From NCBI RefSeq assembly GCF_000010665.1, contig NC_012796.1, positions 5,046,001 through 5,110,000 of the forward strand: 64,000 nucleotides of DNA, in the 5' to 3' direction. The notes beneath the pieces are model-generated. The model saw only the letters and a list, made by a program, of their open reading frames with translations, had not been told where the DNA came from and did not search any database. The DNA comes from Solidesulfovibrio magneticus RS-1. GTDB taxonomy: Bacteria > Desulfobacterota > Desulfovibrionia > Desulfovibrionales > Desulfovibrionaceae. Below are positions 1 through 64,000 of this stretch, in pieces; positions within the stretch are counted from its first letter, which is position 1, and each line of letters begins with the position of its first letter. The translations under genes and the position numbers were made by a program.

Positions 1-1855
1 CGGTTTCCTCGGCCAGGGGAATGAACTGCACCGGCGGCACCAGCCCCCGGTCGGGGTGGTCCCAGCGCACCAGGGCCTCGAAGCCCTCGATGCGCCCGGT
101 CTGCACGTCCACGATGGGCTGGTAGTGCAGCAACAGCTCGCCGCGATCCAGGGCGGCGCGCAGGTCGGCCTCCAGGTTGATGGCGTCGAGGATCTCCTGG
201 TGCATCCGCCGGTCGAAGATCATGGAGGGCCGGCCGGACTCCTTGGCCCGGTACATGGCGATGTCGGCGTCGCGCAAAATGTCCTCGGGCGACTGGTAGT
301 CCCGGGTGCGCAGCACGATGCCGACGCTGGCCCCGGGAGTGACCGTTGTGCCGCACAACATGCAGGGCTTGCCAAGCGCCGCGCCGATGCGGTCCACCAC
401 GGCCATGACTTCCTTTTTCGACTTGAGCTCTTCAAGGATCACGGCGAATTCGTCGCCGCCAAGCCGGGCCACGGTGTCCATGGAGCGCACGCAGGCCATA
501 AGCCGCCGCGACACCTCGACCAGGAGCTGGTCCCCGGCCTGGTGGCCCAGGGTGTCGTTTATGCCCTTGAACTTGTTGAGGTCGATCATGAGCACGGCGT
601 ACTGGTAGTCGCCGCGCCGCCGGGCGCGGGTCAGCGCCCGGTCCAGGCGGTCGGCAAAAAGGCTGCGGTTGGGCAGCCCGGTCAGGGCGTCGTGGAAGGC
701 TTGGTGGGTGATCTGCTCCTCGAAGGCCTTGCGCTCGGAAATGTCCTGGTAGATGTAGACGATGCCCTGGGGCTGGCCGCCGAATTCGATGGGGAAGCCG
801 ATCATGGAGACCGGGATGAGGCGGCCGTCGCGATGCTGGCGGAAGGTTTCGCGCACCATGGGCTTGCCGGACAGGATGGCTCCGCGCGTGCTCTCGCATT
901 CCCCAAGCAGGTGCTTGGGCACGATGTAGGCGCGCATGCCGTAGCCCTTGATCTCGGCCGCCTTGAAGCCGAACAGGTCCTCGAAGGCATGGTTGACGTC
1001 CACGATGTTGCGCCGCATGTCGATAAGCGCGATGGCCTGGGGCGAATTGGCGAACAGCTGGTCGAAATAGGCGCGCTGGGCGGCGAGCTGTTCCTCGGCC
1101 CGCTTGCGGTCGGTGATGTCCACCACCGTGCCTTCGTAGTAGGCCACGGCCCCGTCGGCGTCGCGCACGACCCGGGCGTTTTCGGAAATCCAGATGACGC
1201 TGCCGTCTTTTTTGTGGATGGCCGACTCGAAGTTGCGGACCTGGTCGTGGGCCGAGAGCTCGCGCACGAAGTCGTCGCGGCGCTTGGGCTCGACATACAG
1301 CTGGTTTTTGATGTCCCGGAAGTGCTCGGTCATCTCGTCCACGGAATCAAAGCCGTAGATGCGGGCCAGGGTGCGGTTGACTTCCAGGTAGCGGCCGCCG
1401 GGGGTGGTCTGGAAAATGCCTTCCACGGCGTTTTCGAAAATCGCCCGGTATTTGCGTTCGGCCGCGTCGAGTTGTTCCTCGGCCCGGCGTCGCCCGGAGA
1501 TGTCGCGGAAGATGACGCAGGACACGGGCTTGCCGTCCACCTGGCCCGCCGGGAACTGGCAGGGGCAGGCGTCCACGGTGACGCCGTCGCCGGCCGTCCA
1601 GCGGGTGCGCCGGGAAAAGGCCGCGCCGCCCAGGCTCCAGTCGCCGCCGGCCGTTTCGCCGTCGTCGGCCGGCCGCACCACCTGGCGCAGGTCGCGGCCC
1701 ACGACCTCGGCCGCGTCCAGGCCGAAAAGCGCCTCGAAGGAGGCGTTGACGGCCAGCACCACGCCGCTCGCGTCGCGCACCAGGGCCGCGTTGGGGGAGC
1801 TCTCGAAGATGCGCCGGTAGACGTCTTCCGGAAGCGCGGCAGACGAATCTGTCAT
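1..1855 (-). CDS. PAS-PAS-PAS-GGDEF-EAL cyclic-di-GMP signalling protein (C-terminus cut by window edge)
   Basis: The start is the ATG at 1855 on the minus strand; the frame is open to the window edge, giving 618 codons. The N-terminal part holds three PAS-like sensor modules (roughly residues 10-110, 125-250 and 255-375), with [12 protein letters not shown]-type linkers between them. A diguanylate cyclase domain follows, with an intact GGDEF signature ([11 protein letters not shown], about residue 465). A phosphodiesterase domain begins with GFEALVRW (EAL motif, about residue 592) and is then cut off. The intact motifs suggest synthesis and hydrolysis of c-di-GMP controlled by PAS sensing, but the state of the EAL active site cannot be judged. 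No transmembrane segment is visible, so it is probably cytosolic. It is transcribed divergently from glnS. The family call is firm; the sensed signal is unknown. Confidence 0.93.
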
Positions 1856-1883
1856 GACGACCGCCTTAAGCAAAAGTGACGGG

Positions 1884-1913
1884 CATGTAGCAAAAGCGAT
1901 TCCAATGTGTCAA
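1884..1913 (-). promoter_or_regulatory. possible sigma-70 promoter for the GGDEF/EAL gene
   Basis: On the minus strand there is a consensus -35 TTGACA (1913-1908), an 18-base spacer and a weak -10 TACATG (1889-1884), about 30 bases before the ATG. The -35 is perfect but the -10 is poor, so this is tentative. Confidence 0.3.
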
Positions 1914-1955
1914 TACTTGGAAATGTTTAATGATTCGCAGGGCAACGACCGCAAT

Positions 1956-1992
1956 GGGCCGACATTTTTGGCAATAGGGCGACATTTTTGCA
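1956..1992. repeat. two tandem copies of a GGGC-GACATTTTTG-CA motif
   Basis: Two near-identical units, GGGCCGACATTTTTGGCA (1956-1973) and GGGCGACATTTTTGCA (1977-1992), lie 21 bases apart in the intergenic region between the divergent GGDEF/EAL gene and glnS. The two-turn spacing suits paired binding sites for a regulator, but which regulator is not known. Confidence 0.4.
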
Positions 1993-2094
1993 GCCGGGCC
2001 ACCGCACCGACGCCATTTGACCCTTTGCCCCTTTTTGCCTATTTTTCCGGTTTCTCGCGGCCACGCCGCCATCCAACGCAAACGAGGTTCCGCC

Positions 2095-3798
<1,704 letters not shown>

Positions 3799-3809
3799 CG
3801 CAGCGTCCC

Positions 3810-3835
3810 TTAAAAAATACGAGAGTATTTTTTAA
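3810..3835. repeat. TACGAGAGTA palindromic repeat, copy 1 (probable bidirectional terminator)
   Basis: Perfect 11-base arms (TTAAAAAATAC and GTATTTTTTAA) flank a GAGA loop, which as RNA is a GNRA-type tetraloop closed by C-G. It lies 11 bases after the glnS stop. The A-tract before and T-tract after the hairpin would allow intrinsic termination on either strand. The same core recurs at 29682-29709 and 57832-57854, so it is a dispersed element. Confidence 0.75.
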
Positions 3836-3916
3836 AAAACTCATTATTTTAGCATTTTCCATGCGAATTCCCTATGCGCATTTCGTGGATGCGACACGAG
3901 CGCGTAGTACGGGGGG

Positions 3917-3982
3917 AGGCCTCCGGCGGCTGGGGGCCTGAGGCCCCCAGACCCCCCCGCCTAGGAAAAGGGTTAAAAGGGG
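3917..3982 (+). repeat. GCCTCCGGCGG 3'-end repeat, copy A
   Basis: Begins GGCCTCCGGCGG, continues with a hairpin (CTGGGGGCC, loop TGA, GGCCCCCAG), then a C-run and an AAAAGGGTTAAAAGGGG tail. It lies downstream of glnS in the same orientation as the gene. Four related copies occur at 13306, 18075, 49996 and 52287. Confidence 0.8.
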
Positions 3983-4120
3983 GGGCCGCCCGGCGGTGAT
4001 GCGGTCGGCTGATGGCCGGAAGCCGAAGACGGGAACCGCCCTCGCTTCGACAGCCGGACAATCCGGCCGGGACCAAAAAATTGTACGGCGCGCGTCCGCG
4101 GACGCGCGCCGTTTGTTTTG
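3983..4120. other. non-coding stretch with a 28-base perfect palindrome (4085-4112)
   Basis: No convincing gene is seen here. A self-complementary palindrome ACGGCGCGCGTCCG plus its mirror occupies 4085-4112 and is followed by TTTGTTTTGGG, so it could act as a terminator or a protein-binding site. As RNA the 14-base arms would meet with almost no loop. Confidence 0.5.
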
Positions 4121-4284
4121 GGACAGGGCAGGGGCGTCAAGGAATTTGCACGCGGCTCAAAGAGGCGGCCCCAGCCGGTTGCCGCCGACTGGGGCCGCAC
4201 AAAGCCGCGAGGGCTGGGCACGCCGCTCTCCAGACGCGCCAAATGAAAAAGGACTTCTGGGTCGCCATCCCTGAAGTCCTTTTT
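4121..4284 (+). ncRNA. candidate structured small RNA with its own terminator
   Basis: Three nested complementary pairs make one long interrupted hairpin: GGGGCGTC (4131-4138) with GACGCGCC (4233-4240, one mismatch), CGCGGCT (4151-4157) with AGCCGCG (4203-4209), and GCGGCCCCAG (4165-4174) with CTGGGGCCGC (4189-4198). Between the outer and middle stems is a large asymmetric bulge. An intrinsic terminator follows at once at 4246-4284. The rod-with-bubble architecture recalls 6S RNA, but the folded part is only about 110 bases and no 6S sequence signature is recognised. No promoter was identified, so the 5' end is a guess. Confidence 0.4.
4246..4284. terminator. strong bidirectional intrinsic terminator
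   Basis: A perfect 12-base inverted repeat, AAAAAGGACTTC (4246-4257) and GAAGTCCTTTTT (4273-4284), has a 15-base loop. It has the A-run/T-run layout of a two-way rho-independent terminator. No protein gene ends next to it on either side, which is why a small RNA is suspected upstream. Confidence 0.75.
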
Positions 4285-4610
4285 CTAAAATTCCGTTCTT
4301 GGAGGAAGGATGATTTTAATATAGCAACTGCCGTGCCAATGCTCCAGGCTGCCTTCGGCGAGATATCATCACCTTGTAATAACTTGCTATTTACTCCATG
4401 GCAGCCTCCCGTAACAACTGCCATGGCGTGCCAAGGGGGTACAGGATCTTGTACCCGGCCCGGCAAGCGGCGGCAGGTTGGTACAAAATTTTTCACGCCA
4501 CCCCGGACAATGCGGCCCAACCCTTTGCAAAGCCTTGTGCTGCGGTGTATTTGTGCTGGGCAGTGGGCGATTTCGCCCGGCCGATCCACCCTTTTCCCAG
4601 GAGAAGACCC
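4285..4610. other. intergenic stretch upstream of the lipoprotein gene
   Basis: About 325 bases of lower GC than the surroundings in its first half. The only structure noticed is a small hairpin, GGGTACA-GGATCT-TGTACCC (4437-4456). No gene or clear promoter was found. Confidence 0.5.
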
Positions 4611-4943
4611 ATGCGCTTGTTTCTCCTTGCCGGCCTTGGCCTGGTCCTGGCCGCCCTTGGCGCGGCCTGCACGCCCAAACCCGTCACTGATGCGGAGTTC
4701 CGGGGCTTTTGCTACACCTCCGGCGGCGGCCGCCATGCCTCCTGCGATTCCATTTCCCTGTGCAACGTTTTCGATTCCTCGGTCCTGTCCGTCAAGCACG
4801 CCTCGCGGGAGGACTGCTCCAAGGCCTGCGACGCCGTGGCCGACAACCTCACCGCCGACAACCAGTTCAACGGCTGCATGCCGGTGGTGGCCAGCGGCGC
4901 GAGCTGGTGCCGCCGCTACTGTCTCGGCAACTATCCCCAATGA
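4611..4943 (+). CDS. small cysteine-rich lipoprotein, function unknown
   Basis: Encodes 110 residues. The ATG at 4611 follows a CAGGAGAA ribosome site; an in-frame extension upstream is not signal-peptide-like and was left out. The N-terminus is a lipoprotein signal (MRLFLLAGLGLVLAALGAAC) with the lipidated cysteine at position 20. The mature part holds eight further cysteines in about 90 residues (for example SCDSISLC, DCSKAC, WCRRYC), which suggests a small disulfide-rich fold outside the cytoplasm. No family is recognised. It stands alone, about 220 bases before the Nif11-domain gene. Confidence 0.75.
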   Translation: MRLFLLAGLGLVLAALGAACTPKPVTDAEFRGFCYTSGGGRHASCDSISLCNVFDSSVLSVKHASREDCSKACDAVADNLTADNQFNGCMPVVASGASWCRRYCLGNYPQ

Positions 4944-5060
4944 CCTCGAAAGGCGTTTTGGCTGTTTGACGAGCGGCGATGCAGGACAGCATTTTATGAA
5001 AAAATGCAACGCCGCACCGGGGCCCATGGCTCTGCCGCAAGCTGTCTTATCAAGGCTAAT

Positions 5061-5099
5061 TGTTTGAAAGTAATGGTTTTTTCACAAAAAATTCAAACA
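5061..5099. promoter_or_regulatory. inverted repeat TGTTTGAA / TTCAAACA upstream of the Nif11-domain gene
   Basis: Perfect 8-base arms (5061-5068 and 5092-5099) are separated by 23 AT-rich bases, about 60 bases before the ATG at 5162. The AT-rich patch is unlike its surroundings and could hold the promoter and an operator for the downstream run of genes. No regulator can be named. Confidence 0.35.
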
Positions 5100-5161
5100 C
5101 CGTCCTGGGTCGGCACGGCCCGTGCAAGGTTTTCGCCCGTTTTTTTCGGGAGGAAACCGCC

Positions 5162-5407
5162 ATGTCCCTGGAAAGCGCCCAGGCCTTTGTGGCCAGACTG
5201 CGCGAAGATGCCCAGTTTCGTTGGTCTCTTGGCGAATGCCGCGATCAGTGGGAACGCCGCCGTTTCATCGTGTTGCAGGGTTACCGCTTCAGCCCGGCCG
5301 AACTCGTCTGCGCCACCAGCCCCGCCGGCCGCGCCTCGCCCGAACGGGCGGCCGTTATCGACCGGGTGCGCCGCCAGCACGGCGAGGGCGCCTACGCCTT
5401 CATGTAG
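5162..5407 (+). CDS. Nif11-domain small protein
   Basis: An 81-residue protein opening MSLESAQAFVARLREDAQF and continuing to LQGYRFSPAELVCA. This matches the Nif11 pattern (hydrophobic-residue-spaced helix, then a short G-F/Y-x-F-S/T-x-x-E-L turn). Nif11 domains occur near nif genes and as leader peptides of RiPP natural products. Here there is no Gly-Gly cleavage site, no Cys/Ser/Thr-rich core and no modification enzyme nearby, so a RiPP precursor role is not supported. The ATG at 5162 has a strong GGGAGGAAACC ribosome site. The gene ends 24 bases before the hybrid kinase, suggesting co-transcription. Confidence 0.7.
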   Translation: MSLESAQAFVARLREDAQFRWSLGECRDQWERRRFIVLQGYRFSPAELVCATSPAGRASPERAAVIDRVRRQHGEGAYAFM

Positions 5408-5431
5408 CCCCCTCGCCCGGAGGCCGGCCCC

Positions 5432-8359
5432 ATGACGCGCGCCGTCCTGTGGTTGGGCCTCGTGTTGGCCGTCCTGGCCCTGGGCCAGCCGGCCTGGGCC
5501 AGGGAACCGGCTCCGGCCCTGCCGCGTCCGGCGCTGACCGAAGCCGAGCTGGCCTATCTGGCCGCTCGCCCGGTGCTGCGCGTGGGCGTCGGCCAAGGCC
5601 AGATCCCCTTTCAGGACGTGGTCACCTCGCCCCAGGGCCACCCCCGCTATGTGGGGTTGGCCGCCGATTATCTCGAAACCCTCTCCGCCATGCTTGGCGT
5701 CGCCCTGGAGCCAAGCTTCGGCATCTCCTACGCCCGGGCCTTGGAACTGGCCCAAACCGGCGGCATCGATCTTTTTGCCTGCATCTCCGACACCCCGGCC
5801 CGCCGGGCCTACCTGCACATGACCACCCCCTACGCCAGCCAGCCCTATGCCATGATCACCCGGGCCGGCTCGGACGCCGTGTGGAGCGTGCCCGATCTGG
5901 CCGGCCGGGTCGTGGCCGTATCCCCTTCGTATGTCGCCTACGAGCGCCTGCAGCAGGAATACCCCGCCCTGCGCGCCCGTTTCGAATTCAAGCGCAACGC
6001 CCCGGAAACCTTGCAGGCCGTGGCCGATGGCCAGGCCGACGCCTGTTTCCTCAATGTCGTCGCCGCCACGAGCATCATCCGGGAATACGGCCTGACCAAC
6101 CTGCGCATAACAGCCGTCATGGCCTGGCCCGACAACGCCTTGTGCATGGCCTCGCCCGACCCGGTCCTGGCCGGCATCATCCAAAAGGCCCTGGACGCCA
6201 TTCCGGTGGACCGCAGGATCGCCCTGGCCGCCCGCTGGTATGACGCCGGGCCCCTGCCGGCCAAAAGTTACGTCAGGCCGATCCAGCTGTGGCTCGCCGC
6301 AGGCGCGGTCGCCCTGGTCGCCCTGTGCGTCTGGTGGTGGCGGCGGCTACGCCGGGAGGTTGCCCGCCGCGAGGCCACCGAACGCGATCTCTGCCGGCAC
6401 CGGGAAACCCTGGAGGCCGTGCTCAACGCCACCACCGACGCCATTTTGGTCCTCGACGAAGCTTATCACGTGGTCATGGTCAACCGCACCGGGGCCGAGC
6501 GCTTCGGCCTGGCCGTGGAAGCCATGCTTGGCCAGGGCATCCTGGAGCTCACCGACGCGCCCGTGGCCGCCAGCCGACGCCAGCATTACCGCCAGGCCCA
6601 GGCCACCGGACGTCCGGTGCGCTTTACCGACAAGCGCGCCGGCCGCGTCTACGAAAACACCATCTATCCCATACCGGCCTTGGCCGGAGACCGGCCAAGG
6701 CTGGCCATCTACGCCCGCGACGTCACCGAGCAAATCGCCGCCGACCAGGCCGTGCGCCAAAGCCAGGAGCGCCTGGCCAACATCTTCCGCCTCTCCCCCG
6801 TGATCGTCACCGTCACCACCCTGCCCGACGGCCGTCTCCTCGACGTCAATGAGGCGTTTAGCGCCTACTCGGGTTTTTCCCGGGAAGAGGTTATCGACCG
6901 CACCCCGACCGAACTGGGACTGTGGGCCCATCCCGGCGACCGTGACCGCATCTTCCGGGCCGTGGAACGCGACGGCCAGGTGCGCAACCTTGAGCTGTCC
7001 ATGCGCATGCGCGACGGCCGGCTGGCCACCTTCCTGCTTTCCTGCACGCCCATGGAAGCTTACGGCCGGCATTGCCTGCTCTCGGTTCTGGTGGACATCA
7101 GCGGCCGCAAGACCATGGAAGAGGCCCTGCGTCTGGCCAAGGAGTCGGCCGAAGCCGCCAACAAGGCCAAAAGCCGCTTCCTGTCCACCATGAGCCACGA
7201 AATCCGTACGCCCATGAACACCATCCTCGGCATGGTGGACGTGCTGCGCGGCACGGAACTCTCCGGGCGGCAGCAGGAATTCCTGCGCACCCTGGAAGTG
7301 GCCGGCGAATCCCTCATGGCCCTTTTGACCGACATTCTGGAACTGTCGAAAATCGAATCCGGCGTGCTGGAACTGGCCGAAGCCGCCTACGACCCCCTGG
7401 AACTGGCTGGCCAGGTCGTGGCCCTGCTTTCGCCCCAGGCCCAGGCCAAGGGCCTTACGCTCCGCCTGGAGGCCGGCAAGGACGCCCCCAGGCAGGCTGT
7501 GGGCGATCCCGACCGTATCCGCCAGATCCTGATCAATCTCGTGGGCAACGCCATCAAGTTCACGGCCGCGGGCGAAGTGGCCCTCAAGCTGTCCCTGCTG
7601 CCGGCCCGGCTGTCCCGCGAGGAGCTGCTCTTTGCCGTATCCGATACTGGCATCGGCATCCCGCCCGAGAAGCGCGAGGCTATTTTCAAGCCTTTCACTC
7701 AGGTGGACTCCTCCACCACCCGGGCCTACGGCGGCACCGGACTTGGCCTGGCCATCTGCGCCCTGCTGGTGGACGGCATGAACGGCCGGCTGTGGCTGGA
7801 ATCCGAGCCTGGTGCGGGCAGCGTTTTTTATTGCGCCCTGCCACGTGACGCCGGCATCGCCCGCCCGACGCCCGCCCCGGCCCCGGCCCGGGCCGTCCAG
7901 GCCCGGCCTCCCGCCGGCCGTCGGCTGCTCATCGTCGAGGACAGCGAGCCCAACCGCCAGATCTACGAAGCCTTTCTCGAAGACCTGCCCCTGGCCGTCA
8001 CCTATGCCCACACCGGAACCCAGGCCCTGGAGCGCAGCGAGCGCGGCATGTACGACGCCATAATCATGGACATCCAGCTCCCGGACATCGACGGGCTGAC
8101 GGTCATTCAGGAGATCCGCCGCCGCGAAGCCGCCGCCGGCCGGCCGCCTTGCCCCATCCTCGTGGTCACGGCCTTCGCCTTCCGCGAGGAAAGCGGCCGG
8201 GCCGCCGAAGCCGGCGCATCGGACCTGCTCACCAAGCCTATCCAGAAAAACGTCTTCCTGGCCGCTGTGGGCCGCCTGCTGGGCGAAGGCTCCCTGGTAA
8301 CAGCCGCGTCGTCCCAGGCATGGACAGCGTCCGACGATTCGGGCTACACTGGACACTGA
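5432..8359 (+). CDS. hybrid sensor histidine kinase with periplasmic solute-binding domain
   Basis: A 975-residue membrane kinase. Order: signal peptide (ending near AWA-R), a periplasmic bacterial solute-binding family 3 domain (about 45-275), one transmembrane segment (IQLWLAAGAVALVALCVWWW, about 285-304), two PAS domains (about 320-440 and 450-560), HisKA with the phospho-acceptor His589 (STMSHEIRTPMN), HATPase with N-box (ILINLVGNAIKF) and G-boxes (DTGIGIPP, GGTGLGLAI), and a C-terminal receiver with Asp880 (IIMDIQLPD) and Lys in LLTKPIQ. The binding domain suggests detection of a small solute such as an amino acid. No separate response regulator is adjacent, so the output partner is unknown. 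The gene sits between the Nif11-domain gene and the YqjD-like gene with short gaps. Confidence 0.94.
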   Translation: MTRAVLWLGLVLAVLALGQPAWAREPAPALPRPALTEAELAYLAARPVLRVGVGQGQIPFQDVVTSPQGHPRYVGLAADYLETLSAMLGVALEPSFGISYARALELAQTGGIDLFACISDTPARRAYLHMTTPYASQPYAMITRAGSDAVWSVPDLAGRVVAVSPSYVAYERLQQEYPALRARFEFKRNAPETLQAVADGQADACFLNVVAATSIIREYGLTNLRITAVMAWPDNALCMASPDPVLAGIIQKALDAIPVDRRIALAARWYDAGPLPAKSYVRPIQLWLAAGAVALVALCVWWWRRLRREVARREATERDLCRHRETLEAVLNATTDAILVLDEAYHVVMVNRTGAERFGLAVEAMLGQGILELTDAPVAASRRQHYRQAQATGRPVRFTDKRAGRVYENTIYPIPALAGDRPRLAIYARDVTEQIAADQAVRQSQERLANIFRLSPVIVTVTTLPDGRLLDVNEAFSAYSGFSREEVIDRTPTELGLWAHPGDRDRIFRAVERDGQVRNLELSMRMRDGRLATFLLSCTPMEAYGRHCLLSVLVDISGRKTMEEALRLAKESAEAANKAKSRFLSTMSHEIRTPMNTILGMVDVLRGTELSGRQQEFLRTLEVAGESLMALLTDILELSKIESGVLELAEAAYDPLELAGQVVALLSPQAQAKGLTLRLEAGKDAPRQAVGDPDRIRQILINLVGNAIKFTAAGEVALKLSLLPARLSREELLFAVSDTGIGIPPEKREAIFKPFTQVDSSTTRAYGGTGLGLAICALLVDGMNGRLWLESEPGAGSVFYCALPRDAGIARPTPAPAPARAVQARPPAGRRLLIVEDSEPNRQIYEAFLEDLPLAVTYAHTGTQALERSERGMYDAIIMDIQLPDIDGLTVIQEIRRREAAAGRPPCPILVVTAFAFREESGRAAEAGASDLLTKPIQKNVFLAAVGRLLGEGSLVTAASSQAWTASDDSGYTGH

Positions 8360-8387
8360 TTCCCCAACCTCGCCAAGGAGACGCCGC

Positions 8388-8684
8388 ATGGCCGCCCGCT
8401 CCTCTCACAACGACGCCATGGCCGCTGAACTGCGTGAAATCATCCGCCACGCCGGCGCTCTGGTGGACGCCACCGCCGACGAAGCCGACGAACGGGTCCA
8501 AAAGGTCCGCGAGCTGCTGGAAAAACGCCTGGACGCCGCCAAAAGCAAGTACGCCGACCTCGATGACCTCCTGGACCGCAAAATCGAGGCCGCCGACCGT
8601 CTCGTCCACGACAAGCCCTACCATGCCGTGGGCGGCTCCTTTCTGTTGGGGCTGCTGCTGGGGTGGTTCATGAGCCGCAAATAG
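8388..8684 (+). CDS. YqjD/ElaB-like (DUF883) membrane-anchored protein
   Basis: A 98-residue protein: an acidic helical, coiled-coil-like N-terminal region (about 1-70) followed by one C-terminal hydrophobic segment (AVGGSFLLGLLLGWFM) and a basic end (SRK). This is the layout of YqjD/ElaB proteins, which in E. coli are inner-membrane-anchored and associate with ribosomes in stationary phase. A role here is inferred only from family. It has a clear AAGGAGACGCC ribosome site and is the first of three tightly packed small genes corresponding to E. coli yqjD-yqjE-yqjK. Confidence 0.8.
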   Translation: MAARSSHNDAMAAELREIIRHAGALVDATADEADERVQKVRELLEKRLDAAKSKYADLDDLLDRKIEAADRLVHDKPYHAVGGSFLLGLLLGWFMSRK

Positions 8685-9061
8685 TGGCCGACACCTTTGC
8701 CGCCTTGTCGGAGCTCATGGCCGCCGCCGGCCGCATGGCCGGGCTGGCCCTGGATATCGTCATCGACCGGCTGGAGCTTTTGGGCCTGGAAGCCCGGGAG
8801 GTCAAGGTCCGGCTGGTCCAGATGCTCCTGTTGGCCGTTTTCGGCGCGGCGCTGTTCCTGATGGGCCTGGGCCTGGCCGTGGTGGCCCTGTTTTTAGCCC
8901 TGCCGCCCCAGTGGCGGTTGTGGCTGGCCGCCGGCGGCGGGGCGTTGCTGCTGCTGCTTGGAGCCTGCGCCCTTCTCGTCCTGCGCCGCCGGCTGGCCCG
9001 GTTGCCCCTGGCCTTTTCCCAGTCCGTGGCCGAACTCAAAAAGGACCGGGCATGTTTCTAG
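8684..9061 (+). CDS. YqjE/phage-holin-3-6-like membrane protein
   Basis: About 125 residues with two adjacent hydrophobic segments (MLLLAVFGAALFLMGLGLAV and WLAAGGGALLLLLGACALLV) and a basic tail, as in the YqjE family. The start chosen is the GTG at 8684, which overlaps the YqjD-like stop as TAGTG and gives the family-like opening VADTFAAL. An ATG seven codons upstream (8663) in the same frame is the alternative. The gene overlaps the next one by ten bases, so the trio is likely translated together. Confidence 0.78.
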   Translation: MADTFAALSELMAAAGRMAGLALDIVIDRLELLGLEAREVKVRLVQMLLLAVFGAALFLMGLGLAVVALFLALPPQWRLWLAAGGGALLLLLGACALLVLRRRLARLPLAFSQSVAELKKDRACF

Positions 9062-9243
9062 ACGGCAAACTGCGCGAACTGGCCCGGGCGCGCCAGGACC
9101 TCAGCCTGCGCATCGAACTCTCCCGCCGCCTGGTGCGGCTGGAATCGGCCATGGCCCGCGACGGTCTGCGCCGGGGCTTTGACGATGTGCGGCTGGGCAT
9201 TGGCCTGGCCAGATGGTTTTTCTCCCGCCTCGCCGGACGCTGA
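9052..9243 (+). CDS. small YqjK-like protein
   Basis: A 63-residue basic protein opening MFLDGKLRELARARQDL and ending in a weakly hydrophobic, aromatic segment (GIGLARWFFSRLAGR). Its position after the YqjD- and YqjE-like genes and its helical, arginine-rich character match YqjK of the E. coli operon. Sequence similarity is too weak to be certain. It overlaps the end of the YqjE-like gene by ten bases. Confidence 0.6.
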   Translation: MFLDGKLRELARARQDLSLRIELSRRLVRLESAMARDGLRRGFDDVRLGIGLARWFFSRLAGR

Positions 9244-9273
9244 GCTGACGCCCGGGGCGGCAAGGAGCGGCAT

Positions 9274-11388
9274 GTGCGACTGTTTTCCAGCCTGTCGATC
9301 CGCAGCGGCCTGGTGCTGACCGCCCTGCTGGCCGTGTTGCCGGCCCTGGCCTTGCAATTGGCCACCGGGTTGGAGCATCGCCACCATCTGGAAACCGAGG
9401 CCAAAGCCGAAGTCTTCCGGGCCGCCGCCGCCATGGCCGAAGTCCAAGAAAGCATCACCGACAGCACGCGCCTGCTGCTCACCGCTCTGGCCGCCATGCC
9501 TGAACTGCGCGCCAGGGACGCCGCCGCCTGTTCCGCCCTGTTCGCCACGCTCCTGGACAAAAACCCTCTCTATACCAATATCCTGGCCACGGACGCCAGC
9601 GGCGACATGTTCGCCTCCGGCCTGCCGTTTGCCCTTCTCAACTTCAGTGACCGCAAATATTTTCGTGACGCCATGGCCACCCGCCAGTTCGTGGCCGGCG
9701 AATACATCGTCAGCCGCACCACCGGCACGCCGTCCTTTCCCTTTGCCCTACCCATCCTCGACGAGACCGGACAGGCCGTCGGCGTGTTGATCGCCGCCGT
9801 CAAGCTCGATTCCTTCGACGCCGTCTTCGCCAGGTTGCACATGCCTGGCGCAGCCAACCTGGGGCTGGCCGACCGCAACGGCATCCGGCTTTTTTACCGG
9901 CCGTTTAATCCGGCCAATCCCGTGGGCAGCCCCATCCGGCCGGCAGTCTACGACGCCATCCAGGCCGGCGGCGACGAAGGCTTGGCCTTGCTGCCCGGCT
10001 CCGATGGCGTCCTGCGCTACTACGCCTTTCGCAAGCTGCGCCTGTCCCCGACCGCGCCGCCCTACATGAGCCTTGTCGTCGGACTGCCCGAAAACGTTGT
10101 CCTGGCCCCGGCCAACCGGGCGCTGGCCGAGAACCTCGGCCTGCTGGCCGCCGCCGCCGCCCTGGCCCTGGGCGTGGCCTGGATTGTCGGCGGCCCCATC
10201 ATTACCCGGCAGCTGGCGCGCATTGCCGACACCGCCGCCCGCATCGGCCAGGGCGACCGCCAAGCCCGCACCGGCCTGCCTCACGACGTCTCGGGCCTGG
10301 GGCAGGTCGCCGCCAGCCTCGACGCCATGGCCGACCAGCTCGCCGCCAGCGACGCCGAGCGCGACCGGGCCTTGGCCGCCCTGCGGGCCAGCCAGCAGCG
10401 CCTGGCTCATATCACCGCCTCCATGCCCGACTGGATCTGGGAGACCGACACCGATGGGCGCTACGTCTATATGGGCGAAAAAGTGAAGGACGCCCTTGGG
10501 TATGAGCCGTCAGAACTCCTTGGCCGCAGCGTTTTCGATGGTCTGGCCCCGGGCGAGGAAGAAACCATGCGTCCGATCGTGGCCAAGGCCAGGGAAAACT
10601 GTCTGCCTATCCGCGATCTCATCAACTGGCGCATCGCGGCCGACGGCACGCGCCGCTGCCTCATGTGCAACGCCGTGCCCTGGCACGACGAGGACGGCAC
10701 GTTTCGCGGCTACCGCGGCGTGTCCAAGGACGTCACCAAGTGGGTCGAGACAGACAGGGCCGTGCGCGCCTCGTTGGCCGAAAAGGAGATTTTGCTCAAG
10801 GAAGTCCACCATAGGGTCAAAAACAACCTCCAGATCATCTCCAGCCTGCTCTATCTCCAGGCCGAGCAGGTGGACGATCCCGTGGCCCTGGAGAGCTTTC
10901 GCGTCAGCCGCAACCGCATCGCCTCCATGGCCCTGGTCCACGAGGAAATCTACCGCTCCGCCGACCTGGCCCGCATCCGCCTCGACAACTACATCCGGGA
11001 CTTGCTGCCCAAAATCTTCGGCCAGGTCGGCCAGGGCGCGCCCGTTGCCGTGGACTGCCGCCTCGACCCGGTCACCGTGCCCATCGAACAGGCCGTGCCG
11101 GCCGGCCTTGTGGTCAACGAACTGCTCACCAACGCCCACAAGCACGCCTTTCGGGACAACGAGCAAGCCCGCCTCGACGTGACCCTGGCCGTGCGGGACG
11201 GGTTCGTGGAAATCGACGTGGCCGACAACGGTCCCGGTCTGGCCCCGGATTTCGCCGTGGAAAGCACCGGCACCCTGGGCATGCAGCTCGTCGGCAACCT
11301 CGCCCGCCAGCTCGGCGGCCAGGTCACGGCCCGCAACGAGCACGGCGCGGTCTTCAGTCTCACCTTCCCGACTGCCGGCAGGACTTGA
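9274..11388 (+). CDS. sensor histidine kinase, Cache-HAMP-PAS-HisKA_2 type
   Basis: A 704-residue membrane kinase. It starts at GTG (9274) after an AAGGAGCGG ribosome site. An N-terminal transmembrane segment (LVLTALLAVLPALALQLA) is followed by a periplasmic dCache-like sensor (about 35-280, with LDKNPLYTNILATD and FSDRKYFRDA typical of such domains), a second membrane segment (about 288-308), HAMP, a PAS domain (about 375-490) and a HisKA_2 module with the phospho-acceptor in KEVHHRVKNNLQII (His512/513). A HATPase domain follows (NELLTNAHKHAF, DNGPGL). HisKA_2 kinases typically work with stand-alone response regulators. No partner gene is adjacent. It lies 30 bases after the YqjK-like gene. 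Confidence 0.92.
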   Translation: MRLFSSLSIRSGLVLTALLAVLPALALQLATGLEHRHHLETEAKAEVFRAAAAMAEVQESITDSTRLLLTALAAMPELRARDAAACSALFATLLDKNPLYTNILATDASGDMFASGLPFALLNFSDRKYFRDAMATRQFVAGEYIVSRTTGTPSFPFALPILDETGQAVGVLIAAVKLDSFDAVFARLHMPGAANLGLADRNGIRLFYRPFNPANPVGSPIRPAVYDAIQAGGDEGLALLPGSDGVLRYYAFRKLRLSPTAPPYMSLVVGLPENVVLAPANRALAENLGLLAAAAALALGVAWIVGGPIITRQLARIADTAARIGQGDRQARTGLPHDVSGLGQVAASLDAMADQLAASDAERDRALAALRASQQRLAHITASMPDWIWETDTDGRYVYMGEKVKDALGYEPSELLGRSVFDGLAPGEEETMRPIVAKARENCLPIRDLINWRIAADGTRRCLMCNAVPWHDEDGTFRGYRGVSKDVTKWVETDRAVRASLAEKEILLKEVHHRVKNNLQIISSLLYLQAEQVDDPVALESFRVSRNRIASMALVHEEIYRSADLARIRLDNYIRDLLPKIFGQVGQGAPVAVDCRLDPVTVPIEQAVPAGLVVNELLTNAHKHAFRDNEQARLDVTLAVRDGFVEIDVADNGPGLAPDFAVESTGTLGMQLVGNLARQLGGQVTARNEHGAVFSLTFPTAGRT

Positions 11389-11421
11389 CGCGCGCCCCCC
11401 GTCGCTCCCACACTACCCGAC

Positions 11422-12681
11422 ATGCCTGATCTTCCCGACGCCAACCGGCCCGAACCGGGCTTTGCCGACGCCCAGCCGACCTGCTGCTCAGCTCCCGCTG
11501 TCCGGCCGGACGGCCATCCCGGCCCGAACAGCGCCGTCCCCCGCCCCGACGCCTGCGCCGTGATCCTGGCCGCCGGCCTGTCCTCGCGCATGGCCGGGCC
11601 GCTCAAACCGGTGCTCCCCCTGGCCGGCGAAACGCCGCTTTCCCGGCTGGCCGGCACCTTTCGCCAGGCTGGCCTTACCGACATCCTCGTGGCCGGCGGC
11701 CATCGTCAGGCCGAGGTCGCGGCCGAGGCCGAGCGCCTGGGCCTGCGCTTCGTCTTTAATCCCTATTACGAGACCGGCATGTTCTCCACGGTCAAGGCCG
11801 CCCTGGCCGCCGTGCCCAAGAGCTGCCGCCGGTTGCTGCTCACCCCGGCCGACATCCCGCTCTTTCGCCCGGCCACGGTGGCCCGGCTGCTGGCCCGGGC
11901 CGAGGCCCCGGACGCGCCGCCCGTGCTCTATCCGACCTTTGGCGGGCAGCCCGGCCATCCGCCCTGTCTTGACGCGGCGCTCTTGCCGGCCGTCCTGGCC
12001 TACGGCGGCGACGACGGCCTGCGCGCCGCCCTGGACCCGTTTCCCCAGGCCGGGGTGGCCGTGCCCGACGAGCTGATCCTGGCCGACATGGATACCCCGG
12101 CCGACTACGCCAGGCTGGATGCCCGGGCCGCCCGCCTCGGCATCCCCTCCGTGGCCGAAGCCGAGGCGCTGCTCGCCGTCGAGGCCGTGCCGCCCCAGGG
12201 GCTGGCCCACGCCCGGGGCGTGGCCGCCGTGGCCCTGGGCCTGGCCCGAAGCTTAAACGATGCCGGCGCGGCCCTGGACCTGGAGTTGGTCGAGGCGGCC
12301 GCGCTGCTCCACGACGTGGCCAAGGGCCGGCCCAAACACGAGCAAGCCGGCGGCGAACTGCTTTTTGCCCTCGGGTTCGAGGTGGCCGCCGCCATCGTCG
12401 CCGCCCACCGCGACATCGCCCTGGCTCCCGACGCCCCGGTCACCGAACGCGAGATCGTCTATCTGGCCGACAAGTTCGTCCACGGCCGCTGGCTCGTGCC
12501 CGTGCCCGTGCGCTTCGGCCAAAAACTCGACCTGTTCGCCCACGACCCGCAGGCCGTGGCCGCCATCACCCGCCGCCGCCAAAACGCGCTCACCGTGCTC
12601 GCCCGGGTCGAGGCCGGCCTGTCCCGGCCGCTCCCCGACATCCTGGCCGACACGGGCCTGACCTGGGAGGTCCTCCCATGA
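11422..12681 (+). CDS. MobA-like nucleotidyltransferase fused to an HD domain
   Basis: A 419-residue two-domain protein. Residues about 45-240 are a MobA/MocA-type NTP transferase (CAVILAAGLSSRMAG, then LLLTPADIPLF and PTFGGQPGHPP). Residues about 250-410 are an HD hydrolase-like domain (H-x-R and LLHDVAKGRPKHE). MocA-type enzymes attach CMP to molybdopterin. Combined with an HD domain and the phosphatase next door, this looks like a molybdenum-cofactor or nucleotide-sugar maturation function, but the substrate cannot be assigned. The first 40 or so residues are low complexity and no good ribosome site precedes 11422, so the true start may be further in (GTG at 11560 is possible). It overlaps the next gene by four bases. 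Confidence 0.82.
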   Translation: MPDLPDANRPEPGFADAQPTCCSAPAVRPDGHPGPNSAVPRPDACAVILAAGLSSRMAGPLKPVLPLAGETPLSRLAGTFRQAGLTDILVAGGHRQAEVAAEAERLGLRFVFNPYYETGMFSTVKAALAAVPKSCRRLLLTPADIPLFRPATVARLLARAEAPDAPPVLYPTFGGQPGHPPCLDAALLPAVLAYGGDDGLRAALDPFPQAGVAVPDELILADMDTPADYARLDARAARLGIPSVAEAEALLAVEAVPPQGLAHARGVAAVALGLARSLNDAGAALDLELVEAAALLHDVAKGRPKHEQAGGELLFALGFEVAAAIVAAHRDIALAPDAPVTEREIVYLADKFVHGRWLVPVPVRFGQKLDLFAHDPQAVAAITRRRQNALTVLARVEAGLSRPLPDILADTGLTWEVLP

Positions 12682-13295
12682 GTACGCTCTATCTCATGCG
12701 CCACGGGGCCATCGTCCAAAGCCACCCCCGCCGGTTCGTCGGCCAGACCGACCATCCGCTCACCGACGAAGGCCGGGCCCAGGCCGCCCTGTGGCGCGAG
12801 GCCCTGGCCGACGTGCCCTTCACCGCCGCCGTCTCCTCCGACCTGTCCCGCTGCCGCGAAACCGCCGCCATCGTGCTCGGCGGCCGCGACCTCATGGTGC
12901 GCCCCGAACCGCGCCTGCGCGAAATCGCCCTGGGCGCCTTCGAAGGCCTCACCGTGGACGAAGTGCGCGAGCGTTTCCCCGGAGCCTACGAACGCCGGGG
13001 CTGCGACATCGCCGGGTTCACCCCCCAAGGCGGCGAAAGCTTCGCCGACGTCCAGACCCGGGCCGTGGCCGCCCTGGCCGAACTGGCCCCGCTGTGCGGC
13101 AATGTCCTGGTCGTGGCCCACGGCGGCGTCAACCGCACCATCCTGTGCCACGCCCTGGGCCTGGACCTGACGCGGCTGTTCCGCCTGGGCCAGGACTACT
13201 GCCGCCTCAATCTCCTCGACCTCTCCCCGGACTGCTGGCGCGTCGATGCCGTCAACCTCGCCCCGACGCTGCCGTGGCGGTTTATAGGACCTTGA
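12678..13295 (+). CDS. histidine phosphatase (phosphoglycerate mutase-like)
   Basis: A 205-residue member of the histidine phosphatase superfamily: the catalytic RHG motif is in LYLMRHGAIV (His9), with a second conserved histidine in VLVVAHGGVNRTI. SSDLSRCRETA and LREIALGAFEGLT are also typical of the alpha-ribazole phosphatase/phosphoglycerate mutase group. The start codon overlaps the stop of the MobA/HD gene (ATGA), so the two are translationally coupled and probably share a pathway. Cobalamin alpha-ribazole phosphatase (CobC) is one possibility, but the neighbour argues for another phospho-substrate. Confidence 0.85.
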   Translation: MSTLYLMRHGAIVQSHPRRFVGQTDHPLTDEGRAQAALWREALADVPFTAAVSSDLSRCRETAAIVLGGRDLMVRPEPRLREIALGAFEGLTVDEVRERFPGAYERRGCDIAGFTPQGGESFADVQTRAVAALAELAPLCGNVLVVAHGGVNRTILCHALGLDLTRLFRLGQDYCRLNLLDLSPDCWRVDAVNLAPTLPWRFIGP

Positions 13296-13305
13296 AGAAG
13301 AGGAA

Positions 13306-13365
13306 GATGCCTCCGGCGGCCAAAGGGGCTGAGCCCCTTTGGAAACCCCACCTGGGGAGGGTGGA
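13306..13365 (+). repeat. GCCTCCGGCGG 3'-end repeat, copy B (variant stem)
   Basis: Begins GATGCCTCCGGCGG. The hairpin here is CCAAAGGGGC, loop TGA, GCCCCTTTGG, so both arms differ from copies A, D and E but remain complementary. It lies eleven bases after the histidine phosphatase stop, in the same orientation as the gene. Confidence 0.75.
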
Positions 13366-13503
13366 AGGGGACGAAGGAACGCGGGGCATGGGAGCAGCGA
13401 CGCTGTATTTCCCATTGTCTTGCTATGAAACGCGTCGCAGCAGGACGCGGCGACACATCAAAAAAACCAGAAACCGCCGTTGACAAGCGTTCCAGGCGAT
13501 GCA

Positions 13504-14711
13504 ATGCCCTGGAACATGCGAAATCTGCTTGTCATTTCCTGCGTCATGGCCGCCGTTCTGGTCGGGTGTTCCGGCGAAAAACCGCTCAGAAAGGCCGAAG
13601 GCCGCACGGTCGACGTGCCTGTTCGCGTCGCAGCCCGGGCCGACGCGGTGGAATGCCGCTCGTTTCCCGCCCAGGTGGAGTCCGAACAAAGCGTCACCCT
13701 GTCCAGCAAGGCCACCGGCACCGTGGTGGCCGTCATGGCCGAGGAAGGGCAGAAGCTCAAGGCCGGCGCGCCCATCTTGCGCCTGGACGAGCGCGAGCTG
13801 GCCGGCCAGGAACAGGCCCTTTCCGCCGAACGCGACCAGGCCCGGCGCGAGAAGGAAGCCCTGGCCGCCCGGGCCGCCCTGGCCCGGACCACCCTGGAGC
13901 GCGTCTCTCGGCTGCTCGGCCAAAAGGCCGTGAGCCAGGAGGACTACGACAAGGCCCGGGCCGAGGCCGACGCCCTGGCCCGCCAGATCGACGCCACCGC
14001 CGCCAAGGAACAGGCCGTGGCCTCCCGCATGGCCGAACTGGCCGTGCTGCGCGGCTATGCCACGGTCACCGCGCCCTTCGAGGGCATCCTGGCCCGGCGC
14101 TATGTCGACAAGGGGGCCTTCGTGGCTGCCGGCGCGCCCCTGGCCCTGCTCGACGCCACCACCGGCCGTTTCGATCTGGCCGCCCAGGTGGACGAAACCC
14201 TGCTCCCGGCCCTGCGCCAGGGCCAGACCATCCTGGCCGCCGTGCCGGGGCTGGCCCCCAAGCCCTTTCCCGTCACCGTGGCCGCCGTGGTCGGCCGCAT
14301 CGACCCGGCCAGCCGGTCGTTCAAGATCAAATGCACCTTGCCCGAGGCCGTGCCCGAAGCGAGCGGCCCGCCCCGGGCCGGCATGTTCGGCCGGGTCTAT
14401 GTGCCGGCCCGCACCGCCCAAAAACTCCTGCTGCCGGCCGTCTGCCTGAGCCTTCGCGGCGACCTGCCCATGGCCGCCGTGGCCGGGCCGGACGGGACGC
14501 TTAACCTGCGCGTGGTCAAGACCGGCGGCAGCTTCGTCGCCGTGGCTTTTGCCGGCGCCACCTATCTGACCGATTCCGAAGCCTTCGAGGGCCAGGCCGG
14601 CGACGACCGGTTCGTGGAGATCATAAGCGGTCTGGCCGACGGCGACCGGGTGGCCTGCCCGACCGGGGCGACCCTGCGCGACGGTGACCGGCTGGCTCCC
14701 GGAGCCGGCCA

Positions 14712-14715
<4 letters not shown>
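13504..14715 (+). CDS. RND efflux periplasmic adaptor (membrane fusion) lipoprotein
   Basis: About 403 residues. Residues 1-24 form a lipoprotein signal (ISCVMAAVLVGCSG). A lipoyl/barrel-sandwich region (VTLSSKATGTVVAVMAEEGQKLKAG), a helical hairpin rich in Ala/Glu/Arg (about 95-180), the second lipoyl half (ATVTAPFEGILARRYVDKGAFV) and beta-barrel domains follow, as in HlyD/AcrA-type adaptors. The ATG at 13504 is chosen; 13516 is an in-frame alternative and a TTG at 13480 is less likely. It overlaps the RND pump by four bases (GTGA), so they form one unit. No outer-membrane channel or regulator gene is adjacent. Confidence 0.9.
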
Positions 14716-17972
<3,257 letters not shown>

Positions 17973-17982
17973 TTCCACCCCC

Positions 17983-18025
17983 AAAAAAACGACAAAGGCG
18001 GCCGGAACCCCAGTCCAGGCCGCCT
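17983..18025 (-). terminator. intrinsic terminator for the nrdJ/membrane-protein genes
   Basis: Read on the minus strand, AGGCGGCC (18025-18018) pairs with GGCCGCCT (18003-17996), followed by TTTGTCG and seven T residues (17989-17983). It lies downstream of the minus-strand gene ending at 18173 and directly faces the RND pump. Confidence 0.65.
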
Positions 18026-18074
18026 GCATAGGGCGCGTCTCGCGCCCTTAAAGACCTTCAGCGCCTCGCCCGCG

Positions 18075-18136
18075 CCCCCCTTTAACCCTTTCCCCATTCG
18101 GGGGGTCTGGGGGCCTGCGGCCCCCAGCCGCCGGCA
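18075..18136 (-). repeat. GCCTCCGGCGG 3'-end repeat, copy C
   Basis: In minus-strand sense: GCCGGCGG, hairpin CTGGGGGCC-GCA-GGCCCCCAG, C-run, then GGAAAGGGTTAAAGGGG. It lies 36 bases after the stop of the minus-strand gene at 18173 and has the same orientation as that gene. Confidence 0.78.
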
Positions 18137-18172
18137 CTCTTCCGCCTTTCGCCTTCCGCTTCCGCCTCACGA

Positions 18173-18769
18173 CTACCCCTGCCTCCCCCGCAGGTCGTCG
18201 AACTGGCGGCGGACGGTTTCCAGGCGGCGGCGGTAGCTTTCCGCGTCGCCGTATTCCAGGAACCGGTGGTAGCGCGAGTGGGTGGCCTTGGGGGTGCGGG
18301 CGTGGCGCACCGGGCACCAGTATTGTTCGGTGCGGGCGGCCACTTCGCGCACGAAGCCGAGCAGGCCGTTGAAGTAGCTGCAGTAGACGCAATTGAGCTT
18401 TTCGATCCAGTTGAGATAGGACAGGGCGTAGCGGTCGATGACGATGTAGTCGCCGCGCCGCACCCTTGGGATGCCGTAGATGGGAAAGCACACGAGCTGG
18501 TAGAGGGAGACGGTGAGGTCCATGAGCAGGGCCGGTATGACCGCGCCCCAGATGACCGGGATGGTGAGGATCATGAGGAACCCGGATTCGTAGACGTAAG
18601 CCGACCATTTCTTGGCCAGCAGCTTATGCTGGCGGATGATTTCCCGAGTGAAATGGACTTTTTTGCGTTCGATGGTGTAGCGCGCCTCGGCGCCGACCTG
18701 TTCGAACTCTGCGGCGAGTTCCTTTTCCAGGGCCTCCATGCGGGCGATGATGTCCTCGATCTTGCTCAA
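18173..18769 (-). CDS. conserved membrane protein of unknown function downstream of nrdJ
   Basis: About 198 residues. It has an N-terminal charged helix (KIEDIIARMEALEKELAAEF), the stretch RQHKLLAKKWSAYVYES, two hydrophobic segments (FLMILTIPVIWGAVIPALLM and LYQLVCFPIYGI), and a soluble C-terminus with paired cysteines (KLNCVYCSYFNGL) plus RTEQYWCPVRHA. I recognise it as a widely distributed conserved membrane protein, but no function is known to me. The start is placed at TTG 18769, five bases after GAGG; ATG 18739 is the alternative. The gap to nrdJ is 85 bases and holds a perfect hairpin. Confidence 0.75.
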   Translation of the reverse strand: MSKIEDIIARMEALEKELAAEFEQVGAEARYTIERKKVHFTREIIRQHKLLAKKWSAYVYESGFLMILTIPVIWGAVIPALLMDLTVSLYQLVCFPIYGIPRVRRGDYIVIDRYALSYLNWIEKLNCVYCSYFNGLLGFVREVAARTEQYWCPVRHARTPKATHSRYHRFLEYGDAESYRRRLETVRRQFDDLRGRQG

Positions 18770-18810
18770 GGGGACCTCGTGAAGGGGTTGGCGACGGGTG
18801 AAACGGTCCC

Positions 18811-18845
18811 GCGCGTCGTCAGGGGACAAGCCCCTGACGACGCGC
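18811..18845. other. perfect 15-base hairpin directly after nrdJ
   Basis: GCGCGTCGTCAGGGG (18811-18825) and CCCCTGACGACGCGC (18831-18845) flank a 5-base loop, nine bases after the nrdJ stop. No T-run follows on the minus strand, so it is more likely an mRNA-stabilising or attenuating hairpin between nrdJ and the membrane protein gene than a full terminator. Confidence 0.6.
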
Positions 18846-18854
18846 GCAGCCGCA

Positions 18855-21800
18855 TTAGCCGCACTTGGTGTAGCCGCAGCCCTTGCAGACGTGGCAGCCT
18901 TCCTCGAAGACGAGGTCGGCTCCGCAGTCCGGGCATTGGGGATGGGACAGGTTGCCGGTTTCGTCGCGCACGGTCTGGCCTTGGAGGTAGCGATTCTCCA
19001 GCACCCAGGACACGGCATCGGGAATGGACAGCAGCAGGCCCTTTTTCTGGAACACCGGGTTTTCGCCGCCGATGCCCTTGAGCTGGCCCACGATGTCGGC
19101 CACCTCGACGCCCGAACGTAGGGCCAGGGAGACGAGCCGTCCGATGGCTTCGGCCTTGGCCGTGACCGAGCGGCCGGATTTGCCGATGGTGGCGAAGACC
19201 TCGAAGGGCTTGCCGTCGATCTCGTTGACGGTGAGGTAGAGTTCGCCCAGGCCCGTCTTGACCTTCTGGGTGAAGCCGAAAACGATGTCCGGGCGGTTGC
19301 GCACCTTGCTTTGGGGCTTGGCCGGATCGACCGGCGCGCCGTCGCCGGTGCACAGCACCTGGTTGGACTTGCAGCCGTCGCGGTAGACGGTCACGCCCTT
19401 GCAGCCCAGTTCGTAGGCCAGCCAGTAGATCTCGCGGATCTCTTCCTTGGTGGCGCTGTTTGGCAGATTGACGGTCTTGGACACGGCGTTGTCGGTGTAT
19501 TTCTGGAAGGCGGCCTGCATCTTGAGGTGCCAGACCGGTTCGATGTCCATGGCCGTGACGAAGACCTCGCGCAGGGCCTCGGGCAAAAGGCCGATGTGGG
19601 CGATGGAGCCTTTGCGGGTGACCTCTTCCATGAGGGCGTCGGAGTGCGCCCCGGCCTCGCGCAGGGCGGTGACGAAGTGGGGGTTGGCCTCCACGAGCTT
19701 TTCGCCGTCCATGACGTGGCGGGCGAACGACAGGGCGAACAGCGGTTCGATGCCCGAGGAGCAGCCGGCGATGATGGACAGCGTGCCGGTGGGAGCGATG
19801 GTGGTGGTGGTGGCGTTGCGGTAGGGGCCGAGGTTGCGCTTGCCGTAGATGGACTCGGGATAGGCCGGGAAAGCCCCGCGCTCGGCGGCCAGGGTCTTGG
19901 AGGCGCTGCGGGCCTCGGCCTGGACGGTCTCCATGAGCTTTTCGGCCAGGGTCAGGGCCTCGGTGCTGTCGTAGGGGATGCGCAGCAGATAGAGCAGGTC
20001 GGCAAATCCCATGACGCCCAGGCCGATCTTGCGGTTGGCCCGGACCATCTCGGTGATCTGGTCCAGGGGATAGCGCGAGGCGTCGATGACGTTGTCGAGG
20101 AAGCGCACGGCCAGATGCACGGTCTCGGCCAGGCCGGCCCAATCGATGCCGTCCGGGGCCGAGGGGTCGTAAAAGACCGACAGGTTGATGGAGCCGAGGT
20201 TGCAGGCCTCGTAGGGGAGCAACGGCTGTTCGCCGCAGTTGTGGGCCACCAGGCCGCAGGCGTCGAAGCGGTTTTCGCCGGGCACTTGCACATCGTAGAC
20301 GGTTTCCTCGCCGTCGGGAACGAGCGCCTCCACCGTGGCCAGGAAGGTCTCGCGGTTGAGCCGGCGCTTGTAGCCGGCCAGGAGGGCTTCCAGGCGAGCG
20401 GCCTTGTCCTCGTCGCGGAAACCCACCACCTCGCGGAAGCGGGCCATGTTCTCGCCGGCGATGACCAGTTCGTGCTGGCTTTTGACGGCATAGGCCTTCA
20501 CGCCGCCCTTGCCGTCGGGGAGCAGGGACTGCCCGGCCTCGCGGCGATTGCGGTAGATGGTCGAGGCGATGCCGTGGCGCAGCAACATGCGCTGCACGGC
20601 CTCAAGGGTGGCCAGGTCGGACTGGGACAGGCGGATGCTGACGCCCTTTTGGCGCGTGCCCTGGACCGAGCCGTCGGCATCGAACAGGCCGCCGAGAAAA
20701 CCCCGGGAAAATTCGCTGGAGCAGCGTTCCACCTCGGGAGTCAGGCGCTTGTTGCCCGGCGACATGCCCAGATCGTGGCAGATGGATTTGAGCGCCCCAA
20801 GGCTCATGCGCCATTCGTCGCGGCCGGCGACGCCCGCCCAGCCGGTGAAGTCGCTGCGGTGGGGCTGGGTCTTGGCAAAGGCGAAAGCCGCCTCCATGAC
20901 GCCGCTTCGGGGGAACGGGTCGCCGTTGGCAACTTCGGCCCGGGTCCAGAAGGACAGGACGGCCTTGTCCTGCTTGAGCGTGCCGTCGCCCAGGAGCAGG
21001 CCGACCAGATAGCCCTCGGCCAGACCGTACTTGCCGGGCCAGGCGGCCAGGCCGCGATGATCGCCAAGGACCAGCTTGTCGCCGGGGGCGAGGCTGGCGG
21101 CTTCGACCCAGGTCGCGCCGAGGCGGCCGGTTTCGCCGGCGGCCCGCAGCATCTTGTGGTCGCCGGTCAGGCGCAGGCTGTGCCCTTCGCGGGTGATCAG
21201 GCGATGGACGGGCTTGACGCCGGTGACGAAAAAGCCTTCGGTGGTGGAAGGATGCACGGCCCCGTCGAGCACCAGGGGCACGGTGCGGCCGGTCAGTTCC
21301 CGGGCCTGCCGGGGGCCGTCGGCGGTCATGACCCAGGTGTCGCCGGTGACGCACGGGTTGGTCGACTCGATGGCTCCCAGGGCCGGGGTGGGATTGTCGC
21401 GGTTGATGCGGTCGAGAAAGACGATGCCCGGATCGCCGGATTCCCAGGCCTTGCGCACGAGCAGCGCAAAGACCTCGGGCGCGGACAGGCTGCCCCGCTT
21501 GGAGCCGTCGCGGGGGTCGATGAGGTCGTAGTCCTCGCCCTTTTCTACGGCCTGCATGAAACGCTCGGTGAGCGCCACCGAGATGTTGAAGTTGGTCAGC
21601 TCGCCCTCGCGCTCCTTGCAGGCGATAAATTCCAGGATGTCGGGATGGTCGATGCGCAGGATGCCCATGTTGGCCCCGCGCCGCGTGCCGCCCTGTTTGA
21701 CCTGTTCGGTGGCGGTGTTGAAAATCCGCATGAAGGAGACCGGTCCCGAGGCCACGCCGCCGGTGGAGCCGACCCGGCTTTTTTTGGGCCGCAGCCGGGA

Positions 21801-22202
21801 GAAGGAAAAGCCCGTGCCGCCGCCGGATTTGTGGATCAGCGCGGCGAACTTCACAGCGTCGAAGATCTCGTCCATGGAGTCGCCCACCGGCAGCACGAAG
21901 CAGGCGGCCAACTGGCCCAGGGGCGTGCCGGCGTTCATCAGCGTTGGCGAATTGGGCAGAAAGCGCATTCCGACCATGAGGTCGTAGAATTTGCGGGCCA
22001 GGGCCTCGGGCTGCCAGGGCGAGGCGGCGTACTTGGCCTCTTCGCTGGCGATGGCTCCGGCCACCCGCCAGAAAAGGCCCTGGACGTCTTCCTCGGGCGC
22101 GCCCTCGGGGGATTTTTTCAGATAGCGCTTGGACAAGACCACCATGGCGTTGTCGTTGACGTCGGCCTCGGGCAGATCGGCGGGCAGTGGCAGATGGGTC
22201 AT
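18855..22202 (-). CDS. nrdJ: adenosylcobalamin-dependent (class II) ribonucleotide reductase, interrupted by an intein
   Basis: Reduces ribonucleotides to deoxyribonucleotides using coenzyme B12 and needs no oxygen. The 1115-residue precursor would be 743 residues after splicing. Reductase signatures: [20 protein letters not shown] (about 79-98), the active-site loop [21 protein letters not shown] (split by the intein after Pro283), and a C-terminal zinc-ribbon/redox tail with CPDCGAD and [10 protein letters not shown]. The start ATG (22202) has an AGGAAAG ribosome site. It is the fifth gene of a minus-strand run after lon, separated from lon by a terminator. A second, glycyl-radical reductase (nrdD) is at 33329, so the organism has two oxygen-independent routes to dNTPs. 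Confidence 0.96.
   Translation of the reverse strand: [1115 protein letters not shown]
20238..21353 (-). other. NrdJ intein with LAGLIDADG-type homing endonuclease
   Basis: A 372-residue in-frame insertion (precursor residues 284-655). It starts with Cys ([13 protein letters not shown], block A), has block B ([12 protein letters not shown]), two dodecapeptide endonuclease motifs ([12 protein letters not shown] and [12 protein letters not shown]), block F ([17 protein letters not shown]) and ends LVAHN followed by Cys656 of the C-extein. The nucleophile, the block B histidine, the terminal Asn and Cys+1 are present, so splicing should work; the penultimate residue before Asn is His, as usual. 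It sits inside the conserved active-site stretch [12 protein letters not shown], a typical homing site. Confidence 0.93.
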
Positions 22203-22234
22203 AGGCGGGCTTTCCTAACCGTTTTCGATTGCAA

Positions 22235-22262
22235 GAAAAAAGGGCGGCCGCCAGATGGCGGC
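22235..22262 (-). promoter_or_regulatory. possible attenuator hairpin in the nrdJ leader
   Basis: On the minus strand GCCGCC (22262-22257) pairs with GGCGGC (22252-22247), followed by CGCCC and six T residues (22241-22236), ending about 33 bases before the nrdJ ATG. It looks like a weak terminator inside the leader. No B12-box of a cobalamin riboswitch was found. Confidence 0.3.
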
Positions 22263-22389
22263 TGAAAATTTGCCAAAAAATATCAGCAGGATGGCTTTTC
22301 GACGGACCGCCGAAAGACCTCCTCTCCCCACCTTGGGGGATACCGCAAATCCGGGCGGATTGCCACCACCGGGCGCGGGCAGGGGGATC

Positions 22390-22422
22390 AAAAAAGCCGG
22401 AGCGGTCGCCCGCCCCGGCTTT
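22390..22422 (-). terminator. intrinsic terminator after lon
   Basis: On the minus strand AAAGCCGGGGCGGGCGACCG is followed by CTCCGGCTTTTTTG: a GC-rich stem with one mismatch and a run of T residues, 22 bases after the lon stop. It separates lon from nrdJ. Confidence 0.8.
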
Positions 22423-22443
22423 GCGGCATTGCCGCTTCTTGCC

Positions 22444-24870
22444 TCAGGACTTTTTCTCTTCCACGGCGCAGGCCAGGGGCCAGACCTCGTCGATGCGCTC
22501 CACGGGCATGATCTTGAGCCGCCCGCGCAGGTCCTTGGGGATGTCGTGGATGTCTTTCATATTCTTGGCCGGGATGATGACCCGCTTCATGCCGGCGGCC
22601 ACGGCGGCCAGGATTTTTTCCTTGATGCCGCCAACAGGCAGCACCCGGCCGCGCAGGGTGATCTCGCCGGTCATAGCCAGGTCGTTGTGCACCGGCGTGT
22701 TGGTCAAAAGCGAGATCAGGGCCGTCACCAGCGTCACGCCGGCCGACGGGCCGTCCTTGGGCGTGGCTCCGGCCGGCACGTGGATGTGGATGTCGTTTTT
22801 CTCGAACATCTCCGGCGCGATGCCCAGCTCCTTGGCCCGGGACTTGGCGTAGGTGAGCGCGGCCTGGGCCGACTCCTTCATGACCTCGCCCAGCTTGCCC
22901 GTGAGCTGCAACCCGCCCTTGCCCGGCAGCGTGGCCGCCTCGATGTGCAGGATGGCTCCGCCAACCGGCGTCCAGGCCAGGCCCACGGCCACGCCCGGCG
23001 GCAGATCGGCCTCGCGCTCGTCGTCCATGAACCGGGCCGGCCCCAGCAGCTTTTCCAGGGACGAGGCCGTGACCCTAAAAGGCGGCTCCTCCCCCTCGGC
23101 CTTGCGCCGGGCCAGCTTGCGGCACACCGACCCGACCTCACGCTCGAGGTTTCGCAGGCCGGCCTCGCGGGTGTAGTCGCGGATGATCTTGGCCACCACC
23201 TGATCCGACAGGGACACGTCCTCCGCGACAAGGCCGTTTTCCTCGATCTGGCGAGGCAGGATGTAGCGCCGGGCGATTTTCACCTTCTCCTGCTCGGTGT
23301 AGCCGGGCAGGCGGATGAGCTCCATGCGGTCCAAAAGCGGCGGCGGAATGGTGTCCAGGATGTTGGCCGTGCAAATAAACATCACCTTGGACAGGTCAAA
23401 GGGCACGTTGAGGTAATGGTCCGAGAAGGTGTTGTTCTGCTCGGGGTCCAGCACCTCCAAAAGCGCCGAGGACGGGTCGCCCCGGAAATCCGAGCCGACC
23501 TTATCGATCTCGTCGAGCATGATGACCGGGTTTCGGGTGCCGGCCTGCTTGATGCTCTGGATGACCCGGCCGGGCATGGAGCCGATGTAGGTGCGCCGGT
23601 GGCCGCGAATCTCGGCCTCGTCGCGCATCCCGCCCAGGGACATGCGCACGAACTTGCGCCCCAGCGCCCGGGCGATGGAGCGGCCAAGGGAGGTCTTGCC
23701 CACGCCCGGAGGGCCGACGAAGCACAGGATGGGGCCCTTCATGCCGGGGTTGAGCTTGCGCACGGACAGGTATTCGAGGATGCGTTCCTTGACCTTTTCC
23801 AGGTCGAAATGGTCCTCGTCCAGGATGCGCTTGGCTTCCTTGATGTCCAGGCGGTCCTTGGACAGCTTTTTCCAGGGCAGCTCCACCATCCAGTCGAGAT
23901 AGGTGCGGATGACGCCGGCCTCGGAGGAGTCGGGATGCATGGACACGAGCCTTTTCAGCTGCTTGTCCGCTTCCTTTTTGACTTCCTTGGGCATCCCGGC
24001 CTTGTCCAGGGCTTCCTTGAGTTCGTCGAGGTCGTCGGACTCCTCGCCGCCCTCGCCCAGCTCCCGGCGGATGGCCTTTAGCTGCTCGCGCAGGAAGAAG
24101 TCCTTCTGGGCCTTGTCCATCCCTTCCTTGGCCATGTTCTGGATCTTGGCCTGCATGGCCGCGACCTCGGCTTCCTTGACCAGCTGGTCGTTGACCAGGC
24201 GCAGGCGCTCCACCGGGTCCTCGCACTCCAGCAGGCGCTGGGCTTCCTCCACCCGCATGCGCAGGTTGGAGGCCACGAGATCGGCCAGCCGGCCGGGTTC
24301 GTTGACGCTGTTGAGCACGGCCATGATGTCGGCCGAGGCCATGCCGCGCAGCGACAGGATCTTTTCGCTTTGCTCCCGGGCCGCCCGCATCATGGCTTCC
24401 TGCTCCAGGGTGGCTTCCTTGGGGTCGCGCTCGGCCAGCACCTCGATCTTGGCCGCCAGATAGGGATCGGCGGAGGAAAAATCCGTCACCCTGGCCCGGG
24501 TCAGCCCCTGGACCAGCACCTTGAGCCGGCCGTCGGGCATCTTGAGCATGCGCATGATCATGCCCACCGTGCCGACCCGGTAGAGGTCGTCGGGACCGGG
24601 CTCGTCCACCTTCTCGTCCTTCTGGGTCAGGACCAGGATGTAGCGCGAGCCGTTAAGCGCCGCGTCCACGGCCTGGACCGACTTGTCCCGGCCCACGAAC
24701 AGCGGCAGGATCATGTAGTTGAAGACCACGATGTCGCGCACCGGCAACACCGGGAGTTCGGACGGGATATCGGGCGGCGCGGCTTCCTCGCCCTCGCCGG
24801 CGGAAACCGGGGCCGCTTCGGTCGGCGCGCCGTCGGCGGCCGCGAGCAGTTCGCGTTCCTTGTCATCCAT
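22444..24870 (-). CDS. lon: ATP-dependent Lon protease
   Basis: An 808-residue LonA protease that degrades misfolded and regulatory proteins in the cytosol. Domain order: N-terminal substrate-binding domain ([23 protein letters not shown], about 39-240), coiled coil, AAA+ ATPase with Walker [16 protein letters not shown] (about 386) and Walker [12 protein letters not shown], then the protease domain with the Ser709/Lys752 dyad in PKDGPSAG and GGIKEKIL. All catalytic elements are intact. The first 35 residues are an acidic, Ala/Glu-rich extension. The gene is 35 bases after acyP and is closed by a clear terminator. Possibly heat-shock controlled, but no sigma-32 or CIRCE element was seen. Confidence 0.97.
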
Positions 24871-24905
24871 GATGCATGTGCTCCTTGTCGGTATCGAAAA
24901 CGGCC

Positions 24906-25196
24906 TTAGCCGCGAATGGCGAAGGCGTCGTAAGCTTTGTCGTGGTCGATCATTGTCGCCGCCACCGCATCCACCCGGGACAGGGGCGACCCTTGGGGCA
25001 GGCGCTCCTTCAGGGCGGCCAGGGCTTCGGGGTCGCCCTGGGCCAGCACCTCGACCTGGCCGTCGGCCAGGTTGCGCACCCAGCCGCGAAGCCCCAGGCT
25101 CGCGGCCTGGTCGTAGACCCAGGCCCGGAAATACACGCCCTGGACCTTGCCGGAGACCGTGGCGTGCAGGCTTGGCGTCGCTTTTTCGGTCGTCAT
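24906..25196 (-). CDS. acyP: acylphosphatase
   Basis: A 96-residue protein hydrolysing acyl-phosphates. It contains both family signatures, GKVQGVYFRAWV (catalytic Arg and phosphate-binding loop) and GLRGWVRNLADGQVEVLAQGD (catalytic Asn). The ATG at 25196 has a strong AAGGAGG ribosome site; an upstream in-frame extension was rejected. Full length for the family (about 90-100 residues). It lies between radC and lon on the minus strand. Confidence 0.95.
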   Translation of the reverse strand: MTTEKATPSLHATVSGKVQGVYFRAWVYDQAASLGLRGWVRNLADGQVEVLAQGDPEALAALKERLPQGSPLSRVDAVAATMIDHDKAYDAFAIRG

Positions 25197-25314
25197 GGCC
25201 GCCTCCTTGGCTCGTGTCGCGTCCTGTAACAAATACGATAGCCTTTGCGGCTGAAACTTCGTCTTTTGCGCCTGTTGCCTGAGAAACACCGGATCACTTT
25301 TCGTGAATGCGACC

Positions 25315-26001
25315 CTAGATCATGCCTTCGGCCTGAAAGCTGAAAAACCGGTTTTCCGTCACCACCAGATGGTCGAGCACCCGGATGTCCATTTCCCGGG
25401 CCGCGGCCACGATGCGTCGGGTAAAGGCCATGTCCTCGGCCGAGGGCTTGGGGTCGGCCCCGGGGTGGTTGTGGACGAGGATCACGCCGCTGGCGTTGTA
25501 GCGCAGGGCCATGGCGATGACCTCCCGGGGGTAAACCGCGGCCTGGTCCACCGTGCCCTTGCTCACCCGCTCCCAGCCGACCAGCCGGTTCTTGGTGTCC
25601 ACCAGGGCCATCCAGAACTCCTCGTGCTCCTTGACCCCGATCCTGGCCCGGGCCATCTCGGCCACCACGTCGGGGCTGCCGAGCACGGCCCGGTCGCGCA
25701 TGGGCTGTTCGTGGAACCTGGCCCAGACCTCGCGCCACAGGGTCAAGAACTCCTCGGCTCCCGCGCCGAACCCGGGCACGCCCCGGAGCTCCTCGAAACG
25801 GGCGGTCAGCACCCCGCGCAGGCTGCCGAAGCGAGCCAAGAGCTCCTTGGCCAGGGGCTTGTTGTCGCGCCGCACGTTGACGTAGCCCAGCACAAGCTCC
25901 AGCACCTCGTATTTCGCCAGGGCGCGCGGATCGTCCAAAAGCCGGTCCTTGAGACGGCGGCGGTGGCCGAGGTAATGGGGCGGTTCTTTCTTACTAAGCA
26001 T
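25315..26001 (-). CDS. radC: RadC/JAB-domain protein
   Basis: A 228-residue RadC family protein. The N-terminal helix-hairpin-helix-like region (LLARFGSLRGVL, LRGVPGFGAGAEEF) is followed by a JAB/MPN metalloprotease-like domain with the zinc motif HNHPGADPKPSAED and an upstream Glu (KEHEEFWMALVD). The role in cells is unproven despite the DNA-repair name. The ATG at 26001 (MLSKKEPPHYLGHRRRLKDR) is preferred to a TTG 19 codons upstream. No strong ribosome site is visible at either. It lies 87 bases after holA. Confidence 0.93.
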   Translation of the reverse strand: MLSKKEPPHYLGHRRRLKDRLLDDPRALAKYEVLELVLGYVNVRRDNKPLAKELLARFGSLRGVLTARFEELRGVPGFGAGAEEFLTLWREVWARFHEQPMRDRAVLGSPDVVAEMARARIGVKEHEEFWMALVDTKNRLVGWERVSKGTVDQAAVYPREVIAMALRYNASGVILVHNHPGADPKPSAEDMAFTRRIVAAAREMDIRVLDHLVVTENRFFSFQAEGMI

Positions 26002-26088
26002 GGTTTCGGGTCCGGGCAAGGCGTTTGTCGCCTTTTGGGGGGGAATACTCCGACGCAAAGGCCCGGCAAGGGCAAAAAACCGGACCGA

Positions 26089-27084
26089 TCACGGTCCCAC
26101 CCGACCCGTTTGCCGTCCCTGGCCGCCAAAAAGCCGGAAAAGTTCGGCCGTGAGGAACTCCATGGCCTGGTCGGGCTTGCGCGCCCCGGTCTTGATGCCG
26201 GCTTCGGCGGCAAAGGCCGCCTCGAAAAGCCGGGTCAGCCCGGCCGAACCCAGCCGTCGGGCCATGGCTTCCTTCTGGCGGCGCACCTGGGGCGGCAGGC
26301 GCACGTCGTCGGCCTCGCCCACGGCCAGACGCCACATCATCCTCGCTTCGTAGAGCAAAAGCCCGATAAAGGGAAAGATCATCTCCTCCCCGGCCAGTTC
26401 CTTGTCGAAAATCTCCTGCCAGACCTTGGTCGGATCGCGCCCCTCGGACAGGGCATTGAGGAAGGCGAAGCCGTCCATGCCCTCGTGGTGGGACAAAAGG
26501 GCCAGATCGGCCATTTCCAGGCTGGTGCGGTCGCCCAGGGACAGCTCCAGCTTGGCCAGCTCGTTGTCGGCATGGGCCAGGGAAGCCGGCAAGGCGGCGG
26601 CCAGAGCCTCGGCCACGCCAGGCTCCAGCACCAGCCCGCGCCGCCCGGCCCAATCGGCCAGACGCGGCCCCATGTCGCGGCGGGTCAGGCCCGGCGAAAC
26701 AAAGATCCATTTGCGCTTCTCGGCCACCGTGAAATAGGGCTGCTCGGTCAGGGTCTTGGGGAATTTGGGGCCGCCTTTTTTATCCAGGGGGCCTTCAAAA
26801 CAGAAAAAGGGCCAGACCGCGTCGTTAAAACCCTTCAGCGCCGGGGTGAGCTTGGGCCAGAAATCCGGCGGGGCCGCCTCGGCCCGGCGCAAGATCACGG
26901 CCCGGCGGCCGGCGAACAGGCTGCCCACGGTGAGCGCGCTCCAGAACGGCGCGCCAAGCTCCTCGTCCCCCCAGAACACCTCCCGGGAAAACGGCTGGCC
27001 GCTGTCGGCCAACTGGCGTTCCACCCGCTCCCGCACGATCTCCGGGTCCGGGCAGGCGAGAAAGAAAAATCCGGCTCGTTGCAT
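26089..27084 (-). CDS. holA: DNA polymerase III subunit delta
   Basis: A 331-residue clamp-loader delta subunit. The opening (FFFLACPDPEIVRERVERQL), the SALTVGSLFAGRRAVILRRAE motif, and the C-terminal helical part (GFAFLNALSEGRDPTKVWQ, LLLYEARMMWRL) match HolA, which opens the beta clamp. Walker motifs are absent, as expected for delta. It opens the minus-strand run holA-radC-acyP-lon. Confidence 0.88.
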   Translation of the reverse strand: MQRAGFFFLACPDPEIVRERVERQLADSGQPFSREVFWGDEELGAPFWSALTVGSLFAGRRAVILRRAEAAPPDFWPKLTPALKGFNDAVWPFFCFEGPLDKKGGPKFPKTLTEQPYFTVAEKRKWIFVSPGLTRRDMGPRLADWAGRRGLVLEPGVAEALAAALPASLAHADNELAKLELSLGDRTSLEMADLALLSHHEGMDGFAFLNALSEGRDPTKVWQEIFDKELAGEEMIFPFIGLLLYEARMMWRLAVGEADDVRLPPQVRRQKEAMARRLGSAGLTRLFEAAFAAEAGIKTGARKPDQAMEFLTAELFRLFGGQGRQTGRVGP

Positions 27085-27202
27085 AGGGCCACACTAGCCG
27101 AGGCGGGGCCGGGCGGCAACGGGAAGGAAACGGAGCTGGGGCGATCAGCCTGCCCGCTGCGCCGACCTGCATGACATTTCCGCAACACGACCCTGCAATA
27201 TA

Positions 27203-27232
27203 TTGACATTACAGAGACATACAGTCCATACT
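27203..27232 (+). promoter_or_regulatory. probable sigma-70 promoter of the membrane glycosyltransferase gene
   Basis: A consensus -35 TTGACA (27203-27208), an 18-base spacer and -10 CATACT (27227-27232), placing the start of transcription about 40 bases before the GTG start codon. The region is AT-rich compared with its surroundings. Confidence 0.45.
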
Positions 27233-27276
27233 TAAGGTCTTCGGCAAGCTGTAACGTTCCAGGTCAAGGAGCGCCC

Positions 27277-29649
27277 GTGTTGTTGCCCCGGTCCGTGCCG
27301 CTCGCGCGGCTTGCGCTTCTTGGCCTCGCCGCCGGCCTGATCTTTTACGCCCTCGGCCGGCCGTCCCTGTGGCTCGACGAAGCCGCATCGCCGCTTAACG
27401 CCCGCTTCCCCCTGGACTACATCATCACGCTTTCGCGCACGCTGGAAGAGCATCCGCCGCTGTTCTACATCCTGCTCAAGGGCTTTTTGCGCCTGGGGCA
27501 CGACGACTTCACCGTGCGTCTGTTGCCCGCCTTATGCGGACTGGGTTGCGTGGGACTCCTGGCTGCGGTGGGAACGCGGCTTTTTTCACCGGCAGCCGGC
27601 ACGGCGGCGGCCGCCATTTGGCTGGCCATGCCCCAGAACCTGCTGCTCTCCCGCATGGCCCGGCCCTATTCCCTGTGGCTGCTCCTGTTCTTGTGCGCCT
27701 TGTACTTTCTGGCCGGCTGGCTGCGCCGGGGGCGTAAACGCGACATCGCCGGAATGCTCGCCGCCGCCGCCCTGATGACGGCCTGCCACTATCTGTCCTT
27801 TCCCCTGCTGGCCGCCATGGGCCTTTGCCTGCTCGCCGTCGCGCCTGCCAATCGCCCGGGCTGGCCCGGCCGGCTGACCGCCGCCGGCCTTTTTGGCGCA
27901 GGCTGCGCCGGCATCGCCGCCGCCGCCTACTTCGGCCTTATCGCCCAAAGCCACACCCCCCAGCTCATCGCCGACGCCAACGAGACCGTGGCCGACGCGG
28001 CCCGAGCCCTCGGGGCGGCCCTGGGCGGCGTGCTCTACAGTTTCGACGTCTGGCCGGCGCGTCTGGCCGTGGGCGCGGCCGCCCTGGCCGCCTTTGTCGT
28101 TCTGGCCCGGCGGGACCGACGCAACTTCCGGGTCTTGGCCCTGCTGACGGTCGTCCCGCCCCTGGTCCTGCTGGCCATGGGCCGAGGCACCGGACTGTAC
28201 GCCCGCCATCTGTCGAGCCTGGGCATCCCCCTGGCTCTGGCCCTGGCCGGCGGCGCGGCCGCCTGGCCGCGCCTGGCCCCGCGCCTGCCGGCCGTGACCC
28301 TGTCCGCCCTGGCCCTGGCCGTGCTGCTGCCCCTGGCCGTCCATCACGACCGGTTCTACGCCGTCTCCAGCTATCAGGTGCCGGTCATCGGCAACAACTA
28401 CAAGCTGGCCGCCGCAGGCCTCGCCGCCCTGGACCGGCCGGGAACGATCCTGTCCTTTGGTGATGACTTCTACGGCAATGTCCTTTCCTGGTATCTCGAC
28501 CAGCATACGCCTTCCCTGGCCCTGGCCAATCCCCGACTGACGCCCGAGGACCGGGAAGCCCGGCTCCTTTTCGCCGCTGGGGCGCACTGGGGCTATCTGG
28601 CCCCCAATGCGGCGGCCTTCCTCACCCGCTACGGACCGGACGTGGCCCGGCACGACATCGAAACCTCCACCTTCCTGGAACTTGCCGTCCCCCGCGATCC
28701 GGTACGCCGCGTCACGGCCCTGCCGGCCCGCTACGGCCTGCCCATGGCCTATGACCGGGTTTTTGCCGAAATAAGCGCCCTTTCGGGCTTGCGCTTTCAT
28801 CAAAACGCCCTGGGGCCGGCCCTCATTCCCGTACGTAACGACATCGACGCCACGGCGCGCCTGACCTTTGCCAACGACGCCCCGCCCCAGCCCCAGGAAA
28901 TCCGGATCAACGTGCTTTTCGACAATTTTGGCCAGGACAACCGCCTGCTGGCCCGGATACGTTTCGACACTGAGCCGCCCGTGACCTTTCCCTTGTCCAC
29001 CGGCTACGACGCCACCCGCCAACGCCAGATTGCCCTGAAACGTGAGGCTCCCTACGCCAGAATGGACGTTGAGGTGATCCTGCGCTGCGCCTCGCGCACC
29101 CCGACCCTGGCCGGCGGCAATCTCCAGACCTTGCGGCTAACCGGCGTTGAAGCCTTTTTCTGTCCGGCAAACGCGGCCGGCCCCTGCCTGGACGCGGCCG
29201 AGCGCCACCTGACCGCCTCAGTGCTCGGCAACTACCTGGAAGAACGCTTCGCCGTCCCCAGCGAGACCGGCCAGGCCGCCCTCCTGGCGGTCCGAGAGAA
29301 CGTCGCTCCGGTGAACGAACACCAGGAGGCTGCCTGGACCGCCCTGTCTCCGGCCGATCCGTCCCGGCCGGGCGTCTTGCGCCTTCCCGTCACAGCCCGG
29401 CAGGACAGGCTGCTGCTTTTCCCGAGGGTCGGCCGGGACGGCATGGTCCGGGTCTACGGTCTGCGGCCCGACGGCGTGCGCGAACTCCTGTTCGCCCTGC
29501 AAAACACCGGCGAACGATGGACGCCCGTCAGCGCCCGCTACGAACTGGTGGTGCCGCCGTGGCTGCGCGACCGGGAGACTGACTTGGAAATCGAACTCAC
29601 CGGCCGCCGGGCCCAGCTGTGGACCCTGGGCGACGCGGCGCTGTTTTAG
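27277..29649 (+). CDS. multi-pass membrane glycosyltransferase (GT39/ArnT-like, GT-C fold)
   Basis: A 790-residue protein starting at GTG after an AAGGAGCGCCC site. The N-terminal two-thirds is membrane-embedded with ten or so hydrophobic segments (for example LALLGLAAGLIFYALG, AALMTACHYLSFPLLAAMGL). An early acidic loop, SLWLDEAASPLNARFPL, matches the first periplasmic D-E motif of GT-C enzymes that take sugars from polyprenyl-phosphate donors; LEEHPPLFYILLKGFLRLGH is also typical. The C-terminal part (about 500-790) is soluble and beta-rich, with no recognised domain. The acceptor could be lipid A, a protein or a surface polymer. It is a single-gene unit, followed by a TACGAGAGTA element. 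Confidence 0.8.
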   Translation: MLLPRSVPLARLALLGLAAGLIFYALGRPSLWLDEAASPLNARFPLDYIITLSRTLEEHPPLFYILLKGFLRLGHDDFTVRLLPALCGLGCVGLLAAVGTRLFSPAAGTAAAAIWLAMPQNLLLSRMARPYSLWLLLFLCALYFLAGWLRRGRKRDIAGMLAAAALMTACHYLSFPLLAAMGLCLLAVAPANRPGWPGRLTAAGLFGAGCAGIAAAAYFGLIAQSHTPQLIADANETVADAARALGAALGGVLYSFDVWPARLAVGAAALAAFVVLARRDRRNFRVLALLTVVPPLVLLAMGRGTGLYARHLSSLGIPLALALAGGAAAWPRLAPRLPAVTLSALALAVLLPLAVHHDRFYAVSSYQVPVIGNNYKLAAAGLAALDRPGTILSFGDDFYGNVLSWYLDQHTPSLALANPRLTPEDREARLLFAAGAHWGYLAPNAAAFLTRYGPDVARHDIETSTFLELAVPRDPVRRVTALPARYGLPMAYDRVFAEISALSGLRFHQNALGPALIPVRNDIDATARLTFANDAPPQPQEIRINVLFDNFGQDNRLLARIRFDTEPPVTFPLSTGYDATRQRQIALKREAPYARMDVEVILRCASRTPTLAGGNLQTLRLTGVEAFFCPANAAGPCLDAAERHLTASVLGNYLEERFAVPSETGQAALLAVRENVAPVNEHQEAAWTALSPADPSRPGVLRLPVTARQDRLLLFPRVGRDGMVRVYGLRPDGVRELLFALQNTGERWTPVSARYELVVPPWLRDRETDLEIELTGRRAQLWTLGDAALF

Positions 29650-29681
29650 CGGCGCGGGCAAATGACCAACATCGTTATTTT

Positions 29682-29709
29682 CCTTAACAATACTCTCGTA
29701 TTTTTAAGG
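29682..29709. repeat. TACGAGAGTA palindromic repeat, copy 2 (inverted orientation)
   Basis: Arms CCTTAACAATAC and GTATTTTTAAGG (one mismatch) flank a TCTC loop, the complement of GAGA in the other copies. It lies 32 bases after the glycosyltransferase stop and would serve as its terminator. Confidence 0.7.
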
Positions 29710-29824
29710 ATCGCGACATGGGAAACCGTTCGCCCGCCCCATGACAACCCTGCAATAATCGGCTCCAGACGGGCGGCACGGCCGGCCAAGCCTTGACGCC
29801 TCCCGGGGCCGGGTCTATCCCTCG

Positions 29825-29945
29825 CCCTACGTCGAGTCCCGCCCGTGGCGGGAGCGGGGGAACCAACCAACCGGGGCGCATCGCCAGCATGGCGTAGGGC
29901 AACCTCTTCGGCCCGAGCCCGTCAGCTAACCTCGTAGACGTCGAA
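29825..29945 (+). ncRNA. c-di-AMP (ydaO/yuaA-type) riboswitch
   Basis: Conserved blocks of the ydaO aptamer occur in the right order: GAGTCCC (29834-29840), GGGGGAACC with GGGGCGCATC, a small hairpin (GCC-AGCAT-GGC), GTAGGGCAACC, then GAGCCCGTCAGCTAACCTCG. The closing stem pairs ACGTC (29829-29833) with GACGT (29937-29941). I aligned it from memory to the Thermoanaerobacter tengcongensis ydaO RNA, and every conserved segment has a counterpart. It lies in the leader of a KimA-like potassium transporter, the classic ydaO target: in Bacillus, c-di-AMP binding lowers transporter expression when potassium is ample. A 310-base leader follows, longer than usual. Confidence 0.9.
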
Positions 29946-29946
29946 G

Positions 29947-29976
29947 GGGAAACCGCTTGCCGCAAGCAGGTTTCCC
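29947..29976 (+). promoter_or_regulatory. expression-platform hairpin of the c-di-AMP riboswitch
   Basis: GGGAAACCGCTTG (29947-29959) pairs with CAAGCAGGTTTCCC (29963-29976, one bulged A), starting a few bases after the aptamer. The 5' arm touches the GAAGGGG end of the aptamer, so the two could compete. No T-run follows, so control may be Rho-dependent or translational rather than by intrinsic termination. Confidence 0.5.
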
Positions 29977-30002
29977 AAAACCGGTCGTCCGGAGGGATGC
30001 CT

Positions 30003-30113
30003 ATGTCTTTTCGCGCCCATGGCCGTCTGGCCAGCCCGCCGTCCTTTGCCCTGTTTTTCCCTTGCCCCCGCGCCCAGGCCCAGCCGCCCGGAAAGGCCGC
30101 CATCCCGGCCTAG
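30003..30113 (+). CDS. candidate 36-residue leader ORF between riboswitch and transporter
   Basis: An ATG at 30003 lies six bases after a perfect GGAGGG ribosome site (29991-29996), 26 bases past the riboswitch hairpin; a second in-frame ATG is at 29997. The peptide begins MSFRAHGRLASPPSFALF and ends GKAAIPA. No family is recognised. It could be a regulatory leader peptide for the transporter 148 bases downstream, or chance. Confidence 0.35.
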   Translation: MSFRAHGRLASPPSFALFFPCPRAQAQPPGKAAIPA

Positions 30114-30260
30114 GTCCGGCCGCGCGCCGTTTCCCGCTATACCTCGCGGGACGGCGTCGGCCCAGGGAACATGCCCCGTTTTTTCGGGGTTCGCGCGCGT
30201 CTGCCGCCTGACGTCGGCTTGAGCGCCAGGGCAGAGGCGCGCCCAAAGCAAGGGAAAACC

Positions 30261-32282
30261 ATGTCCAACGATTCCATCCGGCCGACGAGCCGGCTGCGCC
30301 GCATTGTTTTTGGCAAATCCATCAACCTGGGCGACCAGTCCATCTTCCACAATCTCTCCCTGGTGGCCTTTTTCGCCTGGGTGGGCCTTGGGGCCGACGG
30401 CCTGTCCTCCTCGTGCTACGGTCCGGCCGAGGCCTTCCTGGCCCTGGGGCAACACACATTTTTGGCCGTCTTCGTGGCCCTGGGCACGGCGCTGACCATC
30501 GGCGTCATCAGCGCCGCCTATTCCCAGATCATCGAGCTTTTCCCCACCGGCGGCGGCGGCTACGTGGTGGCCTCGCGGCTGTTGTCGCCCAAAGTCGGCA
30601 TGGTCTCGGGCTGCGCCTTGCTCATTGACTATGTCCTGACCATTACCTTGTCCGTGGCCAGCGGGGCCGACGCCGTCTTCAGCTTCCTGCCGGCCGCCTT
30701 CCTGCCCTACCGCCTACCCACGGCCGTGGCCGGCGTGGTGGCGCTCATTGTGCTCAATCTGCGCGGGGTCAAGGAATCGGTCATGACCCTGGTGCCCATT
30801 TTCATGACCTTCGTGGCCACCCATGCCGTGGCCATCGGCTACGGCGTGTTCGCCCACCTGTCCGACATGCCGGCCCTGGCCGCCCGCCTGGGCCAGGACG
30901 TGACCGCCGCCCGCAGCGAACTCGGCGGCCTGGGCATGCTGCTTCTGGTGCTGCACGCCTACAGCATGGGCGCGGGCACCTACACCGGCATCGAGGCCGT
31001 ATCCAACGGCCTGCCCATCCTGCGCGAGCCGCGCGAAAAAACCGGCAAGCGCACCATGCTCTACATGGCCCTGTCCCTGACCCTGACCGTGGTCGGCATC
31101 ATCACCTGCTATCTGCTGTTCGACGTGCGGCCCCAGGACGGCAAGACCCTCAACGCCGTGCTGTTCGAAAACGTGGTGGCCGGCTGGGGGCCCGACCTCG
31201 GCGGCGGGTTCGTGCTGGTCACCCTGGTTTCCGAGGCCCTGCTCCTGTTCGTGGCCGCCCAGGCCGGCTTCGTGGACGGGCCGCGCGTGCTGTCCAACAT
31301 GGCCCTGGACCGCTGGCTGCCGGCCCGCTTCGCCTTGCTCTCCGACCGTCTGGTGACCCAAAACGGCATCCTGCTCATGGGCGTCTCGGCCTTGGTCCTC
31401 ATGGTCGTCTCCCACGGCTCGGTGGATCTGCTCATCGTCCTTTACAGCATCAACGTGTTCATCACCTTCGTGCTGTCCCAGCTCGGCATGGTGCGCCACT
31501 GGTGGGAGGTGCGCGGCCAGCGCGTGGCCTGGAAAAAAGGCCTGCTTCTCAACGGCCTGGGCCTGGCCCTGACCCTGTTCATCCTGGTCATGGTCACCTG
31601 GGTGAAATTCTTCGAGGGCGGCTGGGTCACCATCCTCATCACGGCGGGGCTGGCCGCAGCCGCCCTGGGCGTCAAGCGGCACTACGACCGGGTCGGGAGG
31701 CAGATCAAGAAACTCGATGTGCTGCGGGCCGTTGTGGACCCGCAAAATCCCTACACCCCGCCCATTCCCGTCAATCCCGAGCCAGCCGGCCAGCCGGATC
31801 TTGGCGCGCCCACGGCCGTCATCTTCGTCAACGGCTTCAATGGCCTTGGCATCCACACCCTGCTGTCCACGGTGCGGCTTTTCGGCAAGGACATCAAAAA
31901 CTACGTGTTCGTGCAGATCGGGGTGGTGGACGCGGCCGTGTTCCAGGGCGCGGCCGAGCTGTCGCGGCTCAAGGCCGGCATGCAGCGCGACCTGGAATCC
32001 TACGCGGCGGTCATGCGCGAGCGCGGCTTCCACGCCGAGGCCCACTGGGCCGTGGGCACGGACATCGTGGCCGAACTCACGGAGCTGGCCCCGGCCCTGC
32101 GCGAACGCTTTCCCAGGGCGATCTTTTGTGGCGGCCAGCTTGTCTTCGAGAAGGAAACCTTCGTGACGCGCCTGCTCCACAACTACGTGATCTTCGCCCT
32201 CCAGCGCCAACTCTACCGCATGGGACTGCCGTTTATTATCATGCCCGTGCGCCTGGACCTGCCGGAGTGGTTCGCCGACTGA
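30261..32282 (+). CDS. KimA-like potassium/amino-acid permease (APC superfamily)
   Basis: A 673-residue membrane transporter. The N-terminal 450 residues hold about 12 membrane helices of the APC fold (FFAWVGLGADGLSSSCYGPAEAF, IIELFPTGGGGYVVASRLLSPKVG, SGCALLIDYVLTITLSVASGADAVF). The GADGLSSSCYGPEE-like loop is characteristic of KimA-type high-affinity potassium importers. The C-terminal 220 residues are cytosolic. The start at ATG 30261 (MSNDSIRPTSRLRR) is preferred to an upstream in-frame ATG at 30171. The c-di-AMP riboswitch in its leader strongly supports a role in potassium homeostasis. It is a single-gene unit. Confidence 0.88.
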   Translation: MSNDSIRPTSRLRRIVFGKSINLGDQSIFHNLSLVAFFAWVGLGADGLSSSCYGPAEAFLALGQHTFLAVFVALGTALTIGVISAAYSQIIELFPTGGGGYVVASRLLSPKVGMVSGCALLIDYVLTITLSVASGADAVFSFLPAAFLPYRLPTAVAGVVALIVLNLRGVKESVMTLVPIFMTFVATHAVAIGYGVFAHLSDMPALAARLGQDVTAARSELGGLGMLLLVLHAYSMGAGTYTGIEAVSNGLPILREPREKTGKRTMLYMALSLTLTVVGIITCYLLFDVRPQDGKTLNAVLFENVVAGWGPDLGGGFVLVTLVSEALLLFVAAQAGFVDGPRVLSNMALDRWLPARFALLSDRLVTQNGILLMGVSALVLMVVSHGSVDLLIVLYSINVFITFVLSQLGMVRHWWEVRGQRVAWKKGLLLNGLGLALTLFILVMVTWVKFFEGGWVTILITAGLAAAALGVKRHYDRVGRQIKKLDVLRAVVDPQNPYTPPIPVNPEPAGQPDLGAPTAVIFVNGFNGLGIHTLLSTVRLFGKDIKNYVFVQIGVVDAAVFQGAAELSRLKAGMQRDLESYAAVMRERGFHAEAHWAVGTDIVAELTELAPALRERFPRAIFCGGQLVFEKETFVTRLLHNYVIFALQRQLYRMGLPFIIMPVRLDLPEWFAD

Positions 32283-32688
32283 CACGCGGCAAGTTTCTTC
32301 CGGGCCGGCGGTTCCTGCGTCGGCCCGGCCATACCCTGCCCAGCCTTTTCCCAAACCCGACAAGGCCTTGGCGGCAGCCCATCCCGGACGCCATTGCAGC
32401 CATCTGATAATACACTGGAATAGCGGCTATTTTCACCATCAAAAGACGCCCCGGCGCGGCCGACTCGCCGCTGGCGAGGCCCGTGCGCCAGCCCGAAAAA
32501 AATATCCCACGGCCTGGCGCGGCCTTGGCGAGGGAGGGCAATTTCCGGCCCGCGACACCCCCTTGCAATCGTTTGCTCCGGGCGTATGACGGATGCGGCT
32601 TGGGGAAGTGTCGGGGTCGTCCCTGCCCTGCGCGTTGGGGAGCGCGCGGGGGTCCGCAACTTCGTTATCATACTGGCATCGTTAAAAA
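32283..32688. other. intergenic stretch between the transporter and nrdG
   Basis: About 400 bases without a supported gene. CCGGGCCG (32300-32307) and CGGCCCGG (32321-32328) form a GC-rich hairpin that probably ends the transporter transcript, though it lacks a T-run. The last 50 bases before nrdG are AT-richer and may hold its promoter. No NrdR-box pair was recognised. Confidence 0.5.
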
Positions 32689-33354
32689 ATGACCTATCCA
32701 TCCGCCTGGGAGCTCGTGCGTGGCATCGAGCCCATGTCCCTTTGCGATTGGCCGGGGCGACTGACCGCCGTGCTGTTTTTCGGCGGCTGCAACCTGCGCT
32801 GCCCCCACTGCCATAACGCCGCCCTGGCCTGGACGCCGCAAGCCGGCGCCGCGCCCCTGACCGAAAAGGCCGTACGCCGGTTCGTCGAAGCACGACGCCG
32901 CTGGCTCGACGGGCTGGTCATCACCGGCGGCGAACCCACCCTGACCCCGGGGATGCCCGGCCTGGCCGCCGCCGTGGCCGCCTCGGGGTTGCCGGTCAAG
33001 GTCGACTCCAACGGCCTGCGCCCGGACGTCCTGGCCCGCCTTCTGGAAAGCCACCCGGACATTTACCTGGCCGTGGACGTCAAAGCGCCCTTTGCCAAGT
33101 ACCCGCTGGTCACCGGCGGCCTGGCCGAGGCCTCCGACGCCGCCAAGCGCCTGGGCGAGGTCTTCGCCCTGGCCACGGCCCATCCCGGGCGCATCCAATT
33201 TCGCGCCACCCGCGTGCCCGAACTGACGGACGACGACATCAGGGAGGTGGAGTCGCTGCTGCCGCCCGGACACGCGTTGACCATCCAACCGTTTCGACCG
33301 CTGCCGCGCCGCAGGGAGGAGAAGGCCGATGCCCAAGCAAATTCGCAAGCGTGA
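32689..33354 (+). CDS. nrdG: anaerobic ribonucleoside-triphosphate reductase activating protein (radical SAM)
   Basis: A 221-residue radical SAM activase that installs the glycyl radical on NrdD. The cluster motif is in GGCNLRCPHCHN (Cys-x3-Cys-x2-Cys, residues 34-41), and the SAM-binding GGE in VITGGEPTL follows. The MSLCDWPGRLTAVLFFGGC opening is typical. It overlaps nrdD by 26 bases, so the pair is coupled. No Shine-Dalgarno is obvious at 32689. Confidence 0.93.
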   Translation: MTYPSAWELVRGIEPMSLCDWPGRLTAVLFFGGCNLRCPHCHNAALAWTPQAGAAPLTEKAVRRFVEARRRWLDGLVITGGEPTLTPGMPGLAAAVAASGLPVKVDSNGLRPDVLARLLESHPDIYLAVDVKAPFAKYPLVTGGLAEASDAAKRLGEVFALATAHPGRIQFRATRVPELTDDDIREVESLLPPGHALTIQPFRPLPRRREEKADAQANSQA

Positions 33355-35383
33355 CGGATGCCTGGAAACCTGGTCCAGCCAGCGGATCGCCCAGGCGATC
33401 CTCAAAGCACTCAAGGCCAGCGGCATCCAGGACCCGATCCTGGCGGCGCGCCTGGCCGGCAAGGTCGAGGGCAAGCTTGAGGAACTCGGCAACGACGTGC
33501 CCGAGCAGGAGCATGTCCAGGACGCGGTGGAGCTGGTGCTCATGGAGTCGCGGCTTTTCGCCGTGGCCCGGCGCTACATCGTCTACCGCGAAAAACGCCG
33601 GGAGCTGCGCGAGCAAAAGGCCGCCTTCCTCGACATCGCCGACGTCATCGACACCTATATCGCCAAGACCGACTGGCGGGTGGCGGAAAACGCCAACATG
33701 AACCACAGCTTCCAGGGCCTCATGCTCCACCTGTCGGGCACGGTGCAGGCCCGGTACGCCCTGGAAAAATATCCCGAGGAAGTGCGCGCCGCCCACGAGC
33801 ACGGCTATTTCCACATTCACGACCTGTCCTTTGGCCTGGCCGGCTACTGCGCCGGCTGGAGCCTGCGCGACCTCCTGCTCGAAGGCTTCAACCTCGCCGG
33901 CCGCTCCTGCGCCGGACCGCCCCGCCACTTCGACACGGCCCTGGGGCAGATGGTCAATTTTCTGGGCACCCTGCAAAACGAATGGGCCGGAGCCCAGGCG
34001 TTCAACAACGTCGACACCTACCTGGCCCCCTTCATCCGCCAGGACGGCCTGACCTATAAAGAAGTCAAGCAGGCCATGCAGAAGTTCGTCTTCAACCTCA
34101 ACACCACCTCGCGCTGGGGCGGCCAAAGCCCGTTCACCAACCTCACCTTTGATCTTTCCCCGCCCAAGCACTTGGCCAATGAGGCCGTCATCATCGGCGG
34201 CAAAATGCAGGACGCCGTCTACGGCGACTTCGGGCCGGAAATGGCGATGATCAACAAGGCCTTCCTGGAGGTCATGGCCGGGGGCGACTACGACGGCCGC
34301 ATTTTTTCCTTCCCCATCCCGACCTACAACGTCACCAAGGACTTTCCCTGGGACTCCGAGATCGGCACGCTGCTGCTGGAGATGACGGCCAAATACGGCG
34401 CGCCGTATTTCCAGAACTTCATCAATTCCGACCTCTCGCCCGAGGACGTGCGTTCCATGTGCTGCCGGCTGCAGATGGATTTGCGCCAGCTGCGCAACAA
34501 GGTGGGCGGGCTCTTCGGGGCCGGCGACCTGACCGGGTCGGTGGGCGTGGTGACGCTCAATCTCCCCAAGTTGGCGTTTCTGGCCCAGGGCGAGGAGGAT
34601 TTCCTGGATCTTGTGGCCGAATACGCCGAGCTGGCCAAGACGGCCCTGGAATTCAAGCGCAAGATGATCAGCGACAATCTGGAGCGGGGGCTTTTCCCCT
34701 GGACCAAGCGCTACCTCAAAAACGGCTTCAAGGGCCACTTCTCCACCATCGGCTTGGTCGGCGGCCACGAGGCCTGCCTGAACCTGCTCGGCAAGGGCAT
34801 CGAGACCGAGGCCGGGGTGCGGCTCATGACCCGTATGCTGGAGCATCTGCGCGAGGTGACCTCGCGCTTTCAGGAAGAGACCGGCAACCTCTACAACCTC
34901 GAGGCCACGCCGGCCGAGGGCACAAGCTACCGGCTGGCGAAAATCGACAAGGCGCTGTACGCCGACATCAAGGCCTCGGGCAACGGCACGCCCTACTACA
35001 CCAATTCCACGACCCTGCCGGTGGGGCTGTCGCGCGACGTGTTCGCCGCCCTGGAGCATCAAAACAAGCTCCAGCCGCTCTACACCGGCGGCACAGTGTT
35101 CCACACCTACCTGGGCGAAGCCGTGGCCGACGTGGAGGCGCTCAAGTCGTTTATCGTCAAGGCCTTCACCATGACGAAGATTCCGTACCTCTCCATCACG
35201 CCGACGTTTTCGGTGTGCAAGGAGCACGGCTACGTCAAGGGCGAGCATTTCGAGTGTCCGCAGTGCGGCGCGCCCTCGGAAGTGTTCACGCGCATCGTGG
35301 GCTATTACCGGCCGGTGTCCTTGTGGAACAAGGGCAAGCAGGCGGAGTATGCGGAGAGGCTGACGTACGGGGAGATTTGCTAG
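33329..35383 (+). CDS. nrdD: anaerobic (class III) ribonucleoside-triphosphate reductase
   Basis: A 684-residue glycyl-radical enzyme reducing NTPs to dNTPs under strict anaerobiosis. An N-terminal ATP-cone (KRDGCLETWSSQRIAQAI, about 1-90) gives allosteric control. The catalytic barrel follows (HEHGYFHIHDLSFGLAGYCAGW). The C-terminus has a zinc site, CKEH and CPQCG, and the radical glycine at Gly658 in RIVGYYRPVSLWNKG. The start overlaps nrdG and has a GGAGGAGAAGGCC ribosome site. A strong terminator follows 37 bases after the stop. Confidence 0.96.
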   Translation: MPKQIRKRDGCLETWSSQRIAQAILKALKASGIQDPILAARLAGKVEGKLEELGNDVPEQEHVQDAVELVLMESRLFAVARRYIVYREKRRELREQKAAFLDIADVIDTYIAKTDWRVAENANMNHSFQGLMLHLSGTVQARYALEKYPEEVRAAHEHGYFHIHDLSFGLAGYCAGWSLRDLLLEGFNLAGRSCAGPPRHFDTALGQMVNFLGTLQNEWAGAQAFNNVDTYLAPFIRQDGLTYKEVKQAMQKFVFNLNTTSRWGGQSPFTNLTFDLSPPKHLANEAVIIGGKMQDAVYGDFGPEMAMINKAFLEVMAGGDYDGRIFSFPIPTYNVTKDFPWDSEIGTLLLEMTAKYGAPYFQNFINSDLSPEDVRSMCCRLQMDLRQLRNKVGGLFGAGDLTGSVGVVTLNLPKLAFLAQGEEDFLDLVAEYAELAKTALEFKRKMISDNLERGLFPWTKRYLKNGFKGHFSTIGLVGGHEACLNLLGKGIETEAGVRLMTRMLEHLREVTSRFQEETGNLYNLEATPAEGTSYRLAKIDKALYADIKASGNGTPYYTNSTTLPVGLSRDVFAALEHQNKLQPLYTGGTVFHTYLGEAVADVEALKSFIVKAFTMTKIPYLSITPTFSVCKEHGYVKGEHFECPQCGAPSEVFTRIVGYYRPVSLWNKGKQAEYAERLTYGEIC

Positions 35384-35420
35384 CGGACGCGGGGCTTCCC
35401 GGACCAAGGAAAACGCTTTG

Positions 35421-35457
35421 ACCGCCGGAGACGCAGGACGCGTCTCCGGCGGTTTTT
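35421..35457 (+). terminator. strong intrinsic terminator after nrdD
   Basis: ACCGCCGGAGACGC (35421-35434) pairs perfectly with GCGTCTCCGGCGGT around a 5-base loop and runs directly into TTTTTT. Confidence 0.92.
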
Positions 35458-35520
35458 TGTTGCTCGCCGGCCGCTGTCGGCCCCTGGACAGCGTTTGCCC
35501 CATGTGCTTGATTGGCGAGC

Positions 35521-35835
35521 ATGGAACGCGCGCAAATCCAGTCCGTCGCCGACGCCATCGTTCGGGCCTTCGCCCCCCGCCGCATCATCCTTTTTGGCAG
35601 CCATGCCCGGGGCGAAGCCAAGCCGGACAGCGACATCGACCTCTACGTGGAGATGGAAACCGATCTGCGCCCGCCGGCTCGTGCCGCCGCCATCGCCGCC
35701 CTGTTCGGGCTGCGCACCTGGTCCATGGACGTGCTGGTGCATACGCCGGAGGAAGCCGCCCGGCTGTCGCGACAACCGGCGTCGTTTCTTTCGCGCATCC
35801 AGGCCGAAGGCGTGGTGCTCCATGAACGAACGTGA
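35521..35835 (+). CDS. MNT-type nucleotidyltransferase (probable antitoxin)
   Basis: A 104-residue minimal nucleotidyltransferase with the signature IILFGSHARGEAKPDSDIDLYV (active-site GSx10DxD, about residues 26-43) and a third acidic residue in SMDVLV. The start is placed at ATG 35521; a TTG three codons earlier is in frame. It overlaps the HEPN gene by 14 bases. MNT/HEPN pairs work as toxin-antitoxin systems in which the MNT protein adds AMP to and silences the HEPN RNase; that function is inferred for this pair. Confidence 0.88.
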   Translation: MERAQIQSVADAIVRAFAPRRIILFGSHARGEAKPDSDIDLYVEMETDLRPPARAAAIAALFGLRTWSMDVLVHTPEEAARLSRQPASFLSRIQAEGVVLHERT

Positions 35836-36217
35836 CGCCACCGTCCGGCGTTGGCTGGCCAAGGCCGAAAACGATCTCCTCAATATTCGCAACAACCTGC
35901 ATGCGCCCCGGGTTCCCTGGGATACGGTGTGTTTTCATGCCCAGCAAGCAGCGGAAAAATACCTCAAGGCTTTTCTGGTAGCCCAGGACGTGCCGCCGCC
36001 GCGCTCCCATGATTGCATCGCGCTGCTGGCCTTGTGCACGGGCCATGCGCCGAAACTGGCCGCCTTGGAAGCGGCATGCCGCCGTCTGACCTACTTCGGC
36101 ACGGCCTCCCGCTACCCCGACGACCTCTACGAACCGGACGAGGAAGATGGAAGAAACGCTTTCGGGGCCTCGCTTGAGGTGCAACAAGCGATTCTTGCCT
36201 CATTAAAATTCATATAA
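35822..36217 (+). CDS. HEPN-domain protein (probable toxin partner)
   Basis: A 131-residue HEPN protein of the common type with RRWLAKAENDLLNIRNNL, CFHAQQAAEKYLKAFLVA and RSHDCIALLALC. The classical RNase motif R-x4-6-H is not clearly present (R-S-H and R-N-N-L-H occur instead), so nuclease activity is uncertain. It starts inside the MNT gene (14-base overlap), a typical arrangement. The pair lies between the nrdD terminator and hflX. Confidence 0.85.
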   Translation: MNERDATVRRWLAKAENDLLNIRNNLHAPRVPWDTVCFHAQQAAEKYLKAFLVAQDVPPPRSHDCIALLALCTGHAPKLAALEAACRRLTYFGTASRYPDDLYEPDEEDGRNAFGASLEVQQAILASLKFI

Positions 36218-36351
36218 CAACCGCCACGTGCCGGAAGGCTGTGCCCGGCGCCCTCCCCCTTGCCTCGCCCTTCCCTGCCGCGCTACATGTCGTCAACAGG
36301 ACGCCCTGTCGCGTCCGCGCCCTTTCACCCCGCTAACCAAAGGATTCCGCC

Positions 36352-38076
36352 ATCGCCGCCAAAGTCGAAGGCAACATCGTCGGGCTCAAGCCCAGCCAGC
36401 TCAAAGCCCTGGAACGCCTGGGCACCCGCCGCTATCCATCGGTCGGCGGCTACACCGTGGACCAGGCCCGGGAACTCGCCGCCATCTCCTACGGCATCGG
36501 CCGGCAGGTCGGTCTGCTCATCGACCGCAAGGGCCGGCCGGCCCATATCATCGTCGGCAGCCAAAAGGGCATCCTGATCCCCGAACTCGACCGGGCGCGC
36601 TTAAGCGCCGGGCGACTTCGCGGGCTGCGCCTGCTCCACACCCACCTGGCCGGCGAGGGCTTAAACGAAGAAGACCTTACCGACATGCTGTTTCTGCGCC
36701 TGGACTCCGTGGCCGCCCTGACAGTGGACGGCATGGCCCAGCCGGCGACGCTGCACATGGCCCATTTGCTGCCGCCCGGTGCCGGCGACGCGCCCTATGA
36801 CGTGCTGCCGCCGCGCCCCTTTGACCGGGTAGAGGAAGATTGCAATGCCCTGGCCGAAGCCCTGGAAGCCGAGCTGGCCCGCGAGGGCGAGCGCATCGAC
36901 GCCCCGGGCAAGGCGGCCTCGGGCCGGGAAAAGGCGGTGCTGGTCAGCGTTGCCACCGCGCCCAAGGCCGTGCAGGACGCTTCTCTCGACGAGCTGGCCG
37001 CCCTGGCCGACACGGCCGGGCTGGACGTGCCGGAACGGGTGGTGCAGCGCGTGTCGGCCATCAATCCCAAGTTTCTGCTCGGCAAGGGAAAACTCGCCGA
37101 AATCGAGATCGTGGCCCTGCGGGCCGGAGCGTCACTGCTCGTCTTCGACGGCGAACTCTCGCCCTCCCAGATCCGCAACCTGGCCGAGGTGACCCAGCTG
37201 CGGGTCATCGACCGCACCCAGCTGATCCTGGACATCTTCGCCCAGCACGCGGCCACCCGCTCGGGCAAGCTGCAGGTCGAGATGGCCCAGCTCAAATACC
37301 TGCAACCGCGTCTGGTGCGCCAGGATCGAGCCATGTCGCGGCTCATGGGCGGCATCGGCGGCCGGGGACCGGGCGAGACCAAGCTCGAAGTGGACCGGCG
37401 GCGCATCCGCGAACGCATCGGCCGCATCAAGGACGAACTGAAAGAACTGCGCAAGCGCCGGGCCGCCGCCCGGGCCGGCCGGGCCAGGGCCGGGCTGCCG
37501 GTGGTGTCGCTTGTCGGCTACACCAACGCCGGCAAATCGACCCTGCTCAATACCCTGACCGGCAGCGCCGTGCTGGCCGAGAACCGGCTTTTCGCCACCC
37601 TGGACCCGACCAGCCGCCGGCTGCGTTTCCCCAGCGACCACGAGATCATCCTGACCGATACCGTGGGCTTTATCCGCGAGCTGCCCAAGGAGCTCAAAGA
37701 AGCGTTCCGGGCCACCCTGGAGGAGCTGGAAGCGGCCGACCTGCTGGTGGCCGTGGCCGACGCCTCCCACCCCGAGGTGGAAGCGCAGGCCGCCGCCGTG
37801 GCCGACATTCTCCAGGAAATGGAGCTTGGCGACACGCCGCGCCTGTTTGTACTCAACAAGTGGGACGCTGTGTCCGAGGAGCGCCGGTGGGAGCTGCGCA
37901 ACCTCTTTCCCGAGGCCATCGCCCTGTCGGCCAAGACCCGCGACGGGCTGTCCGAACTGACCGAGGCCGTACTGGCCCGGGTGCGTAGTGGGCCGGGGGT
38001 TCGGGTGGGACGAGCGGAGGGGGCGGAAGACGCTTCCACGGACGAGGGGATTCCCGAGCCTTCCGCAACGCCGTAA
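36352..38076 (+). CDS. hflX: GTPase HflX, apparently starting at an ATC codon
   Basis: A ribosome-associated GTPase that splits stalled ribosomes. It has an N-terminal HflX domain (NPKFLLGKGKLAEIE), the glycine-rich GGIGGRGPGETKLE linker, then the G domain: G1 GYTNAGKST, G3 DTVGFI, G4 NKWD, G5 SAKTRDG. The homologous region extends upstream of the first GTG (36457), to KVEGNIVGLKPSQLKALERLGTRRYP. In frame between the TAA at 36334 and that GTG there is no ATG, GTG or TTG, but ATC at 36352 sits seven bases after AAAGGA. I therefore place the start at ATC, giving 574 residues; this is inferred, and GTG 36457 is the fallback (539 residues). Confidence 0.92.
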   Translation: MAAKVEGNIVGLKPSQLKALERLGTRRYPSVGGYTVDQARELAAISYGIGRQVGLLIDRKGRPAHIIVGSQKGILIPELDRARLSAGRLRGLRLLHTHLAGEGLNEEDLTDMLFLRLDSVAALTVDGMAQPATLHMAHLLPPGAGDAPYDVLPPRPFDRVEEDCNALAEALEAELAREGERIDAPGKAASGREKAVLVSVATAPKAVQDASLDELAALADTAGLDVPERVVQRVSAINPKFLLGKGKLAEIEIVALRAGASLLVFDGELSPSQIRNLAEVTQLRVIDRTQLILDIFAQHAATRSGKLQVEMAQLKYLQPRLVRQDRAMSRLMGGIGGRGPGETKLEVDRRRIRERIGRIKDELKELRKRRAAARAGRARAGLPVVSLVGYTNAGKSTLLNTLTGSAVLAENRLFATLDPTSRRLRFPSDHEIILTDTVGFIRELPKELKEAFRATLEELEAADLLVAVADASHPEVEAQAAAVADILQEMELGDTPRLFVLNKWDAVSEERRWELRNLFPEAIALSAKTRDGLSELTEAVLARVRSGPGVRVGRAEGAEDASTDEGIPEPSATP

Positions 38077-38168
38077 GACACGACGCCGGGGCAGAGCACT
38101 CGCCGAAGCGCTGCACTCCTCCCCCCTAGAAAAGGACTCTTCCAACTCGCGGCTTGAAAAGGACCTCC

Positions 38169-38633
38169 ATGGCGACAAGCTTCCCTCCCTGGCTCATCTG
38201 GTTTGTGGTCGGCCTTGCCGTTTCCTTGTCGGAGCTGGTTCTCCCAGGCTTTGTCATCCTTTTCTTTGGCCTGGGATGTTTCGGCGCCGCCGTCCTCGCG
38301 GCCGCCCTTCCCGACGCCTATGCGGCCCAGGTGGCCACGTTCATCGTGGTCACCTTACTTTCCCTGGCGACCCTGCGCAAAATGGCCATGCGCGTCTTCG
38401 TGGGAAAAAGCGAGGCGGCCCCAGGGGAGGAACGGGACCAGAATTTCGTCAAGGCCCGGGTCGTCATCGACCAAGACCTTGCCCCAGGCCAGGAGACCCA
38501 AGTCCGGTATCGTGGTTCCGTCTGGAGAGCCCGTGCGACGGAACACCTCACCGCCAACACGGAAGTTGAAATTGCGGGTTTTGACCATGCCGACAAGTCT
38601 TGCCTTATCCTGAAGGTCCTCAAACCATCTTGA
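38169..38633 (+). CDS. NfeD-family membrane protein
   Basis: A 154-residue short NfeD: three hydrophobic segments (WLIWFVVGLAVSLSELVL, GFVILFFGLGCFGAAVLAA, VATFIVVTLLSLATL) followed by a small OB-fold domain (KARVVIDQDLAPGQETQVRYRGSVWRAR). The ATG at 38169 follows an AAAGGACCTCC site. NfeD proteins partner with SPFH/stomatin proteins, and the next gene is one, 14 bases away. Function in membrane microdomain organisation is inferred from the family. Confidence 0.9.
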   Translation: MATSFPPWLIWFVVGLAVSLSELVLPGFVILFFGLGCFGAAVLAAALPDAYAAQVATFIVVTLLSLATLRKMAMRVFVGKSEAAPGEERDQNFVKARVVIDQDLAPGQETQVRYRGSVWRARATEHLTANTEVEIAGFDHADKSCLILKVLKPS

Positions 38634-38647
38634 AAGGAGCTTCTCCC

Positions 38648-39580
38648 ATGACGCCTTCGCTGCTTGCCTTGTCCGCCGTCGCCATCTTCGTCGTCATTGT
38701 CCTGCTCAAAGGCGCGGTCATCGTGCCGCAAAAGAGCGAGGTCATCATCGAACGCCTCGGAAAATTCAGCCGCAAGCTGGAGGCCGGTTTCCATATCCTT
38801 ATCCCATTTATCGACCGCGCCGCCTACACGTTCAGCCTCAAGGAACAAGTCATCGACATCCCGCCCCAGGTCTGCATCACCAAGGACAACGTCAGCGTGG
38901 AGATTGACGGCATCGTGTACCTGGAGATCCAGGACGCGCAAAAGACCGCCTACGGCATCGACAACTATCTGCGCGCCGCCACGCAAATGGCCCAGACCAC
39001 CTTGCGCTCCGCCATCGGCAAGATCGACCTGGACAAGACTTTTGAGGAACGGGAAAAGATCAACGTGGAAGTCGTCACGGCCATCGACGAAGCGGCCATG
39101 ACCTGGGGCGTCAAAGTCCTGCGCTACGAGATCAAGGATATTACGCCCCCGGAGTCGGTCAAGCGGGCCATGGAAGCGCAAATGACCGCCGAACGGCAAA
39201 AGCGGGCCGATATCGCCGCGTCGGAAGGCTTGCGCCAGGCCATGATCAACCAGTCCGAAGGCGAGAAGCAAAAAAAGATCAACGAGGCCACGGGACAGGC
39301 CGAACAGGTGACCCTGATTGCCGAAGCCGAGGCAAAAAAGATCGACCTCATCGCCGCAGCCACGGCCGAAGGCATCCGCAAGGTCGCCCTCACCCTCAAG
39401 GAGGCCGGCGGCATGGAGGCGGTCAACATGCGGCTTGCCGAACAATACATCACGGCCTTCGGCAACCTGGCCAAGACCAACAACACCATCCTGATGCCGG
39501 CCAACGTCGCCGATGTCGCCGGGATGATCGGCGCAGCCATGGCCACGGTGAAGGAAGTCAAGGACGTCAAGACCGCCTGA
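38648..39580 (+). CDS. SPFH/stomatin-like protein (paraslipin/QmcA type)
   Basis: A 310-residue membrane-anchored SPFH protein. It has an N-terminal anchor (LLALSAVAIFVVIVLLKGAV), then the SPFH domain (VIVPQKSEVIIERLGKFSRKLEAGFHILIPFIDRAAYTFSLKEQVIDI) and a C-terminal Ala/Glu coiled coil that drives oligomerisation (AQMTAERQKRADI, EAEAKKIDLIAAATAEG). The ATG at 38648 has a GAAAGGAGC ribosome site. It is paired with NfeD immediately upstream, the usual two-gene unit. Confidence 0.93.
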   Translation: MTPSLLALSAVAIFVVIVLLKGAVIVPQKSEVIIERLGKFSRKLEAGFHILIPFIDRAAYTFSLKEQVIDIPPQVCITKDNVSVEIDGIVYLEIQDAQKTAYGIDNYLRAATQMAQTTLRSAIGKIDLDKTFEEREKINVEVVTAIDEAAMTWGVKVLRYEIKDITPPESVKRAMEAQMTAERQKRADIAASEGLRQAMINQSEGEKQKKINEATGQAEQVTLIAEAEAKKIDLIAAATAEGIRKVALTLKEAGGMEAVNMRLAEQYITAFGNLAKTNNTILMPANVADVAGMIGAAMATVKEVKDVKTA

Positions 39581-39661
39581 GCGCCGTATCCATGCCCGCC
39601 CCTGCGGCCTGGGCCCGTTGGCGTGCTTGCCGCCCGACAACGTTGTGGCGAGGCAGCCCGC

Positions 39662-40489
39662 TTATTGCGCCAAGCAGCTCTTGAGAAACTCCCGAATCGC
39701 TTTCCAATACTGCGGATTGTCGATGATGTTGTTGTGGGTGGCGTGGGGGATGACCTCGTAGGTCTTGGGGCCGGGCCAGGCGGCGGCCAGACGCTCGGAC
39801 CGGACGGGCTTGATAAGGGTGTCGTCGCCGGCCACCAGAAACAGCGTCGGAGCCGAGACCTTGGGCGCATCCGCCGTGGTGTCGAAGGGATGCTTCATAA
39901 GAAGCCGCACCGGCGCGTAGGGATGCCCCTCCTGGCCCACGGCCAACAGCGAATCGTAGGGCGTGACGAGAATCACCCCGGCGACCGGCCGGTTGGCCGC
40001 GACGTAAGCGGCCACGCCGGACCCGAGACTGCGGCCCATGACCACGATGTGGCCGTCCGGGACAAGTTTTTGGGCCAGGGCGTCGTAGACCGCCAGGGCG
40101 TCGGCCTTGACGCTTGCTTCGCTGGGCTTGCCCCCCGAGCCGCCGTAGCCCCTGTAGTCCACACCGGCAACGGACACGAACCGCAACTCATTTGGCGACC
40201 ACAGGAAAAAACCGGTCTGCTCCTCAAGGTTGCCGGCGAAATACAGCACCGCCGGCAGCGGTTTGCCGTCCTTCACGCGCGGCAGGTAGTAGCCGGTAAG
40301 CGCCGTGCCGTCCCCGGCCGTCACCGTGAAGGGTTCCAGACGCGGATAATAGCGCTTGATTTCCTCGACACGGGCCGGATCGGCCACCTGTCCCGGAAAG
40401 ACCATGCCGTCCTGGGCCAGATAGAGCATGACGCAGTAGCCCAAGTAGGCGAGCATGGCGGCCAGACCCACCACGGCGGCGATTTTCAT
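39662..40489 (-). CDS. membrane-anchored alpha/beta hydrolase
   Basis: About 275 residues. An N-terminal anchor or uncleaved signal (IAAVVGLAAMLAYLGYCVMLYL) precedes an alpha/beta-hydrolase domain with the nucleophile elbow GRSLGSG, an oxyanion-side loop YRGYGGSGG, an acid in VAGDDTLI and the catalytic His in HATHNN. This layout matches the YqiK/BEM46-like family of membrane-tethered serine hydrolases. The start is placed at ATG 40489 with a GGGGATCGCC site; ATG 40510 is possible. Substrate unknown. Confidence 0.85.
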   Translation of the reverse strand: MKIAAVVGLAAMLAYLGYCVMLYLAQDGMVFPGQVADPARVEEIKRYYPRLEPFTVTAGDGTALTGYYLPRVKDGKPLPAVLYFAGNLEEQTGFFLWSPNELRFVSVAGVDYRGYGGSGGKPSEASVKADALAVYDALAQKLVPDGHIVVMGRSLGSGVAAYVAANRPVAGVILVTPYDSLLAVGQEGHPYAPVRLLMKHPFDTTADAPKVSAPTLFLVAGDDTLIKPVRSERLAAAWPGPKTYEVIPHATHNNIIDNPQYWKAIREFLKSCLAQ

Positions 40490-40949
40490 GGCGATCCCCG
40501 TTGTCTTCATGGGGCCATATGACCGCACATACCCTCCTTGCTCAAGGACTAAATACCCCTCGGAGAACCGTTCCCGTCGATTGCCTGATCCCGGCATCGA
40601 AGGCAAACACCCCATTGACCCATTCAATACAGCCCACTACAAATATGTAATGTAACGATTGTTTTTTACAGCGTCTTCATTGACAAGCTTACCTTTTATT
40701 TTGTAATAATTTTATTCGTGCAACTTTTCTAACACTTCGCAGTCTCCTGAGACACAAGAAGCCTTAAAATCACAACACCAGGAGGACTATTCCAATTCAT
40801 TCTTGCGCAAAAACCGAGGCCACTTTGCCACACTACAGCCGGCGAAAAAACTGATTTTTATCGTGGCTTCTCAGTATTTATTATACACAAAAGTCATGGC
40901 GCTACAAAAATAAACAGCAACGTTATTTAACAGCAGGAGCCACCGCCAC
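40490..40949. promoter_or_regulatory. AT-rich intergenic region with a probable sigma-70 promoter
   Basis: About 460 bases, much richer in A and T than the rest of the window. The best promoter is TTGACA (40680-40685), an 18-base spacer and TAATAA (40704-40709), pointing to the gene at 40950 with a leader of over 200 bases. No protein gene was found within it. Confidence 0.45.
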
Positions 40950-41609
40950 ATGTCAGCAACAGGATTCGTTGTAATCTTCGGCCTTATTGTACTTTTTGGG
41001 ATCCTTCTCAAGCGTCTCAGTGAAATAAAAATCCCAAAAACAGCCGATCCAGAGAAATTTCGTTCACATTATCACACTCTGCCCACAGGATTCGGCTATT
41101 TCCATTATTTTGATCGCACAGGCTACGCCATAAACATAACTGAAAAACAAATTCTCCTGATTTTGAACGACATACCCTTACAGTATCCGATTTCGGCCAT
41201 CCGCGAGGTCAAAAAACTCTGGGTAACACCAGGTAAAACCATAGTTCATGGAAAAAAAGATCTGTCGACGAGCGTTTCCGTGAGCGCCCACAACGCAAGA
41301 ATGGCACGAGATGCTTACGACGACAGCGGATTATTTTTGCATCTTGCTGACATCAATTTGCCCACGGTCAATATCAAATTTGCAAACCCAGCCAGTTTAG
41401 ACAGGTCTTACGAAATCTTTCTTCAGGCCATGGAGGGCGTACTCCCCGAGGATACGACCTCCGGGACCGAGGCGGACTCCAGCGACGGTTCCGTAGAGAC
41501 GCTTCGCCAACGCCGCAAAGCCCAGGGGCTGTGCATTCTTTGCGGCGGCCCCCTGAGCTCGTCCAAGGAACAGGTCCTGGGATATTGCAAAGTCTGCGCG
41601 AATAAATAA
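40950..41609 (+). CDS. membrane-anchored protein with C-terminal zinc ribbon, function unknown
   Basis: A 219-residue protein: N-terminal membrane helix (FVVIFGLIVLFGILLK), a cytosolic middle region resembling an unassigned PH-like beta-domain (GYAINITEKQILLILNDIPLQYPISAIREVKKLWV), and a C-terminal zinc-ribbon (CILCGG and YCKVCANK). It has a CAGGAGCC ribosome site. Codon use is more AT-rich in the first two-thirds than in its neighbours, while the last third is GC-rich, which hints at recent acquisition or a fusion. No family is recognised. Confidence 0.75.
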   Translation: MSATGFVVIFGLIVLFGILLKRLSEIKIPKTADPEKFRSHYHTLPTGFGYFHYFDRTGYAINITEKQILLILNDIPLQYPISAIREVKKLWVTPGKTIVHGKKDLSTSVSVSAHNARMARDAYDDSGLFLHLADINLPTVNIKFANPASLDRSYEIFLQAMEGVLPEDTTSGTEADSSDGSVETLRQRRKAQGLCILCGGPLSSSKEQVLGYCKVCANK

Positions 41610-41655
41610 GCACTACACGCAGCATTGTGTACGCACCTCCATAAGGAATAATATC

Positions 41656-42174
41656 ATGCGCCCCATGTCTGCTTTACTCGTCCTCTGTCTCCTCGCCTTG
41701 ACCTGCGGCACGGCTCTGGGTGCTGAACAGTTCCCAAACGGCTACAAAGAGTTGCGCTTTGGCGACAAGCCGCCCAAAACTTTTGTCCTGGCTGATACGG
41801 TTTTTGATGCCACTTCGGCCAAATCACAGCGCAATCCATGGAAAGTGTATGCCAGTCCTGCCGGAAGCGACCCCGATTTCTTCGGCTTCCCGACCAGCGA
41901 AACCAAGTATGAGTTTTGCCAAAACAAGCTCAACAGGGTGTGCTTGACCTTCACAACCAAGGACATGGAAAATATCGCCGCAACGATCAGCCAAAAGACC
42001 GGGACAAAACCGATAATCGACAAGCGCGATGATACGTTGACCAAAGATTCGTACATGTCCTACCGCTGGAGCAGCAAACACTGGGCCGTGCATTTGACTT
42101 TTGCGCTCAAAGCAAAAGTACTGACTGGTGAAATCGTGTCCCTCGACATAGGCGACGCATGCGAGCCAGACTAA
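41656..42174 (+). CDS. exported protein of unknown function
   Basis: A 172-residue protein with a cleavable signal peptide (MSALLVLCLLALTCGTALGAEQ). The mature part (FPNGYKELRFGDKPPK, then KYEFCQNKLNRVCLTF) has two cysteines that could form a disulfide, plus a third near the C-terminus. It resembles small periplasmic proteins seen in Deltaproteobacteria, but no family is recognised. Codon use is AT-richer than average here. It lies 46 bases after the preceding unknown gene and is probably co-transcribed, ending at the bidirectional terminator at 42272. Confidence 0.72.
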   Translation: MRPMSALLVLCLLALTCGTALGAEQFPNGYKELRFGDKPPKTFVLADTVFDATSAKSQRNPWKVYASPAGSDPDFFGFPTSETKYEFCQNKLNRVCLTFTTKDMENIAATISQKTGTKPIIDKRDDTLTKDSYMSYRWSSKHWAVHLTFALKAKVLTGEIVSLDIGDACEPD

Positions 42175-42271
42175 TTCGACTCCCTTAGCCACAGGACAAG
42201 ACCGCCCGGGATAACGGTTTCCACAGTGGCGGCGCTGCTGAAAACATCGTACCCCGCCTGTAACCGCACAC

Positions 42272-42329
42272 AAAGCCACGCCCGGCTGCTGCTTCGAAGG
42301 ACTCGTCAGCAGCAGCCGGGCGTGGCTTT
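42272..42329. terminator. bidirectional terminator between the unknown genes and the ABC importer
   Basis: Two 21-base arms, exact complements (42272-42292 and 42309-42329; AAAGCCACGCCCGG... and ...CCGGGCGTGGCTTT), flank a 16-base loop. A- and T-tracts at the ends allow termination from either side, as suits two converging transcription units. Confidence 0.85.
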
Positions 42330-42386
42330 TGCGCCTTCCCAACAAGAAAAATCCAGGGTGCGAACTCCGGGAGACGTGGACGGTTG

Positions 42387-43082
42387 CTACCGCCCCCGGG
42401 CCTGGTAGCGGTTGATGCGTCGCTCCAGGTAGCGGGAAAATTCCGTCAGACAGTAGCAGATGACGAAATAGAGCACCGCGATAGTGATGAAGATTTCCGT
42501 TGGCGCGGTCAGCGTGCGGTTGTTGACCTGGGTGGCCGCCTTGGTCAGCTCGTTGACGCCGATGATAAAAGCCAGCGAGGTGTCTTTCGTCAAGGAAACG
42601 AACTGGTTGACGAAAGACGGGATCATGTTGAACAGCGCCTGGGGCAGGATGATGTGGGTCATGGCCTGGAAGTGGGACAGGCCCGTGCCGCGCGCCGCCT
42701 CCATCTGGCCCTTGGGCAGGGCCTCGACCCCGGCCCGCACGATCTCGGCGATGTAGGCGCTGGTGAAGACGATAAGCGCGATCAGCGCGCTTTCGGCCTC
42801 GGGCAGGGTGTGGCCGAAGACCACCGGGGCCAGGAAGTAGAACCAAAAGACGACCATCAAAAGCGGCGTGCCCCGGATGATCTCGATAAAGCCCATGGCC
42901 GGCCAGCGCAGGGACGGCTTTTTGGAAATGCGCATGAGCCCGACGCCAAGGCCCAGCCAGAAGGCCCCGAAAATGCCGCCTACGGCCAGGATGACGGTCA
43001 TGGCCAGACCGCCCAGCGGCCCCTTGGGATAGGCCCCGATCAGGAAGTAGTCGAAATTGCGAAAAACGATGTCCCAATGCAT
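42387..43082 (-). CDS. polar amino-acid ABC transporter, permease (GltK/AapM-like)
   Basis: A 231-residue inner-membrane permease with about five helices and the HisMQ-type EAA loop (EAARGTGLSHFQAMTHIILPQALFNMIP). GPLGGLAMTVILAVGG and EIIRGTPLLMVVFWFYF are typical of glutamate/aspartate/glutamine permeases. It is the last gene of a four-gene minus-strand importer, ten bases after the other permease. Confidence 0.92.
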   Translation of the reverse strand: MHWDIVFRNFDYFLIGAYPKGPLGGLAMTVILAVGGIFGAFWLGLGVGLMRISKKPSLRWPAMGFIEIIRGTPLLMVVFWFYFLAPVVFGHTLPEAESALIALIVFTSAYIAEIVRAGVEALPKGQMEAARGTGLSHFQAMTHIILPQALFNMIPSFVNQFVSLTKDTSLAFIIGVNELTKAATQVNNRTLTAPTEIFITIAVLYFVICYCLTEFSRYLERRINRYQARGR

Positions 43083-43092
43083 GGCGCGCCTC

Positions 43093-43794
43093 CTACCGTG
43101 ACCGCACGTGCAGCACGCGGCGGTTGTAGAGGTTGACGCCCAGGGACACGATCAAGGAAATCGTCAGGTAAATCAGCGTGGACACGGTGAAGGCCTCGAA
43201 GCCGTGGAAGGTGTGGGCCTCGATCTGCCGGGCCATGTAGGTCAGGTCCATGACGCCGATGGTCATGACCAGGGACGAGTTCTTGATGAGGTTTAAGAAC
43301 TGGGAAATCAAAGGCGGGATGATGACCCGGAAGGCCTGGGGCAAAATGACGTAGGCCATGGCCTGGAGAAAGGACAGGCCGCAGGCGCGCGAGGCTTCGA
43401 GCTGGTTCTTGGGGATGGAAAAGATGCCGGAGCGGATCTCCTCGGCGATAAAGGCGGCGGTGTAGACGGTAAGCGCGATGACGCCGCAGGCGAACTCGAA
43501 GTCGCGGGCGTAGAGCCACTGGTTGACCGCTTCAGGCAGCACGCTGTAGGAGCCGAAATACCAGAAAAATATCTGTACGAGCAGTGGCGTGTTGCGGAAA
43601 AATTCCGTGAAGGAGGCCGCGAACCAGACCAGCGGCTTCACTTTGGACAGCCGCAACACGGCGATCACCGTGCCCAGCGCCAGGGACAGCACGATGGAGA
43701 TGCCGGAAATCTGCAGGGTCACGCCCAGACCCGACAGGATCCACTGGCCGTACTCCCCGCTGACCACCTGGCCGAAATCGAATTGATACGCCAA
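43093..43794 (-). CDS. polar amino-acid ABC transporter, permease (GltJ-like)
   Basis: About 233 residues with the family pattern YGQWILSGLGVTLQISGISIVLSLALG, TEFFRNTPLLVQIFFWYF and the EAA loop EASRACGLSFLQAMAYVILPQAFRVIIPP. The start is set at TTG 43794 (opening AYQFDFGQVV, eight bases after GGGG); a GTG 26 codons upstream (43872) would add a non-homologous, arginine-rich tail and was rejected. Partner of the permease at 42387. Confidence 0.88.
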   Translation of the reverse strand: MAYQFDFGQVVSGEYGQWILSGLGVTLQISGISIVLSLALGTVIAVLRLSKVKPLVWFAASFTEFFRNTPLLVQIFFWYFGSYSVLPEAVNQWLYARDFEFACGVIALTVYTAAFIAEEIRSGIFSIPKNQLEASRACGLSFLQAMAYVILPQAFRVIIPPLISQFLNLIKNSSLVMTIGVMDLTYMARQIEAHTFHGFEAFTVSTLIYLTISLIVSLGVNLYNRRVLHVRSR

Positions 43795-43893
43795 AGACTC
43801 ATCCCCGCTTGGCGGCCGGGGCGGACCCCGGCGCAAGTGCGGCCGGGAGGATTCCTCCCGGCCGCAGGTCACTCAGGAAACGCGTGTCGCCGA

Positions 43894-44712
43894 CTAGGGC
43901 CAAAGCTCCATCTTCCAGGTCAGGGGCAGATAGTCCTTGGTGTCCTTGCCGAACCACTTGTCGTAGATCTTCTGGTATTCGCCCTTTTCCCACATGTCCA
44001 TGAGGGCGGCGTTGACAAAGTCGCGGAAGTCGGAGTCGTTTTCCGCCACGCCCAGGCCGTAGGGCTCGGGGGAAATGTACTCGCCCACGATGTCCCAGGC
44101 TTCGGGCTTGTCGTCGCTGTTCTTGATGCCGACCAGGATGGACTCGTCGGTGGTCACGGCCTGGACCTTGCCCTGCTTCAGGGCCAGGAAGGCCTCGGGG
44201 TAGGTCTCAAAGGAAATCACGGTGCAGTCGGGCTGGGCCTTCTTCACGTTCTGCTCGGAGGTGGAGCCCTTGACGGAACCGACTTTCTTGCCGGCCAGAT
44301 CGGCCACGGACTTGATGCCGCCGTCCTTTTTCACGAGCAACTTCTGGCCGGTCATGAAATAGGTGATGGAGAAGTCGACCTGATCCTCGCGCTCTTTCTT
44401 GTGGGTCATGGTGGCGGCCACGATGTCCACGGCGCCCTGGGTGAGCATGGGGATGCGGGTGGAGGAGGTAACGGGCTTGAGCTCCAGCTTGGCGTTTAAG
44501 CGGGTAGCCAGGGCCTGCATGAGATCGATTTCAAAGCCCACGATCTGGTTGGTCTTTTCATCCACGAAGCCGAAGGGGCGCTGGGAGTCCTTGACGCCGG
44601 CGACGAGGGTGCCGCGGGATTTGATGTCGTCGAGCTTGCCGGCCAGGGCGGGCATGGCCGCAACGAGGGTGAACAGGCAGGCGAGAACGGTAAGCCGGGC
44701 TGCTTTGCGCAT
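43894..44712 (-). CDS. polar amino-acid ABC transporter, periplasmic binding protein
   Basis: A 272-residue type-3 solute-binding protein with a cleavable signal (TVLACLFTLVAAMPALAG-K). The binding pocket motifs are LVAGVKDSQRPFGFVDEKT, GFEIDLMQALATRLNA and TMTHKKEREDQVDFSITYF, as in glutamate/aspartate binding proteins. The ATG at 44712 has an AAGGAGGCTTCC ribosome site. It lies between the ATPase and the permeases. Confidence 0.93.
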   Translation of the reverse strand: MRKAARLTVLACLFTLVAAMPALAGKLDDIKSRGTLVAGVKDSQRPFGFVDEKTNQIVGFEIDLMQALATRLNAKLELKPVTSSTRIPMLTQGAVDIVAATMTHKKEREDQVDFSITYFMTGQKLLVKKDGGIKSVADLAGKKVGSVKGSTSEQNVKKAQPDCTVISFETYPEAFLALKQGKVQAVTTDESILVGIKNSDDKPEAWDIVGEYISPEPYGLGVAENDSDFRDFVNAALMDMWEKGEYQKIYDKWFGKDTKDYLPLTWKMELWP

Positions 44713-44764
44713 GGAAGCCTCCTTCAGGCGTTTTGATGGTTTGCGGGCGTCGCCCGCGGACGGA

Positions 44765-45493
<729 letters not shown>

Positions 45494-45688
45494 AGGGCAG
45501 CAATTCCTCTCGGGCAAAACGGATTTTGACGCCCTGCCGCAGCGGCAAAAGGCAAAACGGCAAGACGCACCCGGAATGCCCGAGCCTGCGCGAATTGTCC
45601 GCTTTTGTCAATCCATGCCGCCGGATTGGCGACTCCTCGACACCTCCCCGGACCCTGCCCCACCCGGGGCCGAGGCCGGACCCGACGG

Positions 45689-48016
45689 CTACTGGCCGCC
45701 AGTGGCTGTCGGCAGGGCGCTTGGCGGGCCAAAGGCCTCGTCCATGGCCTGCTCGAACTGGCCGGCGGTGAAGAGGTCGCGAAGGACCAGGGGGCGGGAG
45801 GCGGCCTCGCCGGCCGGGAAGAAGGCGGCCACGGGGATGGACTGGCTGCCAAGGGCCCGCAGCAGGGCCATGGCCGGCGGGGTCTGGCGGGTGAGGTCCA
45901 CTTTCATGAAGACGGCCTTGTGGCGCTTGCCCCACTGGGCCACCCGGGGCGGCGTCAGGACGGTGCGCTCCAGGAGCTTGCAGGTGGGGCACCAATCGGC
46001 CGTGAAGTCCAGCACGAGGTTGTCCTTGCCCTGGTGCGCGGCAAAGGTCTCGGGGGTGTAGGCCACCCATTCGGCCTCGGCCTGGGGGGCGTAGGTCAGG
46101 GCAAAGGCCAGGCCGCCGCCGGCCACGGCCAGGGCGGCGACGCCCATGACCAGGCCGCGAAAGGCGGATTGGGCATGGTGCATGCGGCCAAGCAGCGTGG
46201 CCCCAATGGCCGTGGCCCAAAACGCGCCCAAGGTCGGCAGGATGCGCCCGGGCGGCAGGAGCGCCAGGAAATAGAGACAGGTGCCGGCCAGCAAAAAGGC
46301 CATGACCCGCTCCAGGCTTTGCATCCAGGCTCCGGGGCGCGGCAGGAGACGCACGAGCCTGGGCCAGATGGCCAGCACGCCGTAGGGCGAGGCCATGCCC
46401 AGGCCAATGGCGGCGAACACGGTCATGATGACGTGCTGGGGCTGGAGCAGGGTCCAGGCCAGGACGCCGCCAAGAAACGGGCCGCTGCACGGCGTGGCCA
46501 GAAGCGTGGCCAGGGCGCCGGTCAAAAAGGCCCCGCGCCGGGTGTGGCCCCGGCCGCCGGAGGTGATCTTGAGATCGACCACGGGCAGATGGAACACCCC
46601 GAAAAGGCTGAGCGCCAGGGCGAACAGCACCACGGCGGCCACAATGGCTAGGGACGGCGACTGGAACATCTCGCCCCAGGCCATGCCAAAAGCCCCGAGG
46701 ATGAGGCTCAGGCACAGGAAATAGGTGACGATGCCCAGGGCGAAAAAGAAGTTGTGCTCACGCAGGATACGCCGCCGCTCCTGGCGGCCCTCCTCGCCAC
46801 TGATGGCCAGAAGCCCGGAAAGCTTGAGGCTCACCACGGGCAGCACGCAGGGCATGAAGTTGAGCACGAAACCGGCGGCAAAGGCCAGCAAGGCGGCCTT
46901 GAGCAGGCCGCCGACCTCCAGGGCCGGGGTGAAGGACCGGGGGGCGAGCTTGGGCGTTTCCGGGGCCGGGGCCGGGGCGGCCGGGGCGGCCGGCGGCGTC
47001 GGATGCAGGGAGGCGGTGAGCCCCGGGTCCGGGCAGGCGGTCAAGGGCGAGGCTAGGGAGGCGTTTCGCAGGGCCAGAAACAGCGGCCACCAGGGCTGGC
47101 CCTCGGCCGGCGGCAGGGAGGCCGGGTCCGGGCCGGCCAGGGGCAGGGACACGGCCAGGGCCGACGGCCAGCAGCTCGTGTCCGAGCAGGAAAAGACCCG
47201 CACCTCGCCGGACAGCAGCGGCGCGGCCGCCGCTTCGGCCGAAAGAGGCACGAAAATCGGGGTGCGGCCCTCGTAGACCAGCACGGTCTTGTCCGGTTCC
47301 AAGGGATCGGGCGTGGGCGCGCCGGGAGGAAACAGCGCCGCCGCCGCCGCGCCACCGGCGGCCAGGGCGGCCCGGGCCGATTGCCCGGATTCGGCCGGCC
47401 CCACGGCGTAGGCGTGCCAGCCCGGGCCGGAAACCAGGGTCAGCACGGCCAGCATCGGGCCGGAAGGATCGCCCTTGGGCAGTCGGTACAGGGCCGTTTC
47501 CAGAACGGCCGGCAATTGCTCCTGGGATGCGGCATCCGGGCCGCCGACCGGCGGCGACGCGGCCGCGTCGGGCGCGTCGACAACCGGCGTGACGGCTGAG
47601 GGCGGCGACAGGGGCTGCTCCGTCGCGGGGGCGTTAGGCGACGGCGCGCCGGCCAACGGGGCGGGCGAAGCAACAGCGTCCGGGCTGGCGGCCGGGGCGG
47701 ATTGCGGAACAGCGGTTTCAGGCGAGGGCGCGGCTTTGCCCGGGGAACGGGTCGCGGCGGCAGGCTGGACCGCCTTGCCCGGCGCGCCGCCGGCAGCGAC
47801 GGCCAACCGGACGGACAGCCCGGCCTGGGCCAGGCACAACAACAAAAAAACGGCCATCGTCGGAAAGGCCAGCAAGCGAAGCCGGGATGCGGTCCTTGGG
47901 GCGACCGCTTGGTCAGGACGGCCAAAGGCCGGGACGCTCGTTGCTGCCATGTCGGCCAGATGCGCCGCGTCCCCCGGGCCAAAGCCCCGGGAGCGGCGGG
48001 CGGCGCGCGTGATCAC
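45689..48016 (-). CDS. DsbD-like thiol:disulfide reductase
   Basis: About 775 residues. A proline/alanine-rich N-terminal region follows a signal-anchor (about 50-75). A DsbD-alpha-like periplasmic domain (about 160-310) comes next, then a CcdA-type membrane core of eight helices with the redox cysteine Cys390 in NFMPCVLPVVSLKL and another in ATPCSGPFLGG. A C-terminal thioredoxin domain has CPTC (Cys676, Cys679) in LDFTADWCPTCKLL. It would carry electrons from cytosolic thioredoxin to periplasmic proteins. The GTG at 48016 overlaps the cheX stop (GTGA); however, the signal then starts unusually far in, so ATG 47950 or 47857 may be the true start. Confidence 0.88.
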   Translation of the reverse strand: MITRAARRSRGFGPGDAAHLADMAATSVPAFGRPDQAVAPRTASRLRLLAFPTMAVFLLLCLAQAGLSVRLAVAAGGAPGKAVQPAAATRSPGKAAPSPETAVPQSAPAASPDAVASPAPLAGAPSPNAPATEQPLSPPSAVTPVVDAPDAAASPPVGGPDAASQEQLPAVLETALYRLPKGDPSGPMLAVLTLVSGPGWHAYAVGPAESGQSARAALAAGGAAAAALFPPGAPTPDPLEPDKTVLVYEGRTPIFVPLSAEAAAAPLLSGEVRVFSCSDTSCWPSALAVSLPLAGPDPASLPPAEGQPWWPLFLALRNASLASPLTACPDPGLTASLHPTPPAAPAAPAPAPETPKLAPRSFTPALEVGGLLKAALLAFAAGFVLNFMPCVLPVVSLKLSGLLAISGEEGRQERRRILREHNFFFALGIVTYFLCLSLILGAFGMAWGEMFQSPSLAIVAAVVLFALALSLFGVFHLPVVDLKITSGGRGHTRRGAFLTGALATLLATPCSGPFLGGVLAWTLLQPQHVIMTVFAAIGLGMASPYGVLAIWPRLVRLLPRPGAWMQSLERVMAFLLAGTCLYFLALLPPGRILPTLGAFWATAIGATLLGRMHHAQSAFRGLVMGVAALAVAGGGLAFALTYAPQAEAEWVAYTPETFAAHQGKDNLVLDFTADWCPTCKLLERTVLTPPRVAQWGKRHKAVFMKVDLTRQTPPAMALLRALGSQSIPVAAFFPAGEAASRPLVLRDLFTAGQFEQAMDEAFGPPSALPTATGGQ

Positions 48017-48480
48017 TCGAAGCAGAACTCCAAAGTGAAGTCCCCATGTTCGGTGGAAAAGGGAATGGCCACCACCGGCCCGGAGGTAATGTGGCTGACG
48101 GTGTGGTTATCGCCGAAGATGACCGTCGGCGTGGACGAGGACAGGTTGAGGCCAAGCTGGCTCAGACCCGCCCGGGCCTGGCCGGAAATCATGTTGGTGA
48201 TCTCGCCCACGGCGTCCTTGGCGTCTTGAATGATGTCGGAAATGTCGTCGCCAAGCATGTTTTTCACCACGGCAACGGCACACTTCTTGGAGAAGCTGAT
48301 GGAGATGCTGCCGTTGCGGTCGCCGGTGAGGCCCACCACGGCGGAAACATCGCCGGCAGCAGCCGACACTTTTTTGACATAGGGCTTGCCAGGCTTGGGA
48401 TCAAGCTGCGCCATCATGGTCAGCACGTGCTTGGTGGCGTCGACAAAAGGCTTGGCTACTTCGGCGTCGGTCGGTTTCAT
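48013..48480 (-). CDS. cheX: CheX-like chemotaxis phosphatase
   Basis: A 155-residue CheX/CheC-type protein. The phosphatase motif E-x2-N is in AVGEITNMISGQA, and VVGLTGDRNGSISISFSKKCA and GPVVAIPF are typical. It dephosphorylates CheY-P. ATG at 48480. It is immediately upstream of, and overlaps, the DsbD-like gene; a functional link between the two is not evident. Confidence 0.88.
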   Translation of the reverse strand: MKPTDAEVAKPFVDATKHVLTMMAQLDPKPGKPYVKKVSAAAGDVSAVVGLTGDRNGSISISFSKKCAVAVVKNMLGDDISDIIQDAKDAVGEITNMISGQARAGLSQLGLNLSSSTPTVIFGDNHTVSHITSGPVVAIPFSTEHGDFTLEFCFE

Positions 48481-48765
48481 GCGTGTCCTCGGGGTGCCTT
48501 CGGGCAGATGGCGCGCGGTCGGCGCGGCAACGATATCCGTATCGCTTCAGGCATTACATCAAAACCCGCGCCCCTGTCACTAGCGAGAGGAGCAGGCAAG
48601 CCAGCGGAAATACGCCTTGCCAGGGACCAGTGGATTGCGTAGTTTCAATAAGGAAAGGTGCTGTTTTGATAGCCAAAATGTATATAAATCCAACAGCTTG
48701 CCGTAACCTTGGCGCGACTGCCGCAGCAGTCTGCGACTTCCCGGGCCAAGGCTGGACAGGGCGCC

Positions 48766-49974
48766 ATGCCTAGGCACGCCCAGGGATATGGCGCGTCCGG
48801 GGCCAGGGCTGCCGGTGGCGTTACCGACTGGCAGGCCTTGGAACTGCAGCTGAGTCGCACCCGCGTGCTGCTCCAGGAAATCCTGGTCCATCTCCAGGAA
48901 GTGCTCAAAAGCCTGCGCACGACCCGGCCCGGGGCGACCGGGTTCTCCGGCCGGACGGATTCGGCCGGCTCGCGCCCGGGAAACGCCGCAGGCCATGCCC
49001 GTTTTCGCGCCCAGACGGCCCAGGCCGCCGGGGCGTCCGACCGTTTTTCCGCCAGTCGCACCCAGTCCGCCGCCGGAGCCTCGGCGGCCGGTACCTCGGA
49101 GCGTTTCCGGCATAAGACCCGACCCCATCACGAGACCACGTCCCAGGCCGCCGGCCCGTCCGCGTCCCACAACGCCGGCCAGGGCGGTTTCGGGGCACGC
49201 GCCACTTCGACTGCCGGAGCCGGTTCGCGGGAACAGACGGCTGGCCCGGGAGCCGCTTTCACCGGCAACGCGGCGGGACGTGCTGGGGCCGCAAGCGCCG
49301 GTTCGGACCGGACCGGCCAAAACACGTTTCGCGCCCAGGCCGGAGCCCACCGCGAACGCCCCCGCCCCGAGGGGACCTTCCGAACCCAGGCCGCCGGCCC
49401 CCAAGCCGAGGCCCGCACGGAATCCCGAACCCATTTCCGCCAGCAGCCAGGCTTTGCCGGAACCACCACCGGCAGCGCCGGCCGAGACACGGCCCGGGAA
49501 GCCTCGGCCGGACAAGGCACGGCCGGAGCCTCCTCGCAACAGCGCACGGCCGGCACGTCGGGCCAGCATCGCACGGCCGGCAACGCCTCGCAGAACCGCA
49601 CCGCAGGCGCGTCCTCACAGAACCGCGCCACGGGCGCGTCGGGCCAAAGCCGCACGGCCGGCCCTTCCCGGCCCCATGCCCGGCCGCGCCCTGAACGGAC
49701 CGCCCAGGGATTTCGACCCGACGACGACCGCCAACACCGCGCCCGGGAGATCGCCCGCCGCAGCGGCATGAACCTCAAATGCGCCTACGAGATCCTCTGC
49801 CTGGACTATCCCTGTTCGGTGGACGAGATCAAAAACGCCTACCGCCACATGGCCCGCCTGCACCACCCCGACCTCGGCGGTGACGAGGAAGCCATGAAGG
49901 ACGTCAACGTGGCCTACGAAATGGCCATGCGCTTCTCAGCCGGCCGCCGCACGGCCACGGCCTGGGCCGTCTAG
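48766..49974 (+). CDS. J-domain protein with long low-complexity repeat region
   Basis: A 402-residue protein. Residues about 20-50 form a leucine-rich helix (DWQALELQLSRTRVLLQEIL). Residues about 55-330 are Ala/Gly/Ser/Thr/Arg/Gln-rich and probably disordered, with a run of 9-residue tandem repeats (about 249-302). The C-terminal 65 residues are a J-domain (LKCAYEILCLDYPCSVDEIKNAYRHMA) with the HPD motif at 367-369, which recruits DnaK. There is no G/F or zinc-finger region, so this is a class III (type C) J-protein with its J-domain at the end. ATG 48766 preferred; upstream TTG 48709 is in frame. Confidence 0.85.
   Translation: MPRHAQGYGASGARAAGGVTDWQALELQLSRTRVLLQEILVHLQEVLKSLRTTRPGATGFSGRTDSAGSRPGNAAGHARFRAQTAQAAGASDRFSASRTQSAAGASAAGTSERFRHKTRPHHETTSQAAGPSASHNAGQGGFGARATSTAGAGSREQTAGPGAAFTGNAAGRAGAASAGSDRTGQNTFRAQAGAHRERPRPEGTFRTQAAGPQAEARTESRTHFRQQPGFAGTTTGSAGRDTAREASAGQGTAGASSQQRTAGTSGQHRTAGNASQNRTAGASSQNRATGASGQSRTAGPSRPHARPRPERTAQGFRPDDDRQHRAREIARRSGMNLKCAYEILCLDYPCSVDEIKNAYRHMARLHHPDLGGDEEAMKDVNVAYEMAMRFSAGRRTATAWAV
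49510..49671 (+). repeat. 27-base tandem repeat inside the J-protein gene
   Basis: Six imperfect units of 27 bases encode GQGTAGASS, QQRTAGTSG, QHRTAGNAS, QNRTAGASS, QNRATGASG and QSRTAGPSR. The consensus is Q-x-R-T-A-G-x-S-x. The copy number could vary between strains through slippage. Confidence 0.85.
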
Positions 49975-49995
49975 CGTCGCATTTTCCGATGAAGA

Positions 49996-50058
49996 ATGCC
50001 TCCGGCGGCCGGGGGCCTGAGGCCCCCGGACCCCCCATCTGGAAGAAAGGTTTATAAA
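49996..50058 (+). repeat. GCCTCCGGCGG 3'-end repeat, copy D
   Basis: AATGCCTCCGGCGG, hairpin CCGGGGGCC-TGA-GGCCCCCGG, a C-run, then GAAGAAAGGTTTATAAAG. It lies 22 bases after the stop of the J-protein gene, in the gene's orientation. Relative to copies A and E the outer stem pair is changed on both arms. Confidence 0.8.
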
Positions 50059-50601
50059 GCTGCCGTCCCGGACGGGGAGTGGCTGGACGTTGTCCGGCTT
50101 GCGTGGACTCCTGTGTTGCAGAACCTGCAACGCAAGGAGCGTCCCATGGCCCAAGGCTTTCCCCTGACCGCGTCCCTGGCCGCCGAGTACCGCGACCTGT
50201 TTCGCACGTCCCCCATCCGCCCCGAACGGGCCGCCGAGACGGCCCGGCTGGCCCGCCGGCTGGCCGAGACGGCCCGGAAGGCCCGCTATGCGGCCGTGGG
50301 GACAGGCCTTGGCCTGCCCTGGCATGTGGTCGGCATCCTGCATCTGCTGGAATCGGGCGGGGATTTCACGCGCCACCTGCACAACGGCGATCCGCTGGCC
50401 GGACGCACCGTGCGCCTGCCCAAGGGCCGCCCGGCGGCCGGGCAGCCGCCTTTTACCTGGGAGGAAAGCGCCCTGGACGCGCTGGTCCTGGCCGGGCTGG
50501 ACGCTTGGGAGGATTGGAGCCTGGCTGGCACGGCCTACGTGTTCGAGGGCTACAACGGCTTTGGCTATCGCCGCCGCCGGCCGGCCGTGCCTAGCCCCTA
50601 T

Positions 50602-52049
50602 CAGGCCGTTGCAAAAAGCTGTTTCCGGCTATTCTCCCCCGCAGATGACGGCGATGGGCATGATTCCACAGCATCGTCCTTCGACCACCATGACGATGGC
50701 CAAATAGGCCATTGAGGGATGCTGATTGGGCCAAATGAGCGCAAGCCAGGCACTGGCCCAGCCCCTGGGGGTGCCATGGCCGGTCTTGACCCGCATCAGC
50801 AGGCCGAGATTGAAACCGGCCACATGGAGCAGATACCGTTTCTGGATGTTCTCCCGTCCCCGGAGCCAGACCCGGCGCATACCGCCAGACCGGTCCAGCG
50901 TATGCTCGAAGCTTCTTTCGACCAGTTCCGTCCGCTGTTTTCCCATGGCCTTCCCGACCATCGACGATATCCGGATTCGGTTGTTGTACACGGCGCGCCG
51001 CGCCTCATGATCGCCACGCCAGGAGTTCAGGCCGTTGCGCTTGGGTTCGGCGATTCTCGTCCGCCATGGCCCTCCGTCCAGGTCTTTGAGGACATCCCGG
51101 GAGAAATAGCCCTTGTCCGCGACCAGTTCCGCAGGATCGTCCGGGCATGGCGGTGTGGAAGTGACCCGTCGCAAACTTTCTTGAGCGGCTTTCAGCGTCT
51201 TTTGCAGAGTCGAAGTGTCCCCCTTGTCCGCTTCATGCACCTCGACCGCCACGACCGCGCCGGTGTCCAGGTCCACCGCGTGCTCCGGCTTGTACGCCAG
51301 ATGCGTTCGGCCATCCTTCATCTTGGCGATCTTCGCCTCGGGATCGACCTGCGACTGCCAGTCCTTGTTCGAAAGCGTCTTGCCGACGCGCTTGCGGTCC
51401 ATGCGAGCCAGATCCTCATCCGTCGGAGAGTCGATGCCGCTCTCCTTAGCCATGCGCAGGAGCATCTTGCGGTAGCTCTCACCCGTGTCCCGGCGCACGA
51501 TGGTTTTGAGCGCCGCGTTGGCCTCCATGGTCGAAGCGTCCACGCCAATGCGGCCTCCAAGGACCAAGGCATCCTTGCTGAGCAGCTTGAGAACCCAGGT
51601 GAAAACCTCTTGGTGGGTCGCCAGCGGCAGACGGGACCGTGTCCGACTGAGCGAGGAATGATCCGGCACAGACTCCTTGGGCGAAAGCTGGAGAAAATCC
51701 CGGAGGGAAAGCGAATCGGCGCAGCGCCACTCAATGCCGCGCTCGCTGTCGATGCCCTCGAAATACCCCACGAGGTGCATCCGAAAATACCGGCCAGGCG
51801 GAATGGAGGGACGCCCCTTGTCGGAATAGAAGGGCTTGCACAGCTTCTCGGCGAAACCATCGAAGGCGGCTTTCCGGAGAGTCTGCTGGAGACGATCGTA
51901 AAAAGCGTGCCCACGAGACCGAGGAATCTCATCCCAGGCCAGATACATCGTCCCCTGCTGATCACCCTGACGGCCAAGCCCCATCAGATCACCTCCGGAA
52001 CCGCGATGGCTGGATTCTCGGTCACTTGGCGGAGTTTTTCAACACGCTG
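50602..52049 (-). mobile_element. insertion sequence (IS1182-like), 1448 bp with 4-bp target duplication
   Basis: The element is bounded by CTAT direct repeats (50598-50601 and 52050-52053), which fix its ends. The terminal inverted repeats are imperfect: the left end begins CAGGCCGTTGCAAAAAGCTG and the right end, read inward, CAGCGTGTTGAAAAACTCCG. One transposase gene fills most of it on the minus strand. It interrupts the lysozyme-like gene. Its ends and transposase look intact, so it may still move. Confidence 0.92.
50629..51984 (-). CDS. transposase, IS1182-like (DUF772 plus DDE domain)
   Basis: A 451-residue transposase. The N-terminal DUF772-type region (KPFYSDKGRPSIPPGRYFRMHLVGYFEGIDSERGIEWRCADSLSLRDFL) is followed by the DDE catalytic core, with candidate aspartates in GVDASTMEANA and VADKGYFSRD and glutamate in ELVERSFEH. 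It has a strong GGAGGTGATCTG ribosome site before ATG 51984. No frameshift is seen. Assignment to IS1182 rather than a near relative is from memory. Confidence 0.9.
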   Translation of the reverse strand: MGLGRQGDQQGTMYLAWDEIPRSRGHAFYDRLQQTLRKAAFDGFAEKLCKPFYSDKGRPSIPPGRYFRMHLVGYFEGIDSERGIEWRCADSLSLRDFLQLSPKESVPDHSSLSRTRSRLPLATHQEVFTWVLKLLSKDALVLGGRIGVDASTMEANAALKTIVRRDTGESYRKMLLRMAKESGIDSPTDEDLARMDRKRVGKTLSNKDWQSQVDPEAKIAKMKDGRTHLAYKPEHAVDLDTGAVVAVEVHEADKGDTSTLQKTLKAAQESLRRVTSTPPCPDDPAELVADKGYFSRDVLKDLDGGPWRTRIAEPKRNGLNSWRGDHEARRAVYNNRIRISSMVGKAMGKQRTELVERSFEHTLDRSGGMRRVWLRGRENIQKRYLLHVAGFNLGLLMRVKTGHGTPRGWASAWLALIWPNQHPSMAYLAIVMVVEGRCCGIMPIAVICGGE

Positions 52050-52286
52050 CTATCTGTGGAGCTTCACCACGGCCTACACGTCGGGAAAATATGTGGCTGA
52101 CGGCGTCTGGTCGGCGGCGGCGGTAAGCCGCCAGTGCGGGGCCATGGCGCTAACACGGGCGCTGATCGAGGCCGGGCTGATCGCACATCCCGACGCGGCC
52201 ACGCCCGCCGGCCTGGCTCTGCCGGCCGATCCGGCCGCGCTGCATGTCCTGGCCACAGCCCGCCAGTCCCTGACCGCCTGACCAAA

Positions 52287-52357
52287 TCCCCTTAAACCCT
52301 TTCCCCAGACGGGGGGTCTGGGGGCCTCAGGCCCCCAGCCGCCGGAGGCATCCCCCT
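52287..52357 (-). repeat. GCCTCCGGCGG 3'-end repeat, copy E
   Basis: In minus-strand sense: GATGCCTCCGGCGG, hairpin CTGGGGGCC-TGA-GGCCCCCAG, a C-run, then GGGAAAGGGTTTAAGGGG. It lies eight bases after the stop of the LpxK-like gene (52365) in that gene's orientation, and just past the end of the split lysozyme-like gene on the other strand. Confidence 0.8.
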
Positions 52358-52364
52358 CTTCCTG

Positions 52365-53522
52365 CTACACCCCAAGGCGCTCGGTCAGCACCTCGGCCAG
52401 GCGGGTTTCCCACCAGGCCAGAAACGGCTGGTCGGTGAGCAAGCGCGGGCCGAAGACCACTTCGGGGTCGTAGGTCCACACGGACAGGCCACTTAATTGG
52501 CTGCCGCCCTGGCGCAATTTGAGGTCGAAGCGGGGGCTGGTGACGGCCACGGCGGTGCGCAGGCGCACGGCGTCGGCGCGCAGATGTTCGAAGTCCTGGC
52601 AGGTGAAGCGGTGGCGGTCGTGGACGAAAAACGCCATGCGCGGCTGGGCGCCGAGGTCGGCCCGGATGAGGTCGGGCAGGCTGTCGCGGTCGGTTTCGCC
52701 GAGGATGGAGACATAGGGCTGGCCGGCCGGGGCCGGGGCCGGGCCATCGGGGCCGCGCCAGCGCCACAGGGAGAAGGTCATGCCGAAGATGGGCTTGCCG
52801 TAGCCGGCCAGTCGGCGCTCGGCCGCGACCATGGCCGTATCCAGGGATTGGGGGCCGGCGTGGATGATAAACGCCGCCGCCCGGGACAGGACATCGGGGC
52901 CGCGCCGCCAGGAACCGGCCGGGAAAACACGGCCGAAGCCGGAGCCGAGGTCGTCGGGGGTGAGGATGGCCAGTTCGAGGTCGCGGCGCAACCGGGGTTC
53001 GCCCAGGGCGTCCTGGAGCACCAGCATGGACGGAGCAAAGGCGCGCACGGCGGCGGCGGCGGCGATGCGCGGGTCGGCGTCGATAAGAAAGCGGCCATTT
53101 GGGCTGTAGCGGGCCAAAAGCGCCGCCTCGATGCCGGCCTCGTCCAGGCTGGAGCCAGGCAATACCTGAAACGGGCTGGCCGGCGGGCAGCCGTCGCCGA
53201 CCGGTCCGGCCACGGCCGTGGACACGCCCCGGGCGGCGGCCCAGCCCAGGAGCCACGAGGTCAGCATCACCCGGCCCCGGCAGTCCGGGGACATGCCGCC
53301 CACGGCCACGGTGGCCGCCGCCGGCCGGCAGACCTTGCCCAGGCCCAGGCCGAAGGCCCGGGCTTCCAGCCGGCGATAGCCGGCCACGGCCCGGCCGGGC
53401 ACGACGAGCAGTCCGGCCAGGAGCCGGCGCAGGAGGTCCTTGGGCGTCAGCGACGGCGACGAAGCGAGGGGGCGGCGCGAAGGTTCGATCCTTCGCCGCC
53501 GGGTGCGACGGGCATTGGCCAT
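52365..53522 (-). CDS. LpxK-like (tetraacyldisaccharide 4'-kinase family) protein lacking the P-loop
   Basis: A 385-residue protein. It follows the LpxK plan: an N-terminal membrane-associated helix (LLRRLLAGLLVVPGRAVAGYRRLEARAFGLG), then the kinase core. Where LpxK has a GGxGKTP P-loop, this has DCRGRVM (about residues 80-86) in VAVGGMSPDCRGRVMLTSWL, and the DDGxQ motif is replaced by QDALG. The remaining core (LRRDLELAILTPDD, FPAGSWRRGPDVLSRAAAF) still aligns with LpxK. It is therefore probably not a kinase; a regulatory or pseudoenzyme role, or a changed activity, is inferred. The N-terminus is unusually arginine-rich. Confidence 0.78.
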   Translation of the reverse strand: MANARRTRRRRIEPSRRPLASSPSLTPKDLLRRLLAGLLVVPGRAVAGYRRLEARAFGLGLGKVCRPAAATVAVGGMSPDCRGRVMLTSWLLGWAAARGVSTAVAGPVGDGCPPASPFQVLPGSSLDEAGIEAALLARYSPNGRFLIDADPRIAAAAAVRAFAPSMLVLQDALGEPRLRRDLELAILTPDDLGSGFGRVFPAGSWRRGPDVLSRAAAFIIHAGPQSLDTAMVAAERRLAGYGKPIFGMTFSLWRWRGPDGPAPAPAGQPYVSILGETDRDSLPDLIRADLGAQPRMAFFVHDRHRFTCQDFEHLRADAVRLRTAVAVTSPRFDLKLRQGGSQLSGLSVWTYDPEVVFGPRLLTDQPFLAWWETRLAEVLTERLGV

Positions 53523-53585
53523 GGCGGAAAAAATGGCCCGCCCCGGGCCGGCGGGGCCGGGGGCGGGCCGTTGGGGCAGGCTGGC

Positions 53586-54299
53586 CTAGTCCCTGTTGCC
53601 GCCGCCGAAAAGGCGCAGCATCATCAGGAACAGGTTGATGAAGTCGAGGTAGAGGGTCAGCGCGCCGAGGATGGTTCCCCGCCGCACGGCCGTGGCGTCG
53701 TCGGCCGGGGCCATCTCGCCCATGACCTTGAGCTTCTGGGTGTCGTAGGCGGTCAGTCCCGTGAAGACCAGCACGCCCACGCAGGAGATGATGAAATCGG
53801 CCATGGCGCTCTTGGTGAACATGTTGACCAGGGAGGCGATGACGATGCCGATAAGGCCCATGAACAGGAAGCTGCCCATGCCGGTCAGGTCGCGCTTGGT
53901 CAGGAGGCCATACAGGCTCATGGCTCCGAACATGCCGCCGGTGACCAGAAAGGCCTTGAAGATGGTGGCCTGGGCGTAGACCACGAAGATGGCCGACAGG
54001 GTGACGCCGTTTAGGGCGCTATAGAGCATGAACAGCCCGCTGGCCGTGCCGGCCGACAGGCGGTTGATGGCGGCGGACAGGCCCACGACCAGGGCCAGTT
54101 CGGCGATGATGAGGCCGAAAAAGAGGATCTGGTTGCCGAAAACAGCCTGCATCAGGGCCGGGCTCGACACCACGAAGACCGAGGCCGCCGCCGTGACCAG
54201 CAGGCCCAGGCACATCCAGCCGTAGACGCCGCGCATGAAGGCGTTTACAACTTCGACGCGGGCTTGGGTTGTCTGCATCGAGCGATATTGGTAGCTCAT
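53586..54299 (-). CDS. Bax inhibitor-1/YccA family membrane protein
   Basis: A 237-residue seven-helix protein of the BI-1/YccA/YbhL type. Typical stretches are FMRGVYGWMCLGLLVTAAASVF, GLFMLYSALNGVTLSAIF and GLTAYDTQKLK near the C-terminus, with the conserved aspartate in YLDFINLFLMMLRLFGGG. YccA modulates the FtsH protease in E. coli, and some relatives leak calcium; the role here is unknown. ATG 54299 has a strong GAGGAGG site. Divergent from the oligopeptide ATPase genes. Confidence 0.93.
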   Translation of the reverse strand: MSYQYRSMQTTQARVEVVNAFMRGVYGWMCLGLLVTAAASVFVVSSPALMQAVFGNQILFFGLIIAELALVVGLSAAINRLSAGTASGLFMLYSALNGVTLSAIFVVYAQATIFKAFLVTGGMFGAMSLYGLLTKRDLTGMGSFLFMGLIGIVIASLVNMFTKSAMADFIISCVGVLVFTGLTAYDTQKLKVMGEMAPADDATAVRRGTILGALTLYLDFINLFLMMLRLFGGGNRD

Positions 54300-54411
54300 G
54301 AGCATCCTCCTCAAGGAAAAAATAGTAGACTATCCCTAGTCTATAACGCGCCGCGAGGCCGCTGGCAAGGGGAACCGGGCCGGCGCAGCGTTGGCGCGAC
54401 GCAGGAGACGC

Positions 54412-55380
54412 ATGGAGCAGACGCTGTTGCGGGTGGAAGGGCTTTCCACGGTTTTTGAAACGCCGGCCGGGCCGCTTACGGCCGTGGACGGCGTGGATCT
54501 CACGGTGTCGCGCGGCGAAGTGGTGGCCGTGGTGGGGGAATCGGGCTGCGGCAAGACCATGCTGGCCCTGTCCATCCTGGGGCTTGTGCCGCCACCGGGG
54601 CGCATCGTTTCGGGCCGGGCCGTGCTCGGCGACACCGACGTGCTGGCCTTGCCCGAGAGCCAGCGCCGGCAGGTGCGGGGCAAGCGGGCGTCCATGATCT
54701 TTCAGGAACCGATGACGGCGCTCAATCCGGTGCTGACCATCGGCGAGCAGGTGGCCGAGCCGTTGCGCGTCCATGCCGGAGCCTCGCGCCGGGAAAGTCT
54801 GGCCGCGGCCGAGGCCATGCTGGCCCGGGTGGGGCTGCCCGATCCCGGCCGGCAGCTTGGGCGCTATCCCCACGAGCTTTCCGGCGGCCAGCGCCAGCGG
54901 GTCATGATCGCCATGGCCCTTATGCTGCGCCCGGAGCTGCTTATCGCCGACGAGCCGACCACGGCCCTGGACGTCACGGTCCAGGGACAGATCCTGGCGC
55001 TCATGCTCGATTTGGCCCGGGACGCCGGCACGGCCATCCTGCTGGTCACCCACAACCTCGGCGTGGTGGCCCAGACCGCCGACCGGGTGGCGGTCATGTA
55101 CGCCGGCCGACTGGTGGAAGAGGCTGCGGTGGACGCCTTTTTCCAGGGGCCGGCCCATCCCTACTCCCGGGGGCTTTTAGCCTCGCTGCCGCGCCTGGAC
55201 GCCCCGGGCCGGCGGCTTACGCCGGTTCCGGGCATGGTGCCGAGCCTGTCCGCCCTGCCCACCGGCTGCCATTTCCATCCGCGCTGCGGGCAGGCCTTTG
55301 CCCCCTGTGCCGACAACCCGCCGCCGTTGTTCGACCTTCCCGGCGGCGGACAAGCGAGGTGCTGGCTTCATGGCGCGTAG
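54412..55380 (+). CDS. oligopeptide/dipeptide ABC transporter ATPase (DppD/OppD-like)
   Basis: A 322-residue ATPase: Walker [11 protein letters not shown]-loop [19 protein letters not shown], signature [15 protein letters not shown], Walker [16 protein letters not shown]-loop VTHNLGVVA. The C-terminal oligopeptide extension is present with its cysteine-rich motif ([20 protein letters not shown]), which binds an iron-sulfur cluster in some relatives. It overlaps the partner ATPase by 11 bases. No permease or binding protein genes are nearby. Confidence 0.93.
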
Positions 55381-56344
55381 CGACGTCCCGGTGCTGGAGC
55401 TGGCCGGCCTGTCCCGCTCGTTTGTTTCCCGGGAAGGCGTCTTTCGCCGCCGCGAGCGGATCGTGCGGGCCGTGGACGGGGTGGACCTGGCCGTGGCCCC
55501 GGGCGAGACGGTGGGGCTGGTGGGCGAGTCGGGCTGCGGCAAATCGACCCTGGCCCGCATGGCCATCGGGCTTTTGCCGCCAAGCGCCGGCACGGTGCGC
55601 CTGGGCGGGCTCGATCCCTGGGACGGGGGGGCCGCCGAGCGCAAGCGCCTGCCGCGTCTGGCCCAGATGATCTTCCAGGACCCCTACTCGTCCCTCAACC
55701 CGCGCCTGCCCGTGGGCTGGACCGTGGCCGAAGGGCTGCGGGCGGCCGGCGGATTCTCAGCCGGCCAGCGCCGGGAGCGCGTGGCCGAGCTTCTGGCCCA
55801 GGTCGGGCTGGCCCCGGAACACGCCCGGCGCTTTCCCCACCAGTTTTCCGGCGGCCAGCGCCAGCGGGTGGCCATTGCCCGGGCCTTGGCCCTGTCGCCG
55901 GAGCTTATTGTCTGCGACGAGCCGGTCTCGGCCCTGGACGTTTCGGTCCAGGCCCAGGTGATAAATCTCCTGGCCGACCTCAAGGCCCGCCACGGTCTGG
56001 CCTATCTGTTCATTTCCCACGACCTGGCCGTGGTCGGGCATTTAAGCGACCGGGTGGCCGTAATGTACCTCGGACGCATCGTGGAGCTGGCCCCGGCCGC
56101 CGCCCTTTACGCCAGGGCCGCGCATCCGTATACCAGGGCGCTGCTGGCGGCCGTGCCCGGGCTTGATCCCGGCCGCCGCCGGCCGGCCGGCCTGGCCGGA
56201 GAAACGCCCAGTCCGGCGGCCGTGCCCACGGGCTGCGCCTTTCATCCGCGCTGCGACCAGGTCCAGCCACGCTGCGCCGAGCAGTCGCCGGCGCTCACCG
56301 AGATCGCCCCCGGACACTTTGCGCGCTGCCTGCGCCTCACATAA
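55370..56344 (+). CDS. oligopeptide/dipeptide ABC transporter ATPase (DppF/OppF-like)
   Basis: A 324-residue ATPase: Walker A GESGCGKST, Q-loop IFQDPYSSLNPRLPV, signature [15 protein letters not shown], Walker B LIVCDEPVSALDVS, H-loop ISHDLAVVG, and the C-terminal extension CAFHPRCDQVQPRCAEQSP. The start at ATG 55370 lies inside the end of the upstream gene. With it, this forms the two-ATPase set of a peptide (or nickel/microcin-like) importer, of which the membrane and binding parts must lie elsewhere. Confidence 0.93.
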   Translation: MARSDVPVLELAGLSRSFVSREGVFRRRERIVRAVDGVDLAVAPGETVGLVGESGCGKSTLARMAIGLLPPSAGTVRLGGLDPWDGGAAERKRLPRLAQMIFQDPYSSLNPRLPVGWTVAEGLRAAGGFSAGQRRERVAELLAQVGLAPEHARRFPHQFSGGQRQRVAIARALALSPELIVCDEPVSALDVSVQAQVINLLADLKARHGLAYLFISHDLAVVGHLSDRVAVMYLGRIVELAPAAALYARAAHPYTRALLAAVPGLDPGRRRPAGLAGETPSPAAVPTGCAFHPRCDQVQPRCAEQSPALTEIAPGHFARCLRLT

Positions 56345-56357
56345 AAGGAGAATCGCG

Positions 56358-56849
56358 ATGGACCACATCGAAAAAGCCAGCCAGGAAATCTTCCGGGTGT
56401 TCATGGCCGAGCACTGGGTGCGCTACTATTTTGCCATGCAAAACGGCGAGGTGGTGTTTCTGGACGTGCCGGACGAAGCCATTGAAGCCGTAAAGGCCCA
56501 CGACGCGGGCCTGGCCGAGTTCGTGGCCGGGGTCAACGGCCAGAGCATCGACATGGAATCCTCGCGCCGGGCCGTGGGCGAACACGTGTTCCGCACCATG
56601 GAAGGCGGCCAGTACCCGCCGGGGCTGGTGGGCAAGGCCTTTGACGGCCCGCAGCTCGGGCTTTTGCTCAAGCTCTTCACGGTCTGGCTGTCCGGCCACG
56701 AGGCCATGCTCGACGCGCAGCCCTTGCCCTTTGCCGAATGGGAACGACTTTTTACCGCCTGGCGGCAGGACCCGGCCGTGGCCCGCTTCGCCGCCAGCCT
56801 GGCCCAGGCCGGCAATCCGGCCACCCCGGGCAGCGGCGCGGTGCATTAA
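56358..56849 (+). CDS. conserved small protein of unknown function
   Basis: A 163-residue soluble protein with no recognised domain. It begins MDHIEKASQEIFRVFMAEHWVRYYF and contains GEVVFLDVPDEAIEAVKAH and QPLPFAEWERLFTAWRQDP. The start at ATG 56358 has an AAAAGGAGAA site, 13 bases after the ATPase gene, so it is probably the last gene of that unit, closed by a strong terminator. Confidence 0.78.
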   Translation: MDHIEKASQEIFRVFMAEHWVRYYFAMQNGEVVFLDVPDEAIEAVKAHDAGLAEFVAGVNGQSIDMESSRRAVGEHVFRTMEGGQYPPGLVGKAFDGPQLGLLLKLFTVWLSGHEAMLDAQPLPFAEWERLFTAWRQDPAVARFAASLAQAGNPATPGSGAVH

Positions 56850-56873
56850 TTCGGGCAATAAACAGGCCTTTTG

Positions 56874-56914
56874 GCCCGGAAGATCGGCAAGGCGTCGATC
56901 TTCCGGGCTTTTTT
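56874..56914 (+). terminator. strong intrinsic terminator after the oligopeptide ATPase unit
   Basis: GCCCGGAAGATCG (56874-56886) pairs with CGATCTTCCGGGC (56896-56908), followed by six T residues. Confidence 0.92.
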
Positions 56915-56924
56915 CATGTCCCGG

Positions 56925-57254
56925 CTACTGCTTCTTCTTGAGTACCCAGCCCCGGGCCTGCATGCAGGTGGCGAACACGTCCTGGTTGGCGTCGTCCTCG
57001 GCCACGTTGGCCACCCAGCGCGTGGCCTGGGCCTCGATGGTGGGATCGGTCTCGAACCGGTCCCGGCCGTAGGTGGGCGGTATCTGGGCGTTGGCCTCGT
57101 TGGTGCAAAGGGTGGTGTCCTGGGCCAGTCGCGCCTTGGACTCGGACTGATCGACCAAGTTGGGATTGTAATAGACAGGGCCGCAGCCACCAAGGCCGAA
57201 GGCCAGCAAGGCCAGCAGGGCAACGCGGATCGCCGGGCGCGGAATCACGGTCAT
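56925..57254 (-). CDS. small outer-membrane-type lipoprotein
   Basis: A 109-residue lipoprotein: signal ending LLAFGLGGCG (lipid Cys at about residue 24), then a mature part with two further cysteines (DTTLCTNEANAQIPP and DVFATCMQARGWVLKKKQ). The spacing of the cysteines and the final CMxxRGW are typical of small cell-envelope lipoproteins in many proteobacteria, whose function is unknown. ATG 57254 has an AAAGGACG site. Divergent from the MucR regulator gene and convergent with the ATPase unit. Confidence 0.8.
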   Translation of the reverse strand: MTVIPRPAIRVALLALLAFGLGGCGPVYYNPNLVDQSESKARLAQDTTLCTNEANAQIPPTYGRDRFETDPTIEAQATRWVANVAEDDANQDVFATCMQARGWVLKKKQ

Positions 57255-57398
57255 GGAACGTCCTTTGCGGTCGGATTTATGGTCTGGATATTTTGTCGCC
57301 AGGGAACCTGCAACCTTTTTCCCATGGCGCGCGACATACGGGACGCCGGCGCACTTTTGCCCTGCACCGGCGCAATGCAGCATTCTGGAGGAACCTGT

Positions 57399-57794
57399 AT
57401 GGAAGACCATCTGGCGATGGCCATTGAGATCGTCAAAGCCCAGGCCAAGGTCCGCAACATGAAAGAGGACGAGATACGGGCCATGGTGGCCAGCTTGTCG
57501 GCCACCATCCGCGATATGGATCTGGCGGCGGCGACGGGCGCGGGCATGCCGCCCGACGCCAAGCGGGCCATCAAGGAACGCACCATCACCTGCCTGGAAT
57601 CGGGCAAGCCGTTTAAGATCCTCACCCGCAAGCATCTGGCCAAGTACGGGCTCACCCCGGACGAGTACCGGGCCAAGTGGGGCTACGCCAGGGACATGCC
57701 GCTGGTGTGCAAGGCCTTGCAGCGCGAGCGCCGCAAGAAGATGCGCGAACTGCGCCTGTGGGAACGCCGGGGCCAGGGCGACAGCGCGGCCTAG
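57399..57794 (+). CDS. MucR/Ros-family transcriptional regulator
   Basis: A 131-residue zinc-finger DNA-binding protein. The MucR core is present: ITCLESGKPFKILTRKHLAKYGLTPDEYRAKWGYARDMPLVC (about 69-110), with the zinc-site cysteine. The second cysteine of the usual C-x2-C pair is replaced (C-L-E-S). The N-terminal acidic helix is typical. Start at ATG 57399 with a GGAGGAACCTGT site. MucR/Ros proteins bind AT-rich promoter DNA and often control surface polysaccharide and cell-cycle genes; targets here are unknown. Confidence 0.9.
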   Translation: MEDHLAMAIEIVKAQAKVRNMKEDEIRAMVASLSATIRDMDLAAATGAGMPPDAKRAIKERTITCLESGKPFKILTRKHLAKYGLTPDEYRAKWGYARDMPLVCKALQRERRKKMRELRLWERRGQGDSAA

Positions 57795-57831
57795 GCGGCA
57801 ATCCGTTCCCGTTCGTGACGGGCGGCCCCCC

Positions 57832-57854
57832 AAAAAAATACGAGAGTATTTTTT
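57832..57854. repeat. TACGAGAGTA palindromic repeat, copy 3 (probable bidirectional terminator)
   Basis: Arms AAAAAATAC and GTATTTTTT flank GAGA, 37 bases after the MucR stop and 29 bases before the converging stop at 57884. This copy has the same orientation as that after glnS. It lies exactly between two converging genes. Confidence 0.75.
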
Positions 57855-57883
57855 AAAACAACGGATTATGAGCCTTGCCCGCC

Positions 57884-59434
57884 TCAGGCGGCAACCCTCT
57901 CCCGTTCGTGACGGGCGGCCAGGCAGGCGGCCACGGCGGCGGCCGTGCATTCGCCAAGCTCGGGCAGGCTGGTGCGGTCGTTGAAGGCCCCGAGATGGGG
58001 GCCGGTGGCGATGGCCACATCGGCCTCGCCCCGCGTCAGACAGGCCACCGTTTCGGCGGCCATGCCCCGGCCGAGCAAAAAGTCCCGGAACGCCGCGTCG
58101 GTCATGGCCGTCTGGTCGTCCACCCGCAGCAGCTCGTCCATGTGGCGGTCCACGCCCATCTCCTCCACCATGCGCCGGGCCAAGGCGGCCGCGTCAAAAG
58201 GCGCATGGCCGGGGGCCGCGCCGGCAAAGCCCTCGTGGTAGCGGGCCGTGGTTTCGGCCACCACCCGGGCCAGCAAGGCTTCATCGAAAAGATGGCGGGC
58301 GTCGGCCGGCACGCCGCCCGGGCCGTGGCCAAGAAGCGAGGGGTCGCGCATCCGAAAATAGCTGCCGGCCACGAGGTAGAGGCTGATCAAATGGTCGCCC
58401 ATCTGGCGGTAGAGCCGGGCCGGCCGGACGCCCACCGAGGCGAAATGCTCGAAATCGCGCAGGCCCGAGACCCCGAAGTTGGGATGCAGGGCGCTTGCCA
58501 GCCAGCGGTCCAGCCGCCCCGGCAAGCGCCAGTCATACAGGCCCCCGTCCTCGCGCCGCCCCTGCTGCACCCGGTTGTGGAAAAGCGGGATGGCCGCCTC
58601 GTGGACAATGCCCCGGCCGGCCAGCCAGCCGAGCAGATGGGCCGCCCGGGACATGACCTCGGCAAAGGCCTCGGCACCAAGCCCCCCCTGCCCGGCCGGG
58701 GCGTTGGGATAGGCGAAATAGTCGGCCCGGGCCAGATAGGCCAGGCAGCGCCCGTCCGGGTCAAGGCCGGGCAAGGGGCAGGGCGCGTCCGGCACGGCCC
58801 ACAAGGGCGCATCGCCGGGAAAAAGCGGCCTCGGTACATGGCAGGGAACCGGGAAGGGTTCGTCGGCCAGGGCGCGCATCCAGGCCGCTTCCCGGGCCAG
58901 GCCCAGCGGGGATTCGCCCTGGCGCAGGCGTTTTATCACCAGAAGCGTGCCGGGCTGGCCGGCCGGCAGAAGCAGGCTGCGCCCGGCCGGGGTCGCCTCG
59001 GCATGAGCCGAAACTTCGGCGGCCTGCCTCAAGGCGGCAAAGGACGCCCGGGCCGCCTCGGGTTCGGGCACGGCGATCTCGCGGCCGCCCAGGCCGGAAA
59101 GCGGCAGCGCGCCCACGGCCTCGGCCGCGGCCAGACGGGGCTTGCCGGGCGTGGCCAGGGCCTTGTCCAGGGCCTGCCTGGAAGCGGCGGCCAGATCGGC
59201 CGGTCCCTTGGCCAGCACATGCACCAGGGCCTCGGCGGCGTCGCGGTAGAGGATGCGGGCCTGAGTCCGGCGGGCATGGGGATCGGCGACGAGCAGGCGT
59301 TCCAGGGCGGTCAGGCAGGCCGGGCACAGCGCCCCGGGGTCGCGCTCGGCCAGATCGGCCAGACGGCGGGCGGCCAGATAGGCGGCGGTGAAATCGCCGT
59401 CCAGGCCGTAGGCGGCAAATCCCGGGTCGGTCAA
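57884..59434 (-). CDS. kinase-fold protein (possible SidJ-related pseudokinase)
   Basis: A 516-residue protein. The first 150 residues are helical repeats with two cysteines (ALCPACLTALERL). The remainder resembles a degenerate protein-kinase fold: Lys168 in LLVIKRL (beta-3), Glu182 in REAAWMRAL (helix C), a catalytic-loop-like GIVHEAAIPLFHNRV (about 276-289) and Asp301 in GLYDWRLPGRLDRWL. From memory it matches a family described in Desulfovibrio as SidJ-related pseudokinases; SidJ uses such a fold for protein glutamylation rather than phosphorylation. I could not verify that. The start codon overlaps the response regulator stop by four bases (ATGA), so they are coupled. Confidence 0.65.
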   Translation of the reverse strand: MTDPGFAAYGLDGDFTAAYLAARRLADLAERDPGALCPACLTALERLLVADPHARRTQARILYRDAAEALVHVLAKGPADLAAASRQALDKALATPGKPRLAAAEAVGALPLSGLGGREIAVPEPEAARASFAALRQAAEVSAHAEATPAGRSLLLPAGQPGTLLVIKRLRQGESPLGLAREAAWMRALADEPFPVPCHVPRPLFPGDAPLWAVPDAPCPLPGLDPDGRCLAYLARADYFAYPNAPAGQGGLGAEAFAEVMSRAAHLLGWLAGRGIVHEAAIPLFHNRVQQGRREDGGLYDWRLPGRLDRWLASALHPNFGVSGLRDFEHFASVGVRPARLYRQMGDHLISLYLVAGSYFRMRDPSLLGHGPGGVPADARHLFDEALLARVVAETTARYHEGFAGAAPGHAPFDAAALARRMVEEMGVDRHMDELLRVDDQTAMTDAAFRDFLLGRGMAAETVACLTRGEADVAIATGPHLGAFNDRTSLPELGECTAAAVAACLAARHERERVAA

Positions 59435-59808
59435 CGAGAGGCTTCCGGCAACAGGCGATTGAGCAGCGCCTGCAAATCGTACTCGTCCAATGGTTTGGGC
59501 AGGAAATCGAAGGGCTTGGCCTCGGCGGCCCGGTTGCGGGTGCCGTCATCGACAAAGGCCGAGACAAACACCACCGGCACGTCGCTGTCCCGGCGCAGGA
59601 GCTTGGCGGTCTCGATGCCGTCAAGGTCGCCGTCCAGGCGGATGTCCATGAGCACGAGATCGGGACGCTGGCGACGGAAGGCGTTTATCGCCTCCTGGCC
59701 CGAACCCACGGCGGCCAGGACCTTATGGCCCAGCCGCTTGAGCATGGCCCCCGTGGCCATGGCCGTTATCGCCTCGTCTTCGACGATCATCACGCGCGCC
59801 GCAATCAT
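59431..59808 (-). CDS. single-domain response regulator (receiver)
   Basis: A 125-residue receiver protein: RVMIVEDEAITAMATGAML with acidic pair, the phospho-acceptor aspartate in LVLMDIRLDGDLDGIETAK, Thr/Ser in VFVSAF and Lys in FLPKPLDEYDLQ. There is no output domain. The long insert in LDGDLDGIE is like receivers that work with HisKA_2 kinases. ATG 59808 has a GGAGCTGTG site. The next gene, the kinase-fold protein, overlaps its stop. Confidence 0.9.
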   Translation of the reverse strand: MIAARVMIVEDEAITAMATGAMLKRLGHKVLAAVGSGQEAINAFRRQRPDLVLMDIRLDGDLDGIETAKLLRRDSDVPVVFVSAFVDDGTRNRAAEAKPFDFLPKPLDEYDLQALLNRLLPEASR

Positions 59809-60032
59809 GCTCACAGCTCCTTGGGCAACGAAAACAAGCCGTCTATGCTTTTCATGGACCCGCCCCGGCCCTTTGTCAATGCCGACCAAAGCAAACAGAC
59901 CGCCGGATTGCGCCGGCGGTCCGCAAAAGCAATGAAGCATCGGGGCGTTAGCAGTCGCTTTTTTTCCCGCCGCCCCGTTGAGCAACGGAGATGGGCTTGT
60001 GGCCCGATGCCGTCGCTATGGTCGAGCCAGGC

Positions 60033-60905
60033 CTAGGAATTCATGTCGATAAGCGAATTCCAGTCGTCGGCAAACTTTTTGAGTCCCGCGTCGGTGAGCG
60101 GATGGCGGATGTCGTACTCGCGCCAGTTCTTGTTCAGGGAAAGGGCTTCGGCCGGGATGGGGGCCAGCCCCTTGGCGTTGTAGCCGTATTTGGGACCGGG
60201 AATGGGCTTGCCGGCCTCGGCCCAGGCCAGGAGCACCTTGGCCGGGGCGGTGATGATGTCCGCGCCGTAGGCCAGGGAGCACAGGAAATGGTCCATGGTG
60301 CGTACGCTGGCCGAGAGCACCTGCACATGACCGTCGCTTTGGCCATACAGCGCCACGATGTTCTTGATCAGGTCCATGCCGTCTTCGCCCCGGTCGTCCA
60401 GGCGGCCGACAAAGGGCGACAGGAACACGTCGCCGCGTCCGGCCCCCCGGGTGGCGGCATAGACGGCGGCGGCCTGGGCCTGGCTGAAGACCAGGGTCAT
60501 GTTGACGCGCCGGCCTTCGCCGGTGAGCACGGCGGCGGCTTCCAGGCCGGCCGTGGTGGTCGGCAGCTTGATGTGGGCGTTGGGAATCCAGGCGTCGAAC
60601 TCCCGGGCATGGGTCAGCATGTCAGCCACGGTGGTGTCGGCGTCGGCGTAGACCTCGATGGAGATGGACCCCTTGGGCAACAGCGCGGACAGCTCCTGGC
60701 AAAGGGCCTTATAAAAGTCGTAGATGGCCGTGCTGCTGAATTTGTTGCCGTCGACCTTGTGGGCCTCGGCCTCGGGATTCTTGGCCAGAAGGCTCGGGTT
60801 GGTGGTCTGGCCGTCGAGAAAACCCAGGGCGGCGATGACCTGCCGGGTTTCCTGGGGATCGGCGCCGTCGAGAAAAATGCGCGTTTTGAGCGTGTCGGGT
60901 CGCAT
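60033..60905 (-). CDS. transaldolase family protein
   Basis: A 290-residue TIM-barrel aldolase of the transaldolase superfamily. It contains TRIFLDGADPQETRQVI, LDGQTTNPSLLAK (a signature of the family), SIEVYADADTT, and the Schiff-base lysine in WIPNAHIKLPTT. Transaldolases move a dihydroxyacetone unit between sugars in the pentose phosphate pathway. It faces away from rpiA (start to start), another gene of the same pathway. No strong ribosome site was checked beyond ATG 60905. Confidence 0.88.
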   Translation of the reverse strand: MRPDTLKTRIFLDGADPQETRQVIAALGFLDGQTTNPSLLAKNPEAEAHKVDGNKFSSTAIYDFYKALCQELSALLPKGSISIEVYADADTTVADMLTHAREFDAWIPNAHIKLPTTTAGLEAAAVLTGEGRRVNMTLVFSQAQAAAVYAATRGAGRGDVFLSPFVGRLDDRGEDGMDLIKNIVALYGQSDGHVQVLSASVRTMDHFLCSLAYGADIITAPAKVLLAWAEAGKPIPGPKYGYNAKGLAPIPAEALSLNKNWREYDIRHPLTDAGLKKFADDWNSLIDMNS

Positions 60906-61182
60906 AGGGGCCTCGCAGCAGTTTGGTTCGTCTGGCGGCAAAAAAGAGTATGGGCCGCCGGCCCGGGGCCAAAACTTGCCCCGGTACGAGATAATGACGG
61001 AAACTAAACACCTTTTGCGAACAAAAGGCAAACAGTCTGTTGACGCGGGGCGCTTGCGGAGGGAAACACGGCAGAAAACAGGAACGCGACCATCGCGTCG
61101 TCCGCCCAAGGCGCGGCGGTCCCGGACGGGCCAAAGCCCGTTTCCTGACAAATCGGCCGGGACACGGCTTCGGGAGGCAAAC

Positions 61183-61890
61183 ATGACGAACGCCGACAGC
61201 TTCGACGCCCGCAAACGGGCGGCGGCCCAGGCCGCCGCGCACCTGGTCGGCCCGGGCATGGCCGTGGGCCTGGGGCACGGCTCCACCGCCGTGGCCGTGG
61301 TCCCGTTTCTGGCCGCGCGCGCTGGGCGCGGGGAACTGGCCGGCACGGCCTTTGTGCCGGCGGCGCGCTACATGGCCCAGGCCCTTCGCGCCGCCGGCCT
61401 GCCCGTGGCCTGTCTTGATGATTTTCCCCGGCTGGCCCTGGCCATCGACGGAGCCGACGAGATCGCCCCCAACCTCGACTGCATCAAGGGCGGCGGCGGC
61501 GCACTTCTGTACGAGAAGATCGTGGCCCAGGCCGCCGAGCGCTTCGTGCTGGTGGCTGACGACGGCAAGTGCTCGCCGGCCCTTGGGACGCGCCATGCCC
61601 TGCCCGTGGAGGTCACGCCCTTCGCCCTGGCCCCCACCGTCGATTTCCTGGCGGCCATCGGCGGCGCGCCGACGCTGCGCCGTCGCCCTGACGGCGACCC
61701 CATGCGCACCCAGCGCGGCAACTGCATCTGCGACTGCGCCTTCGGCCCCCTGGCCGATCCGGCCGGGCTGGCGGCGCTGCTCGACGCCCGGGCCGGCGTG
61801 GCCGGGCACGGGCTTTTCGTGGGCCTGGCCCAGGCGGCCTTTATCGCCGGCCCGGACGGCGTGCAGGAGCTTTCCCGACCGGCCGGCTGA
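61183..61890 (+). CDS. rpiA: ribose-5-phosphate isomerase A
   Basis: A 235-residue enzyme interconverting ribose-5-phosphate and ribulose-5-phosphate. It has the RpiA motifs GLGHGSTAVAVVPFLAAR, LALAIDGADEIAPNLDCIKGGGGALLYEKI (catalytic Asp/Glu and Lys), and RTQRGNCICDC. ATG 61183 has a CGGGAGGC site. Divergent from the transaldolase gene with about 280 bases between starts. Confidence 0.95.
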   Translation: MTNADSFDARKRAAAQAAAHLVGPGMAVGLGHGSTAVAVVPFLAARAGRGELAGTAFVPAARYMAQALRAAGLPVACLDDFPRLALAIDGADEIAPNLDCIKGGGGALLYEKIVAQAAERFVLVADDGKCSPALGTRHALPVEVTPFALAPTVDFLAAIGGAPTLRRRPDGDPMRTQRGNCICDCAFGPLADPAGLAALLDARAGVAGHGLFVGLAQAAFIAGPDGVQELSRPAG

Positions 61891-62071
61891 GCCGACCCCG
61901 GCGACACTCAGGGGCTGTTTAACCTGCGGCCGGCTGCACCGGACCCGGCGACTTAAGCGCCGCGGCCTCGAAAGGCCCTGGCGCGTAGTGCTGACAGCAT
62001 CGGGAAACCGGGCATTTTCTTGAAAATCCGCGAGGATTTATCCAGGGTCGCGGCGCGTGGCGGACTTCGGC

Positions 62072-62097
62072 GGCCGGAAGCTCTTCAGCTTCCGGCC
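62072..62097. terminator. GC-rich hairpin after purH
   Basis: GGCCGGAAGCT (62072-62082), loop CTTC, AGCTTCCGGCC (62087-62097): an 11-base perfect stem with a UUCG-like short loop, 20 bases after the minus-strand purH stop. There is no clear T-run on the minus strand, so termination is probable but not certain. Confidence 0.5.
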
Positions 62098-62117
62098 ATC
62101 GAAGCATGGCGGGAGAC

Positions 62118-62711
62118 TTAGGCGCCCGCCAGGTACGTGGCGATGGCGTCGTCGTAGGCGCTGGTCTGGCGGAAGGTGGCGGCGGCGGTTTTCTGGCGCA
62201 GGGCCAACGGCGCTTTCATGCCGTTTTGGGCCAGGGCGTCCATGACCTCGGGATAGAAGGCCGGGTCGGGGACCACCAGGATGGAGGCGAAATTTTTCGC
62301 CGAGGCGCGAAGCAGCGTCGGCCCGCCGATGTCGATCTGCTCCACCATCTCCGGCAGGGGCAGTCCCTTTTCCAGGGCCTTGCTGAAGGCGTAGAGATTG
62401 ACCACCACCATGTCGAAGGCGGCGATGCCGTGCTTCTCCAGGGTGGCGACGTGTTCGGGGTTGTCCTTGTCGGCCAGGATGCCGCCGTGGACATTGGGGT
62501 GCAGGGTTTTGACGCGGCCGTTTAAAATTTCCGGGAACCCCGTCACGTCGCTGACGGAGGTGACGGGCAAGCCGGCTTCGACGAGCATCTTGCGGGTGCC
62601 GCCGGTGGAGACGAGTTCGACGCCGGCGGCGGACAGGAACCGGGCCAGTTCGGGCAGGCCGGACTTGTCCGTGACGCTTAAAAGCGCCCGTTTGACAGGC
62701 AGAAAATCCAT
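62118..62711 (-). CDS. purH: IMP cyclohydrolase (stand-alone PurH N-terminal domain)
   Basis: A 197-residue protein covering only the IMP cyclohydrolase part of PurH (MGS-like domain): RALLSVTDKSGLPELARFL, VSTGGTRKMLVEAG, GFPEILNGRVKTLHPNVHGGIL and EQIDIGGPTLLRASAKNF. The C-terminal AICAR transformylase domain found in typical 500-residue PurH is missing without a frameshift; it ends naturally in AIATYLAGA. The transformylase step must be carried by another gene elsewhere. ATG 62711 has a CGAGGTCCAGC site. Confidence 0.93.
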   Translation of the reverse strand: MDFLPVKRALLSVTDKSGLPELARFLSAAGVELVSTGGTRKMLVEAGLPVTSVSDVTGFPEILNGRVKTLHPNVHGGILADKDNPEHVATLEKHGIAAFDMVVVNLYAFSKALEKGLPLPEMVEQIDIGGPTLLRASAKNFASILVVPDPAFYPEVMDALAQNGMKAPLALRQKTAAATFRQTSAYDDAIATYLAGA

Positions 62712-62833
62712 GCTGGACCTCGCTTTTTCAGGCGAGGTGCCACATGGCGGCCGGCTTGGCAAGGGTGCAAGGGGCGCGCGGCGCAAAACGCCCTGCGCGC
62801 CTTACGTGGACACGACACGGGATGCAGGGCCGT

Positions 62834-62871
62834 GACGTCCGGCCGGGGCTGGGCGGCCCGGGCCGGACGTC
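62834..62871. other. 11-base perfect hairpin between the TPR gene and purH
   Basis: GACGTCCGGCC (62834-62844) and GGCCGGACGTC (62861-62871) flank a 16-base GC-rich loop. It may end the TPR transcript or be part of the purH leader; no purine riboswitch signature was seen. Confidence 0.45.
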
Positions 62872-62997
62872 GCGCAGGGGTGTCCATGGGCCGGTTCGAC
62901 GCGGCTTGCATCGTCTCCCTGAAGCCTGGCAAAGCCTGGCCAAGGAGAAATTTGTCAGGACAAGGCTGTCCGGCCAGGGCCCGGACCGCTTCGCCGG

Positions 62998-63570
62998 CTA
63001 GGCCGCGATGCGCTTGAGCTCGTCGGCCAGTTCCCGGGCGGCGTCGTTGGCCGGGTCCTGGAGCAGGATCTGGTCGATCTCCGCCCCGGCTTCGCCATGG
63101 CGGCCAAGGCTCACCAGGCAACCGGCCAGGGTGAAGCGGACCTCGTGCTTGAGCGGATCCAGGGCCAGATAGTCCTGCAGGTAGGGCAGGACGTCGTCCA
63201 GGCGGTCGTCGGCATGGGCCAGACGGACCAGGCCGAACAGGGCCACCAGGTTTTCCGGGTTCTTGGACAGCGCGCCCTTGAAATGGGTGAACGCCTCGGC
63301 CGATTGGCCGCGCTCCATCTCAATAAGCGCCATGCCGGACAGGGACCGGTCGTCGGCTTCAATGGAAGACGCCTTGCGGTACAGCGTCATGGCGTCGTCA
63401 AGCTTGCCGCGCTGCACGGCGATGGTGGCCAACCCCAGATAGGGGTCGGGGTGCACGCCGTTGCTGGTCATGGCCTTGCCGTAATATTCCTCGGCCTTGT
63501 CCAGGTCGCCCATGAACAGATAGCATTCGCCGAGTTCCTTGTTGATTTCGTAGTCGAGTTGCCCACTCAT
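62998..63570 (-). CDS. tetratricopeptide-repeat protein
   Basis: A 190-residue protein made of about five TPR units, for example ELGECYLFMGDLDKAEEYYGKAM, LGLATIAVQRGKLDDAMTLYRKA and RGQSAEAFTHFKGALSKNP, and a final LAGCLVSLGRHGEAGAEIDQIL. It would act as a protein-binding scaffold in the cytosol. ATG 63570 has a strong GGAGGGGATGTC site. It is divergent from flgB with about 350 bases between starts, but no flagellar role can be claimed. Confidence 0.85.
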   Translation of the reverse strand: MSGQLDYEINKELGECYLFMGDLDKAEEYYGKAMTSNGVHPDPYLGLATIAVQRGKLDDAMTLYRKASSIEADDRSLSGMALIEMERGQSAEAFTHFKGALSKNPENLVALFGLVRLAHADDRLDDVLPYLQDYLALDPLKHEVRFTLAGCLVSLGRHGEAGAEIDQILLQDPANDAARELADELKRIAA

Positions 63571-63842
63571 GACATCCCCTCCGTTGGCGGCCCGTCGGGT
63601 GCTGGTTTCGGGCCTGGCCGGTTCGCGCCTTGACGGCGCAGCTGGTGCTCGTTGGTCCCGACGGCCAGGGCTGCCGGGCGTTTTCCTCCAAGCAATCCTC
63701 ATGCCAAGAACCCCAACGCGCCGGCCGGCCGGCTCCACAGGCCCGCGACGCATGACGCTTTTGGGAAATTCGTCCGGCTTTATTAGAAAGTGAAACGAAT
63801 AGGCGGCAAAAAATGCCCCCGGCCGCGCCGGGCTGATCGGGC
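63571..63842. other. intergenic region upstream of the flagellar gene
   Basis: No gene is recognised between the TPR gene start and the sigma-54-type promoter. The last 100 bases become AT-rich. Activator sites could lie here, but none was identified. Confidence 0.4.
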
Positions 63843-63858
63843 TGGAACGCTTTTTGCC
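63843..63858 (+). promoter_or_regulatory. sigma-54-type promoter of the flagellar operon
   Basis: TGGAACGCTTTTTGCC: the GG (63844-63845) and GC (63856-63857) elements are exactly ten bases apart, and it differs from the consensus CTGGCACG-N4-TTGC at one position (C to A). It ends 65 bases before the flgB ATG. Class II flagellar genes are commonly sigma-54-dependent. Confidence 0.7.
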
Positions 63859-63922
63859 CAATAGGCTTTCGAAAACGGGCGGCCAGCCCGGAGACGACTC
63901 TCCCAAGCGGAGGAAACAGACC

Positions 63923-64000
63923 ATGAAAACCATTTTTTCAAGCAATCTCGGGCTTCTCGGCAAGGTCATGGACCTGCATCAGGAGCGTCAGAATGTCGTC
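63923..64000 (+). CDS. flgB: flagellar basal-body rod protein FlgB (start only; runs off the window)
   Basis: Only 26 codons are in view: MKTIFSSNLGLLGKVMDLHQ and then ERQNVV. This matches the FlgB N-terminus (a helix ending in the RQN-x-x-x-x-NLAN motif). The ATG has a GGAGGAAACAGACC site. It is probably the first gene of a flagellar rod/hook operon, driven by the sigma-54-type promoter just upstream. Confidence 0.75.
   Translation, partial: MKTIFSSNLGLLGKVMDLHQERQNVV

Follow-up and report, generated by a model that had tools for sequence, protein, structure and literature searches.

A c-di-AMP riboswitch upstream of kimA in Solidesulfovibrio magneticus that may act through a short leader open reading frame

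Riboswitches of the c-di-AMP class, RF00379 (ydaO/yuaA), were predicted earlier before ktr, trk, kdp and kup genes in several phyla, Proteobacteria included (PMC6488665), and a survey that covers the Desulfovibrionales names D. magneticus (PMC3766115). The solved ydaO RNA contains a pseudoknot (PMC5393176). Two described members act on transcription: at B. subtilis kimA a terminator stem-loop ends it (PMC9960051), and the B. thuringiensis kdpFABC riboswitch, through which c-di-AMP lowers a K+ importer, uses an intrinsic terminator (PMC6488665). Translational action was first shown for the class, according to the authors of that work, at the nlpC gene of C. glutamicum, where it is graded as probable (PMC9960051). 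A comparable relay has been described for another ligand, in the B12 riboswitch of M. tuberculosis ppe2, a translational OFF switch with a short upstream open reading frame (uORF) whose translation the downstream gene requires, mainly by termination-reinitiation (PMC11260477).

The locus described here lies in a window of 64,000 nucleotides, i.e., the whole stretch of the S. magneticus RS-1 genome that was analysed (NC_012796.1, positions 5,046,001 to 5,110,000, forward strand). Its features, in window coordinates, are the following.

29793..29821, + strand: likely promoter, with a -35 element TTGACG at 29793-29798, a 17-nt spacer and a weak -10 element TATCCC.
29820..29955, + strand: RF00379 aptamer, 87.7 bits against a cutoff of 38; identity within the genus 0.90 over 29829-29941.
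29829-29833 with 29937-29941, + strand: P1 helix, ACGUC with GACGU, which closes the aptamer.
29903..29909, + strand: predicted pseudoknot strand 1, CCUCUUC, which lies in the loop of an aptamer hairpin and is complementary to 29943-29949.
29943..29949, + strand: predicted pseudoknot strand 2, GAAGGGG, whose last three G are also part of hairpin H1.
29947..29976, + strand: hairpin H1, with an outer stem of 29947-29954 and 29969-29976 plus an inner stem; no T-run.
29968..30002, + strand: alternative helix H2, predicted between 29968-29976 and 29994-30002, around CCGG-UCGU-CCGG.
29991..29995, + strand: Shine-Dalgarno (SD) sequence GGAGG of the leader open reading frame (ORF); identity of the region 29977-30005, 0.86.
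30003..30113, + strand: leader ORF of 36 codons, MSFRAHGRLASPPSFALFFPCPRAQAQPPGKAAIPA; stop position conserved, peptide not.
30114..30260, + strand: unconserved spacer from the leader stop to kimA; identity 0.33 over 30114-30245.
30261..32282, + strand: kimA, encoding a KimA-like K+ importer of 673 aa from ATG 30261; phmmer match to 6s3k, E 3.6e-59.

The RF00379 covariance model matched 29820-29955 (+) over its complete length (model positions 1-134) with 87.7 bits and an E of 4e-19, well over the gathering score of 38. This was its only match in the whole genome, and a scan of 29700-30300 against Rfam at E<=1 returned RF00379 alone. A ydaO aptamer closed by ACGTC/GACGT, as proposed in a preliminary description of this DNA, is thus borne out, and on sequence and structure the site can be taken as a confirmed member of the known class, whose predicted aptamer would be expected to bind c-di-AMP. 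Five P1 pairs are possible in all eight genus sequences compared (see below); P1 did not form in an unconstrained full-length fold without ligand. The -35 hexamer TTGACG is invariant in the alignment of the eight leaders, a sigma-70 consensus scan returned no promoter site, and transcription probably starts just upstream of the aptamer.

Downstream, at about 319 nt from P1 (some 310 bases in the preliminary description), kimA begins. Its product aligned with the solved KimA 6s3k over residues 33-486 (E 3.6e-59), no other Protein Data Bank sequence being hit at E<=0.001, and it also matched Pfam AA_permease_2 (E 1.5e-17) and no NCBIfam family; the closest named KimA, at 97%, belongs to Solidesulfovibrio magneticus Maddingley MBC34. 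The K+ ligands of KimA, Asp36, Tyr43, Thr230 and Tyr377 (PMC10284832), are all conserved, aligning to Asp46, Tyr53, Thr242 and Tyr395 as counted on the 6s3k alignment, in agreement with the KimA-like potassium transporter initially proposed. Arg337, which contacts c-di-AMP in solved KimA (PMC10284832), has no direct equivalent in this alignment of residues 33-486: Ala355 stands in its place, and the next residue is an Arg. As for the ligand, a diadenylate cyclase, whose presence in the genome had been left to be checked, is encoded there (PF02457, E 3.9e-41), in a frame that by eye sits between dihydropteroate synthase-like and YbbR/CdaR-like frames. A second, weak DAC-domain match occurs in a 421-residue frame of the same genome (L003 1501-1611), and two such matches are seen in many genomes of the class. 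The cyclase domain was found in 314 of 348 class genomes, and in 239 of the 246 with a completeness of 90% or more and a contamination of 5% or less.

The riboswitch itself was found in 46 of the 348 class genomes and, in a sample of 395 genomes from the phylum, in 52, by searches whose filters lose some weak matches. Sorted by the first matching downstream gene, all 59 riboswitches of the class comprise 24 kimA, 30 kup and 5 nuoA-like loci. Among 19 of the best-scoring loci in the phylum sample, a kup match lies downstream in 10, a close kimA match in 4 and a distant kimA-like match in one (L113), and two (L103, L107) match neither query. Because riboswitches of this kind are common in class and phylum, the combination with potassium is in itself ordinary; the link between potassium uptake and c-di-AMP drawn in the preliminary description is supported for this lineage, and its novelty is less than was implied there, such riboswitches having been predicted before (PMC6488665). 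What we consider new is the proposed output through a leader-ORF gate, which comparative anatomy supports. A literature search, with most subscription-journal papers outside it, found no paper joining a c-di-AMP riboswitch and an upstream open reading frame.

Some further loci of the class and phylum had features of their own. Frames that appear kdpA-like by eye follow the riboswitch at two loci elsewhere in the phylum (L115, L116), with a T-run shortly past the aptamer. At a kimA locus elsewhere in the phylum (L111), a hairpin and T-run can be seen by eye shortly after the aptamer, so that kimA is not always tied to a terminator-free platform. RF00379 matches lie upstream of KimA relatives on contigs labelled Chlamydiae, Omnitrophota and unclassified bacterium (L079, L074, L067), in a scan of 20 of 32 loci; these are contigs of metagenome-assembled genomes with unverified labels. 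Two genomes have tandem units of riboswitch plus transporter (L047 in G219, L045 in G212); in G219 a third copy reaches no more than 54.5 bits, and in G212 the pseudoknot strand of one copy is degenerate, so that these copies may be decaying. Finally, two aptamers before kup (L041, G195:C27:18548-18785, and L042, G198:C5:14231-14468) give matches 238 bases long, with about 100 AT-rich bases containing inverted-repeat-like stretches inside an aptamer hairpin and the rest intact by eye.

Within the window genus, kimA was found in 9 of 14 genomes and the riboswitch in 8 of those 9; in the ninth (G327), the contig ends 121 nt upstream of the kimA match. The eight genomes that carry both were compared, their lineages being related, so that they do not amount to eight independent events. 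With gaps counted as mismatches, the mean pairwise identity rose from 0.32 upstream of the promoter to 0.90 in the aptamer, dipped to 0.68 in H1, recovered to 0.86 in the ribosome-binding region 29977-30005, fell to 0.40 in the body of the leader ORF and 0.33 beyond it, and reached 0.73 where kimA starts; the conserved block thus runs from the promoter to the leader AUG and then ends. A conserved stretch around CCGGAGGGATG precedes the leader AUG, and GGAGG is followed by ATG 6-8 nt later in all eight genomes.

The leader frame, which is also readable from an upstream ATG at 29997, is 35-40 codons long in every one of the eight, ending 55-147 nt upstream of kimA in a stop codon that varies by genome (TAG, TAA or TGA). 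The other two frames of the eight leaders run on without a stop for 59 codons or more in each of the 16 cases. Codon differences in the two closest pairs of genomes are nonsynonymous to synonymous in ratios of 6:2 and 7:2, so the peptide is without visible constraint; it matched no family in Pfam or NCBIfam, and a functional leader peptide, being unsupported by conservation, was discarded. The ORF at 30003-30113 is presumably translated. From 30003 to kimA the leader is purine-poor, seven of eight falling below the 5th percentile of 200-nt segments drawn at random from the window, and the excess of C over G is beyond the 90th percentile in four of eight, a composition that lends modest support to an involvement of Rho. 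The spacer 30114-30260, together with the body of the leader ORF, is a possible Rho-loading region.

The ribosome-binding site and leader ORF at 29991-30113 were absent from the preliminary description, as was the pseudoknot. The latter comprises 7 complementary bases in the window. A search pattern applied to the 59 class loci fitted 53, leaving out six, and in 51 of the 53 the strands form a helix of 6 or 7 pairs without interruption, always at the same place in the tail; the exceptions are one mismatch in G319 and one kup copy in G212 with only a displaced 5-pair helix. The strands covary between genera (CUUCUC/GAGGAG, CUUCCUC/GAGGGGG, CCUUUC/GAAAGG); those of ydaO were deduced by us from the RNA sequence printed in PMC5393176.

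Hairpin H1 corresponds to the long hairpin devoid of a T-run that had been noticed initially. Its outer stem can form 7 or 8 of 8 pairs in all eight genus sequences, with paired changes in one close pair of genomes, G322 and G328 (A-U to C-G once, A-U to G-U once). Since both need the G-run 29947-29949, the pseudoknot and full H1 are mutually exclusive. When the pseudoknot strand is blocked, H2 appears in the predicted fold of the tail, covering the region of the leader SD and AUG; its inner four pairs are possible in 8/8 genus sequences, the outer ones being less regular. In full-length folds with P1 enforced and the pseudoknot strands blocked, the probability of H2 was 0.26 in the window (inner pairs), 0.84-0.99 at six other genus loci and 0.01 in G330. 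H2 may thus form over the leader ribosome-binding site.

Our preferred reading, in which we have moderate confidence, is that the expression platform controls ribosome entry at the leader ORF, rather than at the kimA start or through an intrinsic terminator, and that the effect is relayed by coupling or by Rho polarity. In the absence of c-di-AMP, H1 would hold the G-run 29947-29949 and leave the leader ribosome-binding site usable. In its presence, P1 and the pseudoknot (29903-29909/29943-29949) would capture the G-run and open H1 from its base; the freed 3' strand of H1 could then form H2 over the SD, the leader ORF would go untranslated, and the loss of its translation would lower kimA expression. 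The net outcome would be that high c-di-AMP turns K+ import down. Computed support comes from the aptamer, the pseudoknot complementarity, H1, the conserved leader ribosome-binding site, AUG and stop position, the KimA homology and the cyclase gene. The OFF direction is a presumption, adopted because of physiology and of the described c-di-AMP riboswitches; folding does not give the sign.

The relay to kimA, too, is presumptive as regards Rho or coupling. Simple coupling is unlikely in the window genus, a leader stop 55-147 nt from kimA being too far, and Rho-dependent polarity across the unshielded leader would be the more likely route there. Against a Rho relay counts a c-di-AMP riboswitch of S. 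coelicolor that is cited as terminator-less and Rho-independent (PMC9960051). In sister genus g25, where the leader stop falls in or beside the kimA ribosome-binding site, termination-reinitiation would serve.

The comparison across genera bears on this scheme. A leader ORF is present at 19 of the 24 kimA loci of the class. All ten g25 kimA loci have one of 29-37 codons behind the riboswitch, with a stop codon whose first base is 12-17 nt ahead of the kimA ATG in nine, stop and ATG overlapping as ATGA in the tenth; the single g7 kimA locus has a 29-codon leader ORF that ends 97 nt before kimA. By the same SD criterion, no leader ORF was found at the three g4 and two g23 loci, where the riboswitch faces kimA directly. 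As to the layout of a riboswitch-coupled uORF such as that of ppe2, in g25 the start lies beside the switch and the stop at the kimA start region (10/10); in the window genus the start lies beside the switch and the stop 55-147 nt off.

A different target was observed in genus g46 of another family, where five riboswitches precede a nuoA-like gene (L007, L010, L014, L015, L025/L049); downstream frames in G004 resemble nuo subunits by eye. In four of these five leaders the aptamer is followed at once by a hairpin and a long T-run (loops of up to 18 nt being allowed), and the fifth, G007, has GGGAGG and an ATG in their place. A link of c-di-AMP to complex I would be unusual, and a literature search on it returned no paper.

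We assessed sequestration of the SD by comparing its opening energy with that of 60 shuffles per locus, pseudoknot strand blocked, at 52 of the 59 loci (the five nuo loci were excluded by design, one kup locus for want of an SD call and one locus for want of a tail match); 50 of the 52 also entered a full-length pairing analysis. At the eight loci of the window genus, sequestration of the leader SD was not beyond that of shuffles, 0.17-0.90 of the 60 reaching it; the change in opening energy upon blocking the pseudoknot strand was positive in 8/8 (0.1-3.4 kcal/mol) and was matched by 0.05-0.60 of shuffles. None of the 60 shuffles attained the observed opening energy at any of the ten g25 kimA loci; the fraction that did so was no more than 0.02 at each of the eight g12 kup loci, 0.02 at the g7 locus and 0.03-0.05 at the g4 loci. 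It was not unusual at six g25 kup loci (0.13-0.50), at several g23 kup loci and at two g23 kimA loci (0.43, 0.97). At nearly all g25 loci the folds predict the SD stem whichever the state, so a kinetic switch would be needed there. Folding hence supports SD sequestration at many sister-genus loci, and neither sign nor strength in the window genus. Two pairings suggested by the window alone were set aside: that of the leader SD with the start of the kimA coding region, found in the minimum free energy fold, because the stretch differs in other genus members, and that of a GACGUC near 30211, complementary to P1 by eye, because its surroundings are not conserved.

The most serious competitor of leader-ORF control is an ordinary transcriptional riboswitch, in which H1 or another hairpin terminates in the absence of a canonical T-run or with the help of a protein, the leader ORF being incidental. 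We regard this as rather unlikely. The B. thuringiensis and B. subtilis members do use intrinsic termination (PMC6488665, PMC9960051), as four of the five nuo-linked members in the neighbouring family appear to, and H1 is conserved with paired changes. On the other hand, a terminator scan of 29600-30400 found one site against a mean of 1.0 in shuffles and none of the eight genus leaders has a T-run after H1, on which grounds an intrinsic terminator in the window was rejected; furthermore, high conservation continues past H1 as far as the leader AUG and then stops. A lenient scan of all 59 leaders, run with loops of 3-8 nt and no shuffle control, matched short terminator-like sites in 8/24 kimA, 2/30 kup and 3/5 nuo leaders, among them 6 of the 8 of the window genus. 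The latter matches have broken T-runs and are scattered at places not shared between genomes, except in the close pairs G000/G323 and G322/G328; they led us to lower slightly our confidence in leader-ORF control and to raise slightly that in a terminator. The initial suggestion that control may differ from an intrinsic terminator is supported, not proved, and gains precision from the leader ORF.

Control could also be translational with the opposite sign, c-di-AMP drawing CCUCUUC into the pseudoknot and thereby freeing the leader SD, with leader translation repressing kimA or the switch being ON. The full-length folds would allow such a sign, for in the free state the leader SD partly pairs with the aptamer (genus mean 0.55, of which 0.42 with the pseudoknot loop), and this pairing falls to 0.02 when the pseudoknot strands are blocked. 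Yet the SD is paired both with and without those strands, turning to its own tail (mean 0.78) once they are blocked; moreover, the c-di-AMP riboswitches described in PMC9960051 and PMC6488665 are OFF switches, and physiology speaks against a K+ importer being switched ON by c-di-AMP, all of which makes this sign very doubtful in our eyes. Hardly less improbable is that the leader ORF derives by decay from the beginning of kup, copied to kimA along with the riboswitch, and is now a relic without function. Judged by eye, leader peptides of g25 (e.g., MPAVSLAVLRP) resemble some Kup N-termini of that genus, eight genomes of which carry kup and kimA riboswitches a few kilobases apart; but a relic is unlikely to have kept its stop at the kimA start region in 10/10 loci of g25 or, in 8/8 loci of the window genus, a length of 35-40 codons while its stop codon changed. 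An origin from kup and a present use of the leader ORF can both be true.

Returning to leader-ORF control, we put forward as a tentative generalization that the riboswitch of the Desulfovibrionales may govern a disposable leader cistron, of which ribosome-binding site, start and stop would be selected and the peptide would not. Translation of an empty frame would then be the relay, through reinitiation in one genus and through exclusion of Rho from the leader in Solidesulfovibrio; at other loci of the class this aptamer would serve direct SD control, before kup, and a terminator, before nuo genes. One aptamer family would thus be combined with several output devices in neighbouring genera, and the leader ORF would seemingly be kept for being translated, not for its product. 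With the scheme comes a testable proposal of how a nucleotide second messenger could set the potassium uptake of sulfate reducers.

Compared with the described systems, the locus shares with B. subtilis kimA (RF00379, ydaO/yuaA) the aptamer, P1, the pseudoknot complementarity and a KimA-type target, but where transcription ends there at a terminator stem-loop (PMC9960051), the locus here has no T-run after the conserved hairpin and has a conserved leader ribosome-binding site. With B. thuringiensis kdpFABC it would have in common that c-di-AMP lowers a K+ importer, whereas that riboswitch works through an intrinsic terminator (PMC6488665). The C. glutamicum nlpC riboswitch is alike in having no canonical terminator and a probably translational action, its authors suggesting masking of a GGAG; it differs in acting on the gene's own start codon, with no leader ORF mentioned in the available text of the report, and in targeting a cell-wall peptidase (PMC9960051). 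M. tuberculosis ppe2, unlike in ligand and aptamer, has at the level of translation the OFF sign proposed here and relies on a short uORF, and its AUGA overlap resembles the g25 loci, one of which has ATGA, more than the window genus, where the stop lies 55-147 nt away (PMC11260477). The arrangement we propose would join the ligand class of nlpC with a uORF relay of the kind seen at ppe2.
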